Shown: positions 1 through 52,115 of the stretch, piece by piece
How positions within the stretch are numbered: the stretch's first letter is position 1
How the letters are laid out: each line of letters opens with the position of its first letter
Source: Deltaproteobacteria bacterium
Lineage (GTDB): Bacteria > Myxococcota_A > Polyangia > JAAYKL01
Reading direction: 5' to 3'
Assembly: GCA_016935665.1 (NCBI GenBank)
Contig: JAFGQN010000052.1
Span: 1 to 52,115, forward strand
Length of the DNA stretch: 52,115 nt
The notes under the pieces: generated by a model
The model's input: only the letters and a program-made list of their open reading frames with translations
What the model was told of the DNA's origin: nothing
Databases searched by the model: none
Translations under genes and position numbers: made by a program

Positions 1-10
1 TGCAATCCAT
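1..10 (-). CDS. Start codon of next element gene (cut by window edge)
   Basis: On the minus strand a GAGGAGG Shine-Dalgarno (17-23) lies six A residues before an ATG at 10-8, giving Met-Asp-Cys before the window ends. It follows the stop of the winged-helix gene (61) by about 50 bases, so the element's genes seem to continue leftward in one operon. The bases 1-8 and 24-31 form an inverted repeat (TGCAATCC / GGATTGCA) that brackets this ribosome binding site and could hide it. No product can be named. Confidence 0.55.
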
Positions 11-60
11 TTTTTTCCTCCTCGGATTGCAATACAAAATTTTTCTGTATCTTCAAAAAA

Positions 61-792
61 TCAGGCGCTTAAGTGATCGGCATTGGGCTTTATCCATACT
101 TTTAAATAATACCTGATGGCCCCGTCGATTACATCCATCGGTATGTCATTAACGACTCGCAAAGAGTCATTGTAGGACGATTTTGTCCACTTTGGAGGAG
201 GTGGAGTTGTATTGTAAATTTTGATGGCTGCTGCGTCGAATAGACGCTGCACAGAATCTAAATATTCTTCTGACTGTTCTTTTGAAGCCCTTCTTCTTGT
301 GTCTCGTTTTTGATAGTGGCCGCTGTTTCGTTTTTGATAATGGCCGTTGTTCGTTTTTGATGATACCCTCTCATCATATTTGTCACCACGCGCTTCAGAG
401 TTGGCGAAGGCTTGTTCGTTTTGCTCAAACCAAAAGGCATTGACTGTACGAACTCGACCTCCACTGACGGAACGAATACCATTGGGATATTTATCGCCTG
501 GCTGAACCTCCGTTTGGGAATAAAAACCCATGTCCCGCAATTTCCGCAGTGCACGATGAGCAGTCTGTGTTGAGGTAGCATTGTTTTTTGCAATTGTGGA
601 TGTTGATTCGAAACAGGGTCTGGCAAAGTCCGGTCCGCAACGCATCAGGAGGTAAATCGCGATATTTTTAATGGTTGCCCCCATTGTCTTTTGTGGCGTA
701 TTAAGAATCAAACGGATTCGTGAAAACTGATCATCGGATTTTGTATCGACAAATATGACGTTTCCAGCATTTTCTACGGGTTCAACAGACAT
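61..792 (-). CDS. Winged-helix replication-type protein of mobile element
   Basis: Predicted 243-residue cytoplasmic DNA-binding protein. The N-terminal half (about residues 30-115) looks like the helix-turn-helix domain of plasmid and phage replication initiators (HTH_36-like): a helical part ending in IYLLMRCG, then a recognition region with STIAKNNATS and AHRALRKLRDMG. The middle is basic and carries the tandem peptide GHYQKRNS-GHYQKR, encoded by 23-24 base DNA repeats. The tail around TTPPPPKWTK is of unknown role. The start at 792 is chosen over an upstream ATG at 831 because AAGGAGAG sits seven to eight bases before it. It begins six bases after the stop of the HTH gene upstream, so the two are co-transcribed. 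The link to replication is inferred from the domain and from the tRNA junction nearby. Confidence 0.65.
   Translation of the reverse strand: MSVEPVENAGNVIFVDTKSDDQFSRIRLILNTPQKTMGATIKNIAIYLLMRCGPDFARPCFESTSTIAKNNATSTQTAHRALRKLRDMGFYSQTEVQPGDKYPNGIRSVSGGRVRTVNAFWFEQNEQAFANSEARGDKYDERVSSKTNNGHYQKRNSGHYQKRDTRRRASKEQSEEYLDSVQRLFDAAAIKIYNTTPPPPKWTKSSYNDSLRVVNDIPMDVIDGAIRYYLKVWIKPNADHLSA
304..361. repeat. 23-24 bp tandem repeat inside the replication-type gene
   Basis: Two near-identical units begin with TCGTTTTTGATA at 304 and 328 and continue with TGGCCG; a third partial unit begins at 351. The unit spacings are 24 and 23 bases, so the third copy is out of register with the reading frame. The first two encode GHYQKR twice. 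This may be an iteron-like site or simple replication slippage. Confidence 0.7.
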
Positions 793-797
793 TTTAG

Positions 798-1046
798 TTA
801 CTCTCCTTTCTGTGACAAACGGGACGGACACGTGGTTTCATGAAGAAATGCCATCAAGTCTTCAAACCTGTATCGAATGGTGGATTGCTTGTGGTTTCCC
901 AATTTCAAAAATTGAGGGCCGTCGCCATTTTGCCTCCACCGGGAAAGCGTTACCGTACTAACAGCAAGCAACAGAGCAGCTTTTCTTGGGGACAGCAGTG
1001 CATTGCTTTGGATGTTTTTTTCGATTATCTGTGCTGGGTTTGTCAT
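798..1046 (-). CDS. Excisionase/AlpA-like helix-turn-helix protein
   Basis: Small DNA-binding protein of 82 residues. The core LLSPRKAALLLAVSTVTLSRW followed by RQNGDGPQFLKLG and IRYRFEDLMAFL matches the MerR-like HTH_17 fold of excisionases and AlpA-type regulators, where a GxGPxxxKxG wing and an RYxxxDLxxFL helix are typical. The start at 1046 is set by GGAGGTG six bases upstream. The frame is open further upstream to 1262 but that part lacks a ribosome binding site. Its position beside a tRNA attachment fragment favours a role as recombination directionality factor; a transcriptional regulator of the element is the alternative. Confidence 0.75.
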   Translation of the reverse strand: MTNPAQIIEKNIQSNALLSPRKAALLLAVSTVTLSRWRQNGDGPQFLKLGNHKQSTIRYRFEDLMAFLHETTCPSRLSQKGE

Positions 1047-1395
1047 GACAAACACCTCCATTCCCGATAGCTCGGGTGTGTTGGTGTTGGTCAAGTTTTT
1101 GCGCTGGATGCGCGTCGGACCAACGGTTATGTTTGAGTTATTGAAAACTCTGTCCTTGAAAAGGAAATTACGAATGATATCATCTGAAGGCAACATCAAA
1201 CAGCAGTTATCATCGTAGCCAAATACCGTTTTCATGGTGGGATGACGGCGGTCCCAAACCACAAAACTTTGTCCTAAACTTTGTCCTAACTGGTGTTGAT
1301 TTTGCAGATTTTCCGGGGATTAGGGTGGACGTGTTGAAACTCAGGAAACCCATGCCATTGCTGGATTTCCCAATAAAAACGATACGTTGCCGGGG
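1047..1395. other. Element end, no gene seen
   Basis: This stretch lies between the HTH gene and the tRNA fragment. It contains a CCCGA/TCGGG hairpin (1063-1076) next to the HTH ribosome binding site and the 12-bp tandem repeat. Frames on both strands look like chance openings. It probably holds the promoter of the two minus-strand element genes and the recombination arm sites. Confidence 0.5.
1264..1287. repeat. 12-bp perfect tandem repeat near attachment site
   Basis: AAACTTTGTCCT occurs twice head to tail (1264-1275 and 1276-1287), about 105 bases from the tRNA fragment and upstream of the HTH gene. Short direct repeats at this distance are typical of arm-type integrase or excisionase binding sites, but this is inferred from position only. 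Confidence 0.6.
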
Positions 1396-1451
1396 TTGGT
1401 TAGACTGGCCTCCGGAGCCAAAGGTCGCGCGTTCGAATCGCGCACCGCTCG
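1395..1451 (+). tRNA. tRNA-Arg(CCG) 3' fragment (attachment site remnant)
   Basis: From the D-loop onward this is a good tRNA. The anticodon loop CTCCGGA (1410-1416, anticodon CCG) is closed by GGC/GCC. A perfect five-pair T-arm holds loop TTCGAAT (1432-1438), followed by acceptor strand ACCGCTC and discriminator G1451. The matching 5' acceptor strand GAGCGGT is absent upstream and the D-stem is incomplete, so the molecule is only the 3' part. It is followed by its terminator. This is what remains on the distal side when an element integrates into a tRNA 3' end; the intact copy should lie to the left of the window. Confidence 0.75.
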
Positions 1452-1465
1452 CAGACAAAACATTA

Positions 1466-1502
1466 AGCCTTTCGGGTATTTAGCCCGGAGGGCTTTTTTT
1501 TT
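1466..1502 (+). terminator. Rho-independent terminator of the tRNA
   Basis: An 11-pair stem (AGCCTTTCGGG with CCCGGAGGGCT, two to three G-U pairs) with a seven-base loop is followed by nine T residues. It lies 15 bases after the tRNA discriminator base, as expected for the original tRNA transcription unit. Confidence 0.85.
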
Positions 1503-1667
1503 GGGGGATTACACAAATGCTTGCGAGTTGACTCTGTGTAAACTTTGCGATTCCACAGCGCATAATTCGATTTCGCTGAGTATGGTCGACGCTCGTCACA
1601 ATGGCGGGCATTGCGCAAGGTGTGCTTAAAAAGAGAGAAGTGGATAAATAATTAAAAGGGACATACA

Positions 1668-1850
1668 ATGCCAGCGTACGATAAATATGAAGAAATCAGA
1701 AAAATGAGCGTAGCGGACCGCGAGGAAATTTACCAATATGCCATGCAGCGTTCCAAAGAGATGCTTTCAGGTATCGACTTCGAATCTCAGTCAATGTCGC
1801 CCCCCTCCGAAATAAGCGCATCCGGTAAACACAAATTGTCGTTCCGTTAA
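1668..1850 (+). CDS. Small hypothetical protein, 60 residues
   Basis: The first 35 residues (KYEEIRKMSVADREEIYQYA and on) look like a real, charged helical segment. The tail is Ser/Pro-rich and ends in KLSFR. An AAAAGGGA sequence lies about seven bases before the ATG. No family is recognised. It sits alone between the tRNA terminator and the convergent gene ending at 1971. Length and amino-acid balance support coding, but a chance frame cannot be excluded. Confidence 0.45.
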   Translation: MPAYDKYEEIRKMSVADREEIYQYAMQRSKEMLSGIDFESQSMSPPSEISASGKHKLSFR

Positions 1851-1970
1851 TTCTTCTCAAAATATTCTGTGCGGGGGCATCGATTGCTTGCTGAGGTGAA
1901 GCTATCCATACGCTGAAAAAAACCAGTTGAAAATGGATTTGAATTAAGTGCGTCTCGATTCCGGCGCCGT

Positions 1971-4900
1971 TCACCACATGCTTTTTAAGGATTCGCCGTG
2001 GGCGTCGGTGGTGGGAGCGTTTTTGGGGTCTTCGGGCAGGGCGATGAGGGCAGTGCCGTCCATGTTTTGCAAAACGGCTTCAAGGTTGGCCTTTTGCTGG
2101 GCCTGGGCAATTTTTTCCAGCGCTTCTTTCTGACGTGCCAGCTCCACGTAGGTGCGTGTGTTTTTAACGGCTTTGTCAAAATTCAATGCGTTGTCGTGGC
2201 ACAGGCCCAGGTAATAGTATACGTCGGGGTGGCGCTCCACGTAGCCGGCGTGTTCCCGGGCCAATTCGGTAAGAATATCGATGGCATCCTCGCACTCGGT
2301 ACTGTCGGTGGGACTGGCGTTTCGAAAATGCAGATAGCCCTTCATGTGCATCATGGTCGGTCCCCCGCGACGCCACAGTTTATCGGGCAGTAATAAAAAC
2401 TGTCCCAATGCAAACTGGTATGCCTTTTTATCAAGAGACTGCTTCATGGCGGCCATGCCCTTTTCCAGCTTCGCTATTTCGGACTTACGCATGCCCGCGG
2501 CCGGGGTCACCGCTTCGAACACGGGATCATCCGCCACGGCGCGTCCCTGCAATAAAAGCAGCATGCGCGCGGCCAAATCCACCTCGGGGTTCTGTTTGTC
2601 AATGCGCAGCGCTTCTTTCACAAATGCGGCCGCCTGTTTCTTGCGGCCATTCATCAGCAGTGAAACCGCCATATGCGACAGGTTCACCGCTTTTTGCTCA
2701 CCGTCTCCAACGCCCAAAAGTCGCCCGTGCAGATGACCGAATTTCCAGCTGCTGGTATATATGGTGGCCAGGTAACCGGCGAACCGGCGAAATGAAATCA
2801 AATCCCTGGGCGCCGCAAATTCAATGTGGGCGTTGTCATCGGTGTTGATGGGCAGCTCATCCCACTTTTCCTCATCGGGACCATTGGTGTAGGCGACAAC
2901 CTCGTCACGATCCGCCAGAAGGATGCGCGCAAACACATCGGTCGCGCCAAAAATATAGGCGCGGTTCATCTCTTTTTGCACTCTGGGTTCGCTGATGATT
3001 TTGTTCACCCGCTCCAGATTGAATTGGAGTGGTTCGAACGAGCCCAGCAGCACGGTGTCTGAAGACAGATCTTCAGCGGTGAACAGCATCACGTGGGGAT
3101 ACACGCTGGCAAAGGTGCGAAAGATGGTTTTGATATTCTCCGGCGACATTTCGTACAGCTGCACCCACTGCGCAAAGATACCGTCTCTTTTCAGCGCCCG
3201 CGACGATGATCGAAACGCATCCGAAGTGAACATATTGGAAACACCGGTAATCCACGGATTGGATGGTTCGGAGATGATCACGTCATATTTTTTTGGCGAA
3301 GCCGCCAAAAAGTTTCGACCGTCGTTGGCAAAAACCGAGAGACGATCATTCACTACGAAGGTATCGGGATCATTCCAGTTGAATTCGGGGGAGTCCTGAC
3401 TGCGATACACCAAATGGTTCACATCAAATTCGGGTTGTACCGGCGCCCCCTGCACGCCGCCAAAAACCGATGACGCTTCAATCACTGCGCTTTCCAGCTC
3501 CACGCAATCCACGTGTTTAATGGGAAATTCCAGCGCCGCGCCCACGGTAACGCCGGAGCCGAATCCCACAATGGCCACGTCCAGGTCTTTGGGGCCTTTG
3601 GGATGCAGCAGCAGCGGATAGGCCGAAACCATCACCTGTGTGGGCATGTCGTCGCCATTGGAGGCATCGACCTTGCCGTTGTTTTTCAGGGCGATGTGTC
3701 TGCCCCACATTTCAATGGACACGGTGGTGGTGACGCCATCAAAGTAATACTTAATATCCGGCGCTCCCCAGCTTTCCTCATCAAGGGCATCTTCCATCAG
3801 CGAGATGCGAAAGACGCCAATGGTGAGTTTGGCGGGATCCCATCCGGGCGCCTGAAGTAAAAACAGCGCCGTCAGTGCCGCCACCGGCGCCGCCATCACC
3901 GCCCGCCGCGCGAGTTTGAATCCAGGGGTGACCAGAAGCAGCGCAAAGCCGATGGCCGCGTAAATGCCCACCGATAAAAAGTAAGAGCTCTGCATTCCGG
4001 CGCCATCGAACGACCGGGAAAAAAAGGGCACAAATACAAATGCCGACAAAAAGGACCCGCAAATGGCGCCAAGTGTATTGAGCGCGTAAACGCTGCCCAC
4101 ATCCTTGCCAACGCTGTCTAAAGATGCCGTTACCGCCTTGATGGTTAGCGGAAAGGTGGCCCCCATGCCAAACGTCACCGGCACCACTGGCAGCGATGCC
4201 ACGAGAAACATGATAAACTGCACCAGTCCCACATGCTCTTCGTAGTCATCGATATTGGCGGTGACCATTTTAGCAAAAAGATGAGGCAGGTCGTCGATAT
4301 AGAGATAGCTCACCATGGCCAAAGCTGCGATGACCAGCTCCACCAGCGCCAGAAACAGCACCGGATTGCGCATGCGTTTTGAAAACTTTGAAAACGTGGC
4401 GGAACCTGCGGCCAGACCAATGAGAAACGCGATGAGCACAATGGCAAACGAGTACACCGACGAACCGATGATCATGGCCATGGCCCGATTCCACACCACC
4501 TGAAGGTTCATGGACGCCAGTCCAGACAGAAAAAAGGCGAACACCACAAACCAGCGTGTCAGTTTTGAAATGGGCAGCATTTCCACCGCTTTTTTATGGA
4601 ACAGATCCGCCTCGTCCAGCTCCGGGTCGTCTTCGGGCGGAAGGGCATCGTCATCATTGGCGCGTTCAATGCGATTACGATATAAAAGGATCCCCGCACA
4701 CAGCACCAGATTAATGACACCGGCAGTGACGTTGGTGGCCCACAGGCCAATGGTTTTCAGCAGTATAAATGTAGCGCCGAACACGCCCAGCACTGCCCCA
4801 ATAGTGTTTAATGTGTACAACAGTCCAATGCGTTGACCCGCGCGCTTCATATGCGCTGCGTTGCGCATGAAGTGTCTGGAAAGCAGCGGCAACGTGGCCC

Positions 4901-5288
4901 CCATGCACGTGGCCGGTATAATCAGCACCAGCGCCACCGCCACAAAACGCACCACCGAAAACAACAGAAAGTTGTTCCCCAGGTGGGCAGTCATGGCCGC
5001 GTTCACATGGGGATACACGTGATGAATGATAAAGGGGATAACAAACGCGCACACGCCCACCACACCCTCGGCAATGGCGTATGCGGCCACGGGCTGTTTA
5101 ATGCGATCGGCATACTTGCCAAACAGCCAGGAGCCCAGCGCCAGTCCGCCCATGAAACAGGTGAGCACAGTGGACACCGCCAGAGTGGTGGCGCCGAACA
5201 CGTGTTCCAAATAGCGAATCCAGATGGTCTCCAGCGTCAGGCTGGAAAAACCGGATAAAATAAATGCGGTCAGTACAATTGGGTGCAC
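1971..5288 (-). CDS. MFS-like membrane protein fused to spermidine-synthase fold
   Basis: Large integral membrane protein (1105 residues) of the fused MFS/spermidine synthase type. Residues 1-480 hold about a dozen or more hydrophobic segments in two homologous halves: LSGFSSLTLETIW near residue 11 is echoed by LSGLASMNLQVVW near 254, and MGATLPL near 129 by MGATFPL near 375. Residues about 510-830 form a Rossmann methyltransferase-like domain with a VGFGSG SAM-type loop (574-579), an acidic VELES strand end, and SEPSNPW (673-679) where true aminopropyltransferases have an Asp-rich motif. The last 250 residues are helical, TPR-like. A GTG start is chosen because AAGGA lies seven bases upstream. 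It begins 18 bases after pyrE. Polyamine synthesis is not assured, because the catalytic motif is altered; a transferase acting on an exported or membrane substrate is possible. Confidence 0.8.
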   Translation of the reverse strand: MHPIVLTAFILSGFSSLTLETIWIRYLEHVFGATTLAVSTVLTCFMGGLALGSWLFGKYADRIKQPVAAYAIAEGVVGVCAFVIPFIIHHVYPHVNAAMTAHLGNNFLLFSVVRFVAVALVLIIPATCMGATLPLLSRHFMRNAAHMKRAGQRIGLLYTLNTIGAVLGVFGATFILLKTIGLWATNVTAGVINLVLCAGILLYRNRIERANDDDALPPEDDPELDEADLFHKKAVEMLPISKLTRWFVVFAFFLSGLASMNLQVVWNRAMAMIIGSSVYSFAIVLIAFLIGLAAGSATFSKFSKRMRNPVLFLALVELVIAALAMVSYLYIDDLPHLFAKMVTANIDDYEEHVGLVQFIMFLVASLPVVPVTFGMGATFPLTIKAVTASLDSVGKDVGSVYALNTLGAICGSFLSAFVFVPFFSRSFDGAGMQSSYFLSVGIYAAIGFALLLVTPGFKLARRAVMAAPVAALTALFLLQAPGWDPAKLTIGVFRISLMEDALDEESWGAPDIKYYFDGVTTTVSIEMWGRHIALKNNGKVDASNGDDMPTQVMVSAYPLLLHPKGPKDLDVAIVGFGSGVTVGAALEFPIKHVDCVELESAVIEASSVFGGVQGAPVQPEFDVNHLVYRSQDSPEFNWNDPDTFVVNDRLSVFANDGRNFLAASPKKYDVIISEPSNPWITGVSNMFTSDAFRSSSRALKRDGIFAQWVQLYEMSPENIKTIFRTFASVYPHVMLFTAEDLSSDTVLLGSFEPLQFNLERVNKIISEPRVQKEMNRAYIFGATDVFARILLADRDEVVAYTNGPDEEKWDELPINTDDNAHIEFAAPRDLISFRRFAGYLATIYTSSWKFGHLHGRLLGVGDGEQKAVNLSHMAVSLLMNGRKKQAAAFVKEALRIDKQNPEVDLAARMLLLLQGRAVADDPVFEAVTPAAGMRKSEIAKLEKGMAAMKQSLDKKAYQFALGQFLLLPDKLWRRGGPTMMHMKGYLHFRNASPTDSTECEDAIDILTELAREHAGYVERHPDVYYYLGLCHDNALNFDKAVKNTRTYVELARQKEALEKIAQAQQKANLEAVLQNMDGTALIALPEDPKNAPTTDAHGESLKSMW

Positions 5289-5306
5289 AGTGATTCCTTA
5301 AAACAG

Positions 5307-5948
5307 CTACGCTGCGCCGCCCAGGTCTTTGGACCACCCGGCCGGATCCTGCTGCCAGGCTGCGATGATTTCCTTTTGCTCTCCAGTAAGCGTGCCCAGT
5401 TCCTCCGCCACATCCATGAGCGTTTCAAATGAGGTCAAGGTATCGAACGCCATCTGTGCATCGGCGAACTGCTGCCCCGCCACGGGAAGACCGTAGGTAA
5501 AAATAGCGGCCACGCCCAACAAATCCCCTTCCGCGTCCACCACGCCGCTGGCGGCTTCAATGGAACTTTTACCGGTGGAAATCAAATCCTCGATGAGCAC
5601 CACTTTCTGCCCCGGCAGCAGGCGCCCTTCAATTCGATTCTGCTTGCCATGTCCTTTGGCCGCGCCCCGAACGTATACCATGGGCAAATCCATCAGTTCG
5701 GCCACCCACGCCGCATGGGGAATCCCCGCAGTGGCGGTACCCGCTATCACATCGGGTTGCCAGCCGTTGGCCGCGATTAAATCAACAAACGCCTGTGCCA
5801 CTGTTTTTCGGTCTTTGGGGCTCGAAATAATGAGGCGGTTGTCACAGTAAATGGGGGAAAATCGACCGGACGCCCAGGTAAACGGGGGATCAAGTCTCAA
5901 GGCAACGGCGTTTAACTCCAGCAGTATTTGGGCAATTTCTTTTTTCAT
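5307..5948 (-). CDS. pyrE: Orotate phosphoribosyltransferase PyrE
   Basis: Cytoplasmic enzyme of pyrimidine synthesis, converting orotate and PRPP to OMP. Diagnostic parts are FTWASGRFSPIYCDNR near the N-terminus, the flexible catalytic loop region VRGAAKGHGKQNRIEG and the PRPP-binding motif VVLIEDLISTGKSS. Length (213 residues) is normal. The start at 5948 (MKKE) is preferred over an ATG four codons earlier because GGAAGAG is correctly spaced from it, and family members begin the same way. It is followed 18 bases later by the membrane-transferase fusion, so the two share a transcript. Confidence 0.95.
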   Translation of the reverse strand: MKKEIAQILLELNAVALRLDPPFTWASGRFSPIYCDNRLIISSPKDRKTVAQAFVDLIAANGWQPDVIAGTATAGIPHAAWVAELMDLPMVYVRGAAKGHGKQNRIEGRLLPGQKVVLIEDLISTGKSSIEAASGVVDAEGDLLGVAAIFTYGLPVAGQQFADAQMAFDTLTSFETLMDVAEELGTLTGEQKEIIAAWQQDPAGWSKDLGGAA

Positions 5949-6023
5949 TTTCTCTTCCATTCTCTTTATGTTCTGTTTGGGCCTTTTGTTTTTTTAAAAT
6001 CCTGGATGGTTACACTTAGTCCG

Positions 6024-6899
6024 TCAGTGTTCATTTTTCGAAAGTGGATTTTCAAATCGTACAAGATTAAAAATGATATCTACCTTTTCCGGGGTGTTGT
6101 AAGTGATGCGGCGACGCACCATGCCCACCCCCGGAGCAAACCATACCGTTTCGCGACGGAATGGCTCAGTGGTGAGTTTCTGAAGCACCTTTCGTCTCTC
6201 AGTTCCTGCTAGTATTTCCATGCGACTGCCATAGGACACCAGATACGACTGAAAAACACCGGCGGGCACTACCACTTTTTCCTGTCGTTTCATTGTCGCC
6301 CGCTCCGTCTGAACACCCACGGCGTCTTCTTCCACAATTTCCCGATGTTTGTTTTGCGAGCGATATTTTATTTTTCGACGGTAGGTGTACTTCCACACCG
6401 CGTCATCCACCAGGTAAGGTTCTGGCGGCAACCAGTGCCCCTCATACTGATACGAAGTGCTGTTTACATAGTCCAGCGGCGCGGAAAACGGCAAATCGAA
6501 CAGCTGCACACCGTCTTCACTAAAATGGATGTCCCGGATGTGCAGCTGGTCCCCAAACCCCATTTCCACCCGTCCGGGGGTATCGTCGCCCGGTACTTCA
6601 ACAATTTCGAGACTCCACTGGGATGCTGGGGCCAATCCAGACGAATCGCTCACCAGATAGACCCAACGCACCCCTTTAACCAGAGGAAACAGCGGATGGG
6701 GAACTCCCCGCAGCGGTTGCAATGGCGGCTCTTCCCGATGGGGTCTGGTCGATGAATCAATGGAAATAACGCTGTCGCTGTTGTCGGTTGTACCGGACCT
6801 TTGATCATCTGCAGAATGCTCGAAGGGCTGCGGCCAAAACACCGCCACCAGCAATCCAATTGCCACAACAATCAATATCACATCCCGCAGCCAGGTCAT
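6024..6899 (-). CDS. Membrane-anchored hypothetical protein, DUF3108-like
   Basis: 291 residues. A single hydrophobic segment (about residues 5-23) anchors an otherwise soluble, beta-rich domain in the periplasm. The pattern VVVPAGVFQSYLVSYGS followed by TVWFAPGVGMVRR is typical of DUF3108 and related beta-barrel proteins, where a cofactor-free eight-strand-like fold is suspected. A Ser/Asp-rich linker follows the anchor. It is 75 bases upstream of pyrE on the same strand and 84 bases downstream of the lipoprotein gene at 6984. No clear ribosome binding site precedes the ATG, so the start is less certain. Confidence 0.65.
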   Translation of the reverse strand: MTWLRDVILIVVAIGLLVAVFWPQPFEHSADDQRSGTTDNSDSVISIDSSTRPHREEPPLQPLRGVPHPLFPLVKGVRWVYLVSDSSGLAPASQWSLEIVEVPGDDTPGRVEMGFGDQLHIRDIHFSEDGVQLFDLPFSAPLDYVNSTSYQYEGHWLPPEPYLVDDAVWKYTYRRKIKYRSQNKHREIVEEDAVGVQTERATMKRQEKVVVPAGVFQSYLVSYGSRMEILAGTERRKVLQKLTTEPFRRETVWFAPGVGMVRRRITYNTPEKVDIIFNLVRFENPLSKNEH

Positions 6900-6983
6900 G
6901 GGCTGGCAGTTTAATTGAAAACAATTGAAATGGAAACCGGCGATATGAATTTTAAGAAGATGTCTATATTGAAACGGAAACAG

Positions 6984-7901
6984 CTATTTGCAATTAAAGA
7001 ATGAACAAACCGAATCAGATGTATATCCGCCGGCGCCTTCATTCAGGTCCGGGTCATAATAGGTTACCTGTCGATCCTGATTGCCGGCCAGATAATCCGC
7101 GCACGTGTATCTGGGGCCAACCCCCGTGAAACACTCCTGAACTTCGGTGGCATTGTCAGAACAGAATGCATAACAAATGTCATTTATACAACTGCTCCAC
7201 CCACCTATTGGACCGCAGTAGGGATGAATGACCACCGTAAATTCGGGTGTTTCCACTTCCTTATCGCCCTGAGTATGACCAAGGAAACGCACCGAAGAAT
7301 ACATGGTCTCCTCTGAGACTTCATAATCAACCAACCTTGCAAACTCGGCATTGGCGCTATTGGCGATAGCGGCTTCGTCTGCAGTAAGCGTCGTTCCTCT
7401 CAGAGCCTGCTCATTGCTCACAAACGAATAAAAAATCAAATCGGCGATTCGTGCACTGGAATAATACTCACATCTGTAGCGCAAACGCAGGAAGTCGATG
7501 GTGTCCGATGTCATGAACTGAGACCACAACAAACCGGTGCTTTCAGCGTCCAGGTAGGTGTTGTAATCAAAATACTGAACGCCCCCTATTGTACCGTACC
7601 CCGGAACCACCGTGTACAACTCGTAGCCATCCACCTGAATTCCGTTGGATTCAGCGCGTAAACGGCCATAGTCTTCTCGTGACGCCACTGCATTTGTCGC
7701 CTGAAAAGATGCGTGGGGCATATTGGCGGTCATGATATTCAGGTTCACAAATGGCATTTCCTTATCCCCGATTGATGACGAACATTCCGGGGGTTCGGGA
7801 GAAACCTTCATGTGTTCGATGTAAAACGATTGCTCGTTTTCCTTACAGCCCAGTGCACACACCAGCAGAAGAAAGCTTAAAACCAATTGCATGCGTTCCA
7901 T
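6984..7901 (-). CDS. Cysteine-rich lipoprotein of unknown function
   Basis: 305-residue exported protein. A short signal peptide ends in LVCALGC, a slightly off-consensus lipobox. The mature part has no recognised domain; the C-terminal 80 residues hold eight cysteines (CGPIGGWSSC, ICYAFC, ECF, CADY, VCSFFNC), which suggests disulfide-bonded structure outside the cytoplasm. The start at 7901 has GGAGG six bases upstream; the in-frame ATG at 7967 lacks one. It lies 80 bases after pilQ on the same strand, so it may be transcribed with the pilus operon, but a role in pili is only a guess. Confidence 0.75.
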   Translation of the reverse strand: MERMQLVLSFLLLVCALGCKENEQSFYIEHMKVSPEPPECSSSIGDKEMPFVNLNIMTANMPHASFQATNAVASREDYGRLRAESNGIQVDGYELYTVVPGYGTIGGVQYFDYNTYLDAESTGLLWSQFMTSDTIDFLRLRYRCEYYSSARIADLIFYSFVSNEQALRGTTLTADEAAIANSANAEFARLVDYEVSEETMYSSVRFLGHTQGDKEVETPEFTVVIHPYCGPIGGWSSCINDICYAFCSDNATEVQECFTGVGPRYTCADYLAGNQDRQVTYYDPDLNEGAGGYTSDSVCSFFNCK

Positions 7902-7981
7902 CGGATGCCTCCCTGATTTGCCCCCGAAAGCGCGGTTGCCTTTTTCATTATAATTCATAATTGACATCTTTTCACCTTCAG

Positions 7982-10900
7982 TTACTGCCCAATGCTTTCG
8001 GCCCGGTTCACGATGGTCGGTGTAATGAAAATCAGCATTTCAGTTCGTCTGTCCGAATCGGACCGGGATTTGAACAGCCATCCGAGGATGGGAATATCGC
8101 CAAAGAACGGCACCTTTTTATAACTGCGACCATGGTTGCGCGTAAAGATGCCGCCGATTACCGCCGTGTGCCCATCGTTCACCAGCAACTCGGTCTTGGC
8201 TTCCCGTTTCAAAATGGTGGGGTCGCCGCGGGCACCCTTGTTATTGAAATCCGGTTCATCCCGAGTCATGTTAATATCCAATAGAACAGAACCATCCGCC
8301 GTCACATGGGGCGTTACGGTCAGATTCAATTTCGCTTCTTTGAATGAGGTCTGCACACCGCTGGCCGACACCCGGCTATAGGGAATCATCGTACCCTGCT
8401 CAATGTGCGCCTGACGATTGTCCAACGTGAGAATTTTGGGCGAACTCAAAATCCGCAGTGTCCCCTCCTCTTCCATTGCGCTCAATCGCAGATTCAGATT
8501 GGCGTTATTGGAGATGGAGCCCAGAGAAATGCCCAATGCACCACCGGACCCCGTACCTGTCGCCGCCGGCAGATTCACTGCAAAGTTCGGATTCGGCTGC
8601 CCACCGGCCACAGGAGACAATCCCGCGAGCGGGGCGTTACCGTCTGTGGCGCCACCGGCGACACCCACAGAACTGGGGAATCCCAAACCGGTTGGATTTC
8701 CGGTGGCCGAACTCGCCGAAAAGTCACCCCCCCATTGAATACCAATTTCACGAGCATATGTGCTTGTGGCTTCAACAATTCTACCTTCAATCAACACCTG
8801 TGGCGTCTGCGTATCCAGATTGCGAATCAATGCCTCAACCTGATCAAGCACGTCTGCCACATCCCGCGCAATGATCACATTGGTGCGCGCGTCCACGGAA
8901 AGTTTGCCGCGATCGGACAACAAGTCATTGGCACGGGGCATCAACTCTCCCGCTGTTGCATACGACACCGGAATCAATCGTGTTTCCAGAGGTTTCAACT
9001 CTTTGCTCATCTTGATTCGCTCGATTGCCTTTTCGTACTCCGCTTCAAGTACCGAAAGGGGCGCCACGCGAATCAGGTTGCCCTGTTTCACCTTTCCAAG
9101 CCCTTTGGTCTGCAGAATGACATCCAGCGCCTGATCCCAGGGCACATCCCGCATCCGTATTGTCACCGATCCCGTCACATCGTTGGATGTAATAATATTG
9201 ACATGCCCCACGTCCGCCAAAAGCCTTAAAATGTTGTGAATGTCCGCGTTCTTGAAATCCAGATCAATTCGACGCCCCGTGTAACGTTCCTTTTGCTGCG
9301 ACAAATCCGCCAGTGTTACCGAGTACGCCGCCGTTCGCTCTGTGGGATACGCATATGCGTCATTTTTCTCCCGATGGACCACCCGGGATGCACTGCCCAG
9401 AGGAGCCGCACTATCTTTCCCCATGGATTCGGCATCCACAAACAGCCATTCGATGGCGCCATCTTTTACCTTTACCTTGTTTGTCGCATGGCGTCCCAGC
9501 TTCACCTCAACGCGCACCTTGCCGTCCTGCTTAAATGAACTGATGGAATTTATCACGCCCCCGAAATCACGTACATCGAGAGTGCGTTCCAACATGGGCA
9601 ACAGCCGCGCGTTCTCGAACTCCATGACCACGATGCGACTGTTTTTCTCGGACTTGGCGTATTTGAATTCGCCGTTTCCGTTAATCACCACCTTTTGGCT
9701 TGAGCCCTTATTGACAAATTTAATGTCCTGAATGGCATCCTGTCGCAACTCTTGTTTGGAAAGTGGTTTGTCCACTTTCGCCAGCGGTACACGCGTGGGA
9801 ACGCTTTCCCTGGCAGCCGCCGGTGTTGTCTTTGCCGATTTCGATTTTGTTTTCGACTTGCCCTGCAACGCCGCCAGCCGCTGCAACCGAATTTCCTCCT
9901 GAGTCAATCCCTTTTCCTTATTGGGCGCCGGCAAAGGTGCAGCTGCCACCATTGCCGGTTTGGATTCCGTACTTGTTTCAGGCGATTTACTCTTATCAGC
10001 GTGCCGTGCCGTTTCTTTCTCTTTTTCCACCTGCGCTTTTTGGGCTTTCTCGAGTTCGGCCACCTGTTCCGCTCTCGCTGCCGCCACGGCTTTTGCTGTT
10101 CGCGCCTCCGCTGCCTTAATTTCCTGCTCTTTTTCAATTACGCTTGCGGCCAGCTTCTGTTTTTCGGCAATGGCGGCTTCCGCTTCCGCTCTCAAACGAG
10201 CCGTGCGCTCCTCTGCCTTCGCCTGGTCTTCTTTTGCTCTGGCAGCTGCAAGTTCCGCCCGTTTCAGCGCTTTTTCACGCTCATTGTCTGCCCGCTTTGC
10301 CGCTTTTTCCGCGTCTGCGGCTTCTGCTTCCAAAAGTGCTATCCGCTGCTTTTGTGCCACAATCGTCTGATTGGCATCATTCAGCCGTTTTTCAACCGTT
10401 CTGATTTTGGAAACCACATCCTGTGTCTGCGTCCGCGCCAAAGTCGCCACTTTTTCCGCATCGGTAACCCGGCTTTCCGCCAGTTTCAATTTCGCCGACA
10501 CCTCTCGCTTCCATTTTTCGGCGGTGGCCACGATGCGCGCCTTTTCCGCTTCGTGCTGCGCCAGCATTTTTTCTTTTTCCTGGTGCGCGGCTTTTACTTC
10601 GGACTCTGCTTTGGCAACAGCGTCACCCAACGATGCCAGTTTTCGTTCGTACTGTACCCGTTGCACCGAAATGGCTTTTTCCGCAGTCAATCGTGCATCA
10701 TCGGCCCGTTTGCTGTTGTGTTCCGCCACCTTCAACGCTTTGAAGGTTTCATCCAGTTTCTGCTCAATGGCAGCGTATCTGTTTTCCGCGTCAGCAAATC
10801 GTTTTTTAGCTTCCACCGTTTCGCGCTGACGCTGTTGCAACTTGCGATACAGTTCATCCCTATCTTTCTGATTCGCTGCCTTATAAGCGGACTCCGCTTC

Positions 10901-12160
10901 GCGCTGTGCGTCTCTTGCCTTTTTTGCTTCCCGTCTGGCAGACTGCTTCTCAAGAAATGCGGTTTTCACATCGCCTTTCATACTGGTGACGGCCTGTTCG
11001 GCTTCGTTTTTCTCCCTATTGGCTTTCGCTGCTTCTGCTTTCACACTCGTCAGCTGTTGTTTCAATGCATCGAGCCGACCTTCCAGCTCAGTCCGCTGCG
11101 CTCTCTCCCGTGTCGCCGCCTCCTTTGCCTCAGTCACTTTCCGGGTCAAAACGGCAATCTTCCGGGACGCATCCTTTTCAAATTCCGATATCTTTCGAGT
11201 GCTGCGTTTTGCGCTGTTTTGCTGCTCTTTTTCGAGGCGAGAGAGCTCATTTTGCGCCAGTTCCGCTTCGCTTTGCGCTTTTTTTAACTGGGCATCGTAA
11301 TGAACCTGTTTCGCTTTTAACTTATTTATTTCGGCACGAGCCATTCGCCACTTGCTCTCGGCATCCGATGCACCAGTCTGTGCGAGCTTCACCTCATCTT
11401 GCGCCGATGAAATTTTTTCCTTCGCACTATTGGCTTCCTTTTTGGCATTGGCGGCTTCCGACTTCGCTTTGGCGATTTCTTTTTTGGCCTTCTCCATAGC
11501 AGCTTCGATCTCTGCCTGGGCTGCTTTTTCGGCCTGAGCCACACGTGCATCCGCCTCGGCCACACGCGCTTCCGCCTGAATCCTGGCGTTTTGGACTTCA
11601 GCTGTCGCTTTCTGCTCCACCTGTTTCACACGTTCATCAGCAGACTTTTCGACGGCTTTGATACGTTGCTCCGCATTGGCCAGAGAAATCACCTGCTCCT
11701 TTGGAACCTGCGGCTCCTGTGCCGATTCTTTTTGTGGCCCTCCACTAAGCGTCACCTCCAATACGTTGCCCTTCACCTTTACGCGGTACGATGCTTCCTT
11801 CCTGAAGTTGATCATCACCCGACTTACCCGCACCTTGCCAGTGGTGAATTCAGACACTGCGACGCCACCGACCAGTGTTGTCGATTTCTCAAGCAACGCC
11901 GGAACCCCTTTGAGTGAACTGTTTGCCAAATCCAGCACCAGTCTTTTGGGAGTGGACAGCTTAAACGCAGTATACATGGGTCGCGATGACCCCTTCACTG
12001 TGACCACCGTCTGACTTCCACGCTGGACCACATCCACTGCATGAATCTGGTTGGTTTTTCCTGGCGCGGCAGCCATCGTGGTGCCGGCGCAAACGGCAAC
12101 CGCAAAAGCCACAATCAACGCTTTTACAAGTCTGTTTTGTGTGATTCGGGACCTGTTCAT
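7982..12160 (-). CDS. pilQ: Type IV pilus secretin PilQ with long coiled-coil insert
   Basis: Outer-membrane secretin that forms the pore for the type IV pilus. Domain order in 1392 residues: signal peptide (1-31), first AMIN domain (about 38-140), a continuous Ala/Lys/Glu heptad-like region (about 155-720), a basic/Pro linker, second AMIN domain (about 808-910), STN domain (about 960-1035), N1-type secretin domain with ARTNVIIARD (about 1055-1115), and the secretin barrel (about 1115-1385) with a Gly/Ser-rich insertion and the VPFFGDIPILGWLF signature. The coiled-coil block roughly doubles what is usual before the STN domain. The start has AAGGAGAGGACA just upstream. It is last of pilM-N-O-P-Q, 146 bases after pilP, a gap that may hold a separate promoter. 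Confidence 0.95.
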   Translation of the reverse strand: MNRSRITQNRLVKALIVAFAVAVCAGTTMAAAPGKTNQIHAVDVVQRGSQTVVTVKGSSRPMYTAFKLSTPKRLVLDLANSSLKGVPALLEKSTTLVGGVAVSEFTTGKVRVSRVMINFRKEASYRVKVKGNVLEVTLSGGPQKESAQEPQVPKEQVISLANAEQRIKAVEKSADERVKQVEQKATAEVQNARIQAEARVAEADARVAQAEKAAQAEIEAAMEKAKKEIAKAKSEAANAKKEANSAKEKISSAQDEVKLAQTGASDAESKWRMARAEINKLKAKQVHYDAQLKKAQSEAELAQNELSRLEKEQQNSAKRSTRKISEFEKDASRKIAVLTRKVTEAKEAATRERAQRTELEGRLDALKQQLTSVKAEAAKANREKNEAEQAVTSMKGDVKTAFLEKQSARREAKKARDAQREAESAYKAANQKDRDELYRKLQQRQRETVEAKKRFADAENRYAAIEQKLDETFKALKVAEHNSKRADDARLTAEKAISVQRVQYERKLASLGDAVAKAESEVKAAHQEKEKMLAQHEAEKARIVATAEKWKREVSAKLKLAESRVTDAEKVATLARTQTQDVVSKIRTVEKRLNDANQTIVAQKQRIALLEAEAADAEKAAKRADNEREKALKRAELAAARAKEDQAKAEERTARLRAEAEAAIAEKQKLAASVIEKEQEIKAAEARTAKAVAAARAEQVAELEKAQKAQVEKEKETARHADKSKSPETSTESKPAMVAAAPLPAPNKEKGLTQEEIRLQRLAALQGKSKTKSKSAKTTPAAARESVPTRVPLAKVDKPLSKQELRQDAIQDIKFVNKGSSQKVVINGNGEFKYAKSEKNSRIVVMEFENARLLPMLERTLDVRDFGGVINSISSFKQDGKVRVEVKLGRHATNKVKVKDGAIEWLFVDAESMGKDSAAPLGSASRVVHREKNDAYAYPTERTAAYSVTLADLSQQKERYTGRRIDLDFKNADIHNILRLLADVGHVNIITSNDVTGSVTIRMRDVPWDQALDVILQTKGLGKVKQGNLIRVAPLSVLEAEYEKAIERIKMSKELKPLETRLIPVSYATAGELMPRANDLLSDRGKLSVDARTNVIIARDVADVLDQVEALIRNLDTQTPQVLIEGRIVEATSTYAREIGIQWGGDFSASSATGNPTGLGFPSSVGVAGGATDGNAPLAGLSPVAGGQPNPNFAVNLPAATGTGSGGALGISLGSISNNANLNLRLSAMEEEGTLRILSSPKILTLDNRQAHIEQGTMIPYSRVSASGVQTSFKEAKLNLTVTPHVTADGSVLLDINMTRDEPDFNNKGARGDPTILKREAKTELLVNDGHTAVIGGIFTRNHGRSYKKVPFFGDIPILGWLFKSRSDSDRRTEMLIFITPTIVNRAESIGQ

Positions 12161-12213
12161 TGTCCTCTCCTTTTATCCACCGAGAGCTCCGTTTCCGCGC
12201 AAAAATACGCATG

Positions 12214-12262
12214 TACACCTATGTGTAATTTTATCCTACACCTTCTCACAGTGTGGTTCCAA
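12214..12262 (-). promoter_or_regulatory. Possible pilQ promoter and palindrome
   Basis: On the minus strand TTGGAA (12262-12257) and TAGGAT (12238-12233) are separated by 18 bases, a fair sigma-70 type match. Immediately downstream lies the palindrome TACACCTATGTGTA (12214-12227), placed where a repressor would block initiation. The pilP-pilQ gap is otherwise AT-rich with long T runs. This would let pilQ be expressed apart from pilM-P. Confidence 0.35.
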
Positions 12263-12306
12263 ATTTTTCACCAATTTTTTTAATTTTTTTTTGGGGGAGC
12301 GAAAAA

Positions 12307-12957
12307 TTAGTCCTGAGGATAGAGCGGCATGAACCGTGTCACGTCATCTGGCGCCGGGGTTAGCGGATCGTCTCGCACCAGATAAACACCCCGCTCTTCC
12401 TTTTCTCCGGAGCCGTGAATACGAAGGACCTTCCAATTGATTTGAATCCGCTCCGCTCCGTTGCCTGGATCGATGAAATCCGGCTTACCGACATAATCCC
12501 CTCGCCTCAGAATGAACCCTTCATTATTTGGGGGGACCACCATCGCTCGTGGGTCGCCAACATTCGTGATGATGGCGATGAGCCTCAATTGCTCTATGTC
12601 GTATTCTTCCAATTTAATTTCCCGCTGAACCGTTTCACGAACCTCAGGCTTCGGGACAATCACCTCCGCAAATGGCCTGAACGGATCTCTGCGCTTGATG
12701 CTCTCTATGAAATCTGTTTCCGCGATTTTGGGTGCTCGAATGGCCGCGTTCGCTTTGTCAACATTTTCTTTTAACACCGCACCAGCACCATTTTTTTGTA
12801 TCGCTGCCCGCGCTTCCGGTGAAGGCGTTCCAATCGGCGCCTTCACACTTGGGGGGCGATACTCCGCGTTTGAATCCGCATCTTCACAAGCGAGAAAACA
12901 ACTGCAAATCGCTAAAAGAAAAACGAGCAAGCCATTGTGTTTTGCTGCTTTTTGCAT
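12307..12957 (-). CDS. pilP: Type IV pilus lipoprotein PilP
   Basis: 216-residue inner-membrane lipoprotein that links the PilN-PilO complex to the PilQ secretin. The signal peptide ends in FLAC. A disordered Pro/Ala stretch leads to RRDPFRPF, the conserved motif that starts the PilP core, then a small beta domain with LRLIAIITNVGDPRAMVV and GFILRRGDYVG, where PilP contacts the secretin N-domain. Position between pilO and pilQ is the standard order. The start has GAGGGAAG close upstream, and 11 bases separate it from pilO. Confidence 0.92.
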   Translation of the reverse strand: MQKAAKHNGLLVFLLAICSCFLACEDADSNAEYRPPSVKAPIGTPSPEARAAIQKNGAGAVLKENVDKANAAIRAPKIAETDFIESIKRRDPFRPFAEVIVPKPEVRETVQREIKLEEYDIEQLRLIAIITNVGDPRAMVVPPNNEGFILRRGDYVGKPDFIDPGNGAERIQINWKVLRIHGSGEKEERGVYLVRDDPLTPAPDDVTRFMPLYPQD

Positions 12958-12968
12958 GCTTCCCTCTA

Positions 12969-13535
12969 TTATTTGGCTTTATCCAGCGAGCGAAATGTCA
13001 CGGCCAGTACATTGGCATTCAGTTCTGCGCCACTTTCGCTCACACGTGGGTTTGATAATTGGATATTTCCAATATTTATAATTCTGTCCAATTTCCCCAC
13101 CTGGAAAAAGAATTTGGATAACTGAAGAAAACTCCCTTTGAGTTCAAGCTTCACGGGAATTGTCGCATAATATTTTTCCGGTTGTTCAGCCAGTGGCGTC
13201 ACTGACAATATTTCAAGTCCCGTCAATTCCGCGACTGAATTCAAATTATTTAAAAATGATGCCATCTCGCTTTCAACCGGAAGCATCTGACGCTGTTTCA
13301 CGGAGGCGATTTTTAAATCTTCCATCCGCTGTACATCTTCGTCGTATGTTTTTTTTCTTTTTTGTACCTCTGAATACTTCGTTTGCAACTGCCGATGCTG
13401 ATTCTGTGCAGATTTCAATTCATCCAGGAGCGGAGAGTAGTACAATTGCCAGAACATCAGCGCCACCAGCACCACCAAAACACCAAGAATCAATAGTTTC
13501 CTGGCAATCGGCATCTTCAAAAACTGGTCAAGCAT
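12969..13535 (-). CDS. pilO: Type IV pilus inner-membrane protein PilO
   Basis: 188-residue bitopic inner-membrane protein. One transmembrane helix (about residues 13-31), a coiled coil (about 35-80) and a C-terminal ferredoxin-like periplasmic domain with VELTGLEILSVTP-like and YYATIPVKLELKGSF strands are the family layout. It pairs with PilN to form the alignment complex between cytoplasmic PilM and outer-membrane PilQ. GGAG lies about ten bases before the ATG, and pilN ends 14 bases upstream. Confidence 0.93.
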   Translation of the reverse strand: MLDQFLKMPIARKLLILGVLVVLVALMFWQLYYSPLLDELKSAQNQHRQLQTKYSEVQKRKKTYDEDVQRMEDLKIASVKQRQMLPVESEMASFLNNLNSVAELTGLEILSVTPLAEQPEKYYATIPVKLELKGSFLQLSKFFFQVGKLDRIINIGNIQLSNPRVSESGAELNANVLAVTFRSLDKAK

Positions 13536-13549
13536 AATGTGTTACTCCG

Positions 13550-14212
13550 TTATCGGTATCTGATATCACCGAGCACTGTAAATGAGACCACTTCCACTTT
13601 GCTGGTCGCTCCAAGCGCGCGAGTGTCGATGCTGGGACCGGAAAGATTGGTGGACACCAGTTCGCTTGAAACAAAAAACGATGACAGACTCAATCGACGA
13701 AGAAATTCTGCCACATCTTCGTGGGTCATTCCCTGTCCCTTGATTGTCACGCGCTTGTCCTTTTCGTCGAATGACGTTAACCAAACTCTTCTGAAATCCC
13801 AATTCTCGTCGAACCCTCGGGCGGGATTTTTCTTTATGATCTCCTGATATATTTCATCGGCGATGGTCGGTTTTCCATCTTTTGATAAAATTCGTGATAA
13901 TTCCAGCATCACTTGAACCGGGCCAGTCCGCGCAGCCTGCAACTCCTCGATGGCCGCCTGTCGCTGCTCATGCTCGGATATTTCAGCCAGAATCTGATCA
14001 TGACCTGCGATGGTCTGATTAATTCGATTAATCTGCGCCTGCAGAGAACTATTTTTATTCTGTTGCTCTGCAATCTGGTCATCAACATTCAGACTTATCA
14101 CCACAGCCACCGCGATCTCCAGAAAGACCACGAGAACGCCAATCAGCAGATGGTTTCGTCCCGCTTCTTTTCGCCTATCCTGCTTGATCGGCAAAAGGTT
14201 GATTCTGATCAT
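13550..14212 (-). CDS. pilN: Type IV pilus inner-membrane protein PilN
   Basis: 220 residues. It begins MIRINLLPIK, the conserved cytoplasmic peptide that docks in the groove of PilM. A transmembrane helix follows (about 22-42), then a coiled coil and a periplasmic ferredoxin-like domain containing VTIKGQGMTHEDVAEFLRRL. The ATG comes directly after the pilM stop, with its AAAGGAG ribosome site inside the last codons of pilM, so translation of the two is coupled. Confidence 0.95.
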   Translation of the reverse strand: MIRINLLPIKQDRRKEAGRNHLLIGVLVVFLEIAVAVVISLNVDDQIAEQQNKNSSLQAQINRINQTIAGHDQILAEISEHEQRQAAIEELQAARTGPVQVMLELSRILSKDGKPTIADEIYQEIIKKNPARGFDENWDFRRVWLTSFDEKDKRVTIKGQGMTHEDVAEFLRRLSLSSFFVSSELVSTNLSGPSIDTRALGATSKVEVVSFTVLGDIRYR

Positions 14213-15274
14213 TCAGATTCGCTCCTTTTGCTTTCGAAGCGCCAACCCCAGGCAAATCGATGCTTGAGGCGCCTGAGATTTCAGCACTTGTGGATTGAAT
14301 TTTTTCTCGTCGTACATTACCCGTCGGAACGGATCCAACAATTCCACCGGAACCCGCGAACGACGCTCAATGGAACTGCGCAGCTGTAAAATATTGGCTG
14401 TACCACCGGTGACAAATATTTTCTGCACCTCACCCTTGCTGGAGGTCGCCATATAAAAATCAAGTGAACGCTGAATTTCTCCGGCCAAAGAATCCACCAC
14501 ACTGCCCACTATCTCATCGACTTCTCTTGGAATCACAGAGTGCGTCCCCTGGTCACCACCGGATTTATACGTCTCCGCTTCTTCGAAACTCACCTGCAAC
14601 TGTTTTTGGATCTCTTCGGTGATGGCATTGCCACCATTGGAGATGTCTCGCGTAAATTGAGATACGCCATCTGAAACGATATTAATGGTTGTTACTTCGG
14701 CACCCACATTCAATAGCGCCAGAATTTCATTGGGTGCATATCCATAATTAAGTTCGTAGACATTCTGAATGGCGAACGCATCAATATCCACCACCATCGG
14801 TTTCAGACGCGCTTCCTTCACCACCTCAAGAAGGTCCTGTATTTCATCTTTCTTGGCTGCCACCAGCAGGACATCCATCTGCCCCGCGTCACTGTTTTGA
14901 GACAGAATATTGTAATCCAGCTCCACCTCGGAAATATCGAAAGGAATGTGCTGTTCCGCTTCCCATTGAATCTGTTCTTCAAGTTCATCGGGTCTCATCT
15001 GTGGCAGATTCAACTTTTTAATGATCACCGAATTTCCTGAAATTGAAAGAGCAACCTCTTTTTGTGCAATCTTCAAATCGTGAAACAATTTTCGCAAGGT
15101 ATCCACAACAACGCCGTGATTGATCACATGACCATCAACGATGGATTGCGGCGGTAACGATTCAATTCCATGTTTCAGTAAATGATATCCTTTACCGGAT
15201 TTGCGCACCTGCAAAACCTTAATGGAAGAGGTTCCGATATCCACGCCTATTAAATGTCGTCCTTCAAATAACAC
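14213..15274 (-). CDS. pilM: Type IV pilus actin-like ATPase PilM
   Basis: 353-residue cytoplasmic protein of the actin/FtsA fold that binds ATP and the PilN N-terminus. Visible are the phosphate-1 motif LIGVDIGTSSIKVLQV at the N-terminus, the AEQHIPFDISEVELDY block typical of PilM, and the phosphate-2/adenosine region with FVTGGTANILQL. The start is GTG at 15274, directly after the stop codon of the HTH gene, with GAGGA seven bases before it inside that gene. This makes the regulator and the pilus proteins one translationally coupled unit. Confidence 0.95.
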   Translation of the reverse strand: MLFEGRHLIGVDIGTSSIKVLQVRKSGKGYHLLKHGIESLPPQSIVDGHVINHGVVVDTLRKLFHDLKIAQKEVALSISGNSVIIKKLNLPQMRPDELEEQIQWEAEQHIPFDISEVELDYNILSQNSDAGQMDVLLVAAKKDEIQDLLEVVKEARLKPMVVDIDAFAIQNVYELNYGYAPNEILALLNVGAEVTTINIVSDGVSQFTRDISNGGNAITEEIQKQLQVSFEEAETYKSGGDQGTHSVIPREVDEIVGSVVDSLAGEIQRSLDFYMATSSKGEVQKIFVTGGTANILQLRSSIERRSRVPVELLDPFRRVMYDEKKFNPQVLKSQAPQASICLGLALRKQKERI

Positions 15275-15565
15275 TTAATCATCCTCAAACACTTTTCGAC
15301 GATCAGTCACCTTTAAACCGAGCGCCTTCAGAATCTTGCGTTTCGTATCCATTCGACAGCCGTATCCGGCTTCGATTCGAGTAATGGTGAGAACAGACAG
15401 ACCTGCTTTTCGCGCCAGTTCTGCTTTACTCATCATGTTTTCAATTCGAATTTCCCGCAGATTGTTTTTTGACCGAGGTGACACGGAATTGTCTTTTCTA
15501 TCCCCGCCAGCTTTTTCCGCATCTGCAATTACGACTTTGGAGTCTTTCCCCGAATCGTCTGTCAT
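15275..15565 (-). CDS. XRE-type HTH regulator heading the pil operon
   Basis: 96-residue protein with a disordered N-terminal third and a Cro/C1-type HTH (about residues 36-85): IENMMSKAELARKAGLSVLTITRIEAG followed by CRMDTKRKILKALGL. GGAGG lies six to seven bases before the ATG. It is the first gene of the pilM-N-O-P-Q unit and touches pilM without a gap, so it is probably a dedicated regulator of pilus expression, perhaps autoregulatory through the 545-base divergent region upstream. The function is inferred from the domain and position. Confidence 0.85.
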   Translation of the reverse strand: MTDDSGKDSKVVIADAEKAGGDRKDNSVSPRSKNNLREIRIENMMSKAELARKAGLSVLTITRIEAGYGCRMDTKRKILKALGLKVTDRRKVFEDD

Positions 15566-16110
15566 TGTTTTCCTCCACCTACTGAAGGTATAAAATGTTT
15601 TCCTGTCTTCGTTGCAGTCAAATTAAAGAATACAACAGGCATCAGGTGAATCATTTTCAAATTCGTTTTTGGCCATACTTTCATTGCAGACCGCACACAT
15701 AGTTCTAAGTTTAAAGTTAATTATGTATAATTCACATATAAATTAATATTGAGTTATAGCAAACTACTTCCATACTTCGTGTCTCACATATTGTCACCTT
15801 TATCTGGTGGCTGGTCAAATTTTTTGCACAACACGAATCGATAACTGCAAATCCACGCAAGGGTCTCGTTACACACCCGGGTCAAACGAGACCTACTTGA
15901 TAAGGTGGGTGAAAAAAGCTAAAATATGCCCAAATTCACCCGTGTTAAATATGACAACACACATATATAGCATACCCATTGGTGGGTAAAAAATGACACC
16001 TGTGTAACCCTGTCACATCTCGTAACATGCTGGAATAAAATATGTTTCTGTTTGGGCATAGTGTTTGCTTTAAACGGCAGCAACACAACTCCGGCAAAAG
16101 GACACACACC
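15566..16110. promoter_or_regulatory. Divergent control region between pil operon and sigma factor
   Basis: AT-rich intergenic region that must hold promoters for both the minus-strand pil operon and the plus-strand sigma gene. The part next to the sigma gene has several short GGGTG/CACCC elements (15879-15884, 15905-15911, 15939-15942, 15965-15978) and one perfect long-armed inverted repeat, listed separately. ACCCA-TTGG-TGGGT at 15965-15978 is a small hairpin. No confident core promoter could be assigned by eye. Confidence 0.5.
15862..15893. promoter_or_regulatory. Perfect inverted repeat, possible operator
   Basis: GGTCTCGTT (15862-15870) is matched exactly by AACGAGACC (15885-15893) around a 14-base spacer with CCCGGG. 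No T run follows, so it is unlike a terminator. Its site between the HTH-led pil operon and the sigma gene suggests an operator for the XRE regulator or another factor. Confidence 0.5.
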
Positions 16111-16743
16111 ATGGCATCTCAAGCAAAGAAACAACAAAAGGGGACGACAAATCCCGCTATCGACGAGAATCTGATAAAAAAACACATGCCACTCGTTCAA
16201 AAACTCGCCAGAAGAATGGCGTCCCGTGCGCCAGCCAGCATTGCCACAGATGACCTTTTCAGCGCCGGTTCGCTGGGACTGGTGGATTCGGTACTCCGCA
16301 ACCGCGGCGGCGACGGCGCATCGTTTGCCTGTTATGTAAGAATGCGAATCCGCGGCGCCATTTATGATGAACTTCGTGCCAACGACTGGTTGCCAAGACG
16401 TAGCCGTTCCAAAGATAAAGAAGAACAGACATCGGGGCCTGCAAAGCCCGTCGCTGTCATCCGTTTCGACGACCTGCCCGCTGGTCCTGAGAGCAACCCG
16501 GAAAACAAGGAAAAACGGACCAATCCGTTTGATGCGTTGACCGCAAAACGCACTTTCGAAAATTTGCAGGAAGCGCTGAACGCCATGCCCAAGCGGGATA
16601 AACTCGTTCTTCATCTGCATTATTTCAAAGGAATGCAGATTAGAGAAATCGGACGTCTGCTGGGTGTTTCCGAAGCTCGCATCTCGCAAATTCACCACCG
16701 CGCTCTTTGCAGGATTCGCCCCCTCATTAAGTCCGCTGCTTAG
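16111..16743 (+). CDS. FliA/sigma-28-like sigma-70 family factor
   Basis: 210-residue sigma factor. Region 2 runs from LIKKHMPLVQKLARRMASRAP through DDLFSAGSLGLVDSV to FACYVRMRIRGAIYDELRANDWLPR, which is the FliA pattern; region 4 carries LVLHLHYFKGMQIREIGRLLGVSEARISQIHHRAL. Region 3 between them is replaced by a Pro/Glu/Lys-rich linker. The start at 16111 is set by AAGGA eight bases upstream; the frame is open to 16042 without a ribosome site. No flagellar gene or FlgM is visible here; the neighbour is the divergent pil operon, so it may serve motility or envelope genes. Confidence 0.85.
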   Translation: MASQAKKQQKGTTNPAIDENLIKKHMPLVQKLARRMASRAPASIATDDLFSAGSLGLVDSVLRNRGGDGASFACYVRMRIRGAIYDELRANDWLPRRSRSKDKEEQTSGPAKPVAVIRFDDLPAGPESNPENKEKRTNPFDALTAKRTFENLQEALNAMPKRDKLVLHLHYFKGMQIREIGRLLGVSEARISQIHHRALCRIRPLIKSAA

Positions 16744-16944
16744 TCCATAAAATTTGTTGTGTGTCTTCCGTAACATCTCCTGTAGTGTTCCTTTTGCAAT
16801 GGCAAATAGATAATGTTGTTCAAATCCATGTACCGTCAACCAATGAGTCTCTCTCAAAATTGTGCAACATCGCTGTCGCCAGCCTTACGATTCATAAATG
16901 TCTGAAAATATTACAGGAGGGATGACGAACGAATGGATTCGCTG

Positions 16945-19311
16945 TTATTTCATGTAGCCCAATTGGCGGAGCTGTTCCTTGAGCTCATCGGGAATGTTCT
17001 CATTCTTTTCTTCTTTCGCCTCCGGCTTCACGACTACATCGGCATGAATCTGCCCCTTCATCCAACCGGCTTTGTCAGGCGCCCCTATAAACTGCCCCAA
17101 AGCAATACGCATCGCCCGGCGCGCCAGAGGATATCGTTCGTCGACATCCACTTTTTCCTCGGGGTCGCTTTTAAGGTTAAACAAATATGTAATCGCGGGG
17201 CCTTTCATCTTCAATTTCCAATCGCCACGGCGTACCGCCCACTGCAGATTCCGTTCATCTGCTTCCGAATAAAAACTGGAAAACGACGCTTCAAACGGAT
17301 TGGTCACACCGCCATTGGCTTCAGAAATAAGAGACCGCCCTTCCACAACGGGTGGCGCATCATTACCGGTGCCATCCAGCACTGTAGGCACAATATCGCT
17401 CAGATTTGCCGAGGTCGACACCCGTTTTCCCTTGGGAATCAACCCAGGCGCGCGAAGGATCAGCGGCACATGCAACAGTTCCTGATACAGGGTGTGGCCA
17501 TGTCCCACCGACTCGTGCTCAAAAAACTCTTCGCCGTGGTCCGCGCAAATGACAAAAACAGTATCGTCCAGCACCCCCTTTTTCTTCAAAGCGGAAATGA
17601 ATTTCCCAAATTGACGGTCGTGATACGTCACTTCACCATCATACAGTGCTTCCAGTCGTCGTTTGTCTCTACTGTTCAGTGTGACCTGTTTTCGCTTGTA
17701 TTCCTCCAACAGGTTCCCGGTCGAACGGGGACTGATGGGTCCTTCGTACGAACGTGCATCGTAGAGTTTTAAATCTTCATCCGGTGGATCATACGGTACA
17801 TGGGGATCGATGGTCTGAATGTAACTGAAAAATGGTTTTCCTTCAGCTTCGTCGACAAATTTCAACGCATCACGGAACACATTCTCCGCATCGCTGTTTT
17901 TATTTTCCCGAATGTAATTCACATATTTGTTCCAGCCGCGATTGAACCCAAATTCCGTGGCCAGATATCCGTTGGCAACAAATGCAGCGGTTAAAAAGCC
18001 TTTTTCTCTGAACATTTCGGATACCATTTTCACCGACTTATTCAACCGTGACGAATGGCCTCTGGCTTTATGTGAATCCGGATGCAAACCGGTTAATACG
18101 GAAGCGCAGGACGGCTTGGTCCAGTTGGAGTTCGATTGACAATTCTCAAACAATGTGGATTCGGAAACAAAGGCATCCACTGCATTGGTTTTTACTCGTT
18201 TGTTTCCATAGGACTTCAATTTATCTGCACGTAATGTGTCCACCAGAAGCACCACGACATTTTTCTTTTTGTCCCCTTTTTTCACCGGCGCCGCTTTCTG
18301 ACGCACTGCCGGTGCCCCAATGGCGAACCTGGCATTTTCCGACCCGTTTGCCTTCACATCCACACGCACCAGTTTCCCCGCATATGGGGCCATGTCCACC
18401 ATCACCTCCTGCCATCCGTCGCTATCTAGTTTTTTTGAATACAGATTCTTTCCGGAATCGGCGTCCACAGGCGTCACATCAATGGAAAAATCAACGGGTG
18501 AAACCTTGGATTTCGCGTCAATTATGGGGGTCCCCATCATACAAAGAGACGCATTTTCCGGTATCTGCAGGTAATATGACAACGTCATTGGACACTGCAT
18601 AAATACAGATGTGTATTCCGTCTTTTTACTTGTATACTGCTGAACCATTTGCACGATATGGGGCGGATTAAATTGCTTTGGCGCTGGTATTTCTTTGGGA
18701 ATAATGCGGATGTAGTCCACCGCAAACGATGACGGCTGTCCCGCAATCTGTTGCTCTGCAGTGGCGTAAATCAGCTTGAAATAATTTTCGCCCGCCACCG
18801 TCTGGTCAGCTGTGGCACTCACCGTATAGGTTTCAAAGTCCTTACTGTTCATATTAATACGACTAAGGGGTTTGTCGTTCAGATAAACTGAAAATGAATC
18901 CGTCCCGCCTTTTTTGACACGAAACTGAAAATCCACATCCCCAACCTTATCGAGATTGAAGTACATTCGGGAAGGTGAGCTGGTCGCCCAGGTGTATGAT
19001 ACGCCATTCATTGTGCTATCATTGCCAAAGCCGCTCATCCACCCTCCGTTGGTGTACTTGTATCGGGCGGCATTCCCAAAATCCATGAATTCACCGTGGT
19101 GATACACGTCGGCCAAATGCAGCATATTAGCCATATCGAAAATGCTTTGCGTTCCCGCCCAGGACGTCCCTTTGGCAGCAGCGTCCACTTTCTGTAATTT
19201 TTTTTCAGGAGTTGAATCGCTTCCACCACACGCCAACGGCAATGCCGCACCGAGGGCGGCTGCAGATCCAGCAATAATAAACTCTCTTCGACTCCAGTCC
19301 TTTCGCCGCAT
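16945..19311 (-). CDS. Tat-exported lipoprotein of the sulfatase/phosphotransferase fold
   Basis: 788 residues. The N-terminus has a twin-arginine signal (SRREFIIAG) followed by lipobox PLAC (Cys28). Residues about 50-335 form a beta-rich, carbohydrate-binding-like region. The alkaline-phosphatase-superfamily domain starts at VVVLLVDTLRADKL (352-365), continues with SNWTKPSCASVLTGL (395-409), and has metal motifs CADHGEE (589-595) and VGHGHTLYQE (602-611). The nucleophile position, Cys or Ser in true sulfatases, is Thr398, as in lipoteichoic-acid synthase and related phosphotransferases. It is therefore likely a formylglycine-independent hydrolase or transferase at the cell envelope. The C-terminus ends in an LKEQLRQLGY helix common in this group. 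Confidence 0.85.
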   Translation of the reverse strand: MRRKDWSRREFIIAGSAAALGAALPLACGGSDSTPEKKLQKVDAAAKGTSWAGTQSIFDMANMLHLADVYHHGEFMDFGNAARYKYTNGGWMSGFGNDSTMNGVSYTWATSSPSRMYFNLDKVGDVDFQFRVKKGGTDSFSVYLNDKPLSRINMNSKDFETYTVSATADQTVAGENYFKLIYATAEQQIAGQPSSFAVDYIRIIPKEIPAPKQFNPPHIVQMVQQYTSKKTEYTSVFMQCPMTLSYYLQIPENASLCMMGTPIIDAKSKVSPVDFSIDVTPVDADSGKNLYSKKLDSDGWQEVMVDMAPYAGKLVRVDVKANGSENARFAIGAPAVRQKAAPVKKGDKKKNVVVLLVDTLRADKLKSYGNKRVKTNAVDAFVSESTLFENCQSNSNWTKPSCASVLTGLHPDSHKARGHSSRLNKSVKMVSEMFREKGFLTAAFVANGYLATEFGFNRGWNKYVNYIRENKNSDAENVFRDALKFVDEAEGKPFFSYIQTIDPHVPYDPPDEDLKLYDARSYEGPISPRSTGNLLEEYKRKQVTLNSRDKRRLEALYDGEVTYHDRQFGKFISALKKKGVLDDTVFVICADHGEEFFEHESVGHGHTLYQELLHVPLILRAPGLIPKGKRVSTSANLSDIVPTVLDGTGNDAPPVVEGRSLISEANGGVTNPFEASFSSFYSEADERNLQWAVRRGDWKLKMKGPAITYLFNLKSDPEEKVDVDERYPLARRAMRIALGQFIGAPDKAGWMKGQIHADVVVKPEAKEEKNENIPDELKEQLRQLGYMK

Positions 19312-19769
19312 ATCTACTCCAATCGTCTAGTCAACACATATCGCTCATCTGAATCCGAACATCAGACAAAATTTTCTGTTTCACACCTGTTAAGAACAGA
19401 TGTTTAGGTATGCATACCAGATAATCATTTTCTAAAAAACAAAACGCATTAAAATTTTCAGATATTTCGCCGGAATGAAATCCATGGTTCAACTTTTGAA
19501 AATTAGGCATTGCAACGTTTTTTATTCGGAATTGGTTCGCATCTTCAAAATATGAACGCAAATGATACGGCAATCAGGCAGACAAAAATTGAAATGAAAT
19601 TACCGATGCAACCATGGCTAACAGCATTTAAGAGCGTAAACCGGAACAGAAGGATTTAAAAATAAACCGAGAGGAACGATTCGTATTCATCTCCAATCAC
19701 GCCGCGTTCGTGTACAGACCCTGAATTCAGACCCTACGGCCACCAACGACGTGCGCAGATGCGATTTCC
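19312..19769. other. Intergenic region, no gene supported
   Basis: It lies between the sulfatase-fold gene and marR, both on the minus strand, so it should hold the sulfatase-gene promoter. An 80-codon frame at 19331-19573 starts with TTG, has no ribosome binding site and shows no family features. No clear terminator or RNA is seen. Confidence 0.5.
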
Positions 19770-20222
19770 CTAGTTGGTAATCTTGCTCAGAATCTCGTCC
19801 AGATTCTTTAGAGATGCAACAAAGCTCTCCTGCTCGGCCGGAGAAAGGCGACCAAACAATCCCTGATATCCTTCACGAACTCTGGTACGACGACGACGCA
19901 TTAATTGACGTCCCTGATCTGTAAGCTCTACAACAACCACGCGACCATCATATGGTCCACGCACCTTGGTTACCAGTCCAGCCTTGGTTAATCTGGCTAT
20001 CATTTCGGATGTCGTACTCTGAGCAGATCCCACGAGGCGCCCCAAATTGCCAACAGAAATTGGACCATGGTTGTGAATCACGGAAATCACTTTGTACTGG
20101 CCATAGGAAATTTCATCCTGCACTTTGCTGCCGCTCAGAAGGTCAAGGCGACGCATTAATTCCTGAGCCATTTCTTCAACTGTTTCGATGACATTGTTGG
20201 TGTTGTCGATATTTTCGTTCAT
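19770..20222 (-). CDS. MarR-family transcriptional regulator
   Basis: 150-residue winged-helix protein. ISYGQYKVISVIHNHGPISVGNLGRLVGSAQSTTSEMIARLTKAGLV is the MarR recognition region and KVRGPYDGRVVVVELTDQGRQL is the wing with the conserved D-G-R. Flanking helices provide the dimer interface. GAGGGC lies six bases before the ATG. It is divergent from ribF and upstream, on the same strand, of the sulfatase-fold gene. Its ligand and targets cannot be read from the sequence; autoregulation is usual for the family. Confidence 0.93.
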   Translation of the reverse strand: MNENIDNTNNVIETVEEMAQELMRRLDLLSGSKVQDEISYGQYKVISVIHNHGPISVGNLGRLVGSAQSTTSEMIARLTKAGLVTKVRGPYDGRVVVVELTDQGRQLMRRRRTRVREGYQGLFGRLSPAEQESFVASLKNLDEILSKITN

Positions 20223-20559
20223 TGTTATGCCCTCTTCATTAAAACCCTAAAGTGGATATTTTCCACATTTTACTCTCGACACCATGCCGAAAGCGCTCCA
20301 AATTTGAACTACCATAACATTTATTTTTTTTTGTTCAAGAGCCTATATTATCAATTCCGTTTTTTTTTTCAGTTTTAATATTTGTACAATTTAAATTTCA
20401 TATTTGAAAAACAACACTCGGAATACACGTTCCTCTCCAGATGGGCGTTCAAAGGAAACCCACGCTGCCCGCTCTTCTGCTTCGCTATTCGGTGTTTTTT
20501 CGAATCATTCAAAGGGGTTTATATTGACCGTCCGAGCATTGCTACGTATCTTGTGCGAG
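20223..20559. promoter_or_regulatory. Divergent marR-ribF intergenic region
   Basis: AT-rich, with long T runs at 20321-20370. I looked for an FMN riboswitch ahead of ribF and saw no matching conserved blocks. A TTG at 20524 with AAAGGGG upstream is an alternative ribF start. Exact promoters are not assigned. Confidence 0.4.
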
Positions 20560-21495
20560 ATGGAAATACGAACTGAGTACAAACATATTCCTCATACGGC
20601 AACACACCAGGGAACAGTTGTGACCATAGGCAATTTCGACGGTGTTCACCTGGGACATCAAACCATATGCAACAACAGTTACACCATTGCCAGGCAAAGG
20701 GGACTACAGTTTTTAATATGCACATTTGAACCCCATCCCATGGAACTGTTCGCCAAAGACAGAGCGCCTGCTCGGTTGACCCTTCCGGAACGCAAGCAAC
20801 AGCTCCTTTCAGCGCTTCGACCGGATGTGCTCCTGATGCAGAACTTCACCTGGGAATTCGCGTCCATGCAGCCGCAGCAATTTGTTATCGATGCTGTGGT
20901 CAAGGCGATGAATGCGCGGGTAATTGTGGTTGGCAAAAATTTTCGTTTCGGCAAAGCACGCGCCGGCGATATTGACATGCTCAAACACATGGGACGCACC
21001 AACGGTTTCGAAGTCATCGCTGAAGATTTGTTAAGTACTACCGATGAGGTCATATCCTCTACCCGTATACGTAAACATATAATAGACGGCGATGTGGCCA
21101 GCGCGGCCAGATTGTTGAATCGTCATCACGAACTTCCCGGTAAAGTGGTTACTGGCAAACAGGTGGGCAATAAAATTGGCTTTCCCACCATCAATATTTC
21201 CGCCGAGGCGGTCCTCGTTCCCGGGGATGGTATCTTTGCTGCGTTTGTGGATGTGGGAAATGATACCAATGTCCCCGCTGCCGTCTACATCGGTGATCGG
21301 CCGACCCTTGCACATGGTCATTCCATTGAGGCCCACTTGTTGAACTTTAACAGGAACGCATACGGAAACAATGCAGTGATTCAATTTGTAAAAAAAATAA
21401 GAGACAACCATAAGTTCAGTACTGTGGACCAGCTGAAAAAACAGATCGCGGACGATGTTATCGCAATTCGAGAAACACTGGAGAGCTGCTCATGA
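20560..21495 (+). CDS. ribF: Bifunctional riboflavin kinase/FAD synthetase RibF
   Basis: 311 residues. The N-terminal FAD synthetase (nucleotidyltransferase) domain has VVTIGNFDGVHLGH, GKNFRFGKARAGD and the STRIR motif. The C-terminal flavokinase domain has PGKVVTGKQVGNKIGFPTINI and AAVYIGDRPT. It makes FMN and FAD from riboflavin. The start at 20560 gives the family length and leaves 25 residues before the first motif; TTG 20524 with a better ribosome site would add 12 residues. Its stop overlaps the next start by ATGA, so it opens a coupled operon. Confidence 0.92.
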   Translation: MEIRTEYKHIPHTATHQGTVVTIGNFDGVHLGHQTICNNSYTIARQRGLQFLICTFEPHPMELFAKDRAPARLTLPERKQQLLSALRPDVLLMQNFTWEFASMQPQQFVIDAVVKAMNARVIVVGKNFRFGKARAGDIDMLKHMGRTNGFEVIAEDLLSTTDEVISSTRIRKHIIDGDVASAARLLNRHHELPGKVVTGKQVGNKIGFPTINISAEAVLVPGDGIFAAFVDVGNDTNVPAAVYIGDRPTLAHGHSIEAHLLNFNRNAYGNNAVIQFVKKIRDNHKFSTVDQLKKQIADDVIAIRETLESCS

Positions 21496-22016
21496 GTGAC
21501 CAGGATAGCTCCGGACTTCCATTTACCACTGTCGCAATGGCTGAAATCCTGATGGTTCAGGACCTGGTAAAAGAAGCTTCGGAGGTGATTGCCAAACTTG
21601 AAAAACAACATCCGGGCGATGAACGGGTCGAGGCGCTTCGCATTCGCATGAGTCAGAAAATGGGGCTGGGATTAAAGTCTCAGGCGCCCGTTCCTCCAAG
21701 AGGCAGGGACCGTATCGAGTTGTCCTTTCTCAACGACGCATTGCATATTGAATGGGAACTTACAAAAGACGGGCTCGATTTGGCCAAACGAACCGTGCGA
21801 TATTCCGGCCAGACTATTATTCGCCTGTTTTCCGCAGCACCGGGTCCCCGTGGCGTGCGCACCAGCATTAAAGACCTTTTTTTGGAAATGGAAATTGGGC
21901 AGCAGGATATAAGTGGCACTCAAATGGGGGCTGTGCACACCGCAGCAGTGGGTTTCCTGGGGCGAAACGGCGCGTTCGTTCCCATGGCACGCGCCCTCTC
22001 GGTAACAGGTAATTGA
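21492..22016 (+). CDS. DUF4912-like protein with N-terminal helical hairpin
   Basis: 174 residues, cytoplasmic. The first 55 residues (FTTVAMAEILMVQDLVKEA, then EKQHPGDERVEALR) form a TPR-like helical pair. The rest is beta-rich: IELSFLNDALHIEWELTKDGLDLAKR, then LRVY-like IIRLFSAAPG, and a final AAVGFLGRNGAFVPMARALSV. That ending resembles DUF4912 proteins, whose role is unknown. It overlaps ribF by four bases and runs directly into trmL, so it is expressed with flavin and tRNA-modification genes, but no functional link is evident. Confidence 0.7.
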   Translation: MSDQDSSGLPFTTVAMAEILMVQDLVKEASEVIAKLEKQHPGDERVEALRIRMSQKMGLGLKSQAPVPPRGRDRIELSFLNDALHIEWELTKDGLDLAKRTVRYSGQTIIRLFSAAPGPRGVRTSIKDLFLEMEIGQQDISGTQMGAVHTAAVGFLGRNGAFVPMARALSVTGN

Positions 22017-22550
22017 ATGTCAAAACCCAAAGACACGTCATGGAAAACCCGATTGCGAATGCCGTCCCCGTCTCCCACACACATTGTGCTGGTCAATCCC
22101 GAAATCCCTCAGAATACCGGAAATATCGCCAGACTGTGTGCTGCTACCGCATCTCATTTGCACCTGGTTGGTAAAATTGGTTTTTCTCTGGATGAAAAAG
22201 CTGTTCGCCGCGCCGGGCTTGATTACTGGCACCTTGTTACCGTGCACACCTACTCCGCCTTCGATGACTGTCTCGCGGCAATTGGTGGGCCACCTCCCAT
22301 TCTGTTTTCATCCCGGGCAAAAGAATCTTTTTTAAAGGCGCCCTATCAACCGGGAAATATCCTGGTTTTTGGAGCAGAAAGCGTTGGACTCCCCGATGCG
22401 ATTCTAACCGCCTGGTCAAATCATCAATACGGTATTCCCACCATATCCAAATCGGTACGCTCGCTCAACCTCGCCAACAGTGTGTCCATTGCCCTATACA
22501 AGTCATTGGAGATGACTGGCGCATTGGAAACCTATATACTGCATCCATGA
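22017..22550 (+). CDS. trmL: tRNA (cytidine/uridine-34 2'-O)-methyltransferase TrmL
   Basis: 177-residue SPOUT methyltransferase acting on the wobble base of tRNA-Leu. Diagnostic parts are IVLVNPEIPQNTGNIARLC, the conserved KAVRRAGLDYW, the knot motif LVFGAESVGLP and SLNLANSVSIALY. About 20 extra residues precede the usual N-terminus. The ATG follows the previous stop directly, with AGGT just upstream. Its stop overlaps the next gene as ATGA. TrmL is normally a dimer using SAM. Confidence 0.93.
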   Translation: MSKPKDTSWKTRLRMPSPSPTHIVLVNPEIPQNTGNIARLCAATASHLHLVGKIGFSLDEKAVRRAGLDYWHLVTVHTYSAFDDCLAAIGGPPPILFSSRAKESFLKAPYQPGNILVFGAESVGLPDAILTAWSNHQYGIPTISKSVRSLNLANSVSIALYKSLEMTGALETYILHP

Positions 22551-23617
22551 ACACAAAGAGGGAACCAACACCGAGGACGCGGCGCATCCTGCTGCTTTTA
22601 CAACTGGTTGTTGTAACAGCCTGGACCCAGGCGTGCGGCGCACCGAATAACACCCCTTCCAGTGTGATTGTTCAGACAGATACCACCTCCGAACCAACCA
22701 CCCCGGATACCGAAGCGAACGATTCAGACACAGCTACATCCAGCGACGACGCTTCGCTCTCTCCAATCGCACAGCTGGTGGCCCGGGACGCGCATAAAGC
22801 CCGGGATATTCTAATACAGGGGTTAAATGCAGATGACCCTGATATTGCCGCATGGTCTGCGATATACATTCGGCTGTTGCGTGTGGAAGCAGATAAAGAC
22901 CAGCTTCACAAAGCGCTTTTATCCGGGGCAAACAGTGACAATCTCCTTTTGCAAACACTCTGTTTCCGATGGTTGGTAAACGACTCCGGTCCCTTGCCTG
23001 CCGTATCCATTGAAACAGCGGATCCCATTGTTCTTTTGTTTTACACATTGGGACAAATGACACGCAACGCCGAAGTGGATTCCATGCTCATGAGCCAGGC
23101 CATACACGTGGGCAAAGCCACCAAATTCCACGACGAAAAAATTCAGCTAAACACACTGCTCCACGAAACAGCTCCGTACGACAACGGACCGTTGGCATTA
23201 GGCATTGCATTTATCAATTCCCGGCGACTGGAAATCGCTACGGAAATAGAGGGCATAACAACACCCCTAAGCGCCCGGTATCGGGGACAGCTGCTGGAAA
23301 TATTCCATCTGTCCGGTGTTGCCGTACCAACGGATAACGATACAAACAGGTTCGAATTTACTGGAACCACCATTCATTCCCGCCTGGAAAATCCACTCAA
23401 CAGACAATCGCCTGCCATGCTGCGCACCGCCGTGATCACAGGCAAAGGAACATTAAAAAAGTCTGCACTTCGAGCGCTCGCGGCATCCGCGCTTCGTCCG
23501 GAAGTTGGCGATTTCGCCGCTGCAGCAACCGCTTTTCAAACCGATGATGCGCAATTGCGTATTGAAGCAGCGCGCACATATCTGTTGCTGGTAACCCGCG
23601 CAACCCAAAAGGAGTAA
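22547..23617 (+). CDS. Lipoprotein with HEAT-like helical repeats
   Basis: 356 residues. The signal peptide ends in WTQAC, followed by a Thr/Ser/Asp-rich linker of about 45 residues. The remaining part is alpha-helical with repeated hydrophobic patterns such as IAAWSAIYIRLLR and LRTAVITGKGTLKKSALRALAASALRPE, which look like HEAT repeats, but no named family is recognised. It overlaps trmL by four bases and is followed four bases later by a TPR lipoprotein with which it may interact in the periplasm. Confidence 0.75.
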   Translation: MNTKREPTPRTRRILLLLQLVVVTAWTQACGAPNNTPSSVIVQTDTTSEPTTPDTEANDSDTATSSDDASLSPIAQLVARDAHKARDILIQGLNADDPDIAAWSAIYIRLLRVEADKDQLHKALLSGANSDNLLLQTLCFRWLVNDSGPLPAVSIETADPIVLLFYTLGQMTRNAEVDSMLMSQAIHVGKATKFHDEKIQLNTLLHETAPYDNGPLALGIAFINSRRLEIATEIEGITTPLSARYRGQLLEIFHLSGVAVPTDNDTNRFEFTGTTIHSRLENPLNRQSPAMLRTAVITGKGTLKKSALRALAASALRPEVGDFAAAATAFQTDDAQLRIEAARTYLLLVTRATQKE

Positions 23618-23621
23618 CGCC

Positions 23622-24752
23622 ATGAGTCGCTTTTCTTTTTTTTTTTCAGAGCTGATTGCCCTGTGTGTTTTTGCACTGCCTGCGTGTCACCCTGCTGCCG
23701 CAGTGCTTGATCCCGACAGTTACAGCGATGATATTCAACTCCCCCATGTTGCCACCTCGTACGGCAATCCCTACACATATGAGCATAAAATCCGGGCCGA
23801 TGTGCTGCTGGCGCGTGACGAAATGGCGGAGGCCATCTCCGAATATGAGCTGGCTATTGCCGGTGACCCAGCTGATTCGTGGCTGCGTATTCAATTCGCA
23901 GATGTATTGATACAGGAGGGGGATTTGGAGCGTGCGCGCAATCATGTGGCCAAAGCAATTCTGTTTGATCCCGCCAACGGCAAAGCCTGGACCACGGCTG
24001 CAACCCTTCAGATGCAGTTGGAAAATCCGTCCGAGGCCATTGCGTCTGCCAGGTATGGAAGTCGCATCGACCCGACCGATATAACTGCTCTGCGCTGGCT
24101 TGGAGACTACTATGCCCAACACAACGACTCCGACAGTCAAAAAAAGGCACTTCACTACTACCAGATGGCGCTGATACGCAGCAAGACCGAGCCCGAGTTA
24201 TACCTTGCCGCCGGAAAGACGGCATTTAATCTGCAACTCCCGGATTTAACCACCCAGTACCTGGTTCAGTACATCGCCCTGTATGGTGCAAATCTGAACG
24301 CGGTACTGGAAATTTCAAAAAAGTGCCGCACTGCAGAAAACGCCCATATCGCAATCGAATTGCTCGAAACACTTCTGCAGCGTGATGTACTCGCCGATGA
24401 GATACGACAGGAGTTAATTCGACGCTATCTGGAAGCGGGACAATATCTGGACGTGGTACGCACTGTTTTGTCTTTCAATGAAGATCCAATAACGCCCCGG
24501 CAAATCGCCGTTCGCACGGACTGGCTACTCAAAGCCGACGCGCCATGGGAAGCGCGCGATCTCATAGTGGAACACTTCAGCGCCGCACCCACTCACCCCA
24601 CGATACGTTATCAGTTAGCCAAAATCGAATGGATGTTAAGGCGAAACGAAGTGGCGCTGGCCATTTTGAACAATGGCGATGCATTCCCCGATGCGTACAT
24701 GGACAAAGTGAACAGATTACGTGATGAGATAACAAACGGACTCAATAAGTAG
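23622..24752 (+). CDS. TPR-repeat lipoprotein
   Basis: 376 residues. The signal peptide ends in ALPAC. Several TPR units follow, for example ADVLLARDEMAEAISEYELAI, DVLIQEGDLERARNHVAKAI and ATLQMQLENPSEAIASARYG, so the mature protein is probably a periplasmic or outer-membrane scaffold. AAGGAG lies seven bases before the ATG. It is the last gene of the ribF operon. Its final 11 bases overlap the end of the convergent gene at 24742, leaving no space for a separate terminator. Confidence 0.85.
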   Translation: MSRFSFFFSELIALCVFALPACHPAAAVLDPDSYSDDIQLPHVATSYGNPYTYEHKIRADVLLARDEMAEAISEYELAIAGDPADSWLRIQFADVLIQEGDLERARNHVAKAILFDPANGKAWTTAATLQMQLENPSEAIASARYGSRIDPTDITALRWLGDYYAQHNDSDSQKKALHYYQMALIRSKTEPELYLAAGKTAFNLQLPDLTTQYLVQYIALYGANLNAVLEISKKCRTAENAHIAIELLETLLQRDVLADEIRQELIRRYLEAGQYLDVVRTVLSFNEDPITPRQIAVRTDWLLKADAPWEARDLIVEHFSAAPTHPTIRYQLAKIEWMLRRNEVALAILNNGDAFPDAYMDKVNRLRDEITNGLNK

Positions 24753-25893
24753 CAGCAGTCCACTTCATCGTCGACGACGCGCAGGTATCCGAACAGAATC
24801 CCAATTGAAACAACATTGTCTTTTGCGATCTGGCCACAAACACCTCTTTTAGTACAACGTGAGTCGCGCAATCATCGCCGCCTTTGGGCAACATTTCTTC
24901 TAAACGCTGCTTTGCAAGTAATTTGTCTTTCTCACCGGTAATTTTCAAGTGTCCATCCCCAAGACTCACTGTCTTGCCATCCACCATCACCTTTTGATTA
25001 TCCCCGCAGACTTTAGTCTTGAGTTTTTCTGCGGGCGCCGCCTCGAATGGAATCCATTTAAAGGGGATCAACTCCCGGTGGACAAGCGCGATTCTGCCGG
25101 CGAGCAATTGCGCCACTTCCCCGGATGCCATTTTCCCCGCTGCAATTCGCTCGCCTTCAGTTCGAAACAGAATACGTTTCGATTGGCGACGTTCACCTGT
25201 CTGTGCATCCAGAATCTGAAGAGTGGCGCTCAAAAGTTTACCTGCCTGATCTTGCCCCGTGTACACAGTCGCAATCTGTTTACCGTCGTCTGACACAGCC
25301 GGAAGCCCCTGAATTCTGAGTTTCACCTCGTTTTCTTCAAGGGCTGCCTCCTCAAAGCCAATCCAGTTCGCGCTGGCCATCTCCTTTTTAAACCGCGCCG
25401 CCGCATCGTCCACCAGCAACGCGAACTCCTTTTTGCCGCCGAGCCGTTTTCGAAATACACCGTTGTCTTTCGCTTTGGCCAACATCAAATAACACTCAGG
25501 GCACGCTTTGGCTGTTTTGAACTCTTTTAATACCAGCAATGCGTCATCTCGCTTTTTCATTTCGGCAAGCGTCACAGCAAGTTGATAACGGGCATTCAAA
25601 TCCATAGGATTCCTGTCTAACACATCAATAAACAAATCCCGCGCGTCCTCCCGCTTGCCGTCCCGTTTAGACTTCACAGCCGCGTGATACAGTTTCACCC
25701 CCGCGATGCGACTCTCCTGGGAAATAGGCGTTTCACTCGAAATGGGGGGGATATTTTTTAATAACCCCTGTCTCGGTGTTTCAACCTTTTTTGCAGCGGC
25801 ATCACCTTTTTTTGCATCGTCCTTTTTCCCACTGCAGCCCAAACCGGTCGCCACCAGCACTGCTAATCCGCAAAGCAAAAATACTCGTTTCAT
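24742..25893 (-). CDS. TPR-containing lipoprotein
   Basis: 383 residues. The signal peptide ends in TGLGCSG, a loose lipobox, and is followed by a Lys/Asp/Ala linker. Residues about 60-135 form TPR units (KLYHAAVKSKRDGKREDARDLFIDVL; YQLAVTLAEMKKRDDALLVLKEF). The rest is a beta-rich region with no known family, with cysteine pairs near the C-terminus (CSDTCASS). The start at 25893 has GGAGG seven bases upstream. It is oriented toward the ribF-operon TPR lipoprotein and overlaps it by 11 bases. A DNA pattern like other local genes gives no sign of transfer. Confidence 0.8.
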   Translation of the reverse strand: MKRVFLLCGLAVLVATGLGCSGKKDDAKKGDAAAKKVETPRQGLLKNIPPISSETPISQESRIAGVKLYHAAVKSKRDGKREDARDLFIDVLDRNPMDLNARYQLAVTLAEMKKRDDALLVLKEFKTAKACPECYLMLAKAKDNGVFRKRLGGKKEFALLVDDAAARFKKEMASANWIGFEEAALEENEVKLRIQGLPAVSDDGKQIATVYTGQDQAGKLLSATLQILDAQTGERRQSKRILFRTEGERIAAGKMASGEVAQLLAGRIALVHRELIPFKWIPFEAAPAEKLKTKVCGDNQKVMVDGKTVSLGDGHLKITGEKDKLLAKQRLEEMLPKGGDDCATHVVLKEVFVARSQKTMLFQLGFCSDTCASSTMKWTAATY

Positions 25894-26112
25894 CTCTTGT
25901 CCTCCAGAGTTGCCATATATCTCCACACGCTCTAAAGCTATTATTGAACTATCACCTGCCGTCACCACGCCATAAACCACACGGATTCAGCAAATCCAAA
26001 CCATCTCATTTATGTATATTTTCATCAAAAAAATAAACGATATTTTTAAAAATGCCGCTGTCCGATTTTAATTTGAAGATTGTTGAAAAACAAAAAGGAG
26101 AGAAGTGTGCAA

Positions 26113-27951
26113 TTATTTACGACCGCGATTTCTCACGTGGCCGATAAATGCCTCCAGCATACGGGCGCGATCCTTGTAAGTCGACTGTCTGGCAAACTCC
26201 GCATAGACTTCTTTGATTTTCCCTTCGAGTTTATCGCCCCCCTGAGGCGTCAGTTCATCCAGCGCGCGAATAGCAGAGGACAATGCCACTTTGGATGGGT
26301 TGTTCAAATTGGCAATGAGTGCATCGACCACCTTATCCCGAACGCCTTTGTTGTCGCGGGCAATCCGATGAACACTTACAATGGCACGCTCTACGTTTTT
26401 GTTGGTGTGATCGGCGATGACTTTGAGATAGCAATCCACTTTTTCACCGCATTCCTCACCAAACTTGATCCGATCCTTGTATCCCTCGATGCGTTTCTTC
26501 ATCACTTCACATTCATTGCGAACCTGTTTCTCCTCGTCCGGAGATCCCTCGCCCTGTAACCGTTCTTTCACAATTTTATCGCAATCAATTTTCTTGATTG
26601 CTTTATCCATGGGCTTGAAGAAATCATCACCACACATGAGCGACGCATTGTAAAACAGCTTGTCCCGAAGCGAATCGTCGGCGCCGCCAAGCGCTTTCAA
26701 CATAACGGGACATGCTTTTTGGGGGACGTTCAATAATCCCATCGCGCGGAAATAGCCCACTGCCTCTTCGAGGGGAATGTCCACTTTACCGCCTTTGAAC
26801 TTGATACGATTCACCAATTCATCCATGATTTGGGTCTGACCCAGTTCTGCCAGCGCCACTGCCGCCCAGTTACGACGCATTTGTGCCCAGCCCTCGGCGT
26901 TCTCCATCTGTACCTGCAACTGCAGACTCATCGCTTTTTTGTCCAGGTCATCCGGCTCTATGTGGTTGAATTCGCTCGTGAGGAAATCCACAGCAGAAGG
27001 GGATGCGTAATTGAGCTCGCCAAGGAAAGTGTTGGCCTGCTGAATAAACCACAGTGGATTTTTCATAACCGGATCCATCTGCAACTCTTTTTCATAGGCT
27101 TTGTTAAACGCTTTATCTTCGCCTTTGGCGAACGCAAGAATGGCTTTTACAACCGAATCCCGATTGTGAATCTGCTGCAATGCCGCAAAGGCGATTGTTC
27201 CCAGACCGATTGGCTGACGAATACCCTTTTGTGCAATTCCGCGGATCAGAACCGGAACCGCTTTATCATCGCCGATACGCCCCAGCGCCTTCATGGCTTT
27301 CATGTTCAGTCGAAGTTCCTGCAATGTGTCGGGCGTATCTGTAATAATAATCAGCGCGTCAACCACCTGTCCTTTTTCGGAAGCACTGGGTTGTTCGACA
27401 ATGATGGCTGCAGCCGCAGAGATGAAAGACTGTACAATTTCATTTTCAGACGAGGTGAAGGGGGCGCCCTGCCGGGTATCGCGAGCGCTTTTCACTTTGT
27501 TCCATGCGGCCAGCAACGCCGGAAGCGCCTTGGGGGTTTTCTGTCGCTGCACCGCATTGGCCGCTACGGTGAACATGGCAGAATCTGAAGTGTTTTCCAG
27601 TGTCAAACCTTTAACGAACACATCCACAGCGCGGGGGTCGCGCATTTGCGCCAGCAGCTCAACAATGATCTTTCGGTTGGCCGGGTCTCTGTCGAAATCA
27701 TTGAAAGCCTTGATGAGGCCAGGAACAAACACATCGGTGACTTCTTTGACTTTGGCATTTGTCAAATCGTTTCCGTTTTCCTGCATCGCCTTGCTGAAAA
27801 TATCCTGAATGTTCTTCAGCGCTTTTTCACGCCAGGGACGATCATACAGCATGTCAATATTGTACTGAGGATCTTCTTCATCCCGACAGCCCACAACAAA
27901 AAACGATGTGACCATCACGGTTAGTAACATAAGAATGGGGATGCGCTTCAT
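26113..27951 (-). CDS. HEAT-repeat lipoprotein
   Basis: 612 residues. The signal peptide ends in FFVVGC. The mature protein is almost wholly helical with HEAT-type units carrying the usual Pro-Arg-Ala-Val or Asp-Lys-Ala-Val turns, such as LLAQMRDPRAVDVFVKGL and ALGRIGDDKAVPVLIRGI, up to a final ALDELTPQGGDKLEGKI block. Such proteins act as docking scaffolds; the partner is unknown. Four cysteines sit in the region around residues 460-540. The start at 27951 has AGGTG five bases upstream. Related layouts are common in Myxococcota, which supports the suggested host. Confidence 0.85.
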   Translation of the reverse strand: MKRIPILMLLTVMVTSFFVVGCRDEEDPQYNIDMLYDRPWREKALKNIQDIFSKAMQENGNDLTNAKVKEVTDVFVPGLIKAFNDFDRDPANRKIIVELLAQMRDPRAVDVFVKGLTLENTSDSAMFTVAANAVQRQKTPKALPALLAAWNKVKSARDTRQGAPFTSSENEIVQSFISAAAAIIVEQPSASEKGQVVDALIIITDTPDTLQELRLNMKAMKALGRIGDDKAVPVLIRGIAQKGIRQPIGLGTIAFAALQQIHNRDSVVKAILAFAKGEDKAFNKAYEKELQMDPVMKNPLWFIQQANTFLGELNYASPSAVDFLTSEFNHIEPDDLDKKAMSLQLQVQMENAEGWAQMRRNWAAVALAELGQTQIMDELVNRIKFKGGKVDIPLEEAVGYFRAMGLLNVPQKACPVMLKALGGADDSLRDKLFYNASLMCGDDFFKPMDKAIKKIDCDKIVKERLQGEGSPDEEKQVRNECEVMKKRIEGYKDRIKFGEECGEKVDCYLKVIADHTNKNVERAIVSVHRIARDNKGVRDKVVDALIANLNNPSKVALSSAIRALDELTPQGGDKLEGKIKEVYAEFARQSTYKDRARMLEAFIGHVRNRGRK

Positions 27952-28243
27952 GAAAACACCTGCGTCTTTCTGCGCAATGCTGCGCGACTTGTTTTCGCTA
28001 CTTTTCAAAATTCCTTAAAAAAAACAGTGGTTTGTCCAAAAATACCGAGGCAGCAGTATAAATAGAACATCTTAGAGTGTCAAGGAACCTAAGGACCGGC
28101 ATTTCAATTATAATGAATTTTAATATCATTACACGAAAAAAAGAGACCTTGTCAATCCGTCCCAATCCAGGATAATGGAACTTAATCATTTGGGGCCAGC
28201 CGTTCGCGGCGCAATAGAACCGCCCCCAACGGAGAGGAAAGAA

Positions 28244-28612
28244 GTGGAACCGAAACAACTTGCTCTGGAAATCGCAAAAGCTGCCCTTGACAAACAGGCA
28301 GAGGCCCTCGAAATAATCAACGTCACAGGAAAATCATCTTATGCCGATTTTATAATCATCTGCTCCGGTCGATCTACCCGACAGGTAGAAGCCATCGTGG
28401 ATGGTGTGCATAGCGAACTCAAGCGACAAAAGGTTCACCCCCTGGGTTTTGAGGGGCGCCAGCACTGCCAATGGGTTCTGGTGGATTTTGGAGATGTGGT
28501 CTTCCATGTGTTCGAAGATACCAAAAGAGGATTTTACGATTTGGAAGGCCTCTGGATCGATGCGGAACGCGTTCCTGCGCCGGATAACAACCCTCCCAAC
28601 CGGGCACAATAG
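28244..28612 (+). CDS. rsfS: Ribosomal silencing factor RsfS
   Basis: 122-residue protein that binds uL14 on the large subunit and blocks subunit joining under starvation. The family core is present: ALEIAKAALDKQAEALEIINV, SYADFIIICSGRSTRQVEAI, GRQHCQWVLVDFGDVVFHVF and FYDLEGLWIDA. I chose the GTG at 28244 because AGAGGA lies six bases before it and the resulting length fits the family; an ATG at 28175 would add 23 residues with no ribosome site. It is followed by rlmH after three bases, a common pairing. Confidence 0.92.
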   Translation: MEPKQLALEIAKAALDKQAEALEIINVTGKSSYADFIIICSGRSTRQVEAIVDGVHSELKRQKVHPLGFEGRQHCQWVLVDFGDVVFHVFEDTKRGFYDLEGLWIDAERVPAPDNNPPNRAQ

Positions 28613-28615
28613 TCG

Positions 28616-29056
28616 GTGATTTTTCATATCCTGAGTGAAGGCCGGGAAAAAGCAGATCCAACCGCTCCCCTTGTTGCGGATTACGTATCTCGCATTCACA
28701 GGTTTTTTCCAATTACAGATACGGTTACTCGTCCCGGCGCCAAACAGGGACTGGAAGAAAAAGCGCGTCAGATATGTAGCCGAGGCCTCCTGCCCATCGC
28801 GCTCGACGAAAGGGGCCGGGAATTTACCTCTGTCGGCTTTTCGCACCAGCTGATAAGATGGATGCAGCACTGTCCCCAGGGACTGCTTTTCATTATCGGC
28901 GGCGCCGAAGGGCTTACGCCTCCATTGAGAGCGATGGCTTCGTGCACCATCGCTTTGTCAAAAATGACATTGCCTCACCGCTTTGCAAGACTCATCCTCA
29001 CCGAACAGATTTACCGCGCCATTTGCATAGAAAAAAATATGCCGTATCACAAATAA
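28616..29056 (+). CDS. rlmH: 23S rRNA pseudouridine-1915 N3-methyltransferase RlmH
   Basis: 146-residue SPOUT methyltransferase acting on helix 69 of 23S rRNA in the 70S ribosome. The C-terminal knot is clear: LLFIIGGAEGLTP, then LSKMTLPHRFARLILTEQIYRAICIEKNMPYHK, which is the family signature. ALDERGREFTSVGFS is the other conserved block. The start is GTG three bases after the rsfS stop, without its own ribosome binding site, so it depends on coupled translation. Confidence 0.94.
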   Translation: MIFHILSEGREKADPTAPLVADYVSRIHRFFPITDTVTRPGAKQGLEEKARQICSRGLLPIALDERGREFTSVGFSHQLIRWMQHCPQGLLFIIGGAEGLTPPLRAMASCTIALSKMTLPHRFARLILTEQIYRAICIEKNMPYHK

Positions 29057-29135
29057 ATCACACCGCAATATTTTCTTAAATTGACGCTATTTTAATTCTG
29101 GAAAAAATTTTTTTTTGGTTGCATACTCCATCTTT

Positions 29136-29363
29136 ATGGACATAGAAAAACGCACATGGATGATTCGTTCCAATAAAGGCGAAACATGGGGACCATTTCC
29201 CGAACATGAATTTCAGGAAAAATTGCGAGCCGGAGAATTCCCTTACTACTACTCGCTCAAAAGCAACCAAATGAAAAACTGGCAACCGCTATTGGAAGTG
29301 GTGAGCACCGACGAAACCTTCCGCCGCGCATCAACTATTCCGCCATCTTCGGACAGTGAGTAG
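29136..29363 (+). CDS. Small GYF_2-like domain protein
   Basis: 75 residues. The pattern TWMIRSNKGETWGPFPEHEFQEKLRAGEF followed by NWQPLLEVV has the Trp, Gly-Pro and spaced hydrophobic positions of GYF_2-type domains, which bind peptides in multidomain bacterial proteins. Here the domain stands alone with a short Ser-rich tail. The ATG at 29136 is preferred to a TTG at 29115, as only the former keeps the domain's usual N-terminus. It lies between rlmH and the MBL-fold gene on the same strand. Confidence 0.6.
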   Translation: MDIEKRTWMIRSNKGETWGPFPEHEFQEKLRAGEFPYYYSLKSNQMKNWQPLLEVVSTDETFRRASTIPPSSDSE

Positions 29364-29394
29364 CGCTGTCGTTCATACAAAATAGCGTGACGAC

Positions 29395-30228
29395 GTGTTA
29401 AAAATCCACACTCTCTGCGAAAACACTGCCGGTTTCGGGTTTCTTGCGGAACATGGGTTTTCCATACATGTGTCATTCCGGGATACGCGCTTCTGGCTCG
29501 ATACTGGATTTACAAATGTAGCTAAAAAAAATGCGCAGCGTTACAACACAGACTTCCGGAACCCGGATGCAATCATTCTCAGTCATGGACATGTAGATCA
29601 TACCGGTGGACTGAACGAGATTTTACGCCACACAGGTCCCACCCGGGTGCTCGCCCATCCCGAAATATTTCAACGAAGATTCACCACGCGACATAACAAT
29701 GCAATGCGTGATATAGGGATACCCTTTTCACAATCTCAACTTGAATCCGCTGGCGCCAATTTTCAATTTGTTACAGAACCGTTTACCTTGGCCACGGGAA
29801 TTATTACCAGTGGCGAAGTTCCCATGCACACCCCTTTCGAACGCATCGATGAAGGCCTGTGCATTTTGTCCGACAATGGCCCGATTCCAGACCCGCTTGC
29901 GGATGATCTGTCTGTGGCCCTTCAAACTGACAGTGGACTGTTTATACTTGTGGGCTGTGCCCATCGCGGCATAGTGAATATCGTTTCGCATTTTCAAAAA
30001 CTTACCGGTGAAAATCGCGTGTATGCCATATTGGGTGGACTCCATCTAAGCCGGGCCAGTGATTCCCACATATCCCGTGTCATCTCCTTTCTAAAGGAGA
30101 CAGGAATACAAAAGCTGGCATGTTCCCATTGCACAGGATTTCATGCTTCCGCTCAACTGGCGTCCGCTTTTGGCAACGACTTTATTTTGAACCATTCCGG
30201 AAAAAAACTTGTTTTTAATCTGCACTAG
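29395..30228 (+). CDS. MBL-fold metal-dependent hydrolase
   Basis: 277-residue cytoplasmic protein of the metallo-beta-lactamase fold. The metal motif SHGHVDHTGG, a second block LVGCAHRGIVNIV and GGLHLS near the end match the subgroup often annotated as dihydropterin ribofuranosyl-aminobenzene phosphate synthase, though the true reaction is unknown in most bacteria. The start is GTG at 29395 with no obvious ribosome site, 31 bases after the GYF-like gene. Alternative in-frame starts would remove the first strand of the fold. Confidence 0.85.
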   Translation: MLKIHTLCENTAGFGFLAEHGFSIHVSFRDTRFWLDTGFTNVAKKNAQRYNTDFRNPDAIILSHGHVDHTGGLNEILRHTGPTRVLAHPEIFQRRFTTRHNNAMRDIGIPFSQSQLESAGANFQFVTEPFTLATGIITSGEVPMHTPFERIDEGLCILSDNGPIPDPLADDLSVALQTDSGLFILVGCAHRGIVNIVSHFQKLTGENRVYAILGGLHLSRASDSHISRVISFLKETGIQKLACSHCTGFHASAQLASAFGNDFILNHSGKKLVFNLH

Positions 30229-30507
30229 AAAATTCAAATTTCTTCACCAAGGGTAACTCATCAAAAATAAAAGACTTTTTAAAAGCATTCCTCTTATGAA
30301 TGTTCAAAAAACATCTGAATAATGTCACTTTTTTCGAGATGCATTCCCAAAAATCCTATAACCGTTTATAAAAAGTTTTGAACTGTTCCTGTCGTGGTGT
30401 CAGGTCAACACAATGTCACTGCCAATCGAATGGTTCAACCAGACGAACGTCCCAACCTGTCTTAGGCAGAATTAATTCTTCTCTTATCGCTACGAAAGGA
30501 GCGTATT

Positions 30508-32895
30508 ATGCGTTTTGGAAAATTTGATGATGATAATAAAGAATATGTGATTGAAAGACCTGATACTCCACGTCCGTGGAGCAATTATATTGGGAACACC
30601 ATTTATGGGGGCATTGTCACCAACAATGCGGCAGGATACTCATTTTATCGCTCGGCCGGTCAGGGACGGCATACGCGATTTCTGTTTGCTGCCCTGCAGG
30701 GAAATTATGCAGGCAAATACGTATACCTCCATGACGCAGAAACCGGGGACTACTGGTCCAATTCCTGGCATCCGGTTGGCAAACCATTGAATGAATTTAA
30801 AGGTGAATGTCGGCACGGCGCGGGGTATTCCATTATCTCAGGCGAATACAGCGGCATCGCCTCCAGCGTCACGTATTTCGCGCCACTTTCCGCTACATAC
30901 GAAGTATGGAAAATCAGAGTCACCAACAATTCCGACAAGGCGCGCAAGATTCGCGTATTTCCGCTGGTGGAATTTGGATGCAACTGGAACGCACTCGATG
31001 ATCAGGCCAACCTGCAGTACACCCAGTACATTGTTAAAGCCGAGATGGTGGATGGCATGATTGATATGGGCAGTAACGTCAACATGCCCGAAGATCCCGA
31101 ACATTTTGAAAATAAAGATCAGTCACGTCACCTTTTTATGGGTCTGACCGGCGCCACTGCGGCTGGCTACGATACGCAACTGGAGGAGTTTTTCGGCCCC
31201 TATGGAAACTATGGAAAACCCGATTCCGTGGTAAAAGGCGAATGCAAAAACTCACTGGCCACCGGTGATATGCCCTGTGGTGCATATCAAATCAACGTGG
31301 ACCTCGCCCCCAAAGAGACGAAAGAATTTGCTGTATTGATGGGAATTGGCAAGGCCGGTGTTGAAGGCAAAGCGGCCTGCGACGCCATGAGCAGCATCGA
31401 AAAAGTGAATGACGCCATCGAAAAGGTGAAAGAATTCAACCGGGCCTGCCTCGATAACTTCACGGTCCAAAGTCCCGACGGTATCTTTAACAGCATGATG
31501 AACATGTGGAGTCCCTACAACTGCATGATGACCTTCTACTGGTCGCGCACCGCCAGCATGATTTACGCCGGCGAACGCGACGGTCTCGGATTCCGCGATT
31601 CGCTGCAAGACATGCTGGGCGCCATGGCGCTTGATTCAGACGAAGCCGGCAAACGCATTGAACTGCTGCTCACCGGTCAATTGGCCAACGGCGGCGCCAT
31701 GCCGGTTGTTAAGCCGTATGCTCACCGCCCCGGTCACGAAAAAGAGCCGCCTCATTATCGCGCCGACGACTGCATGTGGTTCTTCAATGCCATTCCCCAA
31801 TATGTAAAGGAAACCGGTAAAATCGATTTTTATAAAAAAGTATTGCCATTCGCAGACAAGGGCGAAGCCACGGTGCTTGGCCATTTACGCAAGGCGATTC
31901 AATTCAATCTGGATCGACTGGGCGCACATGGCCTCCCCTGCGGTCTGCACGCAGACTGGAATGACTGTCTGCGACTGGGCGAAAAGGGTGAGACCACATT
32001 TGTGGCGTTTCAGCTGCGTTATGCCTTTAAGGAATACATCGCCATTTCGGAGATGCTGGGTGAAACCGCGGAAGTCGCCTGGGCGACCCCCCTGCTCGAA
32101 GAATACGACAAAACCCTCGACAAACATGTTTGGGATGGAGAGTGGTACCTGCGCGCCTATCGGTACGATGGCCTGAAATTTGGTTCCAAAGAAAACGAAG
32201 AAGGTTCCATCTTCATGAACCCGCAGGCATGGGCGGTGATCAGTGGTCATGCTCAGGGAGAAAAGGCCGCCAAATGCATCGATTCACTCGATAAACAATT
32301 GGCCACGGAATACGGCGTCATGCTATGCGCGCCCCCATTCGTCAATACCGATCCCAATGTGGTCCTGGCAGTACTGTTTAATCCAGGTTCCAAAGAAAAT
32401 GCCGCAATGTTTAACCACACCCAGGGTTGGGCCGTAATGAGCCAGGCGATTCTTGGCAACAACGACAAGGCCTGGGCGTATCTCAAAGCCGCACTACCCG
32501 GCTTCTACAACGACATCGCCGAGATTCGCGAGACAGAACCCTACGTGGTGGCTCAAACCACATTTTCCAAATTCAATCCTAAATTTGGCGCCAGCCGCGT
32601 TTCGTGGCTGTCCGGCGCCGCCACGTGGAACTACCATGCTGCGACTCAGTACGTCCTGGGCATCCAGCCCGACTACAATGGTTTGAGGTTGGTCCCCTGT
32701 CTGCCGTCCCATTGGCCGGAAGTGACTGTGAAACGCAAATTCCGTGGAAAATCGTTTGACATCACCATTAAAAACGGCGGAGCAAAGGGCAGTTTGGTAA
32801 AACAGCTTATCGTCAACGGCGAGACCATCGAAGGGAATCTCATTCCCGTAGATAAATTCAAGGATACCAACACCGTTGAGGTAAGTGTAGGATAA
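30508..32895 (+). CDS. GH94 disaccharide phosphorylase (cellobiose phosphorylase type)
   Basis: 795-residue cytoplasmic enzyme without a signal peptide. It begins MRFGKFDDDNKEYVI and continues with RPWSNYIGN and GGYSFYRSA-like AAGYSFYRS, the N-terminal beta-sandwich of cellobiose phosphorylases. The (alpha/alpha)6 domain has GFRDSLQDMLG and the catalytic HADWNDCLRL, with Asp483 as probable general acid, then WLSGAATWNYHAATQYVLGIQPDYNGL and the C-terminal beta domain. It should split a beta-glucosyl disaccharide with phosphate to glucose 1-phosphate and a sugar. Cellobiose is the closest guess; laminaribiose is possible given the GH128 gene nearby. GAAAGGAG lies six bases before the ATG. Confidence 0.9.
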   Translation: MRFGKFDDDNKEYVIERPDTPRPWSNYIGNTIYGGIVTNNAAGYSFYRSAGQGRHTRFLFAALQGNYAGKYVYLHDAETGDYWSNSWHPVGKPLNEFKGECRHGAGYSIISGEYSGIASSVTYFAPLSATYEVWKIRVTNNSDKARKIRVFPLVEFGCNWNALDDQANLQYTQYIVKAEMVDGMIDMGSNVNMPEDPEHFENKDQSRHLFMGLTGATAAGYDTQLEEFFGPYGNYGKPDSVVKGECKNSLATGDMPCGAYQINVDLAPKETKEFAVLMGIGKAGVEGKAACDAMSSIEKVNDAIEKVKEFNRACLDNFTVQSPDGIFNSMMNMWSPYNCMMTFYWSRTASMIYAGERDGLGFRDSLQDMLGAMALDSDEAGKRIELLLTGQLANGGAMPVVKPYAHRPGHEKEPPHYRADDCMWFFNAIPQYVKETGKIDFYKKVLPFADKGEATVLGHLRKAIQFNLDRLGAHGLPCGLHADWNDCLRLGEKGETTFVAFQLRYAFKEYIAISEMLGETAEVAWATPLLEEYDKTLDKHVWDGEWYLRAYRYDGLKFGSKENEEGSIFMNPQAWAVISGHAQGEKAAKCIDSLDKQLATEYGVMLCAPPFVNTDPNVVLAVLFNPGSKENAAMFNHTQGWAVMSQAILGNNDKAWAYLKAALPGFYNDIAEIRETEPYVVAQTTFSKFNPKFGASRVSWLSGAATWNYHAATQYVLGIQPDYNGLRLVPCLPSHWPEVTVKRKFRGKSFDITIKNGGAKGSLVKQLIVNGETIEGNLIPVDKFKDTNTVEVSVG

Positions 32896-33122
32896 ACCTT
32901 CCCCGTCTTCCTTTCATTTTCGACCAACTCAATTCCATGCTTTTATTCGGTGCTGACGTCATACAGCCTGCAACGCATTTTTCTTTTTGAATCGGCTATC
33001 GTCAAAGCCCACAAAAACAGTATCAATAAAAATTTCCATCAAAACTTGAATGCTAGTCATTCGTTCCGTATATTTAGAACGAACCAAATTTGAACGACTG
33101 TCCCGCGAGGAGAATGATTGAC

Positions 33123-33650
33123 ATGGCATCTGAAAAATCCAGAGTTCAGGATTTAATGGTTCAATTGACACGAGTTCCCGAGCTGATTGAATCACCGTCC
33201 AATTGCGTAAACGACCTTGCCCTGCTTCCGTTTTGCAAGGCGACCAAAACAACCACACCCTCTCGTAAAACAAGCAGCACCCGACGCGCCAGTGCTGTTT
33301 CAGCGTTCAGACAAAAGAAGCAGGACCTGAAGCTGGATCTCGGCGTGTTAAACCCAAACAGCTCTCACAATTTTTTTAAGGATTTTTCCCATGAACTGGA
33401 TGCAGATGGAATATTTGCCGCCACAGGCGAAATTCATCCAGTAGGAACATCTGTCTCTATTTCTTTTGAAATCCCGGGGCATCGAAAGGTGCATACCCGT
33501 GGTGTGGTTCGCTATACAAGGGACATTGTCCCTCATGAACCCTCTTCAACCCAATCTTGCGGCATGGGTATTTCATTTACCTATCTGGAAAAAGACGACA
33601 AAGCGGCCATTGAAGATTATCAAAAAAAAAGGAAACCGTTCCATTTATGA
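33123..33650 (+). CDS. PilZ-like domain protein, degenerate c-di-GMP site
   Basis: 175 residues. The C-terminal 100 residues have the beta-barrel pattern of Myxococcus-type PilZ proteins: LDADGIFAATGEIHPVGTSVSISFEIPGHRKVHTRGVVRYTRD, then GMGISFTYLEKDDKAAIEDY. The arginine motif that normally precedes the barrel is missing; FKDFSHEL stands in its place, so c-di-GMP binding is doubtful. The N-terminal part is basic and Ser/Thr-rich. Of two nearby ATGs, 33123 has the better spacing from GAGGAG. It could still link to pilus or surface control by protein contact. Confidence 0.75.
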   Translation: MASEKSRVQDLMVQLTRVPELIESPSNCVNDLALLPFCKATKTTTPSRKTSSTRRASAVSAFRQKKQDLKLDLGVLNPNSSHNFFKDFSHELDADGIFAATGEIHPVGTSVSISFEIPGHRKVHTRGVVRYTRDIVPHEPSSTQSCGMGISFTYLEKDDKAAIEDYQKKRKPFHL

Positions 33651-33944
33651 CGCCACCATTTCCAGCCATCGCGGCCAATCGATTTTTGTACTAATCCCTC
33701 AAAATACGGCCCCGGAATTGAAAGAGTGTCCAAGGAGCCGCAATCGACATCTACTGAACATATGAATAGATCACAATGCGTCCTATTGATAATCTTCTTT
33801 TTTTGTGGGAAAAAACCGCGAAAAAATGCATATTCTCTCTATCTTTTTTGATGAATTCTCTTGCATTGGGGAGAATCCACGACTATGGTGCAACCTCTCT
33901 TTTAAGGAGAAACAATTTATATCAGTTTTATGGAGGATTACAGA

Positions 33945-34277
33945 ATGCACATGGATGAGGGTTTTGACGCCAAAAACAGGGACAACGAGCTTGACGGCGA
34001 TTTCGCACATGATGATGACCACTATCATGAGGATCGTCGCAAGCCAAAACGCAACACCGTAGGTGAAGCAGTTCTTTGTCGTCCTCTCGAAGTGACGGTA
34101 CGCGACAATCGTGTAGAGCAGGCTATTCGCCAACTCAAAAACCGTCTTGCGCGCGAAGGAATTCTGCGGGAACTGAAAAACCGTCGGCACTATTTCAAAC
34201 CAAGCGAGCTGAAAAGAATCAAACGACGCGAAGCTGCCCGACGCAGAAGAAAACAGACTCGGCAGAGAATTAAATAG
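33945..34277 (+). CDS. rpsU: Ribosomal protein bS21 with acidic N-terminal extension
   Basis: 110 residues. The C-terminal 65 are bS21: LEVTVRDNRVEQAIRQLKNRLAREGILRELKNRRHYFKPSELKRIKRREAARRRRK. This protein sits at the mRNA exit region of the small subunit. The first 45 residues are extra, rich in Asp and His (HDDD-HYHED-like) and unlike bS21 elsewhere, which is usually about 60-75 residues long. The start at 33945 is fixed by GGAGG eight bases upstream; an ATG at 33930 lies within that site. Convergent with the symporter gene. Confidence 0.88.
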   Translation: MHMDEGFDAKNRDNELDGDFAHDDDHYHEDRRKPKRNTVGEAVLCRPLEVTVRDNRVEQAIRQLKNRLAREGILRELKNRRHYFKPSELKRIKRREAARRRRKQTRQRIK

Positions 34278-34626
34278 TACAACGCTGAGTGATTGTTATT
34301 CCGATATTGCCTCGGATATACTCCACAGATCCGTCTGATGCACGCAGTTCCTCCGCGCTGTATCATTCTTTTTTTACATCCACATTGAGTCATTGAGTTC
34401 GCCTTCGTGTTTACACGAACTCTGTATTGCTCCGTCATCGGACCACGGTTCCAAAAGTCGCAATTAATCGAAACGCATTACGGATGGGTAGTTTTTCTGC
34501 CGCTACCAGTTTTCGGCCCGGGATAAAGCCCGGTCCCTGACTACTTTCTTTGGGTGGAGCGACTACCTTGTGATGTCCCTGGTTATGCCGAGGGAAACAG
34601 ATATGATGCCAGAAGAAGGAGGTAAC
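34278..34626. other. Convergent intergenic region with hairpins
   Basis: No gene seen. It separates rpsU (plus) from the symporter gene (minus). TTCGTGT/ACACGAA at 34404-34419, extended by GAG/CTC, and a GC-rich hairpin GGCCCGGG/CCCGGTCC at 34515-34536 (one mismatch) are candidates for transcript ends of both genes, though neither has a T run. Confidence 0.4.
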
Positions 34627-36468
34627 TCAGACAGCGCCGCGTATTTCTTCGAGTTTCTTACGGACGCCTTCCATTACTTTAGGGGTGAGGTTCAGACGAA
34701 TGAGGAAGGCGAAGGCAACGATGTAACCGATAATGGGAATGATCATCAGCCAAAGGCGCATCTGGGTGAGCGCTTCGACGCTTTGCGCCCCGCCAAGTGC
34801 AACATCAAATCCGGTGGATTCCAGAACCACACCCGCTGCACCGCCACCCAGGGCCATTCCCACTTTCATCATCCAGGAGCCACAAGCGTTAAAGGCGCCT
34901 TCACGTCGTTTGCCGGTTTCCATTTCGTCCCAGTCCACCACATCCGCCATCATGGAACTATAAAGCATCCAGAATCCCGCTTGCGTAAACGCGATACCGC
35001 CGGCCGCGAAAAACTGCAACCATTTGATATCTGGATTGTAGAGTACCCAGGTAAGTAAAAACATCACCGTCGCCATAATCATCACAAGGCCCATGGTTTT
35101 TTTCTTACCGATTTTTTTGGAGACCAATGCGTAGAACGGCACCCCAACAAATGGAAATACCATATTCCCAATGCCCATGATGAAGTTCCACTGTGTCCCA
35201 ATCCCCCAATCACCTTCGCAGACATAAAATACGGTGGTGAAAAATCCAAGGGTTCCCACCATACTCATACCAATACCGATGGCCACGGCCATGGCCAACT
35301 GAACACGGAACGGTTTACATGACAGAACGGTAAATAACGTCTCGGTAATTTTTACCCGTTCCTGCTTCACCGCCACCTTGTCGTAATAGCGTTCCTTCAC
35401 AACAGTGAAGACATAAATCCCCACAATAATCATGATGAAGGCAATCATCAGGATGTACACCCTGGCGCCTTTGAGCATATCGGGTTTTTCCTTCATTGCT
35501 TCATTCAGCACAGAGGCGGTCTGCAGATTCTGTTCGAGGACTTCAATGCGTTTTGTCAGCGCTGACTTTTTACTTTCTTCGGCCGCATTTATTTCGGCAG
35601 CTGTTGGCTTTTTACCCAGATTCCAGGGGGCTGGCGTTTCCTCATCTGCGGCATCACGTACTTTGCCTTCAAAGTCTGCAACTTTCAAATTCACATCTTT
35701 GAGACCGGATTCAAGTTTTCCAACCTTCGCTTCAATGTCTTTCAATTTCGCGTCGGAATCTGCACCTTTTGATTGTTCTATTTTGGCAGTTGCGCTCTTC
35801 AGATCATTCGCTTCTGCGCGCATGCTGGAAATTTGCTCGTTAAGCGCTGCAACGTCATCTTGTGTCACACCGGGTACGCTATTATTAAAAATGGCAAGTG
35901 CGCAAAACATTGCAGCAAAGAACATTCCGCATTCGGGTATTTTCTGAATGATCGTTTTAAACGAGAAAACACTCGTTCTCTCGTTGTAATCGGGTGTCAA
36001 TTCAGAACCGAGTGCCGCATAAGGCATGTTGTGACCACTGGCCAGCGTAATTAAAATACCTGACGTGATTATCATGTACCACACGTATTGCATCTCAGAC
36101 CAGCCGCTGCCTAAAGTAGGGCAAAGAAACACAACTGGGAAGAAAAGCGCCGTAAGAATGGCGAACACCAAAATATATGGACGACGGCGTCCCCACCTGG
36201 TGCGGGTATTGTCGGATAGCCATCCGAAAAATGGATCGGAAACAGCGTCGACCAATCGGTTGACCATCACCACAAGGCCCACCAACGATGGCGATATCAT
36301 CAGGAATCCGTTAAATACCGGCCAAATCATTGATGGAAACAGCCAGTTACCCCACAACTCGTTAGTGGAACCAAATCCGTAAGCAATCTTTTGCTTAAGG
36401 GGAACCCGATCTTCCGGCTTTATCTCCTGCGTACTCTTTGAATTACTTTCGTTGTTTTGTTCAGACAT
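34627..36468 (-). CDS. GPH-family sugar:cation symporter with coiled-coil insert
   Basis: 613-residue inner-membrane transporter of the glycoside-pentoside-hexuronide family. The conserved DAVSDPFFGWLSDNTRTRWGRRRPYI between helices 2 and 3 is clear, and DVVDWDEMETGKRREG in the C-terminal half is the second family motif. Between helices 5 and 6, facing the periplasm by the usual topology, are about 140 extra residues (about 195-335) with heptad-like DAKLKDIEAKVGKLESGLKD and KRIEVLEQNLQ segments. The start at 36468 has AGGGG nine bases upstream. AAACGTTT at 36541-36548 ahead of the gene resembles a LacI-type operator core. It likely imports glycosides for the GH94 enzyme. Confidence 0.88.
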   Translation of the reverse strand: MSEQNNESNSKSTQEIKPEDRVPLKQKIAYGFGSTNELWGNWLFPSMIWPVFNGFLMISPSLVGLVVMVNRLVDAVSDPFFGWLSDNTRTRWGRRRPYILVFAILTALFFPVVFLCPTLGSGWSEMQYVWYMIITSGILITLASGHNMPYAALGSELTPDYNERTSVFSFKTIIQKIPECGMFFAAMFCALAIFNNSVPGVTQDDVAALNEQISSMRAEANDLKSATAKIEQSKGADSDAKLKDIEAKVGKLESGLKDVNLKVADFEGKVRDAADEETPAPWNLGKKPTAAEINAAEESKKSALTKRIEVLEQNLQTASVLNEAMKEKPDMLKGARVYILMIAFIMIIVGIYVFTVVKERYYDKVAVKQERVKITETLFTVLSCKPFRVQLAMAVAIGIGMSMVGTLGFFTTVFYVCEGDWGIGTQWNFIMGIGNMVFPFVGVPFYALVSKKIGKKKTMGLVMIMATVMFLLTWVLYNPDIKWLQFFAAGGIAFTQAGFWMLYSSMMADVVDWDEMETGKRREGAFNACGSWMMKVGMALGGGAAGVVLESTGFDVALGGAQSVEALTQMRLWLMIIPIIGYIVAFAFLIRLNLTPKVMEGVRKKLEEIRGAV

Positions 36469-36936
36469 CTTTTTTGCCCCTGGTAAGAAAGAAAAAATTT
36501 TGTTTTCCAAATTTTATTTTCCAAAAACGTGATGAAGCCTAAACGTTTTGCCCGTTGCTGTCCATAGTATTTCCAGAATGCGCTTTTCGAGGAGTACCAA
36601 TTTCGAAAACGAGAAGATTCGACAATCAGGATTCAAAATCAGGTTGGCCTGTGTTTAAGGAAAACAGAGTCGCTGTGGTGAGGAACAAGCACTGCAAAAC
36701 CTTGACTGAACAGAGGAATCTTCTCCCATTTTGGGCCGTTTTAGTATTCAAAAGCGATTTTCAGCATATATTCAGGGGTAATTGTTTTCGACTGACGTGT
36801 TGAATCCTTTTGGACATTTTAGACATTGAGTTTTTTAACACTTCGAACAGCTCTGGAATTCACACGCTCGCGGTCGCGGGAAAAAACGAAAGAAGAAAAG
36901 GAAGAGAAAGTGGCTGAATTTGGAAAGAATATTCCT
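36469..36936. other. Intergenic region upstream of symporter
   Basis: It must contain the symporter promoter. AAACGTTT (36541-36548) is a palindromic core of the kind bound by LacI-family regulators, but no such regulator is in the window. An 82-codon plus-strand frame at 36555-36803 has no ribosome site and no protein-like features. Confidence 0.4.
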
Positions 36937-38004
36937 TTAAAAGGAAAAAGATAGTGCAGAACCTGGCGCAACCCTTCTTCCAGCGGACACCACTGGTGAA
37001 AATCCCTCGAACTGAAATCGGCGTTTGGCGGCATTTTTCTTTTGCTCCACCAGCGGTTCCAGAGACGACAAGGGTCCGCTGGCGCGCTTGATTTTTACCG
37101 CACCAATGACCACTGACGTCACAGCCCCAGCTGCTCCGAAAATCGTCAGGAAAATCCCCCGATCTCGCGTCTCTTTGGCACTTTCCTGCTCTGGCGCCTC
37201 ACATTCATTCCCAGTGTCATTTGACGGCAAACAATCGTTCTGAGCCGCATCTGCAAGCGAAACAATTCCCAACGCAGTGAGGCCACCAAAAATCGGAATT
37301 CCTATCGCCATAACGGCCACACCAATTCGCCGTGAACTCCGATAATCCTCATAGACATACTGGGAAAAAGAGATCCGTCGATCTGGCACTTCCCGCTGAT
37401 AATTCCTATAAGGCAATTCCTGAGATTGCCCCAATGCACCCACCACTGCTTCATAATCCGCCTGCGCTGCCCGGGTGGCCTCGGCACTGGGGTTGGCCGG
37501 ATTCACAAACGAAATTTCGTCCGACAGCACCGGTGGCGGCTCCACGGGCACGTACACGGGCTCTGCTTCCACGACAGTGCAGATTTCGCCTTCAGCACAA
37601 TCTGCATCATCCACGCAGGTCTGCATTTCCGGCTCTGATTTTTCATCCAGGACATTCTCCTTGTCCGCGGCCAAAGGTGCATCTTCAACGTCTTCACCGC
37701 TTTTCTTTACATCCTCCGCGGTGTCTTCAGTGGCCTCCCCGTCTGCTGCAGTGTTGAGTGCGGGCATACAAAATTTTTGCGAAGGCACTGCGTCAGCCTC
37801 TTCGGAGGTTGCGCCTGGAATTTCATCATCCTGCACACTGTATGCATCTGTTGCACCACCATCCTGCGCTTCGTCTTCGGGTTCAGCATCGATTGCATCA
37901 GAATTGCTTTTGGGGGCCGGTTTTGAGTCAAGTTGCGCCAAGCTCATCTGGCAAATCAGCAATGTCATTCCAACAGCACTTAAAATCCAAGTCCATCTTG
38001 CCAT
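36937..38004 (-). CDS. Acidic exported membrane protein of unknown function
   Basis: 355 residues. The signal peptide ends near MSLAQ. Residues about 25-150 are very acidic and low in complexity, with CVDDADCAEGEIC, a short cysteine motif common in Myxococcota surface proteins. The C-terminal half has two hydrophobic segments (VAVMAIGIPIFGGLTALGIVSLA and FLTIFGAAGAVTSVVIGAV) around a Cys-containing acidic loop, then a basic tail ending in SFSF. AAGGAG lies five bases before the ATG. No family recognised; the final aromatic residue is seen in outer-membrane proteins but the hydrophobic segments speak for the inner membrane. Confidence 0.7.
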   Translation of the reverse strand: MARWTWILSAVGMTLLICQMSLAQLDSKPAPKSNSDAIDAEPEDEAQDGGATDAYSVQDDEIPGATSEEADAVPSQKFCMPALNTAADGEATEDTAEDVKKSGEDVEDAPLAADKENVLDEKSEPEMQTCVDDADCAEGEICTVVEAEPVYVPVEPPPVLSDEISFVNPANPSAEATRAAQADYEAVVGALGQSQELPYRNYQREVPDRRISFSQYVYEDYRSSRRIGVAVMAIGIPIFGGLTALGIVSLADAAQNDCLPSNDTGNECEAPEQESAKETRDRGIFLTIFGAAGAVTSVVIGAVKIKRASGPLSSLEPLVEQKKNAAKRRFQFEGFSPVVSAGRRVAPGSALSFSF

Positions 38005-38343
38005 GCGTTTCTCCTTAAAACTCCTCTACTGTTCCTGCACCACCGGTAATGGCTCATTCGCCCATAAAAAGAAACACTATTTCAAATGCATTGATACCAA
38101 CGGCGAATGCAGGAGTGAATAATTTCACGGAATGTTACTGCATTTTAATTTTTCAGTACATGAAAAATGGAATTTGTCGCAATTCATTTTGAACAAAAAT
38201 GTCCTGCAAAAGGAATTTATACGCGTTCCCCCTTGCCGACAAAACTTGATGTATACGAATACATTCGTGGCCAAACGTCCATCACACTTTTTATGACACC
38301 ATGTTTTTATGATACCATGCAAACTGGCTGCCACTGCAGAATA
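38005..38343. other. Intergenic region with AT-rich inverted repeat
   Basis: ATTTTTCA (38148-38155) and TGAAAAAT (38161-38168) form a perfect inverted repeat around GTACA, of operator size. The rest shows nothing clear. A 78-codon plus-strand frame at 38167-38403 overlaps the DUF4015 gene end and is not supported. Confidence 0.45.
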
Positions 38344-39780
38344 CTAAATGAGAGATGCTTCCATCTGTTCCCGGACGGAATTTCGCTTTATTTTTGGTCG
38401 TGATGATTCCGGCGTAAGTTTCGCCGACGAATCTGTTTCATCGTTGACCTTTTCCGATGCCTCCTCATCCGTCTCTTTAGCAAGCGTCTCGATCTGCGCC
38501 TTTTCCGCCGCCGCCTTGTCCATATCCGCCCATACCTGTTTCACCAGCCGATATTGACCACGTGCGTTCCAGAAGAGATATCCGCGGGAGCCCCCTCCAA
38601 CCGCCGCTTCGATTTGATTGACGACAAAACTGTATCCCCAGTTTTCAGCGCGCCAGCGAAAACCCTGCAACAAGGGTCGTACCACAATTGCATCGCCAAG
38701 CCGTTCCCGTATTTTACGACAGGCGCCTTTGATGACCTGATGTGTTCGTTCCGGTTTTGGGTTCTCCCAGTACTTTGCCGGCCAATTGGCCAGATACACC
38801 ATGGGGGAAATGGCATCGAGATGGGGGGCAAGAAATTCGAGACGTTGCCCCAGTAATTCACTTTCCTCCGGATGATATGCCGTAAGCCCAAATACATCAA
38901 TGGACAAGGGGCGTGATATGGCAGCGTCCACCTGTCGAAGCAGCTCGGCAATGGCCTCGTATCGTTGCGTTCCGGCCTTTTTCATGGGAAATCGGGCGTT
39001 TCGAGCCGTGGGTTCCACCGGAAATCGGACGTAATCGAGCTGTATCTCATCGAAACCCAGCTCCTCGGCTCCTTTTGCCACAGAGACAATGTGATCTCTC
39101 ATTTGTTGTGAATGGGGGTCCACCCACTTCTGATTATGCAGGTCACGCCATTTTCCCTGAGTCTTTATATCCTGAATGGCCAGACTGCCATATCGAGTGG
39201 CAAACCAATTGTCTTTAAAACACACCACCCGGGCAATCACGTAAATGCCATGATCCTGTAACGTATGTACGACTTTTTTCAGTTTCCGTAAAAATCCATG
39301 GGGATATCCACGGGCATAAGGCAAATGGTTGGTAAACGTGACGCGCCCCATATCGTCTTTAACATCCAGGACCACCCCATTGGCCCCCATGTCCTTCAAC
39401 TCTCGCAGCATCTCCCCCGGTGTCAGCGTCGAAATCTTGCCCACCGGCATATACACCCCTCTCACATCTATCCCTCGCGGCGTCATCTCACTGCCCGGCG
39501 GATCTGAAACCGCTTTGGCAGCGTCTGCTGCAGTTGCCAAAGAGGCTTTTACCACCAAATCCGGTAACTCCGCTGACGTTGCTTCTGCAGCGGGTTTTTT
39601 CTTAGACATGGGTGCTCCGGCCGATTGGGAGGTGGTCTTTCCAGAAGAGGCTGACGCGGGGTCACTGTTTTGCGAGGCTTTCATCTTTGCGTCCTTCTTC
39701 TCAACATCCGTGGGACTGGCAAACGAAGAAATTGAAATCATTAACGAAACAACAATCAAATTATATCTTGAGGCGCGCAT
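38344..39780 (-). CDS. DUF4015 putative glycoside hydrolase, exported
   Basis: 478 residues. The signal peptide ends near SSFAS, followed by a Lys/Ala/Ser-rich linker to about residue 100. The catalytic-like domain has DVRGVYMPVG, GVVLDVKDDMGRVTFT, IARVVCFKDNWFA, LGFDEIQLDYVRFP and AISPMVYLANW, the DUF4015 (GH13-related TIM barrel) set, in which acidic residues at strand ends suggest a hydrolase on a cell-wall or capsule sugar. The C-terminal 60 residues are charged and disordered. The ATG at 39780 is preferred, as TAGGA is seven bases upstream; the ATG two codons earlier is too close. Confidence 0.85.
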   Translation of the reverse strand: MRASRYNLIVVSLMISISSFASPTDVEKKDAKMKASQNSDPASASSGKTTSQSAGAPMSKKKPAAEATSAELPDLVVKASLATAADAAKAVSDPPGSEMTPRGIDVRGVYMPVGKISTLTPGEMLRELKDMGANGVVLDVKDDMGRVTFTNHLPYARGYPHGFLRKLKKVVHTLQDHGIYVIARVVCFKDNWFATRYGSLAIQDIKTQGKWRDLHNQKWVDPHSQQMRDHIVSVAKGAEELGFDEIQLDYVRFPVEPTARNARFPMKKAGTQRYEAIAELLRQVDAAISRPLSIDVFGLTAYHPEESELLGQRLEFLAPHLDAISPMVYLANWPAKYWENPKPERTHQVIKGACRKIRERLGDAIVVRPLLQGFRWRAENWGYSFVVNQIEAAVGGGSRGYLFWNARGQYRLVKQVWADMDKAAAEKAQIETLAKETDEEASEKVNDETDSSAKLTPESSRPKIKRNSVREQMEASLI

Positions 39781-39979
39781 TATCATATCCTACATTGTAT
39801 TGAAAGAAACCACACTGGTCAAACATTTATTCCGGTAATTTCATTTTTCCACTTCGCTCGATTATTTCTCGATTCGTAAGCGGAAGAAAAACACCCGTCC
39901 TATATGGACCGACTCATTGGGCAAAAATTTTAGATCAAATCAGCCGTATCGGACTAAAAGCGATAGATGAGGGGCGACG

Positions 39980-40807
39980 TTACGGCAACAGGAATATGGT
40001 GCTTAAGCCCACGACGGCCACGTACGGCGCAAAAAGCCAGAGGCGACCGGCTTTGACCAAACGAATAAGAACCAGCAGCGCCACAACTCCAAATAGAAAT
40101 GACGCAATGACGCCCCCCATGATGGCCCCCAGTGCATCGCTGGCAGCCAGCTGAGAAACGTCAATTTCGAGCAAAGCGGCGCCGAGAATGGCTGGAATGG
40201 AAAGCAGAAATGAAAACCGGGCGGCCGTTTCGCGATTGATTCCCAGAAGCAACGCGACCGCAATGGTCGTGCCGGAACGCGAGATGCCCGGCATCACTGC
40301 AAATCCCTGCGCAAAACCAATCAGCAGAGCCGTTTTGTAGCTGAGAGAATTGGGTTTCTCCGCGCCAAATCGGCTTGCCAGCAAAATACCCGCGCAGACT
40401 AAAAAAGACAGCCCCAGAAAAAGAGGTGTTATTGATACAGTTTGAACAATGCCAGTCTTTTCCATCAGCATCCCCATGACGGCCGTGGGCAACGTGGCGA
40501 TGAACATCATCCCCAACAGCTTTGAAGGTTCATCATGGGTTATGGTTTCTCGAAAACGTCGCGCCGGCACCGACGCAGCAATATTTTTCGCGCCAATAAA
40601 CAGGCTCAATACTTCGGTACGATACACGATAACAACCGCTACCAAAGTGGCCAGATGCAGCAGAATTTCCAGAAGCAACGGCTGATCCTTGAGCGATTCC
40701 AGGCTGAAAATCATCTGGCCCACCGCCAAATGTCCCGAGGAAGATACCGGTAAAAATTCGGTGGCTCCCTGAATAGCCCCCAGTATAGCGATAAATAGCG
40801 CTTCCAT
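39980..40807 (-). CDS. uppP: Undecaprenyl-diphosphatase UppP
   Basis: 275-residue membrane enzyme that recycles the lipid carrier for peptidoglycan synthesis by removing a phosphate from undecaprenyl diphosphate. Both active-site motifs are present: GATEFLPVSSSGHL and PGISRSGTTIA. Eight or so hydrophobic segments match the BacA fold. The start ATG shares its A with the stop TAA of the upstream TlpA gene (TAATG), so the two are coupled. Confidence 0.95.
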   Translation of the reverse strand: MEALFIAILGAIQGATEFLPVSSSGHLAVGQMIFSLESLKDQPLLLEILLHLATLVAVVIVYRTEVLSLFIGAKNIAASVPARRFRETITHDEPSKLLGMMFIATLPTAVMGMLMEKTGIVQTVSITPLFLGLSFLVCAGILLASRFGAEKPNSLSYKTALLIGFAQGFAVMPGISRSGTTIAVALLLGINRETAARFSFLLSIPAILGAALLEIDVSQLAASDALGAIMGGVIASFLFGVVALLVLIRLVKAGRLWLFAPYVAVVGLSTIFLLP

Positions 40808-41352
40808 TATTGCTTCATTGCCTTTCGCAAACTGTTCATCAATTCATTCTCCGGCCAGAACCCCTGATGCGCGTCCACAATTACCCCATTCCTATCCACA
40901 ATAAAGAGCGTTGGCAACCGGCTAACATTGTATGCAGTTGCAGTCACACCTCTGGTGTCGGACACGAGCGGATAGGACACTTTTCGATTGGTTGAAAAGT
41001 GCTTCAACTGTGCCAGCGTTTCTCCCCCAACCGCCACACCCACCACGGCCACATCAGGAAATTCATTTCGAATTCGCTGCAAAATGGGGATTTGCATCAA
41101 ACAGGGGGGACAGGTGGTGCTCCAGAAGTCGAGCAGCACCACTTTACCTTTAAGAGACGCAAGGGATAGCGTGCCTTCCGACAGATTGGCCTGCTGCAAA
41201 TGCCATACAGGCGCCTCATTTCCGGCCTCCAGTGGTGCATCTTTAAGAAAGTAGCTGCCCAGTAAAAATAAAATAACAACGCCCGCAACAATCGCTGTTC
41301 TTGAAATCAACGGCTTATTGCCGGCCCCGGATGTGGTTTTGCCCGTATTCAT
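40807..41352 (-). CDS. TlpA/ResA-like membrane-anchored thioredoxin
   Basis: 181 residues. A single N-terminal transmembrane helix (about 18-36) anchors a periplasmic thioredoxin fold. The redox motif CPPC (Cys81, Cys84) follows VVLLDFWSTT, and VSRLPTLFIVDRNG carries the cis-proline region. Such proteins reduce disulfides in periplasmic partners such as cytochrome c apoproteins. It is upstream of and coupled to uppP. No strong ribosome binding site precedes the ATG. Confidence 0.9.
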   Translation of the reverse strand: MNTGKTTSGAGNKPLISRTAIVAGVVILFLLGSYFLKDAPLEAGNEAPVWHLQQANLSEGTLSLASLKGKVVLLDFWSTTCPPCLMQIPILQRIRNEFPDVAVVGVAVGGETLAQLKHFSTNRKVSYPLVSDTRGVTATAYNVSRLPTLFIVDRNGVIVDAHQGFWPENELMNSLRKAMKQ

Positions 41353-41708
41353 AAGGGCAATGTGTAAAAGTTTTCGTTGAATTATGCAACGGCAATACTG
41401 CGGAAGTGTCGGGCAATCGAGTTCCCGATATGCGGGGACCAGGCGTTACGCCCGGCCGCTGACGGTGCAGGGCGGCAGATAAACGACCACTCTACGTTGT
41501 TTTTCGCTCGTTGGCAGAACGCGATACCCCTGTTTGAACGTGTTCCTGAAACAAGGGTTTCCCATCAACGGCTTTCCCGCACAGCGATTCCCCTTTTTAG
41601 GTTGTGGTGCACCTTTATATATAATTTCTTCTTCGAACTGTGTTTGTTCCTTTAAACTTCATTACGAATTTAAAACTTAATCAAATCCAGAATCCGGGAG
41701 GAACCATT
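41353..41708. other. Divergent intergenic region before CAP lipoprotein
   Basis: It should hold promoters of the tlpA-uppP pair and of the CAP gene. TATATATAAT at about 41619-41628 is a fair minus-10-like site for the plus strand. No gene or RNA fold was recognised in the GC-rich middle part. Confidence 0.35.
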
Positions 41709-42962
41709 ATGATAAAGACACTTATTGGGGCGACAATGGCACTGTGTCTTTTTACCGCCTGCGCTGAAGATGACGCCAACGATACGGACACAGAAAGCGG
41801 CGTCGACGTGAATAGCGATGGAGATAGCGATATGGACGGAGACACGGACACAGATGGGGACAGTGATACGGACACCGATGCGGATTCCGATTCAGACGCG
41901 GATACGGTGACCCACCCGAATGCGTGCCGGTACACATGCAGCAACCACTGCCGTTCCCTGGGAGGTCAGCAAAAGGACGGCACCTGCAGCGGAACCGAAC
42001 AAAAGTGCTGCTATTTTCCCGACAGTGATAACGACACGACATCCGTGGATGCGGACAGCGATACGGATACAGACGCCGATACGGATACAGACAGCGATAC
42101 TGACAGCGATACTGACAGCGACGCCGACACAGATGGGGATAGCGACAGTGACACCAGCTCCAGGAACGATGCCGATGGCGACCACGTGACCACACCGGAC
42201 GATCCCGACGATAATGATGTCCGCGTGTGTGGGGACAGTGACAATGACGGCTGTGATGACTGTTCCATCGAAGGCGAGCAGGCTGTGGACAACGATGGGT
42301 ACGACGAAGACGGCAATGGCCAGTGTGAGCTTCTCCTGGATTACGACTGCATGAACGGTGAGAACGCAGCGAACGATCCATACCGCCTCCAATCGTGCAT
42401 TCAGTTTACGTATGTGAACATGGACCGGAAGGCATTTGCGGAGGAGTCCGGTGACGCCGAACTGTTAAAATGGAATGAAGATGTCTGGGCAGTCGCAGTG
42501 GCCCACGCCATAGACATGTGCGAAAACAGCTTTTTCGACCACACCAATCTTCAAAACCAGGGGCCCGCCGATCGCGCCAGAGAAGCAGGTCTTTCCATTC
42601 GCGGTTACGCCGAGAACATTGCCGTTAACCTGGATGCAGCGGCCGCGGAATATGCCTACATGAACGAACCCACCTGCGAGGGACACCGCGGCAATATTCT
42701 GGCCAAAAACGCCGTTGAGATTGGCATTGGCTACCACATATGTGACAACCCCAACAACACGGACTGGAACGAATATCACTTCAGTGTCCAAAACTTCCTT
42801 CTCGACCCAGGCATTAAAAAGAGCGACTACTGCCAAAGCAGCGCCACTGCCTGCCAGGTGCCCCCCAATCCCCCATCCACCGCATCCTGTCCCGCGGATT
42901 TGCAGCGATGGGATTTCTGCCCGGAACCCACCAGTGCCATGCTGGCCGAATGGGGATGCTGA
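41709..42962 (+). CDS. CAP-domain lipoprotein with defensin-like Cys module
   Basis: 417 residues. The signal peptide ends in LFTAC (Cys18). Two Asp/Ser/Thr-repeat linkers flank a small six-cysteine module with spacing C-x3-C-x3-C-x11-C-x6-CC (DNA 41925-42011). Then comes a calcium-type stretch DSDNDGCDDC of thrombospondin type-3 style, and a CAP/SCP domain with FFDHTN, AENIA and HRGNIL, whose His/Glu residues form the family cavity. A Cys-rich tail follows. GGGAGGAA is seven bases before the ATG. It is a surface-exposed protein; whether CAP here is an enzyme or binder is unknown. Confidence 0.88.
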   Translation: MIKTLIGATMALCLFTACAEDDANDTDTESGVDVNSDGDSDMDGDTDTDGDSDTDTDADSDSDADTVTHPNACRYTCSNHCRSLGGQQKDGTCSGTEQKCCYFPDSDNDTTSVDADSDTDTDADTDTDSDTDSDTDSDADTDGDSDSDTSSRNDADGDHVTTPDDPDDNDVRVCGDSDNDGCDDCSIEGEQAVDNDGYDEDGNGQCELLLDYDCMNGENAANDPYRLQSCIQFTYVNMDRKAFAEESGDAELLKWNEDVWAVAVAHAIDMCENSFFDHTNLQNQGPADRAREAGLSIRGYAENIAVNLDAAAAEYAYMNEPTCEGHRGNILAKNAVEIGIGYHICDNPNNTDWNEYHFSVQNFLLDPGIKKSDYCQSSATACQVPPNPPSTASCPADLQRWDFCPEPTSAMLAEWGC

Positions 42963-42969
42963 GCACTTT

Positions 42970-44355
42970 TTAATTCATCCACTCTGCAGGCGTTTTCATT
43001 TCTCCACCTTTCATCACCCACATGAGATTTCGCAGATGACGCATGTCAGTAAGGGGGTCATTTTTACAGATGATGAGATCGGCCATCTTCCCCTCTTCCA
43101 CCGTTCCAAAGCGATCGGCGACGCGCATCATCTCTGCCGGAATGCGTGTGGCCACAGAAACAATATCCAGTGGCGCCATGCCCGCGTTCTGCAGATATTC
43201 CAGTTCCAGCACCATACTGGCACCGTGAAAATAGTTTAAAAAGAGAGGCCAATTGGCCGAATCGGTTCCCGCCGCGATGGGAATCCCGGCCGCGTGCATT
43301 TTCATGATGGCGCTGGTGCAGTTTTACAGCTGGCGGGTCAGCTCTTTTTCGAGATTCATTACCTTCAACATCAATCGAATAATAAAATCGGGCATCCATT
43401 TGGGGGACGTGACGCGAATCATTTTAAACATGGTGGCTTTCCATGCGCCGGGGTCGCGGGCGGTTTTCAGCAGTTCCTTTGGCACCACCAGTTCCAGCAG
43501 CGGGTCATCCAGTTTCGACAAATCAAACATCACCAGGTTCTGACCCACAGTTGAAGCGACCGTTGAAGAGACGTACACGCCCTTTTGCTTCACTTCATTT
43601 AAAAATGCATCCGTGGGCTCGCCGTGAAAAAATCCCGCATGAACAAGGCGATACGCCCCCATATCGAGAGCCATCTGATGTTCTGCCTGTCTCAGTGAAT
43701 GCACATGAACGGGCAATCCCCGCTTTTTTGCGGATGCAGCAATGGCCGCCAACATCTTTCGGTCATACACTGCCCATACCTTTGAAGGTCCCATTCCCGG
43801 CTCAATTGCCACTTTCACGCCAATAATATTTTGAAACCCCTCAAATTCAGCGTATCGCGCGTCAATTTCCGTCTCTGTTGCCGTGGTGGGAAACGGCCCC
43901 CACATGCGCATCTCCAGGGCATCGGCATACCCACCGGCAGGACAAAACAACGGTGCGAGGGCAAAAATAGTGGGGCCCACCCCCCCTTGTTGCATATAGT
44001 CCTGATATTCACCAAGTTGCCTTGCGCTGATGCCATTGTCGAGCACTGTAGTCACGCCGCTTGCGGGATATGCTTTGAGCTGTTGCCTGCGAAAGGTCCA
44101 CAATTGTTCATCGCTATCATCGCGATAGTAAGATCCGGGCACGCTCTCCAGATGCACATGGGAATCAATAAGCGGAGGCAACACCGTGGCGCCATCCAAA
44201 TCCACTGCGGGAATATCCGCGTCATCAATGTGTGGCAGTATCCGCTCAATCTTGCCGGATGCCACATGCACATCCACACACCGCGGCCCCGCACCGGTCC
44301 CGTCGATCAATCTGGCGTTCTTCAGCACTACACCGTCGGTTTTCCAGCTGGACAT
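42970..44355 (-). pseudogene. Amidohydrolase interrupted by one in-frame stop
   Basis: Reading through the TAA at 43326-43324 gives a 461-codon amidohydrolase (imidazolonepropionase-like). The part before the stop has LIDSHVHLES (HxH metal ligands), a beta strand GVKVAIEPG, HVHSL and LVHAGFF. The part after it, in the same frame, has GIPIAAGTDSANWP, with the essential metal-binding Asp, and GKMADLIICKNDPL. The stop therefore removes the last active-site residue. The ATG at 44355 has AAGGAGGT upstream. A second ATG at 43305 has no ribosome site. It may be a real nonsense mutation, a sequencing error or recoding; no frameshift is needed to join the parts. Confidence 0.85.
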
Positions 44356-44482
44356 GTGCACCTCCTTTTAAAACAAAGTCACCGTTTACTGTTCAATCCA
44401 GTACCAACAGGCGACTATTTGAAAAGTTCCCTTAAAAACCAATTCGTTGGGAAATGCAGAGCAGCAGGACAGACCGGACGAA

Positions 44483-45295
44483 TTATGGACAAAACACGAT
44501 TTCGTAGTCTTCACCGGCGCAGGCGGCCATGGAATCCGCATCGTCGCCCGACCATGAGTAGGCGTCGGCGCATCCCTCTTCAAAGTACTGTGCGACAGGG
44601 CTATTGGGATTGTCCCGATCGGGACTCACACAGGACACCAACCGACCATCCATTAAAAACCGTCCTTCGGCTGGACAATTGGTCAGCAGTTCCTGTTTAC
44701 ATGCGAGCACTTTGCAGTCGGGCATCTCCAAAGGCACAATGGCCATGGGGAGATTATGGGCGTCCACGTGACTGATGTTGTACCAGTCAAAGTCGTAAAA
44801 ATCCGTGTTCAGTGTCATTTCCGCCAGGGTGTGATGTTCACCGCCCGGGTCCGGTCCAATATATCCCCAGTATCGTTTCGATGAAATCGTCTCAACGTCC
44901 GAACCCAAATCGCGACATACCGATTGACCCGCTGCCAATTCACCACTCTCAATATCGCTGCCTTTGAAGTTCAGCGTGTCACTGCATTTGTTTATAAACA
45001 CAAGTGTTGTTTTGCTGTCGCCCGTCTTCGCACACTGCGCAGCTGTCGGTTCATCGGTAGAGTCCTGACCTGTGGCAGAATCATTTGCCGTGCCAGTGTC
45101 AATGCCCGTATCAGGTGTGGAACCCGTGTCAGTGGGTGCACTGTCACTCACTGTGTCAACCGCCTGCACCGTGTCATCTTCATTCGTGTCATTTACATTC
45201 GAGGTGCTGCTGTCTGAACAACCGACATAACTGCCCCACATCAGGACCAACACCCAAAACGAATCTTTACCGGACTGTATCAATCGCTTCTGCAT
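44483..45295 (-). CDS. Thaumatin-like lipoprotein
   Basis: 270 residues. The signal peptide ends in SYVGC, followed by a Thr/Asp/Ser linker of about 60 residues. The mature domain fits the thaumatin family: TLVFINKCSDTLNFKG at its start, YWGYIGPDPGG, DFDWYNISHVDAHNLPM, CPAEGRF-like Cys pairs, and the ending CADAYSWSGDD and YEIVFCP. Plant and fungal members bind or cut beta-1,3-glucan. The gene starts 12 bases after the GH128 gene, with AAGGGG seven to eight bases before its ATG, so both surface proteins are made together. Confidence 0.88.
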   Translation of the reverse strand: MQKRLIQSGKDSFWVLVLMWGSYVGCSDSSTSNVNDTNEDDTVQAVDTVSDSAPTDTGSTPDTGIDTGTANDSATGQDSTDEPTAAQCAKTGDSKTTLVFINKCSDTLNFKGSDIESGELAAGQSVCRDLGSDVETISSKRYWGYIGPDPGGEHHTLAEMTLNTDFYDFDWYNISHVDAHNLPMAIVPLEMPDCKVLACKQELLTNCPAEGRFLMDGRLVSCVSPDRDNPNSPVAQYFEEGCADAYSWSGDDADSMAACAGEDYEIVFCP

Positions 45296-45307
45296 ATCGT
45301 TATCCCC

Positions 45308-46333
45308 TTACTCGCAATCCGACCACGGCGCATTCACATAGGCCTCGCCCAGCGCTGTTAATGCGCCGTCACTGCCCAGCAAATCCACGTTCACCATATT
45401 ATCTGCCCGACCGGCAAACCATGCGTAGCGTTCGATACGCGGTTCACTCTCAAGATACGCCACCGCATCTTCCAAAAAGGCGCGCTGCTCCGCCTGGGAT
45501 GGATTTTCCGAGCAGGCAAATTCGGTCAGCCACAACGGTTTGTCAAAGGCACTTTTATACATCTCCACGTGATTAATGAGCCACTGGGCCCGATTGTTCT
45601 TCAAACCGTCGCTGTTTTCGTCGCATCCCACGTAAATATGAATGGCAATGGCATCCACACGACATCCGTCGCAGGCCTTAAAAAAATCATTGAGATATTG
45701 AACAGGGCCATCGCTGTGACAGCCGCCGCCGCAAAAATTGACCGCCGGAGAAACCAGTTTCAAACCTTTGGCATCGGCCACCGCTTCCAGTTCGGGCCAC
45801 ATGGTCGCTGCCTGTGTGGCTGACAAATTGGCCTGAGAAAAAAAGTTGGGCTCGTTGAATCCCAACATCACCTGTGCGGCGTCGGGAATCCCGCCCTGCA
45901 CATCGCCAATGCTGTAATTGTCTCCCCAGCGCATGGGAACAAACTCAACATTGTAGGTAGACCATTGACTGCCCAGTTCGCTGTCCGGCGCAAAATACCA
46001 GTTGTACCACCAGCTGACTCCGTCGGCCAGCGCCGCCATATCCGCAGGAGAATGATGGCCATACGCCACGCCCCGTTTGCACGATTTGGTCTGTACACTT
46101 ATCGCTGTGGCCGTGTCTGAATCCGTTCCGTTGTCGCTTTCATTGATCCCGGTCGCACTGTCACCAGACAGCGTATCCGCCAGGGTCGCGCTATCCCCTT
46201 GCGAATCGCCGATATCCGCCGACTCGGTATCGCTCACGCTCCCACTGTCAGCATCGTCTCCACATCCTGCCCCGCCCAACATCACAAACAGGCTCGCAAC
46301 AACAGTCATCCACTTTAACTTGAACATGAACAC
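45308..46333 (-). CDS. GH128 endo-beta-1,3-glucanase-like lipoprotein
   Basis: 341 residues. Lipobox GGAGC (Cys24), a Ser/Asp/Thr linker to about residue 83, then a TIM-barrel glycoside hydrolase of family 128: KRGVAYG, VSWWYNWYF, VEFVPMRWG, LGFNEPNFFSQANLS and WLTEFAC. Glu161 (in FNEPN) and Glu271 (in LTEFAC) stand where the acid/base and nucleophile lie. The family cuts beta-1,3-glucans such as laminarin and curdlan. AAGGAG is six to seven bases before the ATG. It is first of a two-gene operon with the thaumatin-like gene. Confidence 0.92.
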   Translation of the reverse strand: MFMFKLKWMTVVASLFVMLGGAGCGDDADSGSVSDTESADIGDSQGDSATLADTLSGDSATGINESDNGTDSDTATAISVQTKSCKRGVAYGHHSPADMAALADGVSWWYNWYFAPDSELGSQWSTYNVEFVPMRWGDNYSIGDVQGGIPDAAQVMLGFNEPNFFSQANLSATQAATMWPELEAVADAKGLKLVSPAVNFCGGGCHSDGPVQYLNDFFKACDGCRVDAIAIHIYVGCDENSDGLKNNRAQWLINHVEMYKSAFDKPLWLTEFACSENPSQAEQRAFLEDAVAYLESEPRIERYAWFAGRADNMVNVDLLGSDGALTALGEAYVNAPWSDCE

Positions 46334-46411
46334 TCCTTTAAAACAGCAGGGGAAATCTGATTTCTCTCACAGAAATTTTAAACCATGAAATGGACAAAAG
46401 ACAATCAGTTG

Positions 46412-46432
46412 GGTGATCATTCAATGATCACC
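46412..46432. promoter_or_regulatory. Perfect 10+1+10 palindrome at DUF2271 gene end
   Basis: GGTGATCATT and AATGATCACC flank a single C. It overlaps the stop codon of the DUF2271 gene (46430-46428) and lies about 80 bases upstream of the GH128 start on the same strand. There is no T run after it. It could be an operator for the GH128-thaumatin operon or a transcript-end hairpin. Confidence 0.5.
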
Positions 46433-47039
46433 TGGGCGACCAGTCCAGGGTCACATCACTGAAGCTGGGCGTATCGCCCGGGCTGGCCAGGTCATTTGAA
46501 ACACCCTTATTAAATTCAAAGCAACTGTAATTTCCCGTGGCGTTTTTGTCAGTGAGTTCCATGCACACGCTGTAGGCGCCATCCGGCAAATTTCCGTTGT
46601 CAAAGCGTGTGGCGTCCCATGTCGCTGTCCGTGTATCGTGACTGGAAAGCGTGGCGCCGGATACGGCATCGGTGGTATCGTATCGTGCTCCGGCATCACT
46701 TGTGGCATCATCCCAGTGGGACAAATATCCCCGATACGCCGGATTGGACGTATATGCCATCAGCGTCCTGATAAAATCACCCTGTGCATTTTCCACCCAG
46801 ATGGCCAGCAAATGACGCGGCGCATATTGACCGCCTGTGGAAGAGGTTGTGACTGTAACAACCAACTCTCCGGTTGTGCCAGTGCCTGCTGCGGTATCGC
46901 TGTCGGAATCCGATTCGCCGGATGTATCCCCTCCGCCGGACTCATCGCCGTCGTCTTCACCGCAACCCGCCATCCACAACAGGAACAAAAGAAGGGTTAG
47001 CAACCAAAAATGCATATTTGAAGAGAGGCGATTGTTCAT
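46428..47039 (-). CDS. DUF2271 lipoprotein
   Basis: 203 residues. Lipobox WMAGC, an Asp/Gly/Ser linker, then a DUF2271 domain: GQYAPRHLLAIWVENAQGDFIRTLMAY, SHWDDATSD, TGATL-like SGATLSSHDTRTATWDAT and LPDGAYSVCMELTD. The family is exported and often found near flavin-transfer or iron-uptake genes, but none is here. The start at 47039 has AAGGA nine bases upstream. It is on the same strand as and 94 bases upstream of the GH128 gene. Confidence 0.85.
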   Translation of the reverse strand: MNNRLSSNMHFWLLTLLLFLLWMAGCGEDDGDESGGGDTSGESDSDSDTAAGTGTTGELVVTVTTSSTGGQYAPRHLLAIWVENAQGDFIRTLMAYTSNPAYRGYLSHWDDATSDAGARYDTTDAVSGATLSSHDTRTATWDATRFDNGNLPDGAYSVCMELTDKNATGNYSCFEFNKGVSNDLASPGDTPSFSDVTLDWSPR

Positions 47040-47706
47040 TGATATACGTCCTTCCGTTTTCGCCATATCCAGCGGAGCCAATCACTACACAACAGTATTG
47101 AACAAAAACCAGAATGGGCAAAAAAGCGTTGCACAAAATCACATTCATGGCCCGTCCATAGCATCGGAGCACCATGCACTTACAACATCATCCGAATTAA
47201 CAAACCGGAAAATTAGACGATATACGTCACCGGGATTCGGACAGGAACTTACATATTCGAGCACTGTCCCCTTGACCCTTTGATTCATTCCCGGATAAAA
47301 AATGGTTCCAGATTCTTTATTGTTACCCAACTGTCTGTCGTTCTATTGTGCAAACGGTATATACGGCCGCCCGGCGACCATGGTGTGTGATGACCGCCTG
47401 TATGTGTAGCAGACGCAAAGCGACCCTTTATTGGCAGCATGAACCCGTTTACCATGCAACAGGTAGAAACCATAGCGTGATCAAAGGGCGTTGAAACCGA
47501 ACCCTGCAACGAAGGCGGGCTGAATGTGCCTCACATCCACCATGGCGATTTCATTGACGAAAACGCACTTTTCAATTTCGACCGATGGCCGTTTACAAGC
47601 GGCTGACAACAGTCTCAATCGTTGCCCGGGCAACCGAAGGCAATGGTACAGGTCAAAGTGCCTCCCCGCAAAATGCGGTGAGTTTATTCTTGTGAGATGT
47701 GGCCAT
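47040..47706. other. Gene-poor stretch, possible decayed coding
   Basis: No intact gene is supported. On the minus strand, three short frames in different phases (ending at 47481, 47285 and 47145) each contain stretches that look protein-like, such as VEIEKCVFVNEIAMVD, then TPWSPGGRIYRLHNRTTDSW and VYRLIFRFVNSDDVV. They could be one gene broken by frameshifts, but no family is recognised and chance is possible. Confidence 0.35.
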
Positions 47707-48177
47707 CTATGGCTTTTGTCCGTTGTCCGAAGACGCTTTCTCCGCTTCCATTTGCAGCACTCCCAGACTGGTGCAGCCACTGGCGTCGCCGGCATCGCAG
47801 GCTTTGGCTAAAAAGACGGGGGCTTTTTCATAATCCACGGGTCCCCCCATTCCCTGAAGGTACAGCAGACCCACATTAAAGCAGCCATCGGCGTCATTCC
47901 CATCGCATGCTTTGGCCAGATATTCCCGTGCCTTTGCCGAATTGGCGACGACTCCTTTGCCCTGTATGTGCATCGGCCCCAGGTTGCTGCATCCCGCGGA
48001 GTGCCCCTTTTCGCAGGCGGTTTTAAACAGCCCATTGGCTTTGTCAAAATCGGGTGTTACCCCATTGCCCTGCGCATACAGTATCCGCAAATGCACACAC
48101 CCGTCCATGCTCCCGCTGTTACACGCCTTCGAAAACGATTCCGGCGCCTCCGATTTTTTGGCATTGGTGCCCGACAC
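47707..48177 (-). CDS. Sel1-like repeat protein, N-terminus uncertain
   Basis: 156 residues from a GTG at 48177. Four cysteine-bearing Sel1/Hcp-type units are clear: SFSKACNSGSMDGCVHLRILY, LFKTACEKGHSAGCSNLG, YLAKACDGNDADGCFNVGLLY and FLAKACDAGDASGCTSLGVL, each a helix pair locked by a disulfide. Family members are periplasmic and need an export signal, which is missing. The frame stays open back to 48231 with two more cysteines but has no other start, so the 5' end seems lost. It may be a gene remnant. Confidence 0.6.
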   Translation of the reverse strand: MSGTNAKKSEAPESFSKACNSGSMDGCVHLRILYAQGNGVTPDFDKANGLFKTACEKGHSAGCSNLGPMHIQGKGVVANSAKAREYLAKACDGNDADGCFNVGLLYLQGMGGPVDYEKAPVFLAKACDAGDASGCTSLGVLQMEAEKASSDNGQKP

Positions 48178-48502
48178 TATCTGGTCGATATTCTGATCGC
48201 ACGCATCTGCGTTTTTGGCGGGCGAGGCGCATTATTTAAAAATACCGTTATTGACTTATGACAGAAGACAGACCGGGGACAACGCGTCAAAGCGCCCTCC
48301 CGCTTGAAATCCGCTGGATAAAATCAAACAAATGGCAATAATGACATCGAACAAACGTATCGCACGGTTGCCAACGGACTGGAAATACCCACAACGGTTG
48401 TGGCAACCGCGCGAGTGCGAAAATAGATTACATGTGCCACCTGAAGATGGCAGTTGCCAGGGTGATGTGAACACTGGGCGCAGCAATAAGTGAACGAACA
48501 CG
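48178..48502. other. Divergent intergenic region, no gene supported
   Basis: Between the Sel1 gene (minus) and the EamA gene (plus). A minus-strand frame across 48256-48729 is mostly antisense to the transporter and has no family features. No signal peptide that could complete the Sel1 protein was found in any frame. Confidence 0.4.
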
Positions 48503-49435
48503 ATGACCAAACCATCCATAATATCGCATTCGGTGTTTCTGGCTCTCATTTCGTGTTTTCTGTGGTCAACGGCATTTGCGGGAATCAAAATCGGTTTGGC
48601 GTACACCACGCCGCTGCAATTTGCCGGAATTCGTTTTATTATTTCGGGAATTATCATATTTCCATTCATCAGAAACAAAACCAAAGCGTTTGACCAGATA
48701 AAACAACATCTGCCATTTGTGTTGCTCATCAGTCTGTTGCAGACATCGGTGCTGTATGCGTTTTTTTACCAGGGCATTGCCCGCACCCCCGCCGCTATCT
48801 CTGCTGTGGTTGTGGGTGCAGGACCGCTTTTCATCGCATTGATGGCCCATTTTATCACCGGCAAAGACCCGCTGACGCTGCGAAAGGCGGTGGCGCTGCT
48901 CATTGGTTTTTTGGGCATCGTTCTTTTGGCGCTGATGAAGGATACGGCCGAAAAAGAGGGGAACACCATCGCCATTGGAATTGGTTTTCTCATTGTGGCC
49001 AATGTGTCGGGGGGATTGGGCAATATTCTGGTGTCCCGGAATCGACGGGGCATGTCGCCAATTGCGTTGAGCGCCACGCAGTTGTTTACAGGCGGCGTGA
49101 CACTGCTTTTGATCTCGGTTTTGGTGGAGGGCGCCTCTTTTAACGCCAAACCGCTGCCGTATTACCTGGCGCTTGGCTGGCTCAGCTTTCTTTCGGCCGC
49201 CGCGTTCACCATCTGGTTTGTGGTTCTTGGACGACCCGAGGTTAAAGTGTCTGAGATAAATGTGTGGAAGTTTGTCATTCCCGTATTGGGCGCCCTGATC
49301 AGCTGGCTGCTGATTCCGGAGGAATCCCCGAATTTTTGGACGTTTCTGGCGATGTTCCTGATTGCCCTCGCCATTATTCTGATGTACGGCCACCGCTGGT
49401 TTAAAGCCCGTCAAAAAACCGATTCATCTGCGTGA
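48503..49435 (+). CDS. EamA/DMT-family transporter
   Basis: 310-residue inner-membrane protein with ten hydrophobic segments in two EamA halves. Family marks are LISCFLWSTAFAGIKIGLAYTTPLQFAGIRF in the first helices, ARTPAAISAVVVGAGPLFIAL, and LGALISWLLIPEE in the second half. Such proteins export or exchange small metabolites; the substrate cannot be told. Its C-terminus is basic. No strong ribosome site precedes the ATG. It is 70 bases upstream of the AICAR transformylase gene. Confidence 0.9.
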   Translation: MTKPSIISHSVFLALISCFLWSTAFAGIKIGLAYTTPLQFAGIRFIISGIIIFPFIRNKTKAFDQIKQHLPFVLLISLLQTSVLYAFFYQGIARTPAAISAVVVGAGPLFIALMAHFITGKDPLTLRKAVALLIGFLGIVLLALMKDTAEKEGNTIAIGIGFLIVANVSGGLGNILVSRNRRGMSPIALSATQLFTGGVTLLLISVLVEGASFNAKPLPYYLALGWLSFLSAAAFTIWFVVLGRPEVKVSEINVWKFVIPVLGALISWLLIPEESPNFWTFLAMFLIALAIILMYGHRWFKARQKTDSSA

Positions 49436-49505
49436 AATTATGATATGGTGCGCCCCGGTAACTGATAATTGAATCCAATCGAAGCCCTGCAACAAGGAGC
49501 GGCAC

Positions 49506-50795
49506 ATGGCAAATTTAAAAAAGGCATACAAAACAATTGTCGACGATAATTTTCCCAGTGAAATGACCATCACGCTTGGGGACCAGAAACTGGTCTATCG
49601 CAAACGCACCTGGCAGATTGAGGAAGATGGCGATGTGGTGGACAGGGGGCTGCGCTATGGCGAAAATCCAGGCCAGGAATCGGCATTGTACGAACTGGTG
49701 AATGGAAATCTGCTGCTGGGCGATTGCCAGTTTATCGCACCGGGAAAAGGGCTGGTGTCTGCGCTGGACGAAGAGATGATGCTGCAGTTTGGCAAGCATC
49801 CCGGCAAAATCAATCTGACCGACATTGATGCAGCGCTGAACATCATCAAATACCTGATGGACGAACCGGCCGCCGCCGTGATGAAGCACAATAACCCCTC
49901 CGGCGCAGCCAAAGGCGCCAATACGGCAGACGCCATCGAAAAAGCGTTTATGACCGATCGTCTGGCGGCCATGGGCGGATGCGTGGCGGTGAATCGCCCC
50001 ATCGATAAAGCCGCGGCGGAATTTGTCGCGGCCAACTATGTAGAAGTTGTGGTGGCGCCATCCTACGAGGAAGGCGCCATCGATATTTTGAAAGACCGCA
50101 AAAATCTGCGCATCGTGCAGATTCCACGGATGGATGCGCTGGCCGATTACCGGGCAGCGCGATTTTTGGATTTCAAGTCGCTGATAGACGGCGGCATTAT
50201 TGTTCAAAGCTCCATGGTGAGCAAAATTATTTCACCCTCGGATTTTATAGCGGCGGAAGTCAAATCCAAAAAGGCCGATCCGGTGGTATGCGAGCGAACC
50301 CCCACCGATGCCGAATACGCGGATTTGATTTTTGGATGGAATGTGGAGCTGGGAGTCACCTCCAATTCAGTGCTGTTTGTAAAAGACGGCGTGACCGTCG
50401 CCATTGGCACCGGTGAGCAGGACAGAGTGGGATGCGCCGAAATCGCGGTCCACAAAGCGTACACCAAGTATGCGGACCGCCTGTGTTTCGAAAAATACGG
50501 TATGCCGTACAATGAATACAAACTCGAGGTCGAAAAGGGCGCAAAGAGCGCGACGGATTTGGAAGCCATTGACGCCGAAACAAAGGCGGCCAAAGGTGGT
50601 CTCATCGGTTCACGGATGATCTCAGATGGATTTTTCCCGTTCCGCGATGGTGTGGATGTGGGTATTCGACAGGGAATTACGGCAGTGGCACAGCCCGGCG
50701 GTTCCATGCGCGATAAAGAAGTGATTGAGGCCTGCAACGAAGCGGACCCCAAAGTGGCCATGGTATTTACCGGTCAAAGAGCTTTTAAACACTAA
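49506..50795 (+). CDS. Stand-alone AICAR transformylase (PurH C-domain type)
   Basis: 429-residue cytoplasmic enzyme expected to formylate AICAR to FAICAR in purine synthesis. The PurH transformylase core is clear: LRYGENPGQESALY, VMKHNNPSGAAKG with the catalytic Lys-His pair, DGFFPFRDGVDVGIRQGITAVAQPGGSMRD and VFTGQRAFKH at the end. The N-terminal MGS-like IMP cyclohydrolase domain of normal PurH is absent; instead about 45 unrelated residues precede the core. The His of the usual RYGENPHQ is Gly here. The cyclohydrolase must be encoded elsewhere. AAGGAG lies eight bases before the ATG. Confidence 0.9.
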   Translation: MANLKKAYKTIVDDNFPSEMTITLGDQKLVYRKRTWQIEEDGDVVDRGLRYGENPGQESALYELVNGNLLLGDCQFIAPGKGLVSALDEEMMLQFGKHPGKINLTDIDAALNIIKYLMDEPAAAVMKHNNPSGAAKGANTADAIEKAFMTDRLAAMGGCVAVNRPIDKAAAEFVAANYVEVVVAPSYEEGAIDILKDRKNLRIVQIPRMDALADYRAARFLDFKSLIDGGIIVQSSMVSKIISPSDFIAAEVKSKKADPVVCERTPTDAEYADLIFGWNVELGVTSNSVLFVKDGVTVAIGTGEQDRVGCAEIAVHKAYTKYADRLCFEKYGMPYNEYKLEVEKGAKSATDLEAIDAETKAAKGGLIGSRMISDGFFPFRDGVDVGIRQGITAVAQPGGSMRDKEVIEACNEADPKVAMVFTGQRAFKH

Positions 50796-50796
50796 G

Positions 50797-51489
50797 ATGG
50801 TTGAAATCATTAAATCGAAAATACTGAGCGATGCCGGAGTGGTTCATGGATTTACCGAAGGCATTGATTTTTCATCGGAAGAAGGCTTTGACGCGTTGCA
50901 GCGTACACTGGATACCAGTGTTCCCATGTTCAAGGTAATGCAGGTGCATGGAAACACCGTATGCCTCACATCGGAGATGTCGCCTTTGCCCTGGTCTGAG
51001 CCCGCGAAAGAGGAAGCCGATGCCCTCATTGGGGATTCGGCGGGGTGTGTTGGGGTGGTTACCGCCGACTGTGCGCCCATACTGCTCTACTGTCAGCAGA
51101 CCGGAATGACCGCCGCCATTCATGCCGGATGGAAGGGATTAAAAAAAGGCATTGTGGGCAGTACGGTAAAAGCCATGTTCCAAAAAGGCGCCACGGCTAC
51201 CAGCATCCTTTGCGCCATTGGTCCATGCATCTGTTTCAATTGTTACGACGTGGGCGAAGATGTGGCCAGTCTGTTTCCCGAATCGTCCGATCCCATTGCC
51301 GGCGCTGAAGGTCACTACCTGCTGGATTTGGCGCAGGCGGTGGAGGTGTCCCTCATTGGCACCGGGCTTTCCACAGCGAGAATCGAACGCATCGATATTT
51401 GCACCAAATGCGGTTCCCACGATTTGTATTCGTATCGAAAAAGCGGCGGGGATTGCGGGCGGCAATACGCCTTTATTTGCCGCGATTAA
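50797..51489 (+). CDS. pgeF: YfiH/PgeF-family (laccase-domain) protein
   Basis: 230 residues of the CNF1/YfiH fold, related to human LACC1 and to a peptidoglycan-editing factor. The metal site residues are present: His in KVMQVHGN, Cys in TADCAPILLY and His in HAGWKG. The conserved IGPCICFNCYDVG and ICTKCGSHDLYSYRKSGGDCGRQ follow. Family members hydrolyse or phosphorolyse nucleosides and trim wrong L-Ser in peptidoglycan. It starts one base after the AICAR transformylase stop and precedes the Gre factor by seven bases, forming one operon. Confidence 0.9.
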   Translation: MVEIIKSKILSDAGVVHGFTEGIDFSSEEGFDALQRTLDTSVPMFKVMQVHGNTVCLTSEMSPLPWSEPAKEEADALIGDSAGCVGVVTADCAPILLYCQQTGMTAAIHAGWKGLKKGIVGSTVKAMFQKGATATSILCAIGPCICFNCYDVGEDVASLFPESSDPIAGAEGHYLLDLAQAVEVSLIGTGLSTARIERIDICTKCGSHDLYSYRKSGGDCGRQYAFICRD

Positions 51490-51496
51490 TTTAACC

Positions 51497-52018
51497 ATGG
51501 TTGGCACACGCACCCGCAAACGCAAAGACGAATCCAAAAAAGGCGGCTACATCACAAAGGAGGGGTATCGTCGATTGGAAGAGGAATCCCATTACCTTTG
51601 GAATGTGAAGCGTCCGAAGGTGGCCGATGCCCTGCAGGCCGCGGCCGCCGAAGGGGATCGCAGCGAAAACGCGGAATACATCTATCGTAAACGACAGCTG
51701 GCCGATATTGACAGGCGTTTGCGATTTTTGGGAAATCGACTCGATGCGCTAACCATGGTATCGGGCACGCCACCTGCGGATGGCAAGGTCTATTTTGGTT
51801 GCTGGGTAACGCTGGAAGACGAAGACGGCAATGAAATGCGGTACCGTATTGTGGGCGCCGATGAATGGGATATGGCACGGGGTGAAATCAGTGTGGATTC
51901 GCCTGTGGCCAAAGCGCTGATGGGAAAGAGGCTTGACGACGAGGTTTTTATTCAGCGTCCCAAAGGCGATACATGGGTCACCATCGTGGATGTGTCGGTA
52001 AAACCACAGACGGGATAA
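51497..52018 (+). CDS. greB: Transcript cleavage factor GreA/GreB (GreB-like)
   Basis: 173 residues. It rescues backtracked RNA polymerase by stimulating transcript cleavage. The coiled-coil domain has YITKEGYRRLEEE and KVADALQAAAAEGDRSENAEYIYRKRQL, with the acidic tip residues of GDRSENAEY. The C-terminal FKBP-like domain has VYFGCWVTLEDEDG, YRIVGADEWDMARGEISVDSPVAKALMGKRLDDEVFI. The KRKDESKKGGYIT lead and IYRKRQLADIDRRLRFL favour GreB over GreA. The start is ATG 51497; the frame upstream overlaps pgeF and is not used. Confidence 0.93.
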   Translation: MVGTRTRKRKDESKKGGYITKEGYRRLEEESHYLWNVKRPKVADALQAAAAEGDRSENAEYIYRKRQLADIDRRLRFLGNRLDALTMVSGTPPADGKVYFGCWVTLEDEDGNEMRYRIVGADEWDMARGEISVDSPVAKALMGKRLDDEVFIQRPKGDTWVTIVDVSVKPQTG

Positions 52019-52022
52019 ATGG

Positions 52023-52115
52023 TCACTCCGCCTCGACACACTGCGCCGGCTCGTTTTGGGGCTGAGCGCATATCGCAGCGACTTTGGGCGTCCTGCAGGC
52101 AGTGATCGTTTTCCA
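52023..52115 (-). CDS. Possible 3' end of an exported Cys-containing protein
   Basis: From the window edge a minus-strand frame reads WKTITACRTPKVAAICAQP and ends in QCVEAE at a TGA (52025-52023). Three cysteines in 30 residues and the soft composition resemble the exported proteins of this region. The partner frame has no start in the window, so this is only a candidate, convergent with greB. Confidence 0.35.
   Translation of the reverse strand, partial: WKTITACRTPKVAAICAQPQNEPAQCVEAE

Follow-up and report, generated by a model that had tools for sequence, protein, structure and literature searches.

What might a type IV pilus secretin do with a helical region of several hundred residues set between its two AMIN domains? 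Type IV pili can pull with well over 100 pN, and what keeps the outer-membrane gate in place under such a load is only partly understood, in terms of AMIN domains and TsaP. The pilQ gene that raises the question lies in a stretch of 52,115 nucleotides from a deltaproteobacterial assembly (GCA_016935665.1, contig JAFGQN010000052.1; hereafter the window), and its features and those of the neighbouring genes are collected in Table 1.

A coiled coil within PilQ

The encoded protein runs from a putative signal peptide through AMIN1, a 568-residue coiled coil and AMIN2 to the secretin. It matches the NCBIfam model for PilQ (TIGR02515) over residues 962–1385 with 441.6 bits against a cut-off of 284.35, and carries two AMIN domains together with STN (PF07660), Secretin_N (PF03958) and Secretin (PF00263), all above the Pfam cut-offs. 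An AMIN (PF11741) search of the organism's own genome placed both domains over cut-off at 11750–12037 and 9479–9727, flanking the coil. The pilMNOPQ gene order is present at the locus, with the PilP model slightly below its cut-off, and retraction is likely, since PilB is encoded in the genome along with four members of the PilT family, all scoring above cut-off. No Rfam match to a structured RNA was found in the window.

Table 1 Features of pilQ and its neighbours, in window coordinates
Feature	Position	Strand	Description	Basis
pilQ	7982..12160	-	Single intact ORF; 1392 aa type IV pilus secretin, AMIN-coil-AMIN N-terminal region	TIGR02515
Signal-peptide-like N terminus	12071..12160	-	~residues 1-30, MNRSRITQNRLVKALIVAFAVAVCAGTTMA	Sequence read by eye
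AMIN1	11747..12052	-	~residues 37-138	40.5 bits; AlphaFold2 beta sandwich, pLDDT ~95
Coiled coil	9995..11698	-	Residues 155-722, 0 Pro	Composition, periodicity, relatives
Predicted helix 1 (N arm)	10877..11638	-	Residues 175-428	AlphaFold2
Predicted hairpin turn	10871..10876	-	Residues 429-430, inside motif YKAANQKDRDELYRKLQ	AlphaFold2; mirror axis residue 435
Predicted helix 2 (C arm)	10049..10870	-	Residues 431-704	AlphaFold2
Pro/Ser/Lys-rich linker	9761..10048	-	Residues 705-800; includes short helix TQEEIRLQRLAAL, conserved across the family	Low AlphaFold2 confidence
AMIN2	9452..9730	-	~residues 811-903	42.4 bits; Pfam; AlphaFold2
N0/STN, Secretin_N, secretin pore	7985..9280	-	Residues ~961-1392	Pfam, TIGR02515
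pilP	12307..12957	-	216 aa	Named from its position; Pfam PilP 22.0 bits against a cut-off of 25.6
pilO	12969..13535	-	188 aa	97.1 bits
pilN	13550..14212	-	220 aa	39.2 bits
pilM	14213..15274	-	353 aa	270.3 bits, cut-off 133

The original prediction, an AMIN-coil-AMIN PilQ with its coil at about residues 155–720, had boundaries correct to about ten residues: the region 155–722 (window 11698–9995) holds no proline and four glycines and is composed of 22.5% alanine, 14.3% glutamate and 13.4% lysine. COILS-type scoring, for which the scorer was re-implemented, assigned 514 residues to coiled coil versus 194 ± 53 in composition-matched shuffles, and the hydrophobic periodicity at 3.5 residues stood at z = 9.6 relative to shuffles. 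The rod in PilQ is real; it is helical and bears a heptad seam. Most other coils tested, including one of 1669 residues, gave z values of 7–16, while the same shuffle test found no heptad periodicity in two (L054 and L118), so that some rods cannot be classical coiled coils. The shuffles rule out an artefact of Ala/Lys/Glu composition for the window PilQ but not for these two. A compact, non-coiled domain in place of the coil, against which the prediction had been set, is excluded by AlphaFold2 and by the periodicity. An origin by tandem repeats at the DNA level was rejected for the window copy of the coil, which shows only short, weak repeats, although repeats are plain in relatives.

Distribution and growth across the phylum

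The AMIN-coil-AMIN order, sought among secretins as the original prediction had suggested, was found in all 84 N-terminally complete coil-bearing relatives, AMIN1 being retained in every one and the coil beginning a median of 13 residues beyond it. That all 84 of these independent relatives share the order excludes an assembly error joining two genes. Among the earlier suggestions, AMIN domains bound to peptidoglycan as a collar or tether would fit this strict architecture. The coils span 214–1669 residues with a median of 497; in coil-less PilQs, including those of a large sister group, the linker from AMIN1 to AMIN2 has a median of 34. The trait changes about seven times on the tree, as expected for one old gain followed by several losses, and it is old and widespread in the phylum Myxococcota. 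The claim that usual PilQs lack the coil is true of the characterised proteins, but in this phylum the coil is common. Related lineages without the rod retain pilMNOPQ, and the rod is therefore dispensable in evolution.

Within the coil, change is rapid. Identity to one relative, L034, is 57% in the coil versus 96% in the secretin core, coils of other clades have grown by tandem repeats in units of 7, 14, 21, 28 and 49 residues, and unpaired indels of 63, 14 and 7 residues separate relatives. Proline is nearly absent throughout, with proline-free runs reaching 1669 residues, and certain blocks are conserved in the family, namely the turn motif, W-R-x-A-x-E-I-N-x-L and L-x-x-A-N-x-T-I-x-x-Q. 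Comparison of gene neighbourhoods between families found no partner gene that travels with the coil; the gene directly downstream of pilQ was matched only in families f1 and f5, the latter being without a coil.

Predicted fold of the rod

The AlphaFold2 monomer model of the window PilQ consists of two helices, of about 254 and 274 residues, on either side of a two-residue break, each arm measuring some 38 nm if a rise of 0.15 nm is taken for every residue. A distant relative was likewise modelled as helix-turn-helix, with a pLDDT of ~95 in the region of its QGNES loop. The pTM of these models is low (0.32 and 0.41), and fold-back may be a default for long helices in monomer models. Foldseek matched the predicted rod to antiparallel hairpins (PrgA, Rad50, SMC, MukB and a chemoreceptor) and the AMIN domains to PilQ and AmiC, the latter with an rmsd of 2.5.

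Comparison of relatives provides further evidence, which differs between clades. Of 12 members of the f1 family, 9 have N and C arms whose lengths covary (r = 0.93, range 173 to 325 residues), the exceptions, L044, L038 and L042, having unbalanced arms that bring the correlation to r = -0.03 when included. The turn is conserved in f1, the mirror symmetry of conservation is best about residue 435, the top of 440 axes tried, and the window PilQ differs from L035 by paired indels, -40 at 5% and -45 at 92%. Paired indels as a general hairpin sign were absent in the other clades examined, arm lengths are uncorrelated in the f37 family (r = 0.03), the least helical spot lies off-centre across 85 coils, and no universal central hairpin marked by Pro, Gly or Asn was found among the coils. 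The symmetric hairpin is not universal, the turn being off-centre in other clades, while the rod of the window PilQ and its close family is predicted to fold back at about residue 430 as an antiparallel hairpin. The coil had been called unbroken, a description that needs correcting for the break that the model places at residues 429–430. Of the three arrangements offered for it, fold-back is favoured by the predicted hairpin, the arm covariation in f1 and the mirrored conservation, which together make a straight rod of ~80 nm unlikely for the window PilQ.

Possible roles at the cell wall and comparison with known systems

We tentatively propose, as the most likely reading, that the rod serves the pilus gate as an outrigger on the cell wall. 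PilQ would be a type IVa pilus secretin of the ordinary retractile kind, its AMIN1 borne on a long coiled-coil rod, with one outrigger for each subunit of the 12–15-mer running along or through the cell wall. AMIN1 would putatively grip peptidoglycan at a distance from the pore and the retraction load of the pilus would be spread over a larger area of wall; for Myxococcus xanthus PilQ it has been proposed that the AMIN domains attach to peptidoglycan at the septum and the poles (PMC10653833). Rod length could then drift freely within a lineage, matching the variation observed. Fold-back places AMIN1 near AMIN2 and therefore shortens the reach, which counts against an outrigger, as does the dispensability of the rod in related lineages. 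Neighbouring subunits might instead wind their coils in parallel, as a straight rod or an in-plane bundle like the SlpA trimers, holding AMIN1 far from the ring. The ring of 12–15 subunits would bring the chains together, the unpaired indels and tandem units hold heptad register without a partner arm, and the long proline-free runs would also suit such a stalk. It is nevertheless unlikely in view of the high-confidence AlphaFold2 turn, the f1 arm covariation with its mirror axis, and the length of a straight rod, ~85 nm in the window PilQ and ~250 nm in L133.

Three further readings are less likely. The hairpin might dock a partner (a polar landmark, TsaP, a pilotin or the PilNOP platform), the AMIN domains only recruiting the complex to the septal wall; the conserved blocks of the coil look like more than a mere spacer, and in M. 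xanthus it is the AMIN domains of PilQ that direct recruitment to the poles (PMC10653833). The coil's fast divergence and growth by repeats, and the want of a co-occurring partner gene in the neighbourhoods compared, leave such a scaffold rather unlikely. Were the rod simply a tolerated linker, drifting in length by repeat slippage and serving only to join two domains, its eightfold range of length, tandem repeats and repeated losses would be accounted for; we consider this improbable, however, as heptad periodicity is maintained across hundreds of residues with proline nearly absent, AMIN1 is never lost from a complete coil-bearing PilQ, and the turn is conserved in f1. Least probable is a strut that crosses the periplasm as far as the inner membrane and determines how deep the periplasm is, a part that TolA-like helices or the enlarged pilus components of Thermus may play. 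A 38-nm hairpin comes close to a 30-nm periplasm, and in Thermus, with a periplasm of ~70 nm, PilW is ~60% longer than PilP (PMC13039148), but here an AMIN domain lies at either end of the rod, no membrane segment is evident past the signal peptide, and rods of 1669 residues are too long. PilN, PilO and PilP are moreover of normal length, with medians of 216, 199 and 212 aa where the coil is present versus 215, 200 and 215 aa where it is not, although the lengths of PilN and PilO are weakly rank-correlated with that of the coil (rho ~0.28–0.29). Because these other trans-periplasmic parts are ordinary in size, a deeper periplasm is unsupported and we infer that the rod is not a strut across one.

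Extended to much of the Myxococcota, the outrigger proposal becomes more doubtful: a pilus gate with at least a dozen helical outriggers, ranging in length from tens of nanometres to possibly beyond 100 nm and bearing putative wall-binding domains away from the pore, might give the pulling machine a foundation that spreads force, a feature not known to have been described for any secretin. Our searches of the open literature turned up no account of a coil in PilQ, and coils go unmentioned in the main text of one survey of pilus systems in myxobacteria (PMC6060248). Models that draw on Pseudomonas, Neisseria, Thermus and Myxococcus lack the architecture. The phylum offers a natural experiment in which one type of pore occurs with no rod, with short rods and with very long rods (214 to 1669 residues), and the effect of the distance from wall anchor to pore on force, polarity or assembly becomes testable.

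The PilQ proteins of M. xanthus (three AMIN domains) and Pseudomonas aeruginosa (two) share with the window PilQ their AMIN domains, N0, secretin pore and pilMNOPQ setting, and PilQ AMIN domains recruit the pilus machine to the septal and polar wall (PMC10653833). In M. xanthus PilQ flexible linkers connect the AMIN domains, whereas here the coil separates AMIN1 from AMIN2. Thermus thermophilus PilQ is also an unusual secretin, with stacked rings that form a ~35 nm channel across a wide periplasm (PMC4463427), but it owes its length to several ring-shaped domains (putative N0–N5), and the text of that paper, when searched, did not mention a coiled coil. PrgA, SMC/Rad50/MukB and the chemoreceptors possess antiparallel coiled-coil hairpins resembling the predicted rod, at 7–18% identity and in so simple a fold that no kinship is implied. 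A parallel in domain order is offered by the SlpA/OmpM connectors of Deinococcus, in which an N-terminal wall domain is followed by a long coiled coil and a C-terminal outer-membrane pore, and of which SlpA works as a connector between the outer membrane and the wall (PMC9388160). SlpA has SLH in place of AMIN, a homotrimeric parallel coil of ~28 nm and a 30-stranded barrel instead of a secretin, and we claim no homology; the Pfam scan found no SLH domain in the window PilQ, whose pore is a secretin and which is thus not a member of that group. By analogy, the window PilQ may nonetheless work like SlpA.

The coil of PilQ and its locus

Between its two AMIN domains, PilQ was predicted to carry an Ala/Lys/Glu coiled coil of about 565 residues, and the protein bears this out. 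Residues 155-722 contain no proline and four glycines, with 22.5% Ala, 14.3% Glu and 13.4% Lys. With a re-implemented COILS scorer, 514 residues come out as coiled, compared with 194 ± 53 in same-letter shuffles and about 3 in shuffles of the remainder of the protein. The excess over shuffles, together with a hydrophobic period of 3.5 residues (z = 9.6), indicates that the long heptad-like coil exceeds biased composition, which is thus ruled out as its sole source.

The protein matches AMIN (twice), STN, Secretin_N and Secretin in Pfam and, well over cut-off, PilQ in NCBIfam; it is a member of PilQ, a variant marked by the rod. Its gene follows pilM, pilN, pilO and pilP in the same direction, and PilB and four PilT-family proteins are encoded elsewhere in the 8.16 Mb genome, of which the window is a complete contig. 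This gene content points to an ordinary retractile type IVa system. The product of the gene directly downstream has no match in Pfam or NCBIfam; its relatives adjoin pilQ in f1, the family of the window protein, and weakly in f5, a family without the coil. In the relatives' loci L035 and L047 the transporter fusion gene is likewise found downstream, after pilQ and pyrE.

Features of the window and of two pilQ loci in relatives
Feature	Position	Strand	Description
pilQ	12160 to 7982	minus	single intact reading frame, 1392 codons
Gene directly downstream of pilQ	6984-7967	minus	327 aa, Cys-containing, lipoprotein-like start
Transporter fusion	1971-5288	minus	1105 aa; MFS-type transporter, spermidine-synthase-like and TPR parts
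Thaumatin-family protein	44483-46333	minus	adjoins glycosyl hydrolase (Glyco_hydro_cc)
Relative L133, PilQ	L133:153-7484	minus	frame of 2444 residues; longest coil (1669 residues), no proline within it
Relative L153, PilQ match	G253:C113:14436-16178		one in-frame TGA reported within 1300-residue frame

Distribution and growth of the coil

Searching class, phylum and named genome records and taking the DNA around matches yielded 156 distinct PilQ frames. The AMIN-coil-AMIN order, sought among secretins, is present in all 84 N-terminally complete coil-bearing proteins, which rules out an assembly artefact joining two genes, the objection raised with the original prediction. At the coil-bearing locus L145 such an error is very unlikely, since the genome is a single contig of 5,045,683 bases. 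In these 84 the coil starts a median of 13 residues after the first AMIN domain and spans 214 to 1669 residues (median 497), whereas in the 57 complete proteins without it the joint between AMIN domains, where two are present, has a median of 34. Full-text searching of open papers turned up no PilQ with such a coil, and coils are absent from the main text of one survey of pilus systems in myxobacteria (PMC6060248).

On a quick FastTree of the secretin core (153 rows), coil presence changes seven times, against about 45 with shuffled labels. Coil-bearing groups are spread throughout one large set, the outermost groups lack the coil, and coil-less groups (f5; a group with f11 and f14; L074-L077; L083; L132) are nested within the coil-bearing set. 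One old gain with several losses fits best, although the change count does not prove direction; isolated rows without the coil, L066 among them, may in part reflect broken frames. Elsewhere in the class, genomes G085-G089, G023, G031, G043 and G047, which include several near-complete assemblies 9-13 Mb in size, gave no PilQ match at E 1e-60 and have apparently lost the type IVa pilus gate.

Between closely related coils, whole blocks are gained or lost, including ones of 63, 14 and 7 residues. Tandem units of 7, 14, 21, 28 and 49 residues occur in relatives, with 9, 18, 25, 36 and 50 in other clades, so duplication of repeats accounts for at least part of the rod's lengthening. As the repeat-built coils of L054 and L118 gave no heptad signal when tested for one, the helix is kept more strictly than the coiled-coil seam. 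In the rod of L054 (coil residues 291-744), near-identical 9-residue units (AEAQAKADK) are followed, about 74% of the way along, by an SGASSPD-like break common to L050, L052, L064 and L096. L044 is enlarged at about residues 550-840 by 21-residue tandem repeats (three heptads), and its close relative L038 is without a 63-residue block.

Shape of the rod

AlphaFold2, given the window's AMIN-coil-AMIN segment with 52 sequences, predicts helices at 175-428 and 431-704 separated by a two-residue gap, then a low-confidence linker and the second AMIN domain (pTM 0.32; pLDDT 78 on average, rising to about 90 or higher near the turn). Foldseek matches the rod to antiparallel hairpins and the AMIN domains to PilQ and AmiC. 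Family f1 allowed two tests that do not depend on AlphaFold2. Arms either side of a turn motif measure 277/291, 280/261, 233/247, 207/189, 202/207, 193/211, 325/322, 276/318 and 173/194 residues, a correlation of r = 0.93 in nine members that was obtained by dropping L044, L038 and L042 after the data were seen and is lost once these (the first two carrying 21-residue repeats) are included. In a search for the mirror axis of conservation, run with the AlphaFold2 result already known, residue 435 came out best of 440 candidates; it lies five residues away from where the turn is predicted.

For the distant L145, a helix-turn-helix is again predicted, turning at a glycine-asparagine loop, QGNES (stretch pLDDT about 95), with unequal arms of 95 and 151 residues; most of its family has a loop at the same place, with arm lengths that do not covary. 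Across 85 coils the least-helical spot was not central. The suggestion that the rod folds back therefore holds in part: a helical turn is likely in the window protein and some other coil-bearing PilQs, but equal arms are no rule for the whole group.

Possible roles of the rod

The evidence reaches the architecture of the rod, and its function in PilQ is a proposal. On the strength of experiments in Myxococcus xanthus, the AMIN domains, which are needed for PilQ recruitment, are proposed to bind the septal and polar wall (PMC10653833). The rod could act as an outrigger, through which the first AMIN domain would anchor PilQ to the cell wall; we favour this reading, at somewhat under even chances, its main weakness being that the domain would reach less far if the rod folds back as a hairpin. 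Its rivals are a parallel stalk, a scaffold for a partner, a neutral linker and a strut. The last of these, which would cross a deeper periplasm, is unlikely, because lineages with the coil show no enlargement of the other pilus proteins that span the periplasm (PilN/PilO/PilP medians 216/199/212 aa with the coil, 215/200/215 without), whereas in Thermus, which has a wide periplasm, such a part is enlarged (PMC13039148). In its architecture coil-bearing PilQ resembles SlpA, where a long coiled coil bearing a cell-wall domain tethers an outer-membrane pore to the wall (PMC9388160).
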